Under the pieces are notes generated by a model. It saw nothing but the letters and a program-made list of their open reading frames with translations, was not told the origin of the DNA and did no database searches. Positions 1 through 40,295 of a DNA stretch of 40,295 bases are shown one piece after another. The number at the start of each line of letters is the position of its first letter. The stretch's first letter is position 1. Source of the DNA: an uncultured Pseudomonadales bacterium. Its GTDB lineage: Bacteria > Pseudomonadota > Gammaproteobacteria > Pseudomonadales > Balneatricaceae. Where the stretch lies: contig CALKFY010000050.1 in NCBI GenBank assembly GCA_938084925.1, positions 1-40,295 on the forward strand. The letters run 5' to 3'. The position numbers and the translations under genes are program-made.

Positions 1-16
1 CTAGAAGCAGATAAGA

Positions 17-148
17 TTACTTATCGCCGTCTTCTTCCATCAGGTGACGTACTTTGACCCAACCCCACGCTAGTGCGCCGACCATAACACCGATTAAAAT
101 CATGCTGGGCCAAAAGGTTTCAAAAGTGTATGCGTCTAATCCAAACAT
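17..148 (-). CDS. Small hypothetical membrane protein (43 aa)
   Basis: Short ORF of 43 residues beginning MFGLDAYTFETFWP. An ATG start lies seven bases after a good GGAG ribosome-binding site, and a TAA stop ends the frame. One hydrophobic segment covers about residues 15-31 (rich in I, V, L, G, A, W), followed by a basic patch (KVRH) and an acidic tail (EEDGDK). This pattern fits a single-pass inner-membrane peptide with a cytoplasmic C-terminus. I do not recognise the family and assign no function. It could be an accessory subunit of a transporter or oxidase encoded beyond the left edge, but nothing in the window shows that. The clear RBS and sensible membrane topology are the reasons to call it real. 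Confidence 0.55.
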   Translation of the reverse strand: MFGLDAYTFETFWPSMILIGVMVGALAWGWVKVRHLMEEDGDK

Positions 149-206
149 GGCTATTTCTCCTTAGCTCTTTGATGTGTACAGCTTATCAAATTGGATATTT
201 CAGAAT

Positions 207-252
207 TTGACCTAGAGCAATTTTTGGCACTTAAAAAATTGACCTATGGCAA
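207..252 (+). promoter_or_regulatory. Direct repeat in the divergent promoter region
   Basis: Two copies of TTGACCTA-NN-GCAA lie at 207-220 and 239-252, exactly 32 bases apart, which is three helical turns. They sit between the small minus-strand ORF and the 8-oxoguanine deaminase gene. Phased direct repeats of this kind are typical of activator or repressor binding sites. The cognate regulator is unknown, and no strong sigma70 promoter is obvious on the plus strand. Confidence 0.35.
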
Positions 253-332
253 GGTTTTAAAAGCTGCCTAATTTGATGCCCTTTTGATACACTTAGCATT
301 ATAAACCTGACCAACTAGACAAAAGTAAAATC

Positions 333-1694
333 ATGCCACAAAACACCCATATTTGGCTTAAGCAGCCTCTAGCTATTCTCGCCGAAGGCGCAGAAAACGG
401 CCTTGTTATCGATACTGCCAACGGCACCATTATTGAGCTAGTAGCCAAAGGCCAAGAACCTGTTACAAGCTATATAGACAGTGTAGATGCCCGCGAATGG
501 GTGGTACTCCCAGGCCTAGTCAATGGTCATCATCATTTCTACCAAACTCTAACCCGTGCCTTGCCACGCGCGCTAAACAAACCACTGTTTGGCTGGCTAC
601 AAAGCCTTTACCCTGTATGGGCAGGCCTAGAAGCTGACATGGTGGAAAACGCTACCCAATTAGCCTTAGCAGAACTACTACTATCCGGTTGCACCACGGC
701 CGCCGACCATCATTACCTGTTCCCGCAAAGCATCACCGATGCTATGGACATTCAAGCAGAAACAGCGCTAAACATGGGCGTACGGATGACCATGACCCGA
801 GGCTCTATGAGCCTTGGTGAAAAAGACGGTGGCCTACCACCACAAAGCACTGTGCAATCAGAAGATGACATAATGGCCGACAGTGAACGTGTTATTAAGC
901 GTTATCATGACGCTAGTGCTGGCAGCATGTTGCAAGTGGCTTTAGCACCTTGCTCACCATTTTCTGTAACGCAAGAACTTATGTCAGAGTCGGCCAAAAT
1001 GGCGCAGCAACATGATGTGATGTTGCACACCCATTTGGCAGAAACAATAGACGAAGAAAACTTCTGCCTACAACGCTTTGGTCTGCGCACCGTAGACTAC
1101 CTAGATAGCGTCGGCTGGCTGAATGACAAAACCTGGCTGGCCCATGGCATTCACTTTAACGATGACGAGATAGCTCGTTTAGGTGCCGCAGGTACCGGTA
1201 TATGCCACTGCCCTACGTCTAACATGATGCTAGCGTCTGGAATGGCTCCCGTACGTCAATTGGAAGCCGCCGGTAGCCCAGTGGGTTTGGGTGTTGACGG
1301 CTCGGCTTCTAACGACGGTTCTAATATGATCCAAGAAGTACGTCAAGGCTTGTACCTACAGCGCTTAAAGTACGATGCTGAAGTGAGCCATTTTGACGCT
1401 TATCGCTGGGCCACTTCCGGCAGCGCTAAAATGCTGGGCCGTACAGACATTGGTGAACTTACTGTGGGTAAGCAAGCGGACATAGCCTGCTTTAAACTAG
1501 ACGAAATGCGCTTCAGTGGCAGCCATGATCCATTGGCAGCCTTGCTGCTATGTGGCGCCCAAAAAGCCGATGCGGTAATGGTGAAAGGCCAATGGCGGGT
1601 AAAAGATGGGGCTATTGAAAACTTGGACGTAGCAGAATTAATGCACCGTCACCACACTAGTGCGAAGCGCTTAGCCGCCAAACTGGATGCTTAA
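333..1694 (+). CDS. 8-oxoguanine deaminase (amidohydrolase superfamily)
   Basis: Metal-dependent amidohydrolase of 453 residues that deaminates 8-oxoguanine to urate. Along its whole length it strongly resembles the Pseudomonas 8-oxoguanine deaminases and the ATZ/TRZ-like group. Visible active-site residues are the strand-1 His motif at 66-68 (NGHHHFYQT), H232 and H234 with E237 (LHTHLAET), H271/H274 (AHGIHF) and the metal-binding D322 (GVDGSASND). The protein is cytoplasmic and has no signal peptide. The ATG start gives the usual N-terminus (IWLKQPLAI), though no strong ribosome-binding site precedes it. It is followed 26 bases later by an acetyltransferase gene and is probably co-transcribed with it. 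Activity on isocytosine or guanine-like s-triazines is possible in this family. The role is likely purine salvage or detoxification, in keeping with the nucleoside catabolic operon further right. Confidence 0.9.
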   Translation: MPQNTHIWLKQPLAILAEGAENGLVIDTANGTIIELVAKGQEPVTSYIDSVDAREWVVLPGLVNGHHHFYQTLTRALPRALNKPLFGWLQSLYPVWAGLEADMVENATQLALAELLLSGCTTAADHHYLFPQSITDAMDIQAETALNMGVRMTMTRGSMSLGEKDGGLPPQSTVQSEDDIMADSERVIKRYHDASAGSMLQVALAPCSPFSVTQELMSESAKMAQQHDVMLHTHLAETIDEENFCLQRFGLRTVDYLDSVGWLNDKTWLAHGIHFNDDEIARLGAAGTGICHCPTSNMMLASGMAPVRQLEAAGSPVGLGVDGSASNDGSNMIQEVRQGLYLQRLKYDAEVSHFDAYRWATSGSAKMLGRTDIGELTVGKQADIACFKLDEMRFSGSHDPLAALLLCGAQKADAVMVKGQWRVKDGAIENLDVAELMHRHHTSAKRLAAKLDA

Positions 1695-1720
1695 GAAAAG
1701 TCAAAACAAGGAAGCAAAGT

Positions 1721-2209
1721 ATGGCCCAAGTACGATCAGCTACCCTAGACGACATGCCGGCTGTAAATGGTATTTACAATCACTACGTACACCACACAGC
1801 TATCACCTTTGATGAACAGCCATGGCCCTTAAGTCAACGCCAAGCATGGTTTGCCAAATTTGCCGAAGGCCCATACGAGCTACTAATATGCGAGCATAAT
1901 GATCAGGTAGTAGGCTTTGCTTATACTTCGGCTTTTCGTCCGAAAACAGCTTACAACCGCTCTGCTGAAGTAACGATTTATACTAAATTAGCGCCCAAAG
2001 GCTCGGGTACTGAGCTTTATAAAACCTTGCTGGCGAGCGCCGAACAGAATTTCCATCGTTTGTATGCCGTCATTGCCCTCCCCAACCCAGAGTCCATAGG
2101 TTTGCACACCAAGCTAGGTTTTAAAGAAGTAGGCCTACTTAATGAGGTAGGCTACAAATTCGGCGTATATCACAGCGTGGCCATGTTAGAAAAGCAGTTG
2201 CACAGATAA
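1721..2209 (+). CDS. GNAT acetyltransferase, phosphinothricin/methionine-sulfoximine type
   Basis: 162-residue GNAT-fold N-acetyltransferase of the COG1247 (Pat/MddA) group. Characteristic segments are the N-terminal IRxAT-like start (VRSATLDDMPAVNGIYNHYV), the TFDE motif near residue 29, the GFAY strand near 67 and the RSAEVTIY strand near 83. The usual acetyl-CoA pyrophosphate loop (typically GxG/A at the start of helix 3) appears as PKGSGTELYKTLL around 92-104. C-terminal NPESIGLHTKLGFKEVG is the typical family ending. Such enzymes acetylate the amino group of glutamate analogues such as methionine sulfoximine. An AGGA ribosome-binding site lies eight bases before the ATG. The actual substrate is not determinable from sequence. 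Confidence 0.85.
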   Translation: MAQVRSATLDDMPAVNGIYNHYVHHTAITFDEQPWPLSQRQAWFAKFAEGPYELLICEHNDQVVGFAYTSAFRPKTAYNRSAEVTIYTKLAPKGSGTELYKTLLASAEQNFHRLYAVIALPNPESIGLHTKLGFKEVGLLNEVGYKFGVYHSVAMLEKQLHR

Positions 2210-2231
2210 ACATCGATTTGATTACCATCTA

Positions 2232-2283
2232 ACATCATTTTGATGTAATATTGTATCTATCTTGAAGTAGTAAGGGATACAAT
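2232..2283 (+). promoter_or_regulatory. Candidate autoregulatory operators of the toxin-antitoxin pair
   Basis: Two inverted repeats fill the 75 bases upstream of the antitoxin gene: ACATCA-ttt-TGATGT at 2232-2246, and perfect 8-base arms ATTGTATC (2250-2257) and GATACAAT (2276-2283) separated by 18 bases. The second encloses the ribosome-binding region and ends one base before the ATG. Type II TA pairs normally repress themselves, so these are the natural operator candidates. The second could also fold in the mRNA. Confidence 0.5.
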
Positions 2284-2284
2284 C

Positions 2285-2707
2285 ATGAATGCTGCCGTCG
2301 ATCAGTTTCTTAAAGAAGCCCAAATTCCAGCCTCTGCTCTGAGTGACAGAGTCATATACATTCAGACAGTACGCGAAGGCCTGCCTGGCTATACGGTAAA
2401 GGCTGGCAGCAAACTAATTGGTCGTAGTTTGTTCATCCGTTTATTTGATACTAACTCGGCTAACCTGAGTCGTTTTTATAGCAAGAAACACCTCAACCGT
2501 CATGACTCAGAAGAAGTATTAGATACCTTTCGCGTGACCGCAGAGGCAATACGTATATGGGGAGATAAAGACACAGCCCTAGAATGGTTAAACATGCCAA
2601 TACCAGCATTGGCCGGTGACAAGCCTGTAGACCTATTTGACACCTTTGACGGCCGTCGCTGGGTTAGTGAAGTGCTACACAAAATAGAATTTGGGGAATT
2701 CAGTTAA
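2285..2707 (+). CDS. Antitoxin of an Xre/MbcA-RES toxin-antitoxin system (DUF2384)
   Basis: 140-residue antitoxin. The C-terminal 45 residues form the Xre/MbcA/ParS toxin-binding domain (DUF2384), recognisable by WLNMPIPALAGDKPVDLFDT followed by GRRWVSEVLHKIEFG. The N-terminal part (about residues 10-95) is the helical DNA-binding region of this family. Its stop codon overlaps the start of the next gene by one base (TAATG), so antitoxin and toxin are translationally coupled, with the antitoxin first as is usual. It should neutralise the RES toxin by covering its active site and should repress its own promoter. Inverted repeats immediately upstream are suitable operators. Confidence 0.9.
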   Translation: MNAAVDQFLKEAQIPASALSDRVIYIQTVREGLPGYTVKAGSKLIGRSLFIRLFDTNSANLSRFYSKKHLNRHDSEEVLDTFRVTAEAIRIWGDKDTALEWLNMPIPALAGDKPVDLFDTFDGRRWVSEVLHKIEFGEFS

Positions 2708-3183
2708 TGCAGTTGTACCGCATCTGCCCACAAGCTTACCTACAGGACTTTAGTGGACTTGGAGCTAGCTACAAGGACGGAGCTAGGTGGAATTCAGCTG
2801 GTTTACCCGTGTTATATTTTGCATTGTCGCCAGCAACGGCCTTACTAGAAATGGCCAACTACATCCCTTCACCGCGACTAGTACCCCCGTCATACCGGAT
2901 GGGCATTTATGAGCTACCTGAACAGGTAAAGCTAGATCAATTAAGTAGCAAGCAACTACCAGACGATTGGGCTCAGTACCCCTACCCCAAATCTACACAA
3001 ATACTGGGTGATCAATGGTTAAATGCTGGTGAAGCATTAGGTTTACTAGTACCCAGTACAGCCGTTTCCGCAGGCCTAGAGCAAATTGTGCTCATTAACC
3101 CACGCCACCTACAAATTAATCAACTTCAACTTACGGACAGCATAAAAGAGCTGTATAACAAACGCTCCTTTATGGGAATGTAA
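2707..3183 (+). CDS. RES-domain toxin (NAD+-degrading)
   Basis: 158-residue RES-domain toxin. The three residues that give the domain its name are present: R27 in the GARWNS motif, E48 in TALLEMA, and S117 in LVPSTAV. RES toxins bind NAD+ and destroy it (MbcT acts as a phosphorylase), stopping growth. The length matches the family and the domain fills the whole protein, so the toxin looks intact. It overlaps the antitoxin stop by one base. The next gene is convergent, so the pair forms a self-contained two-gene unit. Its position among ordinary metabolic genes suggests a horizontally acquired module, but I see no flanking repeats or change of codon usage that would prove it. Confidence 0.9.
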   Translation: MQLYRICPQAYLQDFSGLGASYKDGARWNSAGLPVLYFALSPATALLEMANYIPSPRLVPPSYRMGIYELPEQVKLDQLSSKQLPDDWAQYPYPKSTQILGDQWLNAGEALGLLVPSTAVSAGLEQIVLINPRHLQINQLQLTDSIKELYNKRSFMGM

Positions 3184-3199
3184 CTGACTAATCTGACTC

Positions 3200-3475
3200 T
3201 CAGCGCTCTGGTGATTCATCTTCTGGCGTGGCACGCATAGCGCCAAACAAGAAGCTAAACAAACCAATAAACATCATGCTAAATAAAATAATAGTCACGT
3301 AAACATCGCTGCTATAACCACAGGACATGGTGCCGACATAACCCTCTACTGGCTGCATATAATCTGGGCCGCAATAAAGCTTACCAGCGGCCTTAGAAAC
3401 TAGCATAGTGGCACGTTCAACTAACATAAAACCACCACTAATAAAGATTAGGGCTAGAGCTATTTTTTTCAGCAT
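3200..3475 (-). CDS. Hypothetical two-span membrane protein (91 aa)
   Basis: Predicted 91-residue protein starting MLKKIALALIF. A longer reading frame extends upstream to 3583, but its extra 36 residues are basic and atypical, while the ATG at 3475 places a hydrophobic segment right at the N-terminus, so that start is preferred. Hydrophobic stretches lie at about residues 4-25 and 57-78. The loop between them contains two cysteines (YCGP and SCGY), which would be periplasmic if the N-terminus is cytoplasmic and might form a disulfide. The acidic C-terminus is hydrophilic. I do not recognise the family and infer only a membrane location. It converges with the RES toxin gene. Confidence 0.6.
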   Translation of the reverse strand: MLKKIALALIFISGGFMLVERATMLVSKAAGKLYCGPDYMQPVEGYVGTMSCGYSSDVYVTIILFSMMFIGLFSFLFGAMRATPEDESPER

Positions 3476-3669
3476 GATCAGTCTCTTTTTGTCGCTGTTA
3501 ATAGACACCAAGAGTGTCCTAAAGATAGGATTGATTTTACCCCTTTTATGCACTAACAACCACCGCCAAAACGTTGCCAACATTTGCGCCTAAAAAGCAT
3601 AGCAGCCGAGATAACTAACAGGTACACTGCAAAAAAACAAAAAATAGCAAACAAGGCTTAAACAACACT

Positions 3670-4902
3670 ATGCAAGTAGAACGCTTACAAACTCACGTAG
3701 TCGCAGTACCACCTCCACATATTGGTGGCATGTATTGGATTTTCGTCACCTTAACCACCCGCTGCGGCATTACTGGCGTTGGCGAAGTCTACGCCTCTAC
3801 CTTCCACCCCACAGTAATGGAAGCAGCCTTGCAAGACGTATTCGATCGTTACCTAAAAGGACACGACCCCCATCATATAGAACGCTTTTATCGCGAATGT
3901 TATTCCAGTGGTTTTACCCAGCGCCCGGACCTTACCATGATGGGAGCCTTTAGTGGCCTAGAAATGGCCTGCTGGGACATTATCGGCAAAGCCGCCAACA
4001 AACCGGTGTACGAACTTATAGGCGGCAAGGTACACGACAAGCTGCGCAGCTACACCTACCTATATCCATTAGACAAAGATGGCAAGCACAATTACGACTG
4101 CCCAGACCTAGCCGCAGAATGCGCTATTGCTAACCAAGAGCTTGGTTTTACGGCGGTAAAGTTTGACCCTGCTGGGCCTTATAGCGCTTATTCTGGTCAT
4201 CAAATCTCTTTAGCAACCCTAGAACGCAGCGCCTTGTTCTGCGAAAAAATCCGGGCCGCCGTAGGCAACGACTGCGACCTATTGTTTGGTACCCATGGGC
4301 AAATGACACCAGCGTCCGCCATTCGTCTAGCACAACGTATTGAGCCCTATGACCCCCTATGGTTTGAAGAGCCTGTACCACCAGGCCAAAACGCCGCCAT
4401 GGCACAGGTAGCTGCCAAAACCAGCATTCCCGTAGCCACAGGCGAACGCCTAACAACCAAGTATGAATTCCATGACGTACTGCAACACAAGGCCGCATCT
4501 ATACTACAGATGAACCTAGGTCGCGTTGGCGGTATCTTGGAAGCTAAAAAGATCGCTAGCATTGCCGAAGTACACTACTGTCAAATAGCCCCACATCTAT
4601 ACAATGGCCCCATTGGCGCTGCTGCTAGCATTCAGTTGGCGGCGGCAACACCTAACTTCTTAATTCAAGAAAGCATCGGTACATGGGACGGCTTCCATGC
4701 CGAGGTAGTAGAAGAAAAGATCGACTGGCAAAACGGCTACATCATTCCTAATGACAAGCCAGGCTTGGGCATTAATCTGAATATGGAGGTGGTAGACGCC
4801 CACTCTCCTTATAAAGAAAAACGCCTGCACTTGATCATGGATAGCAATCCATATGATGTTGGCAGTGAAAATGGTTCCGAAGATTGGAAAGGCTTCGACT
4901 AA
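3670..4902 (+). CDS. Mandelate racemase/muconate lactonizing-family enzyme (enolase superfamily)
   Basis: 410-residue enolase-superfamily protein with an N-terminal capping domain (to about 125) and a TIM-barrel domain. Likely Mg2+ ligands are D203, E233 (WFEEP) and E259 (TGERL). K164 and D166 (VKFDPAG) occupy the second-strand KxK/KxD position, and H309 (QIAPHLYNG) is the candidate catalytic His. Oddly, the Asp that normally pairs with that His at the end of strand 6 is replaced by N282 (LQMNLGRVGG). Relatives dehydrate or isomerise sugar acids, so a sugar-acid dehydratase is likely, but the substrate cannot be named. The gene is followed after 20 bases by a GMC oxidoreductase gene, and the two probably act in one pathway. 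No strong ribosome-binding site precedes the ATG. Confidence 0.8.
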   Translation: MQVERLQTHVVAVPPPHIGGMYWIFVTLTTRCGITGVGEVYASTFHPTVMEAALQDVFDRYLKGHDPHHIERFYRECYSSGFTQRPDLTMMGAFSGLEMACWDIIGKAANKPVYELIGGKVHDKLRSYTYLYPLDKDGKHNYDCPDLAAECAIANQELGFTAVKFDPAGPYSAYSGHQISLATLERSALFCEKIRAAVGNDCDLLFGTHGQMTPASAIRLAQRIEPYDPLWFEEPVPPGQNAAMAQVAAKTSIPVATGERLTTKYEFHDVLQHKAASILQMNLGRVGGILEAKKIASIAEVHYCQIAPHLYNGPIGAAASIQLAAATPNFLIQESIGTWDGFHAEVVEEKIDWQNGYIIPNDKPGLGINLNMEVVDAHSPYKEKRLHLIMDSNPYDVGSENGSEDWKGFD

Positions 4903-4922
4903 TTTAGCTAGACGGTATATTT

Positions 4923-6524
4923 ATGCAGTTTGATTATATTGTTGTTGGCGCTGGCTCCGCTGGTTGTATTGTTGCGGAGCAGCTAAGCCAGAATGGCCGC
5001 CACAGCGTTTTGTTGCTAGAAGCTGGCGGTGCACTGCACAACCCCTGGATAAGTGTACCCGCGGGTTTTGGGGCCACCTATTACCACCCCAAGTACAACT
5101 ACATGTACTACAGCGAAGCCGAAGCCCATATGGCCAAGCGTAGTCTGTATGTACCCCGTGGCAAAGGTTTAGGCGGTTCTGGGTCCATCAATGCCATGAT
5201 CTACGTACATGGTGCCCAACGTGACTTTGATGATTGGGCTAAAGCGGGCAACCCTGACTGGTCCTATGACAAGGTATTACCCTATTTCAAACAGCTAGAA
5301 CAACACCCTAGTGGCGGCACCTCCCACCGTGGTGGCCAAGGTCCCATAGCCATTACTCCCATGAAAGACGGTGCCCACCCCACTTGCCAGCACTTCCTGC
5401 AAGCTACGCAACAAGCAGGCCTACCACAAACTGAAGACTTCAACGGCGGCCAATTTGAAGGCGCTGGCATCTATGACACCAACATTCGTGATGGCAAAAG
5501 AGACTCTAGCTTCACAGCTTATCTAAAGCCGGCGTTAAAACGCAGCAATTTAACCCTGTGGATCCAAGCCAAGGTCACCAAGCTAACCCTGCAACATACT
5601 CAAGTAACAGGCCTAGAAGTCAGCCACCGAGGTCAAACCAAACAAGTGCAGGCCACACGTGAAGTAATACTGTGCGCAGGAGCCGTGGCCAACCCACAAA
5701 TTCTAGAATGGTCTGGCATAGGCCAACAGCAACTTTTACAGGACGCAGGCATAGACTGCTTACTAGATGCCCCAGGGGTAGGTGAAAACCTACAAGACCA
5801 CCTGTGTGCAAGCTTCTACTACCGTGCCAATTGCAGCACCCTAAACGACGATTTTGGCACCTGGTCAGGCAAGATCAAAGCAGGATTACAGTATACCTTT
5901 GGCCGCAAGGGTCCACTGTCTATGAGCGTGAACCAAGCAGGTGGATTTTTCCGAGGTAGTGAGGAAGAAGAACATGCCAATATCCAAATGTACTTCAACC
6001 CCTTGTCCTACGAGATACCAGAAAACCCCAATGCCAAGATAACGCCGCTGCCCTATTCTGGTTTCCTTATTGCCGTAAACCCATGCCGCCCCACTAGTCG
6101 CGGCAGTGTTCACATCAACCCAGCTAATCCACAACAAGCACCACAAGTGAAGCTTAACTTCCTCAGTACCGAACACGACCGCAAAGAAGTCGTCCAAGCT
6201 GGCAACCTAGTACGCAAAATAGCTAAGGCAGCCGCCTTGCAAGACATTACCATAAGAGAAGAAAAGCCCGCAGCTGAAGTCACCAGCGATGAAGAAATGC
6301 TAAGCTACTTCCAACAGCAAGGTGGCTCCATCTACCACCTCAGCGGCTCTTGTGCCATGGGCTCAGACCCTGCAACGAGCGTAGTAAACCAAGAATTGAA
6401 GGTGCACGGATTAGAAGGCCTACGCATCGCCGATGCCTCTATATTCCCCAACGTTACATCGGGCAATACCAATGCACCTACCATGATGGTGGCATTGAAG
6501 GCTGCGGATTTAATTTTAGGGTAA
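4923..6524 (+). CDS. GMC-family FAD-dependent alcohol dehydrogenase/oxidase
   Basis: 533-residue glucose-methanol-choline oxidoreductase of the choline dehydrogenase (BetA) type. The N-terminus carries the FAD Rossmann motif GAGSAG at about 9-14, followed by the ribose-binding acidic residue in LLLEAGG. GMC signature 1 (RGKGLGGSGSINAMIYVHG) lies near 80-98, and signature 2 (GAVANPQILEWSGIG) lies in the middle of the chain. The catalytic His is H472 (YHLSGSCAMG), with N515 (SGNTNAP) as the second active-site residue. It oxidises a primary or secondary alcohol to an aldehyde or ketone, passing electrons to quinone or oxygen. The substrate is unknown; pairing with the enolase-superfamily gene upstream suggests a polyol or sugar rather than choline, and no betaine aldehyde dehydrogenase or betaine regulator is nearby. 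Confidence 0.85.
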   Translation: MQFDYIVVGAGSAGCIVAEQLSQNGRHSVLLLEAGGALHNPWISVPAGFGATYYHPKYNYMYYSEAEAHMAKRSLYVPRGKGLGGSGSINAMIYVHGAQRDFDDWAKAGNPDWSYDKVLPYFKQLEQHPSGGTSHRGGQGPIAITPMKDGAHPTCQHFLQATQQAGLPQTEDFNGGQFEGAGIYDTNIRDGKRDSSFTAYLKPALKRSNLTLWIQAKVTKLTLQHTQVTGLEVSHRGQTKQVQATREVILCAGAVANPQILEWSGIGQQQLLQDAGIDCLLDAPGVGENLQDHLCASFYYRANCSTLNDDFGTWSGKIKAGLQYTFGRKGPLSMSVNQAGGFFRGSEEEEHANIQMYFNPLSYEIPENPNAKITPLPYSGFLIAVNPCRPTSRGSVHINPANPQQAPQVKLNFLSTEHDRKEVVQAGNLVRKIAKAAALQDITIREEKPAAEVTSDEEMLSYFQQQGGSIYHLSGSCAMGSDPATSVVNQELKVHGLEGLRIADASIFPNVTSGNTNAPTMMVALKAADLILG

Positions 6525-6533
6525 TAAATACTT

Positions 6534-6616
6534 CGTCATTGCGAACGAAGCGCGGTAATCTCTTCCAGTACACACTTCGCCTGATAAAGATTGCTGCGCC
6601 TTCGGCTCGCAATGAC
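6534..6616. repeat. 83-bp palindromic intergenic repeat, copy 1
   Basis: Starts CGTCATTGCGAA and ends TCGCAATGAC, with inner AATCTC / AGATTGCT segments, so the whole element can fold into a long hairpin. A second copy of the same length and same ends lies at 23831-23913. It sits between two convergent genes, where it can serve as a bidirectional transcription stop or mRNA 3' protector. It resembles the CGTCATTGCGAG palindromic units dispersed in many bacterial genomes. Confidence 0.85.
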
Positions 6617-6631
6617 TAGGGTTATAGGCGT

Positions 6632-7207
6632 TTATTTAGCGTCGCGCCACTGTTCATTAGTAATGCAATAAAGCGCATGACGTTCTAGTTCATGCCCCTT
6701 GGGCAAGGCTGGGTGGTCAAAATCTTCGTTGCTGTTACTCATACCAATGCGCTCCATGACGGCCATAGATCGCACGTTGGATTTGGGCGTAAATGACATG
6801 AGCTTTTCTAGCTCAAGTTCTTGAAAAGCAAAGTCCACTACGGCCTTAGCGGCTTCGGTGGCGATACCTTGGCCCCAGGTATCGCGGGACAAGCGCCAAC
6901 CGATTTCTACGCAAGGACTAAAGCTAAAATCGTGGGTGGGTTCGTGCAGGCCAACAAAACCTACAAAACGTTCATCTTCCATGCGTTCTACGGCCCATAG
7001 GCCCCAGCCTTGAGCGGTAATCAACGACTGAATACGGTCGGCCATGGCATCACTTTCATCACGAGACAAGGCCGCTGGAAAATAACGCATCACTTCTGGA
7101 TCAGCATTCATATCAGCAAACACGGCATGATCTCGTAGGCGCCATTGACGCAGACGTAATCGTTCCGTTTCCAACTGTATCGGGCTGTCAAATTGCAGTG
7201 ATCTCAT
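6632..7207 (-). CDS. GNAT acetyltransferase, RimJ/RimL type
   Basis: 191-residue acetyltransferase of the COG1670 group. Typical features are LETERLRLRQWRLRDH at residues 12-27, the VGFVGL strand near 86-91, the EIGWRL strand near 104-109, and the acetyl-CoA-binding loop WGQGIATEA near 115-123. It ends with the family pattern NVRSMAVMERIGM. Family members transfer acetyl groups to protein N-termini or to small amines; the substrate here is unknown. AAGG precedes the ATG at a modest distance. The gene is single, convergent with the GMC oxidoreductase across the palindromic repeat, and lies 90 bases downstream of the DegT-type gene in the same orientation. Confidence 0.85.
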   Translation of the reverse strand: MRSLQFDSPIQLETERLRLRQWRLRDHAVFADMNADPEVMRYFPAALSRDESDAMADRIQSLITAQGWGLWAVERMEDERFVGFVGLHEPTHDFSFSPCVEIGWRLSRDTWGQGIATEAAKAVVDFAFQELELEKLMSFTPKSNVRSMAVMERIGMSNSNEDFDHPALPKGHELERHALYCITNEQWRDAK

Positions 7208-7300
7208 GGCCTTAACCTAATTATTTTATCGAACTGTCTAAATAATATCAGCTCACAATTTAACGGGCTTATCTAAGCACGTCAACCAAGCTAATAGTTA

Positions 7301-8494
7301 CTAAGTAACAAATTCGACACTAACCTCGGCAATAATTTTGGCTAGTAGCTCGCAGTCAGCCACATCAAAAGTTAGGGGCACTCGCATGTCCAAGGTCTTC
7401 TCCAACACCTTTAAAGTGTTAGGTAGATGCTGCGGTGCTAGGTAGCGCCAGCTATCGTAGCGACTGGTGAAGGCCTTAGGTTCAGCCTCACCAAACCACT
7501 TAAGCTCTACCCCGCGTTGGCCACAAGCTTGTACGAACTCAGGGATCTTGTTTGTTTCTATGCCTTGGGCTATAAACTGTATGGAGCTACCTACATAGTG
7601 CTCGTCGGCATGCCTAGTTGGCAGGTGTAGGCCAGGCACTTGACTTAGCTTGGCAAACAACAAATCATAGCGCTCATTCCAGCGGGCGCAGTTGGTATCT
7701 AGATTTGGCATCTGCGCCAAGGCTAAAGTTGCACGGAGGTTATCCATGCGTCCTGACATGTTGGCACTGGTATAACGCACCTTCTCAAATACTTCTGGGC
7801 TAGGGGCAGCACCATGGCGCTCATACAGCATATAGGAACCTGAGTGCATAATGGCCTTGGCCATCATTTCTTCATTGTCACTCACCAACAAGCCGCCCTC
7901 TCCAGTGTTCATGTGCTTGTAGGTTTGTAGGCTAAAAGCCGCCATAACACCAAAGTTACCAGAACGCTTGCCCTGCCACGAGCCCCCCATGGTGTGAGCG
8001 CAGTCTTCTAACACCTGTAGACCAAGTTCATCACATACGGCCATTAACGCTGTCATATCGGGGATATGGCCGCGCATCAGAGACAATACCAATACCTTGG
8101 CACCTGACTCTGTAGCCTTGCTTCGTAGGTCCTGCAAATCCAAATGGTAGTTGTCGTCGATTTCCACCAATACAGGTATGGCACCTACATTCACGATAGC
8201 CCCTGGCACCGGCGCCAAGGTGTAGCCATTGGTTAACACTCTGTCACCCTGCTGCACACCCATTGCACGCAAACCAATATGAATAGCATAACCACCGGAC
8301 GTACAGGCCAAACAATACTTGCTGCCTTGCCAAGCGGCATAGTCTTGTTCCAACTGAGAGGCTGCAGACAACTCATCGCCAATAGTGTTGTAGCGATGCA
8401 AACGGCCATTGCGCATAAGCTCTACAGCGGCTTCAATGCCCGCTTCTGGTATCGTTTCTTGCTGGGTAAATGGTTTGTTAAAGGTTAAGGCCAT
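7301..8494 (-). CDS. DegT/DnrJ/EryC1/StrS-family PLP-dependent enzyme
   Basis: Predicted 397-residue aspartate-aminotransferase-fold enzyme. The PLP-binding lysine is K193 (SLQTYKHMNTGEGG), the pyridine-binding Asp is D164 (VLEDCAHTMGG), and the NGYT segment near 89-92 and AFSLQ near 186-190 are family hallmarks. The reading frame stays open upstream to 8566, but only through a TTG start, and the ATG at 8494 (MALTFNKPFTQQ) gives a normal N-terminus. Family members make amino sugars for surface glycans or antibiotics, or act as dehydratases. No glycan genes accompany it here, so its role is open. It lies 89 bases downstream of a peroxiredoxin gene on the same strand. Confidence 0.8.
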   Translation of the reverse strand: MALTFNKPFTQQETIPEAGIEAAVELMRNGRLHRYNTIGDELSAASQLEQDYAAWQGSKYCLACTSGGYAIHIGLRAMGVQQGDRVLTNGYTLAPVPGAIVNVGAIPVLVEIDDNYHLDLQDLRSKATESGAKVLVLSLMRGHIPDMTALMAVCDELGLQVLEDCAHTMGGSWQGKRSGNFGVMAAFSLQTYKHMNTGEGGLLVSDNEEMMAKAIMHSGSYMLYERHGAAPSPEVFEKVRYTSANMSGRMDNLRATLALAQMPNLDTNCARWNERYDLLFAKLSQVPGLHLPTRHADEHYVGSSIQFIAQGIETNKIPEFVQACGQRGVELKWFGEAEPKAFTSRYDSWRYLAPQHLPNTLKVLEKTLDMRVPLTFDVADCELLAKIIAEVSVEFVT

Positions 8495-8583
8495 GACGAG
8501 TCCCATTGAAATTATTGTTGATGGCATATTACTCTGCTGGCACCAATCCGTTAGCGCCAGATGCAAACTAGCAACAGAGCCAA

Positions 8584-9066
8584 CTAGCTCCGTTTTAGGT
8601 AGTCCAGCATGGTTTGCGCATCGGACACCTCAAAGCCTTTGTCTTCTATAAACATCTTGTCAATCTTGCTATCACATACCAGCATGGAATAACGCTTGGA
8701 GCGCACGCCAAAACCAGCTTGGCTAAGATCTTGATCTAGGCCCATGGCGGTAGTGAATTGGGCATTGCCATCTGCTAGCATCTGTACCTTATTAGCACCC
8801 ACCTGCTCGCCCCACGCTTCCATTACCCAAGCATCGTTGACACTAAGGCAAATAACACGGTCAACACCGCATTGTTGCAATTCATCAAAAGCGGCTTCAA
8901 AGCCAGGCAGATGCTTATTCGAACAGGTCGGTGTATAGGCCGCAGGCACAGCGAAAAGCACCACGGTTTGCCCTGCAAATAGCTCTGCAGTAGTGTAGAC
9001 GCTGCTGTCACCAGCACGGCGCTCATAAAGGTTAACGGCAGGGACTTGTTGGCCGGTCATTGTCAT
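8584..9066 (-). CDS. Peroxiredoxin, Prx5/AHP1 type
   Basis: 160-residue thiol peroxidase reducing hydrogen peroxide and alkyl hydroperoxides. The peroxidatic cysteine is C48 in the motif PAAYTPTCSNKHLPG, which is the PxxxTxxC signature with the Prx5-type surroundings. Other cysteines at 66 (LQQCGV), 73 (VICLSV) and near 131 (MLVCDS) are possible resolving thiols; many Prx5 proteins of this type use glutaredoxin or thioredoxin. There is no fused glutaredoxin domain. Two ATGs six bases apart start the ORF, preceded by a GAGAGAG stretch. It is divergent from the crotonase-family gene, with a 122-base shared promoter region. Confidence 0.9.
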   Translation of the reverse strand: MTMTGQQVPAVNLYERRAGDSSVYTTAELFAGQTVVLFAVPAAYTPTCSNKHLPGFEAAFDELQQCGVDRVICLSVNDAWVMEAWGEQVGANKVQMLADGNAQFTTAMGLDQDLSQAGFGVRSKRYSMLVCDSKIDKMFIEDKGFEVSDAQTMLDYLKRS

Positions 9067-9130
9067 GGTGATTACTCTCTCAATTGATGTTATGGATATT
9101 AGTCTTATGCTGACCTAAATTAGTATATTC

Positions 9131-9163
9131 GTGTTGTTTCTGGAGTTATAGTTATAACAACAC
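9131..9163. promoter_or_regulatory. Nested inverted repeat in a divergent promoter region
   Basis: Perfect arms GTGTTGTT (9131-9138) and AACAACAC (9156-9163) enclose a second palindrome, GTTATA-GT-TATAAC at 9145-9158. The site lies between the peroxiredoxin and crotonase-family genes, 25 bases before the latter's ATG. It is a plausible operator or a 5'-leader hairpin; no regulator can be named. Confidence 0.4.
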
Positions 9164-9188
9164 AAAGCTGACAAAGGCAGAAAGAATT

Positions 9189-9965
9189 ATGACACAAGCC
9201 GACGACTACTTGTTAATTGAAGAACACGGGCAATGGATCGAACTCACCCTTAATCGACCTGATAGTTTTAACGCCCTTTCCGAGGGCATGCTACACGCCC
9301 TGCAGCACGCTATCCATGACATCACCCTGCGTGACGATCTAAGTTGCGTCATTATCAAAGCCAAGGGCAGAGCTTTTTGTGCCGGGCATGATTTGAAAGA
9401 AATGCGCGCTAACGTCAACGACAAGTACTATCACCAACTATTCCATCAGTGCAGCATGTTTATGCAGAGCATCATTGAACTGCCAATACCCGTGATTGCC
9501 GAAGTACAAGGAGTCGCCACAGCCGCCGGATGCCAGCTCGTTGCCACCTGTGACCTTGCCGTTGCCTCCAGCAAGGCACGCTTTGCTGTGTCTGGCATTA
9601 ACCTTGGTTTGTTCTGCTCCACCCCAGCGGTAGCATTGAGTCGTAATATGAGCAAGAAACATGCCTTAGAGATGCTGTTAACAGGTGAATTTATCAGTGC
9701 CGAAGAAGCCCAGCAAAAAGGCTTAATCAACCGCATCGCTGCTCCTGAAGAATTAACGGATGCTAGCCGCAACTTGGCAGCGACCATATGTAACAAATTA
9801 CCCGTAGCGGTAAAAACAGGCAAGGCTATGTTTTACCCACAGCTAGCAAAGCCGATCAACGAGGCTTATGACCTGGCTACTGATTACATGGTTAACAACC
9901 TTATGGACGATAACACTCAGGCCGCCATTGCCGCCTTTACTGAAAAGAAAAAACCCCAAAGCTAA
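9189..9965 (+). CDS. Crotonase-superfamily protein, ECHDC3-like
   Basis: 258-residue enoyl-CoA hydratase/isomerase-fold protein. The oxyanion-hole segments are present: FCAGHDLKE at 63-71 and GVATAAGCQL near 108-117. It closely resembles mammalian ECHDC3 and its bacterial relatives, including the GLFCSTPAVAL segment near 140-150. The two glutamates that catalyse hydration in classical enoyl-CoA hydratase are missing: Q116 stands at the first position and G136 at the second. It is therefore unlikely to be an ordinary beta-oxidation hydratase, although it probably still binds a CoA ester. No other beta-oxidation genes are nearby. The last codons (KKKPQS) lie inside a transcription terminator of the opposite strand. 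Confidence 0.8.
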   Translation: MTQADDYLLIEEHGQWIELTLNRPDSFNALSEGMLHALQHAIHDITLRDDLSCVIIKAKGRAFCAGHDLKEMRANVNDKYYHQLFHQCSMFMQSIIELPIPVIAEVQGVATAAGCQLVATCDLAVASSKARFAVSGINLGLFCSTPAVALSRNMSKKHALEMLLTGEFISAEEAQQKGLINRIAAPEELTDASRNLAATICNKLPVAVKTGKAMFYPQLAKPINEAYDLATDYMVNNLMDDNTQAAIAAFTEKKKPQS

Positions 9966-9976
9966 ACGCTTTGGGG
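9943..9976 (-). terminator. Rho-independent terminator for a minus-strand transcript
   Basis: Stem CCCCAAAGC / GCTTTGGGG (9954-9962 and 9968-9976) with a five-base loop. Read on the minus strand it is followed by TTTTTTCTTTT, a full U-tract; on the plus strand there is none. It therefore ends a transcript coming from the right (10187 side) and overlaps the 3' end of the crotonase gene. Confidence 0.8.
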
Positions 9977-9981
9977 CAAAG

Positions 9982-10029
9982 GTTCTTAGGTGATTTATAA
10001 CAATCCAGCTTTATAAATCATCTAAGAAC
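9982..10029 (-). ncRNA. Long hairpin in a probable minus-strand leader/sRNA-like transcript
   Basis: Arms of 19 bases at 9982-10000 and 10011-10029 pair with only one mismatch in DNA, around a 10-base loop. It stands directly before the minus-strand terminator. Two smaller hairpins lie upstream on the same strand (CTGTCT-CC-AGACAG and ACACC/GGTGT, about 10044-10092). Together with the mini-ORF at 10107-10187 they suggest a structured RNA of under 300 bases. I recognise no known riboswitch or sRNA family. Confidence 0.4.
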
Positions 10030-10106
10030 AGCGCCCTGCCCGGCTGCTGTCTCCAGACAGATACACCCTTGGAGAAACGGTGTGATAAAAGTGAATGACT
10101 GTATGA

Positions 10107-10187
10107 CTACAAAGTAATTGTACCCATCATCTGTGTTCCCAACACAATTAGTCCGGCTGCCCAAAAAGACCACTTTAGAGTTTCCAT
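10107..10187 (-). CDS. Mini-ORF encoding a 26-residue hydrophobic peptide
   Basis: ORF of 26 residues beginning METLKWSFWAAGLIVLG and ending GTITL. It has an AAGGTGAG ribosome-binding site about five bases before the ATG. Residues 6-26 are almost entirely hydrophobic, as expected for a single-pass membrane peptide. An in-frame ATG five codons upstream (10202) exists but has no ribosome-binding site. Upstream on the same strand is a perfect 8-bp hairpin (GCTTGCTG / CAGCAAGC, about 10207-10230), and downstream are further hairpins and a terminator. Function is unknown; it could be a toxin-like or transporter-modulating peptide, or an accidental frame. Confidence 0.45.
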   Translation of the reverse strand: METLKWSFWAAGLIVLGTQMMGTITL

Positions 10188-10337
10188 AACACTCACCTTC
10201 ATTGTTGCTTGCTGCATGTTTACAGCAAGCGCTTGTTTAAGTGGGATCTATTGCACCACAAAATACTGAAGTCATAGTGGATGCATAATGGAGATATAGT
10301 GAAGCTTTTATAAATTCTTTTTTTTTACTTCTTACTA

Positions 10338-10366
10338 TTGACACTTCGTATACCAAAGATTAAATT
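10338..10366 (+). promoter_or_regulatory. Sigma70 promoter of the P450 cluster
   Basis: A consensus -35 box TTGACA (10338-10343), a 17-base spacer, and a -10 box TAAATT (10361-10366, 4 of 6). An A/T-rich tract just upstream of the -35 could act as an UP element. The start site would fall near 10373, inside the palindrome at 10364-10383, giving a leader of about 36 bases. Confidence 0.7.
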
Positions 10367-10383
10367 GTTCGGCACCGAACGAT
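10364..10383. promoter_or_regulatory. Operator-like palindrome over the P450 start site
   Basis: ATTGTTCGG-CA-CCGAACGAT: two 9-base arms with 8 of 9 complementary positions and a two-base centre. It overlaps the end of the -10 box and the predicted start site, the position expected of a repressor site. The MarR-family protein encoded at 14695-15192 is one candidate, but no similar site is seen in front of its own gene. Confidence 0.6.
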
Positions 10384-10408
10384 AATACTAACACACGGTC
10401 ATCCTCCT

Positions 10409-11665
10409 ATGAATCAAGATGCTTATGCTGATTTAACCAGCCACGATACCTTTACCAAAGGTTTCCCAGCGGCCACTTTTAAACGCCTGCGCGATGAAGA
10501 CCCCTGTGCTTGGATCGAAGAAACCGACGGCGGCAAGGGCTTTTGGGCTATCACTCGTTACGAAGATATCAAAGAGCTCAACCGCAAGCCGCACATCTTT
10601 AGTTCTGCTAAGGGTATTCGTTTAGAAGAACAGTCCGAAGAAGAATACTTGGCGCGCCGTACGTTTCAGGAGACAGATCCACCAGAACACACGCGCCAAC
10701 GCATGATTTTACACCGCGCCTTTTCCCACAAGATGATCGCCAAATACGAAGACCTAGTACGTGAACTAGCATGCGATGTTTGTGATACGGCATTGCAAGG
10801 CAATCAAGTTGACGTGGTAAAGGAAATTGCCCGTAAACTGCCAATGCGTATGCTAGGTCGCGTGCTAGGCACACCGGACGAAGACGGCGAATGGTTGGTA
10901 GACAAAGGCGACGAACTGATTGCTAACTCGGACCCGGAGTTCACCGATCATGTCATCGACCAAGTAGATACGGACGAATACCGTTTAATGCCCTTTCGCT
11001 CCCCTGCTGGTAAAGACATTTACGATTACGCTAAAAAGCAAATGGTAGAACGCCTGCATACCAAAATGGACGACGTACTGTCTTTGTTGTTGGAGCCTAA
11101 CAAGGACGGCGACGTACTAAGCGAACTAGAATTTAAGAATTTCTTTGCTCTAGCCGTTGCCGCAGGCAACGACACCACGCGTTATAGCCTAGCTATGTCC
11201 ATGTATCACCTGTCCAACCAGCCAGAGCTAATCAACCAGCTTAAAGGCAAGGCCGACGACGACCCAATTTGGGATACCGCTGTGGAAGAATTTATCCGCT
11301 ACGCTGCACCAACCCTACACTTCCGTCGTACGGCTTTAGAAGACTACAAATTGCACGGCAAAACCATCAAAGCTGGTGACAAGGTTGTGCTTTGGTTTAC
11401 CTCTGGTAACTTCGATGAACGTCAATTCGAGACCCCAGAAAATATCAACATAACCCGCTCGCCAAACCAACATATGGCCTTTGGCCAAGGTGGTCCTCAC
11501 GCCTGCTTGGGTATGTGGCTAGCACGTTTAGAAGTAAAAGTGACGTTGCAAGAATTGCTAAGACGCGTAGACACAATGGAGCAAGCAGCGCCAGAAAAGT
11601 ACCTGCGTTCCAACTTTATTCGCGGCATAAAATCACTTGTGGTACGCTTCGATAAAGCTGCCTAA
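10409..11665 (+). CDS. Cytochrome P450 (bacterial class I type)
   Basis: 418-residue soluble P450. The heme-ligating cysteine is C366 in AFGQGGPHACLG, the K-helix ExxR is E294-R297 (EEFIR), the I-helix oxygen-activation motif is AGNDTTR at 252-258, and the C-helix region has DPPEHTRQR at 90-98. The heme-loop Phe is eight residues before the Cys, one more than in the textbook motif; the same spacing is found in CYP125-type enzymes, which also share the GN(D/E)TTR I-helix. It uses a ferredoxin and reductase, and both are encoded downstream. Followed after 35 bases by a glutamine-synthetase-like gene, which points to an amine-containing substrate. The leader lacks a Shine-Dalgarno sequence and instead has CATCCTCCT right before the ATG. 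Confidence 0.92.
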   Translation: MNQDAYADLTSHDTFTKGFPAATFKRLRDEDPCAWIEETDGGKGFWAITRYEDIKELNRKPHIFSSAKGIRLEEQSEEEYLARRTFQETDPPEHTRQRMILHRAFSHKMIAKYEDLVRELACDVCDTALQGNQVDVVKEIARKLPMRMLGRVLGTPDEDGEWLVDKGDELIANSDPEFTDHVIDQVDTDEYRLMPFRSPAGKDIYDYAKKQMVERLHTKMDDVLSLLLEPNKDGDVLSELEFKNFFALAVAAGNDTTRYSLAMSMYHLSNQPELINQLKGKADDDPIWDTAVEEFIRYAAPTLHFRRTALEDYKLHGKTIKAGDKVVLWFTSGNFDERQFETPENINITRSPNQHMAFGQGGPHACLGMWLARLEVKVTLQELLRRVDTMEQAAPEKYLRSNFIRGIKSLVVRFDKAA

Positions 11666-11700
11666 TTGTTTAAAAATAATAGTAATAAGAGAGTAACACA

Positions 11701-12999
11701 ATGACTGACTTTCGACGTATCCGCACCATCTATGCAGACCATCTGGGTCTAGCCCGTGGTAAATATCAACCTGCGGCTACGGCAGCTGGTGGCGAAGCCC
11801 GTTTTTGCCAAACCGCCTATGGTTTGACCTTTGACCGCGACTTACTGCCTGTAGAAGGTAGCGGTTTGCTAACCGGCTTACCGGATATGGTTGGCCACTT
11901 TAAAGCTAGTGATGTGCGTGCTGGATGGGAAGCTGATACAGGCATTGCCATTGTTGACCTTACCGACGGCAAGGGCAACCCTATTGCCGTTAACGGCCGT
12001 AATGCTCTCAAGCGTGCCCTAGCTGCTTACGCTGAATTGGGTCTTACGGTAAACGTTGGTGTAGAACTAGAAGCCTTTGTCTTTGAAAGAGACGAAGACG
12101 GCAAATGGGTACCTTATGACACCCCTGGAGCCTACGTATATGGCGCAGGTGTAGGTGTAGATCCAGCAGGCCTTATTGACCAAGTATGGAACCAAGCCGA
12201 AGCCATGGGTATTGAGCTTGAATCCTTCAATTCCGAATTTGACTGCTCTCAGTTTGAAATGACTTTGCGTTATGGCGAAGCCATGGCGGCCATTGATGAC
12301 TTGTTGCTATTCAAGACTATGGCCAAGGAAATCTATGCCGAAAACGGTTACCTATTGAGCTTTATGCCCAAGCCAATTAGTGACCGTGGCGGTAGCGGTT
12401 TGCATATCAACTTTAGCTTTAACGACTCTGATGGCAACAACGTTATCAACGACACTAGTGCCGAAGATGGCTTGTCCAAGCTATGCAAGCAAGCCATTGC
12501 TGGTTTGATTCAACACCACGAAGGCCTAGCCGGTATCATGGCACCAACGGTCAATTCCTACCGTCGTTTGCAACCTGCCAGTCTTTCCGGTTACTGGGCC
12601 AACTGGGGTTACGACCACCGTGGTGTTACTACTCGTATCCCTGATGAACGTGGCAAAGCCGCACGTATTGAATTCCGCATGGGTGACTGTGCTGTCAACG
12701 TTTATACGGCGACTGCGGCAACCCTGCAAGCCGCCTTACTAGGTATACAAAATGACTATGACTTGCCAGCTGCCGAAGAACTCGATTGCCTTGAGTCACA
12801 AAGCACCGAGCGTCACACACCCGATGACCTAGGCGCCGCAATGCAAGCTTTAATGGCTGACACTGTGTTAACGCAGGCTATTGGCCAAGAATTAGTGGAT
12901 AACCATGTTGGAATTAAAACGCAAGAATGGGAAAACTACCTGGCCTTTATAAGCCAAACTTCACAATGGGAAACGGATTTCTACCTGAATTTTGTATAA
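11701..12999 (+). CDS. Glutamine synthetase-like gamma-glutamyl-amine ligase
   Basis: 432-residue glutamine-synthetase-fold ligase. Metal and substrate residues typical of the family are visible: E122 and E124 (VELEAF), E179/E186 (SEFDCSQFE), H235 (GSGLHINFSF), and the glutamate/ATP-binding PTVNSYRRLQP (283-292) and ARIEFRMGD (321-329) segments. The ammonium-site motif DGSS of true glutamine synthetases is absent; the equivalent region reads YGLTFDRDLLPVEGSG. This argues for an amine rather than ammonia as co-substrate, as in IpuC, PuuA or gamma-glutamylanilide synthetase. The N-terminal beta-grasp domain is short. Y353 lies in NDYDLPAAEE, resembling the adenylylation site of enteric GlnA. 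An AAGAGAG ribosome-binding site precedes the ATG. It is co-transcribed with the P450 and followed by a terminator-like repeat. Confidence 0.82.
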   Translation: MTDFRRIRTIYADHLGLARGKYQPAATAAGGEARFCQTAYGLTFDRDLLPVEGSGLLTGLPDMVGHFKASDVRAGWEADTGIAIVDLTDGKGNPIAVNGRNALKRALAAYAELGLTVNVGVELEAFVFERDEDGKWVPYDTPGAYVYGAGVGVDPAGLIDQVWNQAEAMGIELESFNSEFDCSQFEMTLRYGEAMAAIDDLLLFKTMAKEIYAENGYLLSFMPKPISDRGGSGLHINFSFNDSDGNNVINDTSAEDGLSKLCKQAIAGLIQHHEGLAGIMAPTVNSYRRLQPASLSGYWANWGYDHRGVTTRIPDERGKAARIEFRMGDCAVNVYTATAATLQAALLGIQNDYDLPAAEELDCLESQSTERHTPDDLGAAMQALMADTVLTQAIGQELVDNHVGIKTQEWENYLAFISQTSQWETDFYLNFV

Positions 13000-13013
13000 T
13001 CGCGTAAAAACTA

Positions 13014-13041
13014 TTGACCCAGATGGGGCATTCTTTACAAT
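13014..13041 (+). promoter_or_regulatory. Sigma70 promoter of the ferredoxin gene
   Basis: TTGACC (13014-13019), a 16-base spacer and TACAAT (13036-13041): each box matches consensus at 5 of 6 positions. The start site would lie near 13048, about 30 bases before the ferredoxin ATG. The promoter overlaps the inverted repeat at 13021-13056. Confidence 0.55.
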
Positions 13042-13056
13042 CACCCCATCTTTTTA
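13021..13056 (+). terminator. Terminator-like hairpin after the ligase gene
   Basis: Perfect arms AGATGGGG (13021-13028) and CCCCATCT (13044-13051) around a 15-base loop, followed by TTTTT. It lies 21 bases after the ligase stop and overlaps the ferredoxin promoter, so it could act both as terminator and as an operator-like element. Confidence 0.6.
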
Positions 13057-13077
13057 AAACTGTTTCTGGAAATTAAC

Positions 13078-13392
13078 ATGACACAAGTTACTTTTACTCA
13101 AGCTGATGGTTCTCAAGTATCAGTTGAAGCTAACAACGGCGAACACCTAATGAAGCTTGCCTTAGACAATGGCGTAGAAGGAATCACTGGTGCCTGCGGT
13201 GGTTCTTGCATGTGTGCAACCTGCCACGTTACTGTTGATAGCGTTACTGGTGAACTAGCTGGCCCAGGTGAAATGGAAGCCGAAATCCTAGATATGGAAG
13301 TGGACGAACCACAAGAAACTAGCCGTTTATGCTGCCAAGTATTTGTATCTAGCGACATCGATTCTATCAATGTCACTGTACAAGAAGGTTAA
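13078..13392 (+). CDS. [2Fe-2S] ferredoxin, adrenodoxin/putidaredoxin type
   Basis: 104-residue electron carrier. Cluster ligands follow the adrenodoxin pattern C-x5-C-x2-C...C: C40, C46, C49 (GACGGSCMCATCH) and C85 (SRLCCQV). Two additional cysteines, C44 and C84, sit next to ligands. The central acidic segment GEMEAEILDMEVDEPQETSR is the usual docking surface for reductase and P450. It delivers electrons one at a time to the P450 from the reductase encoded next. The gene is bounded by its own promoter upstream and a strong terminator downstream, so it may be expressed at a different level from its partners. Confidence 0.93.
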   Translation: MTQVTFTQADGSQVSVEANNGEHLMKLALDNGVEGITGACGGSCMCATCHVTVDSVTGELAGPGEMEAEILDMEVDEPQETSRLCCQVFVSSDIDSINVTVQEG

Positions 13393-13414
13393 ACTAGAGC
13401 CTAAGTTACAAACT

Positions 13415-13440
13415 AAAAGGCCTCATGCGAGGCCTTTTTT
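13415..13440 (+). terminator. Rho-independent terminator after the ferredoxin gene
   Basis: Perfect 10-base stem AAAAGGCCTC / GAGGCCTTTT with the four-base loop ATGC, running into a T-tract. Strong by eye. It separates the ferredoxin from the reductase gene that begins 38 bases later, so the reductase depends on readthrough or on a promoter I cannot identify. Confidence 0.85.
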
Positions 13441-13477
13441 AATGACACAAATCTAAATAAGATCAAAGGAAGCAAAC

Positions 13478-14698
13478 GTGACAGGTATAGTAATCATAGG
13501 AGCCGGACACGCTGGCGTAAACGTCGCCGCTAGTCTACGCAAACAAGATGCTGATCTAGCCATTACTATACTATCTGCTGAGGACCAAATCCCCTACCAC
13601 CGTCCTCCTTTATCTAAAAAGGCTGTATTTGACGAAGCCCTACCCATTGAACTGTTACAAGCAAATGGCTATTACGAAAAAGCCAATATCGATTTGCGCC
13701 TAAGTACACCAGTGACAAGCATCGATACAGCAGGTCAAACCGTCACTTTAGAAGATGGTACTCAGCTACCTTATGCACAGCTGGTTATTGCTACTGGTAC
13801 CACACTACGCGCCATGCCTGCTCCTGGTGGTGAATTGGCGCAAGGTGTTTACACTTATGCGGATATTCAATATCTAGGCCCACGTATTCAAGCAGCTAAC
13901 AAGATAGCTGTGATTGGTGGTGGCTTTATTGGTTGTGAAGTAGCTGCAGGAGCCTTAAAAATGGGTAAGCAAGTAAGCTTACTCATCACCGGCCCACGCG
14001 CTTTGCGCAAGGCTGTGGCTCCCATTCTTGGTGAAACAGTGACCAAGCTGCACCGTGAAAATGGGATGGATGTACGTACCGGCTGCCGCGTGCAAGAAAT
14101 CACCCCTCAAGGCGTTTCTACAGACCAAGGTTTTGTCGAAGCTGATGTCGTTATTACTGGTATTGGTGCCGACGCCAATATGCAGCTTGCCCAAGATGCG
14201 GGTTTACATACCCAACACGGCATCCTAGTTAATGAATTTGGTCACACCAGTGCCGCCCACGTCTATGCTGTTGGCGACGTTGCTGAATTCCCCTATGGCT
14301 TTGGCGACAACAAGACAACACTGCGCCTTGAGTCTATTCAAAATGCTACCGACCAAGGTGCCATTGTGGCTGCCAACATTGTTGCCGAACGCCAGCAACA
14401 AGAAGCCAAGGCTTACACCCCAACACCTTGGTTCTGGTCGGATCAGGGTGATTTAAAACTACAGATGGCTGGTCTTGGTAGCTTAGATGCAGAGCATAAG
14501 GTGCTACCTGGCAATACAGAAACAACCTTAACCGTGGTACACCTACAAGACGGTGAAATGATTGCCGTGGATACCTTAAATGTACCTGGCAACCACCTTG
14601 CTGGTAGAAAGCTGCTAGAAATGAAAAAGCCCATTACCTGGGCTATGATCGAAGATTGCGATTTTGATTTGAAAAAGCTATTTAAGCAGTTGCGCTAG
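13478..14698 (+). CDS. NAD(P)H-dependent ferredoxin reductase (putidaredoxin reductase type)
   Basis: 406-residue FAD flavoprotein with a GTG start preceded by AAAGGAAG. The N-terminal FAD Rossmann motif is GAGHAG (8-13) and the NAD(P)H motif is GGGFIG (147-152). IPYHRPPLSK (38-47) and the FAD-binding VYAVGDVAEF segment in the C-terminal half are typical of the CamA/rubredoxin-reductase group. The C-terminal domain with TPWFWSDQGDLKLQMAG belongs to the same family. It passes electrons from NAD(P)H to the upstream ferredoxin and thence to the P450. Its stop codon shares the bases CTAG with the stop codon of the convergent MarR gene. Confidence 0.92.
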   Translation: MTGIVIIGAGHAGVNVAASLRKQDADLAITILSAEDQIPYHRPPLSKKAVFDEALPIELLQANGYYEKANIDLRLSTPVTSIDTAGQTVTLEDGTQLPYAQLVIATGTTLRAMPAPGGELAQGVYTYADIQYLGPRIQAANKIAVIGGGFIGCEVAAGALKMGKQVSLLITGPRALRKAVAPILGETVTKLHRENGMDVRTGCRVQEITPQGVSTDQGFVEADVVITGIGADANMQLAQDAGLHTQHGILVNEFGHTSAAHVYAVGDVAEFPYGFGDNKTTLRLESIQNATDQGAIVAANIVAERQQQEAKAYTPTPWFWSDQGDLKLQMAGLGSLDAEHKVLPGNTETTLTVVHLQDGEMIAVDTLNVPGNHLAGRKLLEMKKPITWAMIEDCDFDLKKLFKQLR

Positions 14699-15192
14699 CT
14701 TTTACTAACAGTAGCCAAAATTACACGCAACATATCCTTAGTGGTATCTAGATCTTGTTCTGACAAGGCCGATACGGCTTCATCTTCAATGGTATGGAAC
14801 AAAGGATAGATCTTTTGCATTAAGGCTTGGCCTTCCGGCGTTGCCGAGGCCACCACACGGCGCTTGTCATCCGCATGGGGCTGACGCTGGCAGTAGCCGC
14901 CCCGCTCCAAAGTTTTCAAAATTCCCGTTAGGGTACTTTTGGCCACACCGGTTTCTTGAGCTAGCTTATTGGTTTCCAAAGGTCCCCATACCCAAAGTAC
15001 CCACAAGGCGGTAAAACCACTAAATGACAAGCCATAATCTTGCAACAATTGGGTTTCGGCACGATTACGAATTAGGTTACTAATACGAAAGATGTTAGAC
15101 ACGACAGAGGCCGATTTGCCATAAATGCCACGTTCTTGTAGATGGGCTTTGGCGTCGGCTTCGGCGCCTGTAGCAGTGGTCTGTTTAATCAT
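14695..15192 (-). CDS. MarR-family transcriptional regulator
   Basis: 165-residue winged-helix regulator. The helix-turn-helix is TNKLAQETGVAKSTLTGILKTL (about 74-95 in the numbering from the first of two ATGs) and the wing is QPHADDKRRVVASATPEG. The second ATG is preferred because GGAG lies five bases before it and only two before the first. MarR proteins typically sense aromatic or other small ligands and release DNA on binding. The gene lies tail-to-tail with the ferredoxin reductase gene, so it is a reasonable candidate regulator of the P450 cluster, but this is inference from position only. C101 (GGYCQRQ) in the wing region could be redox-sensitive. Confidence 0.88.
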   Translation of the reverse strand: MIKQTTATGAEADAKAHLQERGIYGKSASVVSNIFRISNLIRNRAETQLLQDYGLSFSGFTALWVLWVWGPLETNKLAQETGVAKSTLTGILKTLERGGYCQRQPHADDKRRVVASATPEGQALMQKIYPLFHTIEDEAVSALSEQDLDTTKDMLRVILATVSKS

Positions 15193-15278
15193 CATGTCTC
15201 CTACGAATCTACAACTAGCGTGCTTCTTGCCTGCTGTGCTATTGATGTACTATTCTACCTTGTTTTCGACGCTTTCCA

Positions 15279-15293
15279 AACCTTTAAAAGGTT
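15279..15293. promoter_or_regulatory. Palindrome AACCTTT-A-AAAGGTT in a divergent region
   Basis: Perfect 7-base arms with a one-base centre, located between the MarR gene and the HD-domain gene, 17 bases before the latter's ATG. A weak promoter for the MarR gene (TTGGAA, 16 bases, TAGAAT on the minus strand) starts just beside it. It may be the MarR protein's own operator. Confidence 0.4.
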
Positions 15294-15310
15294 CACACTA
15301 GGTTATCAAA

Positions 15311-15934
15311 ATGTCTATAAATGCCCTTCAGAACATAATCAATTTCATCCTCGAAATCGACAAGCTTAAGGCAGTTATTCGCAAGACTCGACCCAAGGAC
15401 TTGGGCCGTTATGAAAATTCGGCAGAGCATTCTTGGCAGGTGGCCTTAGCGGCCTTAATGCTGCAAGAATATGCCGGCCAGCCGGTGGACGTAAATCGCG
15501 TGCTGCGCATGCTGTTAATCCATGATTTGGGAGAAATAGACGCTGGCGATGTGATTGTGTATGCGGCTAACAATGATCCTCAGCATCATGCCAAAGAACG
15601 TGCAGGTGTAGTCCGTATTTTCGCCATGTTGCCAGATAATATGGGGCACGAGTATCTAGAACTATGGGATGAGTTTGAAGCCGCTGCTTCACCAGAGGCC
15701 AAGTTTGCCAAGGCTTTGGACCGTGCCCTACCGCTACTTCATAATCTCAACGATGGTGGTCATAGTTGGCGTAAAAACGGTATTCACAAATATCAGGTCG
15801 AAGCGGTTAGTAAGCCCAAAATCACTAGCGGTTGCCCGCAGTTATGGGAACTTATTGAGCCTATTTTAGAGCAGGCAGACAAGGATGGTTGGTTTGATCA
15901 CAATTTGGGGTCTGACCCCAAAGTGCCAGGTTGA
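15311..15934 (+). CDS. HD-domain phosphohydrolase (YfbR/HDDC2-like nucleotidase)
   Basis: 207-residue metal-dependent phosphohydrolase. HD-domain ligands are visible: H40 (ENSAEHSWQ), the His-Asp pair at about 71-72 (LLIHDLGE) and the distal Asp near 137 (AKALDRALPLLHN). The D-x-E region LGEIDAGDVIVYA is typical of the COG1896 group, whose members (YfbR, HDDC2) dephosphorylate deoxynucleoside monophosphates. That activity would feed the nucleoside catabolic operon encoded convergently next door; this link is inference. The last ten or so residues (GSDPKVPG) are encoded by a palindromic repeat sequence rather than by conserved domain sequence, which suggests that the original stop codon was displaced. 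Confidence 0.82.
   Translation: MSINALQNIINFILEIDKLKAVIRKTRPKDLGRYENSAEHSWQVALAALMLQEYAGQPVDVNRVLRMLLIHDLGEIDAGDVIVYAANNDPQHHAKERAGVVRIFAMLPDNMGHEYLELWDEFEAAASPEAKFAKALDRALPLLHNLNDGGHSWRKNGIHKYQVEAVSKPKITSGCPQLWELIEPILEQADKDGWFDHNLGSDPKVPG
15907..15919. repeat. GGGGTC-T-GACCCC palindrome
   Basis: Perfect 6-base arms around one base, at the very 3' end of the HD-domain gene. The motif resembles REP-like palindromes common in gammaproteobacterial genomes; only this copy is seen in the window. Confidence 0.5.
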
Positions 15935-15992
15935 TTTACACACTGTTACATAAAACATGAATGCCTTACTCAGCGGTGCCACTGACTAGGCA

Positions 15993-16041
15993 GGGACAGG
16001 CACTTTTTATCTGCTGCGCAGCTAAATAAGAGCCAGTCCCC
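15993..16041. repeat. Imperfect inverted repeat between convergent genes
   Basis: GGGACAGGCACTT at the left pairs with AAGAGCCAGTCCC at the right (11 of 13), with an inner palindrome CTGCGCAG. It lies seven bases beyond the 3' end of the adenosine deaminase gene and can end transcription of the long nucleoside operon, read from the minus strand. Confidence 0.5.
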
Positions 16042-16047
16042 TGCTAC

Positions 16048-17034
16048 TTAACCAATGCGCTCTAGCAGCTTGGCTTTAGTTTCTGCGTCAGCGAAAGAAT
16101 CCGCTACGGCCATACGGGAGATGGCTTTTAGCTGTTCAACGTCTAAACCAAAGTGGTCTACGCCATTTTGGTATTCCATGCCAGCGGTAGTGGCGAAGAA
16201 TGGTGGATCATCGGAGTTTAAACTGACTGTAATACCGGCATCCAAGATCTTGTTAAGTGGATGACTGGCCCAGTCTGGGTAAACATCCAAAGCAAGGTTA
16301 CTGCCAGGGCAAACTTCCAAAGCAATGCCTCGTTCTTTTAACGCGACCATCAGATCAGCGTCTTCAACGCTACGTACACCGTGACCGATACGCGTTACCG
16401 GCAGGTTATCGATAGCATCCCAAACGCTTTCTGGGCCTAGCACTTCACCAGCATGGGTGGTGCAACCTAAGCCTGCGGCGTGGGCCACGTTAAAGGCTGG
16501 AGCAAAGTCCGTTTGCGTGAACATGGACTCATTGCCACCCATACCAAAACCAACAATGTAAGGGTGCGGGTTGGCAGCCGTTAACTCAGCTACCTTTAAC
16601 GCCTGTTCTGGACCTAGGTGGCGTACGCAAGAAATAATGATGCGGCCTACTATACCAAACTCGGCTTCGGCACGATCAATAGCACGGGCGCAACCCTGCA
16701 CCATATCATCGTAGCTGATACCTACGGCTTGAGCATGATCTGGAGAGGCAAAGGTCTCTAGATAGATAACCCCTTCAGCGGCACATTGCTTCAGGTATTC
16801 GTAAGTAATTTCTTCGTAGTCTTCGCTCTTACGTAGGCAAAAACTAGCTTCGTCGTACGCACCAAGGAACTCAACAAAGTTATCCCAAGCAAAGGTATCT
16901 TCGGCGGTAAATAAACCGTCTTTCAAAGTAATGTTATTACGCTGCGCAATACGGCGTACTACTTGCGGGTAGATACAGCCTTCTAAGTGGCCATGTAGCT
17001 CAACTTTGGCAATATCCTTTATTTCTGGTTGCAT
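16048..17034 (-). CDS. add: Adenosine deaminase
   Basis: 328-residue zinc enzyme that converts adenosine and deoxyadenosine to (deoxy)inosine. Motifs are KVELHGHLEG near the N-terminus (two zinc His), CTTHAGEVLGPESV (zinc His and catalytic Glu), RIGHGVRSVED (catalytic His) and SLNSDDPPFF (zinc and catalytic Asp). The reading frame extends to a TTG at 17058 and an ATG at 17046, but the ATG at 17034 is best because GAGAG lies just before it and ten residues before KVELH is the normal spacing. It is the last gene of the long nucleoside operon, 61 bases after deoB. Adenine deaminases are related, but the GPESV and LEVCPGSN segments favour adenosine deaminase. Confidence 0.88.
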   Translation of the reverse strand: MQPEIKDIAKVELHGHLEGCIYPQVVRRIAQRNNITLKDGLFTAEDTFAWDNFVEFLGAYDEASFCLRKSEDYEEITYEYLKQCAAEGVIYLETFASPDHAQAVGISYDDMVQGCARAIDRAEAEFGIVGRIIISCVRHLGPEQALKVAELTAANPHPYIVGFGMGGNESMFTQTDFAPAFNVAHAAGLGCTTHAGEVLGPESVWDAIDNLPVTRIGHGVRSVEDADLMVALKERGIALEVCPGSNLALDVYPDWASHPLNKILDAGITVSLNSDDPPFFATTAGMEYQNGVDHFGLDVEQLKAISRMAVADSFADAETKAKLLERIG

Positions 17035-17095
17035 GTGTTCTCTCATTTTAACTATCAATAATTCTGTTATCTGTGGCCTTAATCAAGCTTGCAGA

Positions 17096-18313
17096 CTATA
17101 CCAGTTTACAGACTAGGCCAGCTTGCAAAGGTGCCACGTTTAAATGCTGAGCAAGGGTTTGTCCCATATCAGCAAAGGTGTCACGTAGTCCTAGGTTCTG
17201 TGCTCTCACCTGTTCACCTACAAATACCACGGGCACATGTTCACGGGTATGGTCCGAGCCGGGCATAGTTGGGTCACAGCCATGATCGGCAGTCACCAAA
17301 ACCAAGTCATCAGGGGCTAACAGTTGTTCAAATTCAGGTAAGCGCTGATCCAACTGTTCCAAAGCCATGGCATAGCCAGGTACATCACGACGGTGACCAT
17401 ACAAGCTATCAAAGTCCACTAGATTGACGAATAACAATCCATCTTTAACTTGCGGCATTTCATTTAGCAAGGCATCCATCAAGGCCATATTATTCTGGCC
17501 TTTAACGACGCGATCTACACCTTTGTGAGCGAAAATATCGCCAATTTTACCAATGGATATCACTGGCATGTTGGCAGCTTGTATATGATCCAACAAGGTA
17601 TCAGCCATGGGTGGTGTGGTTAAATCACGGCGATTAGCGCTGCGCTTAAAGTCATCAGGACTGGTACCCGTAAACGGCCTCGCAATCACGCGAGTGATAT
17701 TCAGCTCATCTACCAAAGGTTTGGCTATTTCACACAGCTCATATAAACGCTGCAAGCCAAAGCTTTCTTCGTGGGCGGCAATTTGAAATACAGAGTCGGC
17801 GGAGGTATAGCATATAGGCATGCCCGTACGCATATGCTCTTCGCCAAACTGTTTAATGATTTCTGTACCAGAAGCATGACAGTTGGCTAAGGTGCCGTCG
17901 ATGCCTGCTTGCTGACAAAGGTCTTGCAGCAGCTGTTCCGGGAAGCAATTAGGCCGTTGCGGGAACATGCCCCACTCAAAGGGCACAGGTAAACCACAGA
18001 TTTCCCAGTGGCCACTTGGTGTATCTTTACCAGAACTCAGTTCCTTAGCATAACCATAAGCGCCTTCAATCCGCTCTGTAGGGGCGCTAGGCAAACTCTG
18101 ACCTCTGCTCCCTTCGGCTGCAGCAACGAGGCCCCAGCGCGTTAAATTAGGTATCTGCAATGGTCCACTACGGTATTCACTGTCGGCTTTGCCAGCGGCA
18201 CACTGTTCAACGATATGCCCAAAGGTATCAGCACCAAGGTCGCCATAAGCTGCGGCGTCAGCACTGGCACCTATGCCTAAGGAATCCAGTACTAATATTA
18301 TGGCTCGGCTCAT
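17096..18313 (-). CDS. deoB: Phosphopentomutase
   Basis: 405-residue alkaline-phosphatase-superfamily mutase that interconverts (deoxy)ribose 1-phosphate and 5-phosphate. Mn-binding and catalytic segments are visible: D10 (VLDSLGIGA), T98 in GKDTPSGHWE (the phosphorylated Thr position), NRRDLT and, in the C-terminal part, LVTADHGCDPTMPGSDHTRE with the remaining metal Asp and His residues. The length matches E. coli DeoB. Its ATG overlaps the deoA stop (ATGA), and GGAG lies eight bases upstream. It links deoA, which yields deoxyribose 1-phosphate, to deoC, which consumes the 5-phosphate. Confidence 0.96.
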   Translation of the reverse strand: MSRAIILVLDSLGIGASADAAAYGDLGADTFGHIVEQCAAGKADSEYRSGPLQIPNLTRWGLVAAAEGSRGQSLPSAPTERIEGAYGYAKELSSGKDTPSGHWEICGLPVPFEWGMFPQRPNCFPEQLLQDLCQQAGIDGTLANCHASGTEIIKQFGEEHMRTGMPICYTSADSVFQIAAHEESFGLQRLYELCEIAKPLVDELNITRVIARPFTGTSPDDFKRSANRRDLTTPPMADTLLDHIQAANMPVISIGKIGDIFAHKGVDRVVKGQNNMALMDALLNEMPQVKDGLLFVNLVDFDSLYGHRRDVPGYAMALEQLDQRLPEFEQLLAPDDLVLVTADHGCDPTMPGSDHTREHVPVVFVGEQVRAQNLGLRDTFADMGQTLAQHLNVAPLQAGLVCKLV

Positions 18314-19641
18314 ACAGCTACTCCATCGGCTGTGATGGTCTGATATATAAGCGGACTGTCTGTAGGTTGTTGCTGACTCAAAACTAGACCTTGCTGAAGG
18401 GCAGTATCCACTACCTGAAATTGTTCCTGGGTGCGCATGTGTGCAATAGCTAACGGTGCTCCGCCTTCTACATATTCGCCAACTGCTACGACACGGGTTA
18501 AACCTAAACCGTGATCCACTTTATCGGTGGCAATACGACGCCCCGCGCCAACGCTAACCATGGCCATACCGATAGCATGAGTATCCATACTGGTCACATA
18601 ACCACTAGTACTAGCTAAAATAGGCTGATTAATTGGTAAGCCGGCAAATAAATCCGACGCAAGTATACTTTGCTCAGCCCCCATGGCGCTACACATACGA
18701 GCAAAAACTTCTGCTGCCTGCCCACTATGTAATGCCTTCTGCGCCTTAGCATAAGCGCTTATTTGATCATCAGCCAAACCACCAATCAACAACATGTGGG
18801 CAGCTAATTGCAAGGTGATCTCAACCAACCTAGTATCGGCTGCGGCAGGATTCATTAAACAATCAACGGATTCTTGAATCTCTACAGCGTTACCAACACT
18901 GTGACCCAGTACCTGATTCATATCGGTAATTAAACTGTGGGTCGGCACCCCTGCTCCGCTAGCAACATCAGTTATAGACTGAGCTAATTCAACGGCCATG
19001 TCATAGTCGGCGGCAAATGCACCGTTACCGGTCTTCACGTCCATAACTAATCCATCTAGCCCCGCTGCCAACTTTTTCGACAAGATGGATGCGGTGATCA
19101 AGTCTATAGACTCAACCGTAGCCGTAACATCGCGAGTAGCATAAAAGCGCCTGTCTGCCGGTGCCAAATCATCGGTTTGTCCAATAATAGCGCAGCCAAC
19201 ATCTTGTACGAGCTTTTTAAAGGCGGCTTCGTTGGGATATGGATTATAGCCCTTGAGGCTTTCTAGTTTATCTAAGGTACCACCTGTGTGGCCTAAACCA
19301 CGGCCAGAAATCATCGGCACATAGCCACCGCAGGCGGCAACGATAGGTGCCAAAAGAAAACTAATTTTATCACCCACGCCACCGGTCGAATGCTTATCCA
19401 GTACAGGGCCGTTTAGGTTGAGATCTTGCCAACTAATAACGCGACCAGAATACATCATCTGCTGAGTTAAGTTGATACGCTCAGGCATGGTCATACCGCG
19501 CATAAACACGGCCATTGCAAAAGCCCCCAGCTGACTATCGCTTACATGGCCATCATAAATACCTTGAACCATAAAGCTGATTTGCTCTGTCGTTAGCGCT
19601 TTACCATCACGTTTAGCGGCAATTATTTCCTGTACTAGCAT
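18310..19641 (-). CDS. deoA: Thymidine phosphorylase
   Basis: 443-residue phosphorylase that splits thymidine and deoxyuridine with phosphate into base and deoxyribose 1-phosphate. Family motifs: VLDKHSTGGVGDK (phosphate-binding), GRGLGHTGGTLDKLES (the thymidine/pyrimidine phosphorylase signature), and VMDVKTGNGAF. Length and gene neighbours fit DeoA better than TrpD-like relatives. The ATG at 19641 overlaps the cdd stop by one base (TGATG) and has a strong GGAGAGGAG ribosome-binding site; a GTG three bases upstream is the less likely start. Downstream it overlaps deoB by four bases. Confidence 0.95.
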   Translation of the reverse strand: MLVQEIIAAKRDGKALTTEQISFMVQGIYDGHVSDSQLGAFAMAVFMRGMTMPERINLTQQMMYSGRVISWQDLNLNGPVLDKHSTGGVGDKISFLLAPIVAACGGYVPMISGRGLGHTGGTLDKLESLKGYNPYPNEAAFKKLVQDVGCAIIGQTDDLAPADRRFYATRDVTATVESIDLITASILSKKLAAGLDGLVMDVKTGNGAFAADYDMAVELAQSITDVASGAGVPTHSLITDMNQVLGHSVGNAVEIQESVDCLMNPAAADTRLVEITLQLAAHMLLIGGLADDQISAYAKAQKALHSGQAAEVFARMCSAMGAEQSILASDLFAGLPINQPILASTSGYVTSMDTHAIGMAMVSVGAGRRIATDKVDHGLGLTRVVAVGEYVEGGAPLAIAHMRTQEQFQVVDTALQQGLVLSQQQPTDSPLIYQTITADGVAV

Positions 19642-20048
19642 CACTCCTCTCCAGCAGTCTGTAGAAACTCTGGCCCAAAAGCATGGGGCAATAACTCACC
19701 CAATGTCACCTGCTTTTCTACTGCTGTTGGTGAGCATAGGTACACGGGGGTTTGAGCATCAGCAAATTCACGAATACGCTGCCGACAACCTCCACAAGGT
19801 GTGGCACCTGTTAGATCCTGACTCATGATATAAATATGATCGATACGCTGCTGTCCTGCCACCACCATGGCGGCAATAGCAGCCGTTTCGGCACAATGAC
19901 CTTCGGGATAGCTCGCGTTCTCTACGTTGCACCCCGCAAAGGTATCGCCACTAGGCGTAACAACTACTGCGCCAACGGGATAGTTTGAGTAAGGTGCGTA
20001 GGCCTTGCTCATAGCGTTATTTGCGAGGGTTAAATAATCCTTATTCAT
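19641..20048 (-). CDS. cdd: Cytidine deaminase
   Basis: 135-residue homotetrameric-type cytidine deaminase, converting cytidine and deoxycytidine to uridine and deoxyuridine. Zinc ligands are C52, C85 and C88, with the catalytic proton carrier E54 (HCAETAAI) and the PCGGCRQ motif at 84-90. FAGCNVENASYPEG (38-50) is the substrate-binding segment. The N-terminal PYSNYPVGA is typical. Translation starts in a TAATG overlap with the upstream permease gene, with AAGGAG as ribosome-binding site. Its products feed thymidine phosphorylase encoded next. Confidence 0.96.
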   Translation of the reverse strand: MNKDYLTLANNAMSKAYAPYSNYPVGAVVVTPSGDTFAGCNVENASYPEGHCAETAAIAAMVVAGQQRIDHIYIMSQDLTGATPCGGCRQRIREFADAQTPVYLCSPTAVEKQVTLGELLPHAFGPEFLQTAGEE

Positions 20049-21040
20049 TAGCGCTCCTTAACATAAGGCTTACCAATTGCTTTTGGCGCAATAGCTTTGC
20101 CAATGAAGCCTGCCAATAGAATCACTGTTAGCAAGTACGGTACTGCTTCGATTACCTGCACCGGAATCGCCCCAACCACGGGTAAATCCACGCCTTCGAT
20201 ACGCATGGAGAAAGCTTGTAAGAAACCAAATAACAAACAAGCCATAAACACGGTTAATGGACGCCACTTACCAAATATCAGCGCCGCAAGAGCGATGTAG
20301 CCTGCGCCGGCTGTCATATCACGGGTAAACTGAGCGTTGTGCGCAATGGCAATATAAGTACCAGCGATACCACACAAAACACCACCAATCATCACTGCCC
20401 GATAACGCAGAGACACCACTGAGATGCCGGCTGTATCAACGGCATTTGGGTTTTCACCCACGGCACGTAGACGTAAACCAAAACGTGTACGGTACAACAC
20501 CCACCAAACCAAAGGCACTAAGGCAAAGGCAACATAAACAAGGATATTGTGACCCGATATTAGTTCCTTATATAAAGGACCTAAAAACGGTATGGAATTG
20601 AGTAGTTCGGCACCAGGTAGGTCAATGGACATGATTCGGCCATCACCTGTTAGAGCTGGTGTTTGGCCACCCTGACGGAACCAAGTAAGGCCCAAGATAA
20701 TGGTCAAACCAGATACCAAAATATTCAGTGCCACACCACTAACGATCTGATCACCTTTGTGAGTAATGGTAGCGAAGCCGTGTATTATGGATAAAGACAA
20801 GGAAGCCAAAATAGCGCCACCCAAGGCCAACCAAGGTGAACCGGTAAAATGCGCAATGGTTGCCGAAGCAAAACAAGCGGCCAACATCTTGCCTTCCAAA
20901 CCTATGTCGACCACGCCTGAGCGCTCGCTGAACAAACCCGCCATGGCCGCCAAAATCAATGGCGTCGATAAACGTACGGTGGCATCTAGGGTGAGTAGCA
21001 AAGTAAGCCACATATCACTCAATGTCGTTACCTCGTTCAT
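20048..21040 (-). CDS. Nucleoside ABC transporter permease (second)
   Basis: 330-residue inner-membrane permease of the BPD_transp_2 (branched-chain/ribose-like) family. The segment GLFSERSGVVDIGLEGKML near 41-59 is diagnostic for the YufQ/NupC-like nucleoside permeases. About eight to nine hydrophobic segments can be seen. It overlaps the preceding permease gene by four bases (ATGA) with an AGGAGGT ribosome-binding site. It forms the translocation pore together with the other permease and is energised by the ABC ATPase. Substrate assignment as nucleosides rests on family resemblance and on the deo/cdd/add neighbours. Confidence 0.9.
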   Translation of the reverse strand: MNEVTTLSDMWLTLLLTLDATVRLSTPLILAAMAGLFSERSGVVDIGLEGKMLAACFASATIAHFTGSPWLALGGAILASLSLSIIHGFATITHKGDQIVSGVALNILVSGLTIILGLTWFRQGGQTPALTGDGRIMSIDLPGAELLNSIPFLGPLYKELISGHNILVYVAFALVPLVWWVLYRTRFGLRLRAVGENPNAVDTAGISVVSLRYRAVMIGGVLCGIAGTYIAIAHNAQFTRDMTAGAGYIALAALIFGKWRPLTVFMACLLFGFLQAFSMRIEGVDLPVVGAIPVQVIEAVPYLLTVILLAGFIGKAIAPKAIGKPYVKER

Positions 21041-22140
21041 GAGCGTACCTCCTGCACTGGCGCCAGCCAGCGAACTAACCAGGGTTTATACATATATTCC
21101 AAAGCACCGCAGAAGAGAATCACCAAACCTTGCATTACCACAACAATGTCACGGGATATATTGCTCCACTCAAAGGCTAGCTCAGCACCACCTTGATAAA
21201 GGGTACCGAACAATAAAGCTGCGATCACAATACCAAAAGGATGATTACGCCCCATCAAGGCCACGGCGATACCACCAAAACCATAGCCTACATGGAAGTT
21301 CATAATAATACGGTGGTGATAACCCAATAATTCGTTAATCCCTACTAAACCTGCCAAGGCGCCAGAGATACACATAGCGATTACAATGGTTCGCTTTTGA
21401 CTAATACCGGCATAAACAGCAGCGCTAGCATTGCGGCCGGTAGCACGTATAGCGTAACCCCAGCGGGTTTGCCACAAGAAGAACCAAACCACTACGGACA
21501 TCACCAAAGCTAGTAGAATGGACATATTCAACGGCGAACGCTCCACTTCTATACCAAACTTGGCCAGTACGTCGTGCACAAATGGCAACCAAGCATTTTC
21601 TGGGAAAAGTACCGTTTGAGGAGTCATTTGGCCAGGCTCTCGTAGTACCTTCACCATCAAATACACCATCAAGGTGGCGGCCAAGAAGTTAAACATGATG
21701 GTGGTAATAACGATGTGACTACCACGGTAGGCCTGTAAATAACCCGGAGCCATCGCCCAAGCACCACCAAAAACCATAGCACCCAAAATACTCGCCGGAA
21801 TCATCAACCAGGGGCTAAGGCCAGGGAATAACATAAATACCACTAAGCCGGCACCCAAACCACCTATATAAGCCTGACCCTCACCACCAATATTGAACAA
21901 GCCAGCATGAAAAGCGATAGCAACAGCTAAACCGGTAAAGATAAAGTTTGTGGTGTAATAGAAGGTATAACCGACACCTTCACTATAGCCGAAAGCCCCA
22001 TACAGCAAGGTTTTAGCAGCTTCGATAGGGTCAACGTTAATGAGTAGGAATAATACCGCCGTAGCAGCAAAAGCTGTGAGTATGTTCAACAGCGGTAACA
22101 AGAGGCCATTAATCCAGGCCAAACGGGAATCGCGACTCAT
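21037..22140 (-). CDS. Nucleoside ABC transporter permease (first)
   Basis: 367-residue permease of the YufP/NupB-like type. Typical segments are ALLYGAFGYSEGVGYT-like residues near 45-60, GLFNIGGEGQAYIGGLGAG near 80-98 and IVITTIMFNFLAATL near 145-159. Multiple hydrophobic spans are separated by short loops. It overlaps the ATPase gene by four bases (ATGA), with AGGAGG eight bases before the ATG, so ATPase and the two permeases are translated as a coupled block. It pairs with the second permease to form the membrane channel. Confidence 0.9.
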   Translation of the reverse strand: MSRDSRLAWINGLLLPLLNILTAFAATAVLFLLINVDPIEAAKTLLYGAFGYSEGVGYTFYYTTNFIFTGLAVAIAFHAGLFNIGGEGQAYIGGLGAGLVVFMLFPGLSPWLMIPASILGAMVFGGAWAMAPGYLQAYRGSHIVITTIMFNFLAATLMVYLMVKVLREPGQMTPQTVLFPENAWLPFVHDVLAKFGIEVERSPLNMSILLALVMSVVVWFFLWQTRWGYAIRATGRNASAAVYAGISQKRTIVIAMCISGALAGLVGINELLGYHHRIIMNFHVGYGFGGIAVALMGRNHPFGIVIAALLFGTLYQGGAELAFEWSNISRDIVVVMQGLVILFCGALEYMYKPWLVRWLAPVQEVRS

Positions 22141-23711
22141 GCTTGGGCCTCCTGTTCTTGTGTTTGAGACGGTTGTTGAGAAAGCGGATCATGAGCTTTC
22201 TGTGCATTGGCCATGAGCATACCCAAGCTGCGTTCGTCGGCATCTTCTGCTGCCATACGACCAGTTATTTCACCATCACACAAAACAATAATGCGATCAC
22301 TCAAAGAAAGTATTTCTTCCAACTCTACGGACACCAGCAACACCGCCTTACCAGCATCACGCATATCTAGAATACGCTTATGAATAAACTCAATAGCACC
22401 CACATCTACACCACGGGTAGGCTGACCGATCAACAGTACATCTGGGTTGTGCTCCATTTCTCGTGCCAGAATCAGTTTTTGCTGATTACCACCAGAAAAG
22501 TTAGCTGACTTAAGGGTGACATCTGCAGGACGCACATCAAAAGCTTGCATTAAATCACTACAACGTTGGGCCACCAACTCTGGCTTTAACCACCAGCCTT
22601 GATTTAAGGCTGGGTCACGCTGATAGCCTAAAATCGCTGATTCAGCAGCGCTAAAATCAGTAATCATACCCATTTTATGGCGGTCTTCAGGCACATGTGC
22701 CATGCCTATTTCACGCATATTTGCGGGCGTAGTTTGCTGACTTTTATCGAAAGTATGACCTTTAACTTCGACACTGCCTTGCTGAATAGGGCTAATACCA
22801 GACAACACCTGCAAAAGCTCACTTTGACCATTGCCTGAAACACCTGCAACACCTAATACTTCACCAGCGCGTAGCTCCAAGTTGATGTTTTTTAAACGTG
22901 GCACTGCGTGATGATCCTGCCAGTTAATGTGCTTAGCCTTCAGTAAAACTTGGCCAGGCTCAGACTCACCCTTGCTCACATCAAGTAATACCTTACGCCC
23001 TACCATTAACTCGGCTAACTGACCTTCACTGGTCTCAGCTGTTTGCACATGCGCTACCATAGTACCTTGGCGCATAACCGACACTTGATCAGTCACGGAC
23101 ATAATTTCACGTAGCTTGTGGGTGATCAGTACAATGGTGACACCCTGCTCTTTGAGGGCCGCAAAAATCTTAAACAGCTCATCTGTTTCTTGTGGGGTTA
23201 ATACGCCTGTTGGCTCATCTAAAATGAGAATTTTGGCACCTTTGTATAAGGCTTTAAGTATTTCAACACGCTGTTGTAAGCCTACAGAAAGGGAATCGAT
23301 AGTGGCATCAAGGTCAACATCCAAGCCATACTCGTTGGCCAAGCGCTGTAGTTCTTTGCGAGCCTTGGCAATGCCATCTGCTAACAGGTAGCCACCTTCG
23401 GCACCCAAAATGACATTTTCCAATACGGTGAAATTATCAACCAACATAAAGTGTTGGTGAACCATACCGATACCAGCCGCGATGGCTTGCTGGGAATCAT
23501 TAAACCAATATTCTTTGTCAAACACCTTAATGCTGCCCGAATCAGCTTGATAAAAGCCGTATAGGATACTCATTAAAGTGGATTTACCGGCACCGTTCTC
23601 GCCCACAATACCGTGAATGCTACCCTGCTCCACCTGCATGGTAACCTGGTCATTGGCTCGCACAGCACCAAAGCGCTTATCGATGTTTTGCAGCTCTATA
23701 GCAAAGCTCAT
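22137..23711 (-). CDS. Nucleoside ABC transporter ATPase (two nucleotide-binding domains)
   Basis: 524-residue ATPase with two fused ABC domains, like RbsA, YufO or NupA. Domain 1 (about 1-245): Walker A GENGAGKST at 38-46, signature LSVGLQQRVE, Walker B LILDEPTGVLTPQE. Domain 2 (about 255-510): a degenerate Walker A GVSGNGQSE, signature FSGGNQQKLILA, and a modified Walker B LLIGQPTRGVD, as is usual for this family, where the second site is less active. The last 20 residues are Q-rich. It starts 217 bases after the binding-protein gene, behind a repeat and hairpins that likely reduce its expression. Confidence 0.93.
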   Translation of the reverse strand: MSFAIELQNIDKRFGAVRANDQVTMQVEQGSIHGIVGENGAGKSTLMSILYGFYQADSGSIKVFDKEYWFNDSQQAIAAGIGMVHQHFMLVDNFTVLENVILGAEGGYLLADGIAKARKELQRLANEYGLDVDLDATIDSLSVGLQQRVEILKALYKGAKILILDEPTGVLTPQETDELFKIFAALKEQGVTIVLITHKLREIMSVTDQVSVMRQGTMVAHVQTAETSEGQLAELMVGRKVLLDVSKGESEPGQVLLKAKHINWQDHHAVPRLKNINLELRAGEVLGVAGVSGNGQSELLQVLSGISPIQQGSVEVKGHTFDKSQQTTPANMREIGMAHVPEDRHKMGMITDFSAAESAILGYQRDPALNQGWWLKPELVAQRCSDLMQAFDVRPADVTLKSANFSGGNQQKLILAREMEHNPDVLLIGQPTRGVDVGAIEFIHKRILDMRDAGKAVLLVSVELEEILSLSDRIIVLCDGEITGRMAAEDADERSLGMLMANAQKAHDPLSQQPSQTQEQEAQA

Positions 23712-23727
23712 ATTAATTCCTACTTTT

Positions 23728-23742
23728 CTATTCTAGGAATAG
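23728..23742 (-). promoter_or_regulatory. Small hairpin before the ATPase ribosome-binding site
   Basis: CTATTC / GAATAG arms around three bases, ending about 17 bases before the ATPase ATG and just upstream of its AGGA. It could slightly limit ribosome access. The evidence is only the symmetry. Confidence 0.3.
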
Positions 23743-23778
23743 CATTATTTTTCCGTTGAACTCAAATAAGTGCAGAAG

Positions 23779-23825
23779 AAAAACAACAAAGCAGTCATTA
23801 CCTAGCAACACCAAGTAATGACTGC
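23779..23825 (-). terminator. Terminator-like hairpin inside the nucleoside operon
   Basis: Perfect 11-base arms GCAGTCATTAC (23791-23801) and GTAATGACTGC (23815-23825) with a 13-base loop. On the minus strand the stem runs into TTTGTTGTTTTTCTT. It sits between the binding-protein gene and the ATPase gene and could stop part of the transcripts, leaving more mRNA for the binding protein. Confidence 0.6.
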
Positions 23826-23830
23826 ACTGA

Positions 23831-23913
23831 CGTCATTGCGAGCAACGCCAAGCAATCTCTAAACAACCAGACGCTGGCGAAGATTGCTGCGGCCCTACGG
23901 GCCTCGCAATGAC
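23831..23913. repeat. 83-bp palindromic intergenic repeat, copy 2
   Basis: Same length and ends (CGTCATTGCGAG ... CTCGCAATGAC) as the copy at 6534-6616, with inner AGCAATCT / AGATTGCT arms. It lies 15 bases after the binding-protein stop codon, within a polycistronic unit, where it could block 3' exonucleases in the manner of REP elements. Confidence 0.85.
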
Positions 23914-23928
23914 AAAGGTAACTACTAA

Positions 23929-24948
23929 TTAGTAGTTACAAGTGTTGTCACTCATGTAATCGTGCACAACGATTTCGCCAGCAATAATCTTGGCCTTCAC
24001 ATCGTTAACACGCGCTTCCATTTGAGCGGTTACTAGAGGACGGTTGTGCTCATCTAGAGCCCAATCAACACCACCTTCAGCTAGACCCATAACCTGTACA
24101 CCTGGAGCCCAAGTACCGTTTTGTGCTGCTTTGTAGCTCTGGTAGGTCGCTTCACCAACACGCTTAACCATGGAGGTTAACATTACACCTGGGTGCAAGT
24201 GGTTTTGGTTGGAGTCAACACCGATAGCGTACTTGCCGGCATCTGCAGCAGCTTGATAAACACCGTTACCAGTACCACCGGCAGCGGCAAAGATTACGTC
24301 AGCGCCACCTTCCATTTGTGTACGAGTTAGCTCGGCACCCTTAGATGGGTTACCAAACGCAGCTGGCGTGGAACCGGTCATGTTAGCCAATACCTTAACG
24401 TCAGCATTTTGGTACTTGGCACCCTGCTCATAACCACAACCGAAGCGAGAAATTAGTGGGATATCCATACCACCAACAAAACCAACTACGTTGGATTCAG
24501 ACTTCATTGCCGCCAAAACACCTACCAAAAAAGACCCTTCGTGCTCTTTAAATACCACGTTTTGTACGTTGGCTTCAGGCACCACCATGTCAATCAAGGT
24601 GAATTGAGCATCTGGGTAAGCTTGAGCAGCAGCACTTACAGCGTTAGCTTGGGAAAAACCTACCGCAACGATTGGGCTGTTACCACGCTTAGCTAAACGT
24701 TTAAGGTACTGTTCTACCTGAGCTAGGTTAGTAGGCTCAGCTTCTTTAACTTCAATACCAGTTTCGTCCATAAAACGCTTAACACCGTTGTTCCAAACGG
24801 CTTCACTAAAGGACTTATCAAATTTACCGGCATCACTGTAAACTACCGCAGGCGCAACATCAGCGGCCATGGCAGATAGGGATACGGCACTAGTTGCTAC
24901 GGCTAGGCTTAAGCCTTTAACCATTTTATTGAGCAGAGTACTTTGCAT
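23929..24948 (-). CDS. BMP-family nucleoside-binding periplasmic protein
   Basis: 339-residue substrate-binding protein of the Bmp/Med family (PF02608), which binds nucleosides such as adenosine or guanosine. An N-terminal signal peptide of about 29 residues (KMVKGLSLAVATSAVSLSAMA) precedes mature ADVAPAVVYSDAG. There is no lipobox cysteine, so it is a free periplasmic protein rather than a lipoprotein. Family segments include DKSFSEAVWNNGVKRF, EGSFLVGVLAAM, FVGGMDIPLI and GVDSNQNHLHPG. A strong AGGAG ribosome-binding site lies seven bases before the ATG. It is followed by the 83-bp repeat and a terminator-like hairpin, an arrangement that favours excess binding protein over the transporter core. 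Confidence 0.93.
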   Translation of the reverse strand: MQSTLLNKMVKGLSLAVATSAVSLSAMAADVAPAVVYSDAGKFDKSFSEAVWNNGVKRFMDETGIEVKEAEPTNLAQVEQYLKRLAKRGNSPIVAVGFSQANAVSAAAQAYPDAQFTLIDMVVPEANVQNVVFKEHEGSFLVGVLAAMKSESNVVGFVGGMDIPLISRFGCGYEQGAKYQNADVKVLANMTGSTPAAFGNPSKGAELTRTQMEGGADVIFAAAGGTGNGVYQAAADAGKYAIGVDSNQNHLHPGVMLTSMVKRVGEATYQSYKAAQNGTWAPGVQVMGLAEGGVDWALDEHNRPLVTAQMEARVNDVKAKIIAGEIVVHDYMSDNTCNY

Positions 24949-25024
24949 TATTTTCTCCTAGTTTAAAATATCGGCTAATCCGATTTTCGTTTTATACTTT
25001 AGACATTCATAACCCTAGCCGAAG

Positions 25025-27394
25025 CTATTCGCCATAAGGTGCCCAAACATTCTTCACTTGAGTGGCTTGGCGTAAGAACTCTTGCCCTTCACCTTGCCTA
25101 TTGCATAGCCAATCTCGGTCATATTCATCATGACACCAGGTTGGTTTCAAATCTTCAGCGCTAACAAATTCCACTTGTTTCACGGTACTAGCATCGGCCC
25201 AGCACCAGAAACCATCTATTTCTGCATGGCCTGCCATATGCTTAGCTAGGTCTTGCCGTGGTCCGGTGATAATATTCACCACACCAGCTGGAACATCCGA
25301 GGTTTCTAAAACTTGAATTAGATCCAGTGCTAAATTGCCAAAGCGTTCGCTCGGTACCAATACCACGCGGTTGCCCATGGCCAGCGCAGGACCTAACAAG
25401 CTTATTAGGCTCAATAGAGGTTGTTGTTCTGGCGCCACAATAGCAAGTACGCCCTTAGGCTCTGGTAATGCCATGGTAACGCCCCTAAAGGGCGCATCAT
25501 GCACTTGGCCATCATACTTATCAGCCCATGCCGCATAGGTAAACAAACGCTCTAAACTGGCGCTAAATTCAGCTTCCGCTTGAGCAGCAGTTTGGCCTGT
25601 CATATCTTGTAATCTGGCCACCCACTCAGATTCTCTTAGGGCAAAATTCTCAGCCATATAATAAAGTATCTGTGCACGTAGATGCCCTGTACTACCTGAC
25701 CACGCACTAGCTTTAACCGCCGCTGCCACAGCATTGCGGACATCTTTGCGGCTGCCAATACCGATCCAATCTGCCACTTCACCGTGGGCATTATAGATAG
25801 CTGCACTGTGGCCTGAATCAGGACGTACCTGCTTACCAGAAATATAGAATTTTTGTGTACGATCAATACCTAGATCAGTGTCAGAAGCGACGCTTTTAAC
25901 AGCAACTTTTGGTAAGGCTGTTTGGGCCTGCAAGCCAGCTGGCTTGAGGTATTCGTACAAACCCTCTTTACCGCCTTCACGACCGTAACCGGATTCCTTT
26001 ACGCCACCAAAACCACAGGCGGCATCAAACTGATTATGAGCATTAATCCACACCACACCAGCACGTAACTTTGGCGCTACGTCGAGAGCACGGTTAATAT
26101 TTTCACTCCATACACTGGCCGCTAAACCATAAACACTGTTGTTGGCCATCGCCACAGCTTCACCTTGGGTGCGGAAACTCATGGCTACTAATACAGGGCC
26201 AAAAATTTCGTCTTGTGCCAAAGGATGGCTTTGCTCGACATCGGTAATCAAACTAGGTGGGTAATAGTTACTGTCAGCATTAGGTTGTGCACATTGATAT
26301 AAATCACCACCCTCTTCTAGGCCACTGGCCACCATGCTGCTAACACGTTGAAATTGGGTTTTACTAACCATAGCACCCACATCAATGGACTTATCCAGAG
26401 GATTACCATGGTTAAGGTTTTGCATGCGTTGCTTAAGCTTTTTCAACAAAGCTTGTTCAACGTTGGCTTGTACTAATAAGCGAGAGCCGGCACAGCAAAC
26501 TTCACCCTGATTAAACCAGATAGCATCCACGATACCTTCTACGGCGGCATCTAGGTCAGCATCTTCAAAGACGATAAAAGCTGATTTACCACCTAGCTCC
26601 AAAGACAGTTTCTTACCTTGGCCGGCAGTAGCTTGACGGATAGCCTTACCCACGGGGGTAGAACCCGTAAAGGCGACCTTATCGATGTCTTCGTGAGCGG
26701 CTAATAAAGCGCCAGTATTACCAGCCCCATTAACAATATTAACCACACCAGCTGGCACACCAGCCTGTTCGCATAAATGCGCGAATAGCATGGCCGTTAG
26801 CGGTGTTTGCTCAGCAGGTTTAAGTACTAGAGTGTTGCCCATAGCCAATGCTGGAGCAATTTTCCAAGCCAGCATCAATAATGGAAAATTCCAAGGGATG
26901 ATTTGCCCTACTACGCCAACCGGTTGGTATGCAGTAAATTCTTGCTCTTGTAACTTAGCCCAACCAGCATGATGATAAAAATGGCGTATTGCTTGCGGCA
27001 CATCTGCATCGCGAGATTCGCGAATAGGCTTGCCGTTATCGAGAGTTTCTAGCACGGCAAACAAGCGCGCATGCTTCTGCAAGCCTCTGGCTAGTGCATA
27101 AAGCACTTTAGCTCGTCCCATACCGCCTATGGCTTGCCATCCGGCTAAAGCATTTCTTGCGGCAGCAACAGCTGTATCAACGGTATTACTATCGGCCAGC
27201 TCAATGGTAGCCAAGTTAGCATCTGAAGCAGGATTGGTCACAGCCATTGTTTCAGCATGGCAATCTGCGAGCCACTCACCGTTGATAAAATGACCAAAGT
27301 GAGCGTTTTGTTGGGCCAGCCAGGCTTCGGCTTCGGCAGCACTTTCTAGGGCACTGCTATAGTCTAAATTTTGAAATTCTTGCATAAGTGTCAT
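25025..27394 (-). CDS. Two-domain aldehyde dehydrogenase (ALDH16-like)
   Basis: 789-residue protein with a complete ALDH domain (about 30-490) and a partial second ALDH domain (about 505-789). In the first, the catalytic cysteine is C300 (NQGEVCCAGSR), the general base is E266 (LSLELGGKS), and the NAD-binding segments PWNFPLL (167-173) and FTGSTPVGK are intact. The second retains cofactor-domain features (VAPEQQPLLSL, GPALAMGNRVVLVPSE) but stops before any catalytic cysteine region, so it is a pseudo-domain. That layout is the hallmark of ALDH16. Placed directly after deoC with a six-base gap, it most likely oxidises the acetaldehyde released by DeoC to acetate. Other aldehydes are possible. 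Confidence 0.88.
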   Translation of the reverse strand: MTLMQEFQNLDYSSALESAAEAEAWLAQQNAHFGHFINGEWLADCHAETMAVTNPASDANLATIELADSNTVDTAVAAARNALAGWQAIGGMGRAKVLYALARGLQKHARLFAVLETLDNGKPIRESRDADVPQAIRHFYHHAGWAKLQEQEFTAYQPVGVVGQIIPWNFPLLMLAWKIAPALAMGNTLVLKPAEQTPLTAMLFAHLCEQAGVPAGVVNIVNGAGNTGALLAAHEDIDKVAFTGSTPVGKAIRQATAGQGKKLSLELGGKSAFIVFEDADLDAAVEGIVDAIWFNQGEVCCAGSRLLVQANVEQALLKKLKQRMQNLNHGNPLDKSIDVGAMVSKTQFQRVSSMVASGLEEGGDLYQCAQPNADSNYYPPSLITDVEQSHPLAQDEIFGPVLVAMSFRTQGEAVAMANNSVYGLAASVWSENINRALDVAPKLRAGVVWINAHNQFDAACGFGGVKESGYGREGGKEGLYEYLKPAGLQAQTALPKVAVKSVASDTDLGIDRTQKFYISGKQVRPDSGHSAAIYNAHGEVADWIGIGSRKDVRNAVAAAVKASAWSGSTGHLRAQILYYMAENFALRESEWVARLQDMTGQTAAQAEAEFSASLERLFTYAAWADKYDGQVHDAPFRGVTMALPEPKGVLAIVAPEQQPLLSLISLLGPALAMGNRVVLVPSERFGNLALDLIQVLETSDVPAGVVNIITGPRQDLAKHMAGHAEIDGFWCWADASTVKQVEFVSAEDLKPTWCHDEYDRDWLCNRQGEGQEFLRQATQVKNVWAPYGE

Positions 27395-27400
27395 AGTGGC

Positions 27401-28447
27401 CTAGCCCATTGAATGTCGGTAAGCAGCGGAGTAATAGCCACTCGCATAGTGATCAAGCTGGCGCTCTATGTCGCCTAGTAAACTAGACGCACCAAAACGG
27501 AATAAGTCCGGTTGCAACCAGCGCTCGCCTAGCTCTTCTTTCATCATGGTCATATATAACAATGCGGTCTTGGCATCGCTAACACCACCAGCAGGTTTAA
27601 AACCAATCTGATAACCCGTCATATCTAAATAATCACGAATAGCCCGCACCATAGTGAGACTCACTGGCAAGGTGGCATTCACGCTCTCCTTACCCGTGGA
27701 GGTTTTGATAAAGTCAGCCCCAGCCATCATACAAACCATGGAAGCCTTGGCGACATTGGTAAGGTTACCTAATTCGCCAGTAGCTAGTATGGTCTTAATA
27801 TGGGCGTCACCACAGGCCTCACGCATAGCTTTAATTTCGTCGTATAAGCCACGCCAGTTGCCTTCTAGCACCTGGCGACGGCTAATGACGATGTCAATTT
27901 CATCGGCACCATCAGCCACCGAGCAGCTAATTTCTTGTAAACGTAACGGCAAAGGCGATAGGCCTGCTGGAAAACCGGTAGACACTGCAGCCAAGTGTAC
28001 GCCAGAGCCATCAAGAGCCTGAGACGCAGCTTTTAGCATATCGTGATAAACACACACAGCTGCAGTGCTCACCTGCCAATCCCCCATACCTAATTGCTCA
28101 CGCAGTTTTTTGCTCAACGGATGCTTGGCTTTCTCACACAAGCGACGTACTCGAGCTTCCGTATCATCACCTGACAAGGTGGTTAAATCAATTAAGGTAA
28201 TGGCTTTCAAAAGCCATGCGGCTTGCTGTTGCTTTTTAATACTACGGCGGTTGCCATAACTAGCGGCACGACGTTCAGTAGCACTGCGGTTAACCCGCAT
28301 ACCGGCAAAACAATCTGCATCAAAGGCCAAACCAGGATTACGCACAACGCCGTGGGCATTGCCTCGTGCTGGGCTATGACTATTTTGTTGCCCGTTTGTT
28401 TGATTATGCAGGGCCACAACAGGCGCACTGGACACAGACTGTGTCAT
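27401..28447 (-). CDS. deoC: Deoxyribose-phosphate aldolase, animal-type
   Basis: 348-residue class I aldolase cleaving deoxyribose 5-phosphate to glyceraldehyde 3-phosphate and acetaldehyde. The Schiff-base lysine is K248 (DFIKTSTGKE) and the second lysine is K284 (GFKPAGG). Segments QAAWLLKAITLIDLTTLSGDD, TAAVCVY, KTILATGELGNLTNVAKASM and ERQLDHYASGYYSAAY resemble human DERA much more than E. coli DeoC. The roughly 35 N-terminal residues are polar and low in conservation; the conserved part starts near RNPGLAFD. It begins two bases after the deoR stop with a GAGGAG ribosome-binding site, so repressor and aldolase are co-transcribed. Confidence 0.95.
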   Translation of the reverse strand: MTQSVSSAPVVALHNQTNGQQNSHSPARGNAHGVVRNPGLAFDADCFAGMRVNRSATERRAASYGNRRSIKKQQQAAWLLKAITLIDLTTLSGDDTEARVRRLCEKAKHPLSKKLREQLGMGDWQVSTAAVCVYHDMLKAASQALDGSGVHLAAVSTGFPAGLSPLPLRLQEISCSVADGADEIDIVISRRQVLEGNWRGLYDEIKAMREACGDAHIKTILATGELGNLTNVAKASMVCMMAGADFIKTSTGKESVNATLPVSLTMVRAIRDYLDMTGYQIGFKPAGGVSDAKTALLYMTMMKEELGERWLQPDLFRFGASSLLGDIERQLDHYASGYYSAAYRHSMG

Positions 28448-28449
28448 GC

Positions 28450-29436
28450 TTAACTCTCCTCAATGGTCAGCAGCGCTTTGGCTGTGACCTCGTCCATAAC
28501 TAGATCCGTCAGCAATTGCGAACGCAAAGCTGACAAGATAGCTGTTTCTTTGCCTAATCCAGCCACCACGGCCATAACTCGCTTATTTGCCATATCTTCG
28601 GCATCAATACCTAAGGCGTGATGATTTACTGGACTATCCACAGCCTGGCCGTGAGCGTCATAGAAACTACCTATCAAGTCACACACGGCACCTGCCCCAC
28701 GCAACTCTTCTAGGTCATCATCACTGACTAGGCCAACACTGTTTAAATAATGGTTGTTTTTAAGTGCACCAATGCCTACTACGTATAAATCGGCATCACG
28801 AGCCAACTGCAGGCTATCTTGCACACTAGGCTGTGACATCAGCATGTCACGTTCTTGGTCATCTTTGGCAAGATAAGGCATGGGCATAAAGTAACCCTCA
28901 CCACCAGTACGCTCGACTAAGGAATGCACTACATCTAGACGGTTAGCCGAAAACTTGCGGGTAAAACTACCAGATACGGAGGCGAACACGAGGTCAGAGC
29001 GGCTCATGGTAGGTAACCGCTCAGCCATGGCAGTGAGGGAACGGCCTTTACCAATACCCACATGAGAACCCGCAGGCAGCTGCTCTAATAGCTTATGGAA
29101 AAAACAGGCGGCACCGGCACCAACTTCGTTGAAACCGCGTAGTTCATTATGCTGATCATCATCGGACAGTGGCACTATCAAACATGATTGCAAACCAAAA
29201 CGCTGGATAAGAGTTTCTTCCATGGCCGTACAGCTAGCGGCCGCACCTTCAATAAATATTTTCACCATACCCAATTGCTGGGCCTGCTGAATTAAACGGT
29301 GTGCCTTAACAGGAGAAACTTGTAGGCGTTTGGCGACTTCGCCTTGGGTGTATCCACCAATATAACTTAACCACGCCGCCCTTGTTGCCAAGTCGAGTTG
29401 TTCGGAATCGATGGACTTATTGTTTTTATCGCTCAT
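28450..29436 (-). CDS. deoR: DeoR-type regulator of the SorC family
   Basis: 328-residue regulator with an N-terminal helix-turn-helix (GGYTQGEVAKRLQVSPVKAHRLIQ region, about 27-50) and a C-terminal sugar-phosphate-binding domain (about 65-325) of the SorC type. Bacillus subtilis DeoR belongs to the same family and releases DNA on binding deoxyribose 5-phosphate. It is the first gene of the nucleoside operon and would sense the substrate of DeoC, encoded next. The ATG has no ribosome-binding site, and the predicted promoter (-10 TAATAT) leaves room for only zero to three leader bases, so the mRNA is probably leaderless. Tandem operator-like palindromes overlap the promoter, implying autorepression. 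Confidence 0.85.
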   Translation of the reverse strand: MSDKNNKSIDSEQLDLATRAAWLSYIGGYTQGEVAKRLQVSPVKAHRLIQQAQQLGMVKIFIEGAAASCTAMEETLIQRFGLQSCLIVPLSDDDQHNELRGFNEVGAGAACFFHKLLEQLPAGSHVGIGKGRSLTAMAERLPTMSRSDLVFASVSGSFTRKFSANRLDVVHSLVERTGGEGYFMPMPYLAKDDQERDMLMSQPSVQDSLQLARDADLYVVGIGALKNNHYLNSVGLVSDDDLEELRGAGAVCDLIGSFYDAHGQAVDSPVNHHALGIDAEDMANKRVMAVVAGLGKETAILSALRSQLLTDLVMDEVTAKALLTIEES

Positions 29437-29444
29437 GGCGAAAA

Positions 29445-29473
29445 ATATTACATCAGATGAAAAATATTTTCAA
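29445..29473 (-). promoter_or_regulatory. Sigma70 promoter of the nucleoside operon
   Basis: On the minus strand: -35 TTGAAA (29468-29473), 17-base spacer, -10 TAATAT (29445-29450). Only eight bases separate the -10 box from the deoR ATG, so transcription should begin at or within about three bases of the start codon. Confidence 0.6.
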
Positions 29474-29508
29474 TCGCTGAAAATTATTTCACCATGATTG
29501 AAATCATT
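29456..29508. promoter_or_regulatory. Tandem DeoR operator candidates
   Basis: Palindromes TGAAAAATATTTTCA (29458-29472) and TGAAAATTATTTCA (29478-29491) have centres about two helical turns apart; a third site, TGATT-GA-AATCA, lies at 29495-29506. They resemble the ATTGAA...TTCAAT operator of B. subtilis DeoR. The first covers the -35 box, so binding would block the polymerase. Confidence 0.6.
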
Positions 29509-29513
29509 ACCTA

Positions 29514-29532
29514 CGCAAAGTCGAGCTTTGCG
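29514..29532. repeat. Hairpin CGCAAAG / CTTTGCG
   Basis: Perfect 7-base arms with the loop TCGAG, between the end of the M20 hydrolase gene and the deoR promoter. It may weakly end transcription of the hydrolase gene, but it lacks a T-tract on the minus strand. Confidence 0.4.
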
Positions 29533-29551
29533 CAGGCGACTATAAATATCT

Positions 29552-30757
29552 TTAAGCTGTTGGGATGCCATTAGGTCCTAAACGATCATTTACCAAAGCC
29601 ACCCAAATACTGGCAGCAACGGGAATCAAACCGTCATTAAAATCATAGCTAGGGTTGTGCAGTGCACAAGGCCCTAGGCCGTGCCCAGCATCACGGTGTT
29701 CACCATCACCATTGCCAATCATCAAATAACAACCCGGCTTTGCTTGTAAAAAGAAGCTAAAGTCTTCAGACCCCATAGTTGGAGTAAACGCTGCCACTCT
29801 CTCAGCACCCACCACCTGCTCCGCTACTCGAGCAGCATGCTCAGTTTGCGCGACATGGTTCACAGTTGCTGGATAAGCGCGTTCAAAATGCAGTTCACCG
29901 CGACTGCCAAAAGCGCTACATAGTTCCGCCGTCAACTTAGCCATACGCTCTTCTACCATAACCAAGTTTTCTTCGGTAAAGCAGCGCACTGTACCTTCCA
30001 TGGCACAGGTATCGGCAATAATATTTGTTGCGTCACTAGCCACAATCTTTGTAGTTGATAGGACTACTGCCTCCAAAGGCGCCGTATTACGACTAACGAT
30101 AGACTGAAAGGCCTGCACTAGATGAGAGGCAACCAACAAGCTATCAACGCCTAGGTGCGGCATCGCAGCGTGAGTACCTTTACCTGTGATGGTTACCTTA
30201 AATTCGTTAGCAGATGCCATCACGGGGCCAGGCGCTAGAGCAACGTGACCTTCGGGGTAACCTGCCCAGTTATGGTAGCCATATATTTCATCAATAGAAA
30301 ATCGTTCAAACAGGCCATCATCCATCATAGCTTTAGCCCCACCACCGCCTTCTTCAGCTGGTTGGAAAATCAAATATAAGGTGCCAGCAAAATCACGATT
30401 CTGGTTAATGTAGTCAGCTGCTGCCATTAGGCTAGCGGTATGACCGTCATGACCACAGGCGTGCATCTTGCCGGCATGAGTACTGGCGTGGGAAAAGTTG
30501 TTTTCTTCTTGCAGCGGTAGTGCATCCATATCGGCACGAATAGCTAAACCAGGCCCGTCTTGGTTGCCTTTGATAACACCTACTACACCCGTTTTACCAA
30601 TACCTTCATGTACTTCAATGTCACGCTCTTTTAACCATTGCACGACAACAGCTGCGGTACGCTCTTCTTCATAACCCAATTCTGGGTGGGCATGTATATC
30701 GCGTCGTAAAGCTGTGTAAGTAGCTGCTTTTGCAGTCAGTTCAGGTATTAAATTCAT
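29552..30757 (-). CDS. M20D-family amidohydrolase (hippurate hydrolase-like)
   Basis: 401-residue metallo-amidohydrolase of the hippurate hydrolase/IAA-amino-acid hydrolase group. Metal and catalytic motifs are IRADMDALPLQE, MHACGHDGHTASL, FQPAEEGGGGA, YGYHNW in the first half, and the dimerisation domain GKGTHAAMPHLGVDS in the middle. C-terminal GSEDFSFF and ALHNPSYDFND complete the site. It cleaves the amide of N-acylated amino acids or similar conjugates; the exact substrate is unknown. The ATG at 30757 is preferred over the GTG four codons upstream because AGGTG precedes it. It lies upstream of, and parallel to, the nucleoside operon but is separated from it by that operon's own promoter. 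Confidence 0.88.
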   Translation of the reverse strand: MNLIPELTAKAATYTALRRDIHAHPELGYEEERTAAVVVQWLKERDIEVHEGIGKTGVVGVIKGNQDGPGLAIRADMDALPLQEENNFSHASTHAGKMHACGHDGHTASLMAAADYINQNRDFAGTLYLIFQPAEEGGGGAKAMMDDGLFERFSIDEIYGYHNWAGYPEGHVALAPGPVMASANEFKVTITGKGTHAAMPHLGVDSLLVASHLVQAFQSIVSRNTAPLEAVVLSTTKIVASDATNIIADTCAMEGTVRCFTEENLVMVEERMAKLTAELCSAFGSRGELHFERAYPATVNHVAQTEHAARVAEQVVGAERVAAFTPTMGSEDFSFFLQAKPGCYLMIGNGDGEHRDAGHGLGPCALHNPSYDFNDGLIPVAASIWVALVNDRLGPNGIPTA

Positions 30758-31031
30758 GGTCTTTGGCACCTATAATTTTGCAGTCGCCCTTTGTAGCAGA
30801 TTTCACGCCCAGTTGAAACCTTGATAAAAGCAACGGTAACTTGATCGAAATCAATTAAAGACAATAAATGACCGCTAGCACTCACCACCTCCACCTCGCT
30901 CCCTTGCATGGGGCAAGTCCTTGCAGCAGACTGAACCAGACTAGCTAAATTTGGCTAACGGCTCGCACAGCGCTAACCGCACTAGTTGTAAACCTTAACC
31001 TGTTATTGAATTATGGAACAGGAATGCCCCA

Positions 31032-31559
31032 GTGAAAGATAAAAGCATACAACCAATAGACCATGAAAAGGTCATGCGTGAAGACGATTTCATCGTTTCC
31101 AAGACTGACCCAAAAGGACGCATTACATACGGCAACCGCATTTTCTTTGAATTTGCTGGTTACACTGAGGAAGAGATTCTTGGCGTACAACACAACGTTA
31201 TTCGCCATCCCGACATGCCACGCTGCGTATTCAACCTATTGTGGGTTCGCATTAATGCCGGCGAAGAAATTTTTGCGTATGTAAAGAACATGAGTAGAGA
31301 CGGCAGTTACTACTGGGTTTACGCCAATGTAACGGCCAGCCTAGACATCAATGGTAACATCGTTGGCTTCTACTCGGTACGTCGTAAACCAAGTGCTGCC
31401 GCCATGGAAATTATCCCGTCTGTATATGCAGCCCTGCTTGCTGAAGAACAGAAGCACCCTGCTAAAGACCAGATTGCTGCAGGCACTGCTGCACTGGAAG
31501 CCAAATTAAATGAATTGGGAGTTAGCTATGACCAGCTCGTCTACCAGCTCCAAGGTTAA
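31032..31559 (+). CDS. Aer-like PAS-domain sensor protein (CetB-like), copy 1
   Basis: 175-residue single-PAS protein with a GTG start. It strongly resembles the FAD-binding PAS domain of E. coli Aer: residues 58-63 read RHPDMP, the FAD-contact motif, followed by [16 protein letters not shown] (Aer: KNRRKNGDHYWVRANA). The C-terminal 50 residues form a helical linker. It has no membrane segment or kinase domain. The following chemoreceptor gene starts inside its last codons (32-base overlap). In Campylobacter, CetB (PAS) signals through a separate transducer CetA, and the same division of labour is likely here: this protein senses redox or respiratory state by FAD and passes it to the receptor. 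Confidence 0.88.
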
Positions 31560-33267
31560 TTGGCCAAGTATGCTGTTACTTATTACCGTTCTTGCCACTA
31601 TTGCTGCCAGCATTTGGTATCCCAATATTTGGTTACAAGGCGGTTTAGCGGTTATCGCCCTTATTGCCTTTGCCATGCAGCAACAAGACCAACAGCGTCA
31701 GCAAAAAATGCTGAGCAAAATTAAAAACTTTACTCACGATGTAGTGAATGGCGATATTGAAAGCCGTATCACTAACATTGGTGAAATTGATGAACTAGGC
31801 GAAATAGCCTGGAACTTCAACGAAGCGATGGACCAAGTTGAAACGGTAATGCGCGAATGTAATGCCTTTGCCTTGAAAGTTCAGCAAGGCAACTATGAGC
31901 GTAAAGCGCTACCTAATGGTTTGCGCGGCATGTTCCCGAGAACGTTAGATAACATTAACGCCAGCCTAGAAAGCATGACTGACACCATGCATAGCCTAGA
32001 AGACGTTATGGCTAAAGTTGGCCGTGGTGACTTTGCTGGCCGCATGAATCCAGAAAGAGATGGTGCCATTGCTAACACCGTCAACCAAGCTGTTATCCAA
32101 GTGAATGACATGTTTATAGATATCGGCGAAGTTATGCAAACCGTCGCTCAAGGTGACTTTAGCCAACGTGTTACTGCTTCGGGCGAAGGCCAATTAGAAG
32201 TCCTTAAGAGTAATATAAATGCCAGCGTCGAAGCAATTGAATCAGCGATTGACGAAACCGCGCAAGTTGCTGAAGCCATGGCGAACGGCGATGTTACCCA
32301 CCGTATCAATGGTAACCATGCAGGCCGACTAAACGATCTTAAGTCTTCGTTGAACCGTTCCCTTGAACGTTTGCAAGATACCCTTGCCAACATCATGACC
32401 AACGCCAACCTTGTTGGTACCGGTGCTCGTGAAATTAGCCAAGGTAGTTTGCAGCTATCAGAACGCACCAATGAGCAAGCGGCAAGCCTGGAGGAAACAG
32501 CAGCTAGTATGAACGAAATGGCTTCTACTGTTGAAGCCAACGCCTCCAACGCCACACAAGCTGATACTCTAGTACAAGATAGCCGCATAAAGGCTGAACA
32601 GAGTGTAGCCGTTGTGCAGACCGCTGTTACCGCGATGGATCAAATTAGTGAGTCCAGCCAAAAGATCGCCGACATCATCACCTTGATTGATGGCATTGCC
32701 TTCCAGACTAACCTATTGGCACTGAACGCGTCTGTTGAAGCGGCCCGTGCTGGTGAACATGGCCGTGGCTTTGCGGTAGTGGCCGGTGAGGTACGCACCC
32801 TAGCCCAACGAGCTGCAGAAGCAGCCAAAGACATTCGTGGCCTTATCGAGGCTAGTAACACGCGTGTTAATGAAGGTAGCCAACTGGTTAACCAGTCTGG
32901 TGAAGCTCTACACGAAATATTTAAATCCATTGCAGCCGTAAGTGATTTGGTTGGCCAGATTAGCCACGCCTCTCGTGAACAAGCCAATAGCATTGGCCAG
33001 GTAAACGAAGCCGTTACACAATTGGATAGTGTTAACCAGCAAAATGCGGCTTTGGTAGAAGAATCTACCGCGGCTAGTGATGCCTTGAATAACCAAGCTC
33101 AAGATTTGCGTGAACAAATCTCCTATTTCAAGGTGCAGGACGCTCAAATGACTACTACCTATGCGATTGAACAGAGCATGCCAGCAGCACCGGCTAAGCA
33201 TGAAAACAGCAAGCGTCACGTTCCTGCCCCAGTTGATAGTGATATAGGAGATTGGGCCGAGTTCTAG
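31528..33267 (+). CDS. Methyl-accepting chemotaxis protein (CetA-like), copy 1
   Basis: 579-residue chemoreceptor. Two hydrophobic segments joined by a very short loop (PNIWLQ) lie within the first 50 residues, so there is no periplasmic sensing domain. Then come several HAMP-like repeats marked by GD(F/V)..R, and a full MCP signalling domain with the hairpin tip [40 protein letters not shown] in outline. The C-terminus is DWAEF, matching the xWxxF CheR-docking pentapeptide. The ATG at 31528 has GGGAG six bases upstream and matches the start of copy 2; an ATG six codons earlier exists. It probably transduces signals from the overlapping PAS protein to CheA. Confidence 0.9.
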
Positions 33268-33298
33268 CCTGGTAGAGAGCAATTAACTGATAGTAATC

Positions 33299-33328
33299 AA
33301 AGCGATTTATAATAAATCGCTTTTTTTG
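33299..33328 (+). terminator. Rho-independent terminator after receptor copy 1
   Basis: Perfect 11-base stem AAAGCGATTTA / TAAATCGCTTT with a three-base loop and a T-tract. It separates the two receptor gene pairs. Confidence 0.85.
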
Positions 33329-33365
33329 TGCCTAATTCCTTTAATAAAAAATGCAATCACTATTC

Positions 33366-33394
33366 TTGATAATCTTAGCAGAACCTAATATATT
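33366..33394 (+). promoter_or_regulatory. Sigma70 promoter of receptor pair 2
   Basis: TTGATA (33366-33371), 17-base spacer, TATATT (33389-33394), each 5 of 6. The leader would be about 140 bases and contains a perfect 7-base inverted repeat TACCCAC / GTGGGTA (33425-33453). Pair 2 is thus transcribed separately from pair 1. Confidence 0.65.
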
Positions 33395-33542
33395 AGACTC
33401 AGGTAAGATGCTTTAAACTTACACTACCCACTAAACAATTATTAATGTGGGTAAATTGGCGTTAATACTGAGTATACGGTAGGCGCTCCGCTATTGAGAA
33501 ACGCAGTAACAAAGCAAGCTAATTAGCAAGCAGGATAACATT

Positions 33543-34070
33543 GTGAAAGATAAAACCATTGTCCCCACAGACAAAGAATTGGTCATGCGCGAAACGGATT
33601 TTATTGTTTCCAAAACAGACACCAAAGGCCGACTCACGTACGGCAATCGCATTTTCAACGAGTTTGCAGGCCTTCGAGAAGAAGAGCTACTAGGCAAACA
33701 ACACAACATCATTCGCCACCCAGACATGCCACGCGCGGTGTTCAACCTCCTGTGGCAACGCATTCAAAATGGTGAAGAAATTTTCGCTTATGTTAAAAAC
33801 ATGAGCGCCGATGGTAGTTACTATTGGGTATACGCTAACGTTACAGCCAGCCTTGACACCAATGGTCAAATCATTGGTTATTACTCTGTACGTCGCAAAC
33901 CAAGCGCTAAAGCTATGCAAGTCATCCCCGGCTTGTACGGTGCTCTACGCGCCGAAGAAAACCGTGTACCAGCAAAAGATCAAATTGCTGCCGGTACAAA
34001 ATTATTACAAGATAAGCTAGCCGAATTGGGAGCCACTTATGATCAGTTTGTTTACCAACTCCAGGGTTAA
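33543..34070 (+). CDS. Aer-like PAS-domain sensor protein (CetB-like), copy 2
   Basis: 175-residue paralog of the protein encoded at 31032-31559, identical in length and also starting with GTG ([20 protein letters not shown]). The FAD-contact motif RHPDMP is at the same positions 58-63, and [17 protein letters not shown] follows. Differences cluster in the helix after the N-cap ([11 protein letters not shown] instead of [11 protein letters not shown]) and in the C-terminal linker, which could set partner specificity. The next receptor gene again overlaps by 32 bases. Role: PAS-based redox or energy sensing for the adjacent receptor. Confidence 0.88.
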
Positions 34071-35796
34071 TACACTCGTTGGTGTTGCCGGTCTAAGTAT
34101 AGTCGGTTCTTTTGCCGCTACTATTTGGTACCCAGACCTATATCTACAGGGTGCCCTTGCAGTGGCTGCCTTACTCTGTCTATTTGCTGTATTAAAGGCC
34201 AATAGCCGTGCTAACTATGTACTTGGTAAAGTCAAATCCTTTACCGAAGATGTAGTAGAAGGCAAGCTAGAAGGCCGTATCACCAACATTGGTGCCGAAG
34301 ACGACTTAGGCCAAATTGCCTGGAATTTCAACGAAGCCTTAGACCAAATGGAAACCGTATTACGTGAAGCCAACGCTTTTGCCCAAAAAGTAAAAGAAGG
34401 TGATTACGAACGTAAGGCACTACCTGCCGGTTTACGTGGTATGTTCCCAGTGACCCTAGAAAACATCAACGCCAGTCTTGATGCCATGACAGGCACTATG
34501 CATTCCTTAGAAGATGTGATGGGCAAAGTTGGCAAAGGTGACTTTACCGGCCGCATGAATCCAGATCACGATGGCGCTATTGCCACTACCGTTAACGGTG
34601 CCGTAGAACGCGTAAGCACTATGTTTGTAGACGTTGGTCAGGTAATGCAAACCGTAGCCCAAGGTGACTTTAGCAAGCGCGTTACTGCACAAGGTGAAGG
34701 TGATCTAGAGCTCCTCAAGAACAATATCAACGACAGCCTTAGCGCTATCGGTTCTGCCCTAGAAGAAACCAGTAATGTTGCTGAAGCCATGTCGCAAGGT
34801 GACGTTACCCTGCGTATTAATGGCAACCACCCAGGTCGCTTGGGCGAACTTAAGAACGCGTTAAATACTTCTTTAGACCGCATGCAAGACACGCTATCTA
34901 ACATTCTTAGCAATGCTAACTTGGTAAGTACTGGTGCCCGTGAAATTAGCCAAGGTAGCTTACAGCTATCCGAGCGCACTAACGAGCAGGCAGCTAGCCT
35001 AGAAGAAACCGCAGCTAGCATGAATGAAATGGCCTCTACCGTAGAAGCCAATGCCAGTAACGCCATCCAAGCAGACTCTCTAGTTACCACTAGTCGTAGC
35101 AAGGCCGAAGAAAGTGTTCGCGTGGTACAGACTGCTGTAGAAGCAATGGAACAGATTAACGCATCTAGCCAAAAGATTGCTGATATCATTACCTTAATTG
35201 ATGGCATTGCTTTCCAGACTAACTTGCTAGCTTTGAACGCTTCTGTAGAAGCGGCCCGCGCCGGTGAACATGGTCGTGGTTTTGCCGTTGTAGCCGGCGA
35301 GGTACGAACACTAGCCCAACGCGCTGCGGAATCTTCGAAAGAGATTCGCGTATTGATTGAAGCTAGTAACAGCCGTGTTAACGAAGGTAGCCAATTGGTT
35401 AACCAATCTGGTGACGCCTTGCATGAGATCTTTAAGTCTATCGAATCCATTGCCGAGCTGGTTGGCCAGATTAGTCATGCTTCTCGCGAACAGGCTAATA
35501 GTATTACGCAAGTAAACGAAGCCGTTACCCAGCTTGATAGCGTGAACCAACAAAACGCGGCCTTAGTTGAAGAGTCTACTGCGGCCAGTGACGCTTTGAA
35601 CAACCAAGCCCAAGATCTGCGTGAAGAAATCTCCTTCTTCAAAGTTAACGATGGCAACGGTCTCACCTCGCAAAGCACCTACGCCATTGAGCCAAGCCGT
35701 GGTGCCATGCCTACCGCACCAGCACGTCATGCAAGCAGCAAAGCTCACGTTGCAGCCCCAGTTGATGAGGACATGGGTGATTGGGCCGAATTCTAA
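34039..35796 (+). CDS. Methyl-accepting chemotaxis protein (CetA-like), copy 2
   Basis: 585-residue paralog of receptor copy 1. Transmembrane segments lie at about 13-30 and 37-52 with a six-residue loop. Five HAMP-like units follow, marked by EGK75, EGD121, KGD167, QGD209 and QGD254, at a period of 42-46 residues. The MCP signalling domain covers about 290-540, with its tip near 382-430 ([21 protein letters not shown]). The last five residues are DWAEF, a CheR-docking pentapeptide. The start overlaps the PAS gene and has GGGAG upstream. Near-identity with copy 1 in the signalling domain shows a tandem duplication; the N-terminal membrane part has diverged most. Confidence 0.92.
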
Positions 35797-35819
35797 CGCC
35801 GCTCTACCCTGCGTAATAT

Positions 35820-35847
35820 AACGGTCTCATTGGAGGCCGTTTTTTTG
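35820..35847 (+). terminator. Rho-independent terminator after receptor copy 2
   Basis: ACGGTCTC / GAGGCCGT stem (one G-U pair) with a four-base loop and a run of seven T. Confidence 0.85.
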
Positions 35848-35874
35848 TCTATCAATCGGCATTAGGTGTACAAT
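35845..35874 (+). promoter_or_regulatory. Possible promoter of the Lrp-like small gene
   Basis: TTGTCT (35845-35850), 18-base spacer, TACAAT (35869-35874). The -10 box is good (5 of 6), the -35 box weaker (4 of 6). It starts inside the T-tract of the preceding terminator, a compact arrangement. Confidence 0.4.
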
Positions 35875-35911
35875 GAAGCCATCTTATCTGCCATTTATAT
35901 AGGAAAAAATT

Positions 35912-36148
35912 ATGGCTTGTGTATTCGTTCAAATTCGCTGCAACCCTGGTCAAACCTACGCCGTTGCCGATGCTATCTATGAGCGTGAAATAGCATCAGA
36001 GCTATATTCCACCAGCGGTGACTATGATTTGCTAATGAAAATCTATATTCCTGCCAATGAAGATGTAGGCCGTTACATTAACGACAACCTACTGAATATC
36101 GAAGGTATATCCCGTTCTCTCACCACTCTCACCTTCAAGGCTTTTTAA
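35912..36148 (+). CDS. Stand-alone Lrp/AsnC ligand-binding (RAM) protein
   Basis: 78-residue protein consisting only of the RAM/AsnC ligand-binding domain. It begins MACVFVQIRCNPGQTYAVAD and contains the turn STSGDYDLLMKIYIP and the ending GISRSLTTLTFKAF typical of the Lrp family effector domain. There is no helix-turn-helix, so it does not bind DNA by itself. Such stand-alone RAM proteins form oligomers that bind amino acids and may modulate Lrp-type regulators. AGGA precedes the ATG. The helicase gene hrpB starts 12 bases after its stop and is probably co-transcribed. Confidence 0.85.
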   Translation: MACVFVQIRCNPGQTYAVADAIYEREIASELYSTSGDYDLLMKIYIPANEDVGRYINDNLLNIEGISRSLTTLTFKAF

Positions 36149-36160
36149 TCAGTCTTTATT

Positions 36161-38662
36161 GTGAAACTTCCCGTTACAGAAGTGCTGGGGGCAATTGATG
36201 CAGCCCTTACCCAACACCAACGCGCCATTCTCGTAGCCCCTCCTGGGGCCGGCAAAACGACGCAAGTTCCCTTGCACCTGTTACAACAGCTTGAAAACCA
36301 AGATCCTCACGGCTCTAGCCGCATCCTGCTACTAGAACCACGTCGTCTAGCGGTCAAGAACACAGCTGAATTTCTTGCTCAACAGCTTGCAGAAAGTCCC
36401 GGGGAGCGTATTGGCTATCGCATGCGTCAAGATAGTAAAGTGGGCAGCAAAACCCGCTTAGAGGTCATTACCGAAGGCGTACTATTACGTTTGTTACAGA
36501 CGGATCCTAGCCTTGAGGGCGTTCACACCATTATTTTTGATGAATTCCATGAACGTAGCTTAGCTGCTGACTTGGGTCTAAGTTTAAGCTTGCAAACCAA
36601 TGCCCTATTTCGCGACCAAGACCCCGTGCGACTATTAGTTATGTCTGCCACCTTGGAGACAGGAAAACTCGCCCAGTATCTAGACCCGGTTCCCGTAATT
36701 ATTAGTGAGGGCCGCCAGTACCCTATCAGCTATCATTATTTAGCCGCAACACCCGAACCCAGGCAACGTTTGCAAATATGGGCGCAAAGTGTCGAACAAG
36801 CACTGACTGACCAAGCGGGCAACATTCTCGTATTTCTTCCCGGCCAAGCAGATATCCAAAGATTGCAGCAACAACTGCAACATTTAGAAGGTAATAATCT
36901 TAGTATCTATCCACTCTATGGTCGGCTTACCTTAGCCGAACAGCGGCAAGCTATAAGCGCCCCACCAGCAGGGCAACGCAAGGTGGTATTGGCCACCAAT
37001 ATTGCCGAAACCAGCCTGACCATTGACGGTATCGGCTGTGTTGTCGATACCGGCCTGCATAAACAAGCCCTGTTTGAAGCAGGCAGTGGTCTTACACGCT
37101 TACACACCCGTATGATTAGTGCCTCCTCAGCCACCCAACGGGCCGGCCGTGCTGGCCGCCTGCAAGCGGGGCATTGCTACCGACAATGGAGTGAAACGCA
37201 ACAGCAAGCATTAGCACCACAAAGCCAACCCGCTATAAAAAGCTCCGATTTAAGCAGTATAGTGCTACAACTATTAGCTTGTGGTTATAGCCACATGGAC
37301 GAACTTGACTGGCTGGACGCGCCCTCTGCTGGAGCCTGGCAGCAAGCTGTAAAACTATTAAAAAAACTGCAGGCCGTTACTCAGCTAGAGCATGGTTTAG
37401 CCCTTACAGAACATGGACAACGTATAGCGACAACCGGTATAGAGCCACGCTTGGCGCAAGTACTGATCAGCGGTATCGAGCTTGGGCAGTCACAACTAAC
37501 TTGTCAGCTCATAAGCCAGCTCGAACACCCGCAACGCAATACTCATCCCGACATTGCCGAAGCACTATCACAACCCCTTAGCAAAGAACAAAAGCGCTTA
37601 GTGACACAACTGCAACAACGAGCAAAACGCCTAGCTACTAGCAATAAAGCACCGGTACCAGATAATAACTGGCTACCTATGGCCATCGCCAAAGCTTGGC
37701 CTGATAGGGTTGGGCAAAAGCAAAACCAGCAAGCGGACAAGGTGAACTACAAGCTTGCTAATGGACGTGGTGTTCAGCTCACCTGGCCCCATAGATCAGC
37801 AGCACCTGATTATCTAGTGGCAATCAATACCTTTGCTGCCGCTCAACAAAGCCGTGATCAGGTATCCAGCTATGTGAGCTTGTCATTAGACGATATAGAG
37901 CAAGCTTTGCCACACCTAATACAAGATTCTGCAGTTTGCCAATGGAACCAGCAAACGGATCGTTTGGACGTCTACCAAGCACGCATGCTTAATCAGCTAC
38001 TGTTGCAACAAAATGACCAAAAGCCCGTAGAGCCAGAAGCAAAAACCAAAGCCGTTGGTGACTATTTAGCCAGCACTGACCTTGCTTCACTAAATTGGAC
38101 AGCGCCTGTGCAGCAATGGTTAGCGCGCATACGCTTGCTATACCAGCATGCAAGTGCCGATAACAACCCTTGGCCAAATCTCAGCCACGCTTGGCTCACG
38201 GAGCATGTGCAAGATTGGCTTGGCCCCTACCTGACGGGTATCAACAGCGCTAAGCAGTTGGCGAAACTGGATCTACTAGACATACTGCAAAACCAGCTCA
38301 ATTTTGCCCAACAACAAGACATGAAAAAACTGGCACCAATGCGATTGCAAGTACCATCAGGCAATAGTCATAGTATCGACTACACACAGCAACCACCGGT
38401 ATTGGCAGTGAAGCTACAAGAATTGTTTGGCATGCAAGAGGCACCCAAAGTAGCCTACGAGGTGAACCTACAAGTACACCTACTCTCACCTGCTGGACGG
38501 CCTTTAGCGATCACCCAAGACTTGGCTTACTTTTGGCGCAATGCCTACATAGAAGTGAAAAAAGAAATGAAGGGACGCTACCCAAAGCACCCCTGGCCCG
38601 AGGACCCGTTAACGGCTCTTGCTACGGCGAAAACCAAAAACCGCCTAGCACAAGGTCGCTAA
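36161..38662 (+). CDS. hrpB: ATP-dependent DExH helicase HrpB
   Basis: 833-residue DEAH/RHA-family helicase, normal for HrpB. Walker A is APPGAGKTTQ near 26-35, the DExH box is FDEFHERS near 126-133, motif III is MSATLET, and motif VI is TQRAGRAGRLQAGHCYR. The C-terminal HrpB-specific domain (about 500-833) ends with RYPKHPWPEDPLTALATAKTKNR, a strongly conserved HrpB ending. The start is GTG with no clear ribosome-binding site, so translation may depend on coupling to the small Lrp-like gene 12 bases upstream. HrpB is thought to act in RNA metabolism, but its precise role is not settled. Its stop overlaps that of the convergent flavin-reductase-like gene. Confidence 0.95.
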   Translation: MKLPVTEVLGAIDAALTQHQRAILVAPPGAGKTTQVPLHLLQQLENQDPHGSSRILLLEPRRLAVKNTAEFLAQQLAESPGERIGYRMRQDSKVGSKTRLEVITEGVLLRLLQTDPSLEGVHTIIFDEFHERSLAADLGLSLSLQTNALFRDQDPVRLLVMSATLETGKLAQYLDPVPVIISEGRQYPISYHYLAATPEPRQRLQIWAQSVEQALTDQAGNILVFLPGQADIQRLQQQLQHLEGNNLSIYPLYGRLTLAEQRQAISAPPAGQRKVVLATNIAETSLTIDGIGCVVDTGLHKQALFEAGSGLTRLHTRMISASSATQRAGRAGRLQAGHCYRQWSETQQQALAPQSQPAIKSSDLSSIVLQLLACGYSHMDELDWLDAPSAGAWQQAVKLLKKLQAVTQLEHGLALTEHGQRIATTGIEPRLAQVLISGIELGQSQLTCQLISQLEHPQRNTHPDIAEALSQPLSKEQKRLVTQLQQRAKRLATSNKAPVPDNNWLPMAIAKAWPDRVGQKQNQQADKVNYKLANGRGVQLTWPHRSAAPDYLVAINTFAAAQQSRDQVSSYVSLSLDDIEQALPHLIQDSAVCQWNQQTDRLDVYQARMLNQLLLQQNDQKPVEPEAKTKAVGDYLASTDLASLNWTAPVQQWLARIRLLYQHASADNNPWPNLSHAWLTEHVQDWLGPYLTGINSAKQLAKLDLLDILQNQLNFAQQQDMKKLAPMRLQVPSGNSHSIDYTQQPPVLAVKLQELFGMQEAPKVAYEVNLQVHLLSPAGRPLAITQDLAYFWRNAYIEVKKEMKGRYPKHPWPEDPLTALATAKTKNRLAQGR

Positions 38663-39297
38663 TCGCGCGGGCGCAGCAACTCCTGAACCCGATCAACGGG
38701 CACATAGTCACCGCGGTAACCCGCACGGGCTACGGTGCCGGCCTCGGTTATGGAGAACAGGCCGTCTTGCAGGTAGGCTTGATTAATATGCACCCTCACT
38801 ATCTGGCCGATCACCATAGCGGTATTAAGTGCCTTACCATCAATGTCTTTTAGGGGTTTGATTTCCACAAGCTTGCATTCCATATTCACTGGACTAGCCA
38901 TCACCCGTCTTGCCGCCACTAGATCACTCTTCGCCCAAGGTACTTGTGCTAGTTCAAACTCATCCACATCAGGCGCTACGGACGCTGATGAATAATTCAT
39001 CATCTGCATGTTGTCTTGGGTGACAAGATTAATGGTAAATTCTCCAGTTTGCTTAATGTTACTTAAGCTGTCTTTGCTACCTTCACTAGAAAACATCAAC
39101 AGGGGCGGCTGGGCACTAAGTAGATTAAAAAAGCTGTAAGGCGCCAAGTTATGAATACCCTGCTCACTCACGCTGGCTACCCAAGCAATAGGCCTAGGCG
39201 CCACAATGGCCTTCATGGGGTCGTGCTTTAAGCCATGCCCAAGGGCAGGATTGAAGCTATGCCATTGTTGCTCATCATAAGCATTGTCAGTTGCCAT
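38659..39297 (-). CDS. Flavin reductase-like FMN-binding split-barrel protein
   Basis: 212-residue protein of the flavin reductase-like domain family (COG1853). Recognisable segments are AIVAPRPIAWVASVSEQGIHNLAPYSFFNLLSAQPP in outline, the FMN phosphate-binding SSEGSKDSLSNI and the strand GEFTINLVT. It likely binds FMN and may reduce flavin with NAD(P)H for a partner oxygenase, or act as a stand-alone oxidoreductase; no partner is visible. It starts with ATG two bases after the aminopeptidase stop; a GTG two codons earlier overlaps that stop and is an alternative. It is co-transcribed with the aminopeptidase gene. Confidence 0.85.
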   Translation of the reverse strand: MATDNAYDEQQWHSFNPALGHGLKHDPMKAIVAPRPIAWVASVSEQGIHNLAPYSFFNLLSAQPPLLMFSSEGSKDSLSNIKQTGEFTINLVTQDNMQMMNYSSASVAPDVDEFELAQVPWAKSDLVAARRVMASPVNMECKLVEIKPLKDIDGKALNTAMVIGQIVRVHINQAYLQDGLFSITEAGTVARAGYRGDYVPVDRVQELLRPRD

Positions 39298-39299
39298 GA

Positions 39300-40295
39300 T
39301 CACACCGCGATATTAGTTTCATAGAAAGCTTTTAACAAAGTAATAGTCATGGCTACATCCTGACTGCCTGCCGTTTCCCTGATAGAGTGCATGGCAAAGG
39401 TGGGCATACCTAAATCAATGGTTTTGATACCTAACTGTGCCGCTGTAATCGGACCGATGGTGCTTCCACAACCCATATCACTGCGCACCACAAAGGCTTG
39501 TACAGGCACGTTTTGTTGCTCGGCTAATTCTCGAATTAAAGAGCTAGTCACGGCATTGGTGGCATAACGCTGGTTAGCATTAATCTTGATAACTGGGCCG
39601 GCATTAAGCTTGGGGCCATGTTTTTCATCATGCTTACCGGCAAAATTAGGATGTACACCATGCGCATTGTCTGTAGAAACGAGTACTGATTGATGCAAAA
39701 CCTGATGCATCTTTTCTGCCACTGGGTACATACGCTGCAACACCGACATCAAGAAGCTGCCTTGGGCACCTTCTGCCGTCTGGCTACCCACTTCTTCGTG
39801 GTCGTTGCATACTAGTAACATGCCCTGCTGACTTTCGGCTTGTAACAAAGCCTGCAAGCCAACATAACAACTCAGCAAGTTATCCAAACGGGCGCTGGCG
39901 ACAAATTCTTGCTGCCAACCAACCAAGGCAGGCGCTTGGGTATCGTAAAAGCTTAATTCATAGTCCAATACTTGGGCGAACTCTTGGCCTTGTTCGGTAA
40001 GGTGTTCTAGGAGCATTTCACGCAAATTAAAATCACCACCTAACTCCTGCCCTAGCAACACGGGCAAGTCTGTCTGCGCATTAATGGTACTCCCCTTATT
40101 GGCCTCGCGATTTAGATGAATCGCTAGGCTAGGAATACAGGCAATGGGGCGTTGAAAATCAACTAAGGCCGTTTCCAATTGGCCATTAGCACAACGCCCA
40201 ACGACACGTCCAGCCAAAGACAAATCTCGATCGAACCAAGGATGTAACAAAGCACCACCATAAACCTCTACACCCAGCTGCTGGTAGCCGTGTTT
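39300..40295 (-). CDS. apeB: M18-family aspartyl aminopeptidase, 5' end outside the window
   Basis: Partial gene: 332 codons are present, and the frame continues through the right edge ([20 protein letters not shown] at the edge), so roughly 95-100 N-terminal residues are missing compared with the usual length of about 430. Zinc and catalytic motifs of family M18 are present: [32 protein letters not shown] and [11 protein letters not shown] (final His). It removes N-terminal acidic residues from peptides in the cytoplasm. [15 protein letters not shown] near the edge is typical ApeB sequence. Its stop overlaps an alternative start of the following flavin-reductase-like gene. Confidence 0.93.

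Follow-up and report, generated by a model that had tools for sequence, protein, structure and literature searches.

The question raised by this locus is what a cytochrome P450 and a glutamine synthetase (GS)-like ligase, encoded side by side, do together, and on which substrate. The genes lie in a stretch of 40,295 nucleotides from an uncultured marine Pseudomonadales bacterium (contig CALKFY010000050.1), referred to here as the window. Positions 10409 to 15195 contain five intact ORFs, for a P450, a GS-fold ligase, a ferredoxin, a reductase and a MarR regulator. ORFs and Pfam matches agree with the gene order given in the initial annotation, and the complete class I P450 system that it had claimed is present, with P450, [2Fe-2S] ferredoxin and FAD reductase. 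The features of the region are:

9189 to 9965, plus strand: left flank, enoyl-CoA hydratase, adjoining the right flank in genus members that lack the cassette
10338 to 10366, plus strand: sigma-70-like promoter, TTGACA / 17 nt / TAAATT, 10 of 12 matches
10367 to 10380, unstranded: perfect palindrome GTTCGGCACCGAAC, candidate MarR operator, from sequence comparison
10409 to 11665, plus strand: cytochrome P450, 418 aa, CYP125-like fold, intact ORF (Pfam p450, 91 bits)
11701 to 12999, plus strand: GS-fold amine ligase, 432 aa, predicted gamma-glutamylamide synthetase (Pfam Gln-synt_C, 270 bits)
13022 to 13055, plus strand: GATGGGG/CCCCATC hairpin followed by a T tail, terminator-like, separating the GS and ferredoxin genes, by eye
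13078 to 13392, plus strand: adrenodoxin-type [2Fe-2S] ferredoxin, 104 aa (Pfam Fer2, 37 bits)
13415 to 13440, plus strand: AAAAGGCCTC/GAGGCCTTTT hairpin followed by a T tail, terminator-like, separating the ferredoxin and reductase genes, by eye
13478 to 14698, plus strand: FAD/NAD(P) ferredoxin reductase, BphA4/CamA-like, 406 aa, GTG start (Pfam Pyr_redox_2 and Reductase_C, 194 and 75 bits)
14695 to 15195, minus strand: MarR-family regulator, convergent, overlapping the reductase gene by 4 bp (Pfam MarR, 50 bits)
15311 to 15934, plus strand: right flank, HD-domain phosphohydrolase, conserved across the genus

The spacing of 35 bp between the P450 and GS genes indicates tight coupling. The ferredoxin cysteines (Cys40-x5-Cys46-x2-Cys49, then Cys85/Cys86) are spaced as in adrenodoxin. 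GC and GC3 of the cassette are not clearly different from those of the flanks, and there is thus no compositional sign of recent transfer. Both hairpins were found by eye, and neither was listed by the scanner. As they follow the GS and the ferredoxin genes, the four genes from P450 to reductase may not form a single uniform transcript. The palindrome GTTCGGCACCGAAC is found in identical form 5' of the P450 gene in the sister genome, and has counterparts in the P450 promoter of SAR324 L027 (GTTCAGTACTGAAC) and in Thioglobus clusters (GTTCGTATACGAAC). It is the only match in the window at up to two mismatches, where shuffled sequences yield 0.8 matches at the same laxity. Promoter-like matches over the whole upstream region are not enriched relative to shuffles. 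Single-strand folding of the MarR region revealed nothing unusual.

The ligase keeps the metal, ATP and glutamate residues of glutamine synthetases (E129, E131, E212, E220, H269, E357, R321, R339, R344 and R359), but has lost those of the ammonium site (D50 to C, S53 to A, Y179 to V, E327 to L). On both counts, it is predicted to be a gamma-glutamylamide synthetase, in the group of PuuA, GMAS, IpuC, DcaQ and NpaA1. The ammonium site is also absent from PuuA, GMAS, IpuC and DcaQ, and the aniline-type ligase DcaQ shares the Leu at the E327 site. The predicted structure aligns with GS and GmaS folds at Z scores of 36-43. A true glutamine synthetase GlnA is ruled out by the score with the GlnA model TIGR00653 (204 bits, below the cut-off of 429), and by a tree that separates the ligase from E. 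coli GlnA and the GlnA of its own genome at 100/100. Site residues and tree therefore agree with the proposal in the initial annotation of an amine ligase, and the grouping with true GlnA that it had named as counter-evidence is not seen.

The P450 carries the motifs AGNDTT at 252, ExxR (EFIR) at 294 and FGQGGPHACLG at 358. Its F-G loop is extended (172-198) and contains PFRSP (motif PFxSP). The best sequence and structure matches are CYP125, CYP124 and CYP268. With CYP125, the Z score is 50, and identity is about 41% to a reconstructed ancestral CYP125 and 32% to the M. tuberculosis enzyme. A P450 from a family with a proven unrelated substrate, such as sterols, had been named as an argument against the amine reading. 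On this point that reading holds in part only, because the nearest solved relatives are the sterol and terpenoid hydroxylases CYP125 and CYP124. These sterol and lipid hydroxylases have the fold in common with the window P450, whereas the extended F-G loop with PFxSP, the GS partner and the separate clade set the latter apart. Membership in the CYP125 sterol C26-hydroxylase clade is rejected, since the window P450, with its insert, falls in a clade of its own (SH-aLRT 90). The input for the structure models contained no rows from plasmid records.

The insert appears to be associated with glutamylation genes. The comparison covered 27 P450s, drawn from 369 gammaproteobacterial genomes. All three that carry the insert have a gene for a GS or a GATase next to them, compared with none of the 24 that lack it. 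This count was assembled by hand and includes the insert-bearing L147, which is absent from the final control tree. The partners of the insert-bearing P450 clade come from three GS branches, namely the window type, the Sagittula type and the Mesorhizobium/module-2 type. As the insert-bearing P450s form one clade, a small number of evolutionary events may account for the association. The P450 of the Ipu pathway lacks the insert, which is thus not required for glutamylated substrates generally.

Of 15 genus members, two carry the cassette; its location in the sister genome is the same, and in five further members the two flanking genes stand side by side. Across the 15 genomes, P450 and GS genes are jointly present or jointly absent. 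The pairing extends beyond the genus: of 86 loci of the dedicated GS subfamily, 78 have a P450 gene directly next to the GS gene, far more than chance would give. In 67 of the 78 paired loci, the order is P450-GS on one strand, and the median gap is 32 bp. The divergence of the two proteins is matched (r = 0.92; 0 of 2000 permutations). The pairing pointed out in the initial annotation is thus kept in relatives, and the lack of conservation that it had named as a reason for doubt is not observed. However, it was mistaken in proposing that the set had been assembled independently in a gammaproteobacterium, since the pair, joined in the nearest relatives by ferredoxin, reductase and MarR, is common to Gamma-, Alpha- and Betaproteobacteria, SAR324, Actinomycetota and Acidobacteriota. 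The window-type ferredoxin family lies near the pair in 33 loci, and the window-type MarR cluster in 28. Viral contigs yielded one distant match, without a P450.

The neighbourhoods in relatives give hints to the substrate. Near the pair, there are genes for HpaD-like enzymes in 49 of 85 loci, FAH in 42, ADC/MppR-like proteins in 37 and aldehyde dehydrogenases (ALDH) in 68. GATase genes are found in 50 of the 85, and PuuD-like genes in 10 relatives. In the window, no GATase and no ring-cleavage gene adjoins the pair. The cluster dioxygenase of the relatives scores 131.7 bits with the HpaD model, below the cut-off of 316, and is a divergent relative; it matches HPCD (7e-23) better than 2-aminophenol 1,6-dioxygenases (E 1e-8). 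The ALDH matches 2-aminomuconate semialdehyde dehydrogenases, and the FAH partners are HpaG-like. A true homoprotocatechuate route is encoded elsewhere in the bacterium's own genome (HpaD 477 bits, HpaE 727, HpaH 392 and HpaR 154, all above cut-off). No counterpart of the ADC/MppR-like partner came up when five genus genomes were searched at E 1e-4; this search had no positive control, and the bacterium's own MAG is 87% complete. Novosphingobium clusters encode a QhpR-type amine-operon regulator (358 bits, cut-off 250), and uptake-type transporters (TTT, TonB, APC) lie near many pairs. Limnohabitans and rhodobacterial clusters are devoid of ring-cleavage genes, and substrates may thus differ between clades.

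Taken together, the cassette is probably an inducible amine-oxidation module that works by an Ipu-like scheme of glutamylation, hydroxylation and deglutamylation, in a lineage separate from IpuC. Judging from its fold, the kept residues and the lost ammonium site, the ligase would use ATP to join an amine to the gamma-carboxyl group of glutamate. The BphA4/CamA-like reductase would take electrons from NAD(P)H and hand them to the [2Fe-2S] ferredoxin, which in turn would reduce the P450, as family assignments and co-inheritance suggest. The P450 would then act on the gamma-glutamyl amide and not on the free amine, in line with the Ipu precedent and with the F-G insert common to a clade of glutamylation-associated P450s. 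To our knowledge, P450s for glutamyl-tagged amines come from a single pathway, that of isopropylamine. Hydroxylation at the carbon next to the nitrogen could lead to collapse to an aldehyde and glutamine; alternatively, the product could be released by a class-I amidotransferase encoded elsewhere. MarR, bound at the palindrome in the P450 promoter, would repress until the amine or a derivative binds. In most relatives, the product might enter a homoprotocatechuate-like ring-cleavage route. As relatives usually add HpaD-, HpaG- and HpaE-like enzymes, an aromatic amine is tentatively favoured as the substrate, at somewhat less than even odds.

Other interpretations have to be weighed against this scheme. 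The P450 could act before the ligase, with a free secondary or cyclic amine as its substrate, and open the ring by alpha-hydroxylation; the GS would then only assimilate the released nitrogen or glutamylate a later intermediate. P450, ferredoxin and GS are indeed combined in the mycobacterial pip/mor and Gulosibacter pipA loci (PMC9477822), but a ligase without an ammonium site makes simple nitrogen assimilation unlikely, and most relatives have aromatic-type ring-cleavage partners, so that we regard this order of events as improbable. Even less credible is the view that the P450 hydroxylates steroids or terpenoids, as a member of the CYP125/CYP124 group, while the GS modifies an amine side chain or has no connection with it. 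The CYP125/CYP124/CYP268 matches speak for it, but are outweighed by the adjacency and co-divergence with the GS, the separate clade with the F-G insert, and the neighbouring genes of amine and aromatic type.

An aniline-type route would be a special case of the glutamylation scheme. The arylamine would be glutamylated, hydroxylated next to the nitrogen and hydrolysed to a 2-aminophenol, and an HpaD-like class III dioxygenase would open the ring. The 2-aminophenol 1,6-dioxygenase and 2-aminomuconate semialdehyde dehydrogenase matches and the Leu shared with DcaQ fit this route, but HPCD is the better dioxygenase match, the FAH partners are HpaG-like, and the dioxygenase is absent from the window, which leaves it with a low probability. 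MarR regulators often control detoxification, and the MarR gene of the cassette, like the absence of an adjoining catabolic gene in the window, would suit a role in detoxification or biosynthesis with the hydroxylated gamma-glutamyl conjugate as end product. The frequent ALDH genes and uptake-type transporters in relatives argue for catabolism instead, and an end-product role seems very unlikely.

The GS-P450 pair is conserved in genomes of Thioglobus type, of SAR324, Acidimicrobiia, Limnohabitans and Novosphingobium, and of rhodobacteria, which points to a common aquatic amine. We did not find a link of such an amine to these genes in the literature, and the pair offers defined enzymes for testing. 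The F-G loop motif would pick amine-glutamyl P450s out of many CYP125-like annotations. Open-licence papers yielded no description of a P450-GS-ring-cleavage cluster, and as far as we found, a recurrent tight pair in many unrelated bacteria, often beside aromatic-ring-breaking enzymes, is undescribed. A more speculative and rather doubtful idea goes further. In it, the PFxSP F-G insert would have adapted a separate P450 clade to the recognition of gamma-glutamylated amines, with partner ligases drawn from three or more GS branches. Together with HpaD/HpaG/HpaE-like enzymes, this clade would make up a widespread pathway, not described so far, that leads aromatic amines into meta ring cleavage in bacteria of the sea and of fresh water.

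Among known systems, the Ipu route proceeds from glutamylation to P450 oxidation and amidotransferase hydrolysis (PMC6776027), and in Paenarthrobacter aurescens TC1, the genes for IpuC, GATase, P450, ferredoxin and reductase lie together. This gene set and order of steps support, by analogy, the comparison with gamma-glutamylation pathways drawn in the initial annotation. The Ipu systems of Pseudomonas KIE171 and P. aurescens TC1 have a ligase and a P450 system in common with the window, but the ligases are only 27% and the P450s 30% identical, and IpuC belongs to another GS branch outside the window clade, so that the window ligase is not of the IpuC type. Ipu clusters also encode an IpuF-type GATase, which the window cassette lacks, and there are no ring-cleavage genes within the 7.3 kb shown of the TC1 cluster.

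In the systems for aniline, chloroaniline and 1-naphthylamine (AtdA, Dca/Tdn and Npa), a GS-like ligase, a GATase and an oxygenase for the gamma-glutamylated amine are combined (PMC11335346). Their oxygenase is a Rieske dioxygenase, in contrast to the P450 of the window, and the DcaQ-type ligase forms its own long branch in the GS tree. The mycobacterial pip/mor loci (CYP151, ferredoxin and GS homologue) resemble the window, by description, in P450, ferredoxin, GS and an amine substrate, and overexpressed glutamine synthetase genes lie beside such P450s (PMC9477822). However, their substrate is a cyclic secondary amine, and the role of their GS homologue is unproven. The Puu putrescine pathway, with gamma-glutamylation, oxidation, ALDH and PuuD-type hydrolysis, follows a logic like that of the proposed route, but relies on the flavin oxidase PuuB instead of a P450, and on a ligase, PuuA, from outside the GS clade of the window.

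The cassette consists of five genes, listed here with their window coordinates:

10409-11665, P450
11701-12999, GS-fold ligase (GS)
13078-13392, adrenodoxin-like ferredoxin
13478-14698, BphA4/CamA-like reductase
14695-15195, MarR gene, convergent

The P450 and GS genes are separated by 35 bp. Inspection by eye places one hairpin with a T tail after the GS gene and a second one after the ferredoxin gene, suggesting that the electron carriers (ferredoxin and reductase) may be transcribed partly separately. A perfect palindrome, GTTCGGCACCGAAC, lies just after the -10 element of the P450 promoter, is identical to the letter in the sister genome G014, and is a candidate operator for the linked MarR protein. 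In SAR324, GTTCAGTACTGAAC occurs within the P450 promoter, and in Thioglobus loci GTTCGTATACGAAC is found upstream of the dioxygenase gene.

In G014, recorded as an Oceanospirillaceae MAG, the cassette genes have identical order and the same flanking neighbours. Within the genus, the window's genome and G014 each carry both P450 and GS of the window type, and the remaining 13 members have neither; in five of these 13 (G002, G010, G011, G012, G013) the flanking enoyl-CoA hydratase and HD genes directly adjoin. The five genes have thus been gained or lost as one unit at a fixed site. The base composition of the cassette does not stand out. Elsewhere, the window encodes a RES-domain protein of 158 aa (2707-3183), from a family in which some members are NAD-degrading toxins, a protein of 789 aa (25025-27394) that contains two aldehyde dehydrogenase domains and is encoded close to genes for nucleoside salvage and a BMP-type nucleoside transporter, and two successive pairs of a PAS protein and a methyl-accepting chemotaxis protein (31032-35796), the PAS proteins being 77% identical.

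The ligase keeps the metal, ATP and glutamate residues and has lost the ammonium residues (E. coli GlnA numbering), as have PuuA, GMAS, IpuC and DcaQ. Its predicted model matches GS and GmaS structures across nearly the full length, and the tree separates it from GlnA at 100/100. We infer that it catalyzes gamma-glutamylation. Its clade excludes IpuC, PuuA, GMAS and DcaQ, the placement of DcaQ and GMAS being unsure due to long branches.

The closest solved relatives of the P450 are CYP125 and CYP124. A sterol hydroxylase, suggested by this homology alone, is opposed by the grouping of the enzyme with other GS-associated P450s (SH-aLRT 90) and by the insert in its F-G loop. Throughout this clade, which is partnered by three GS branches (window, Sagittula and Mesorhizobium/module-2 types), the loop is about 10-12 residues longer and carries PFxSP or PFxHP. 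In the window P450 it spans residues 172-198, between helices 157-171 and 199-217 (model, pLDDT 89.6). Among 27 related P450s from 369 gammaproteobacterial genomes, three have the insert, and each of these is encoded next to a GS or GATase gene; for the 24 insert-free ones, no GS or GATase gene occurs within about 1.5 kb. The F-G loop of P450s lies over the substrate channel, and it is therefore a fair inference that the insert helps to hold the glutamyl part of the substrate.

A search limited to a single genome for each species identified 298 relatives. The best 80 of these were analysed together with plasmid loci of Novosphingobium, Ruegeria and Streptomyces. In 78 of the resulting 86 loci the P450 gene is the immediate neighbour of the GS gene, mostly directly upstream. 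GS and P450 distances correlate over 71 pairs (r = 0.92, reached by 0 of 2000 permutations), which partly reflects shared organismal history. The window pair is sister to Thioglobus-type loci. The initial annotation had proposed an independent assembly in a gammaproteobacterium; with so widespread and correlated a pair, of which the window holds one member, this fails.

Neighbours of the pair in relatives (85 loci)
ALDH, 68
GATase, two types, 50
HpaD-like dioxygenase, 49
FAH, HpaG type, 42
ADC/MppR-like protein, 37

This set, which ranges from Acidimicrobiia to Thioglobus, points to an aromatic amine as substrate, with a product that would undergo ring opening by meta cleavage. At 132 bits against a cut-off of 316, the dioxygenase is no more than a remote relative of HpaD. 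TTT transporters, a sulfatase, a class III aminotransferase and a QhpR-type amine-operon regulator are occasional neighbours. Ring-cleavage genes are absent beside the pair in Limnohabitans and Rhodobacterales, so the amine may differ from clade to clade. Five Limnohabitans loci (L066, L080, L084, L087, L089) read GATase-P450-GS-ferredoxin-ALDH-class III aminotransferase-UPF0261-HAD, several with malonyl-CoA decarboxylase further along, which suggests an aliphatic amine there.

The linked set of neighbours listed above is missing from the window's genome (G000), which has a genuine homoprotocatechuate route away from the cassette, with HpaD on contig C95 and HpaE, HpaH, HpaI-like and HpaR proteins on C32. 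The C32 cluster (L117:5107-14786) also holds HpaC-like, HpaF-like, HpaG-like, M81-type and acyl-CoA-dehydrogenase-like proteins, and one more GS-like ligase, a near relative of the Sagittula ligase that is linked to a P450. A second P450-GS-GATase module in G014 (contig C64, L119:7648-13533) includes a fused FNR/2Fe-2S reductase, ALDH and an LLM monooxygenase; its reductase-P450-GATase part is present in G000 on the short contig C141 (L116). A polyamine cluster of the Puu type lies on contig C27 of G000 (L122:7023-13528); it encodes two PuuA-like ligases, a PuuD-like hydrolase, a DAO-type oxidase and an aminotransferase. G000 encodes at least five GS-fold proteins.

By analogy, the cassette most likely works like the isopropylamine (Ipu) pathway, in which IpuC makes a gamma-glutamyl amide from the amine, a P450 system hydroxylates it, and an amidotransferase releases the product (PMC6776027). 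The order of steps would be the same: glutamylation, hydroxylation, release. In Paenarthrobacter aurescens TC1, ipuC is clustered with SDR, GATase, P450 and ferredoxin genes. The cassette falls outside the Ipu pathway itself, because the Ipu ligase belongs to a different clade, the Ipu P450 lacks the F-G insert, and the window cassette, in contrast to the TC1 cluster, has no GATase. The cassette is a variant of Ipu-kind chemistry. Some of its features are ordinary; the unusual ones are how widely it is distributed and that a clade of P450s is dedicated to it.
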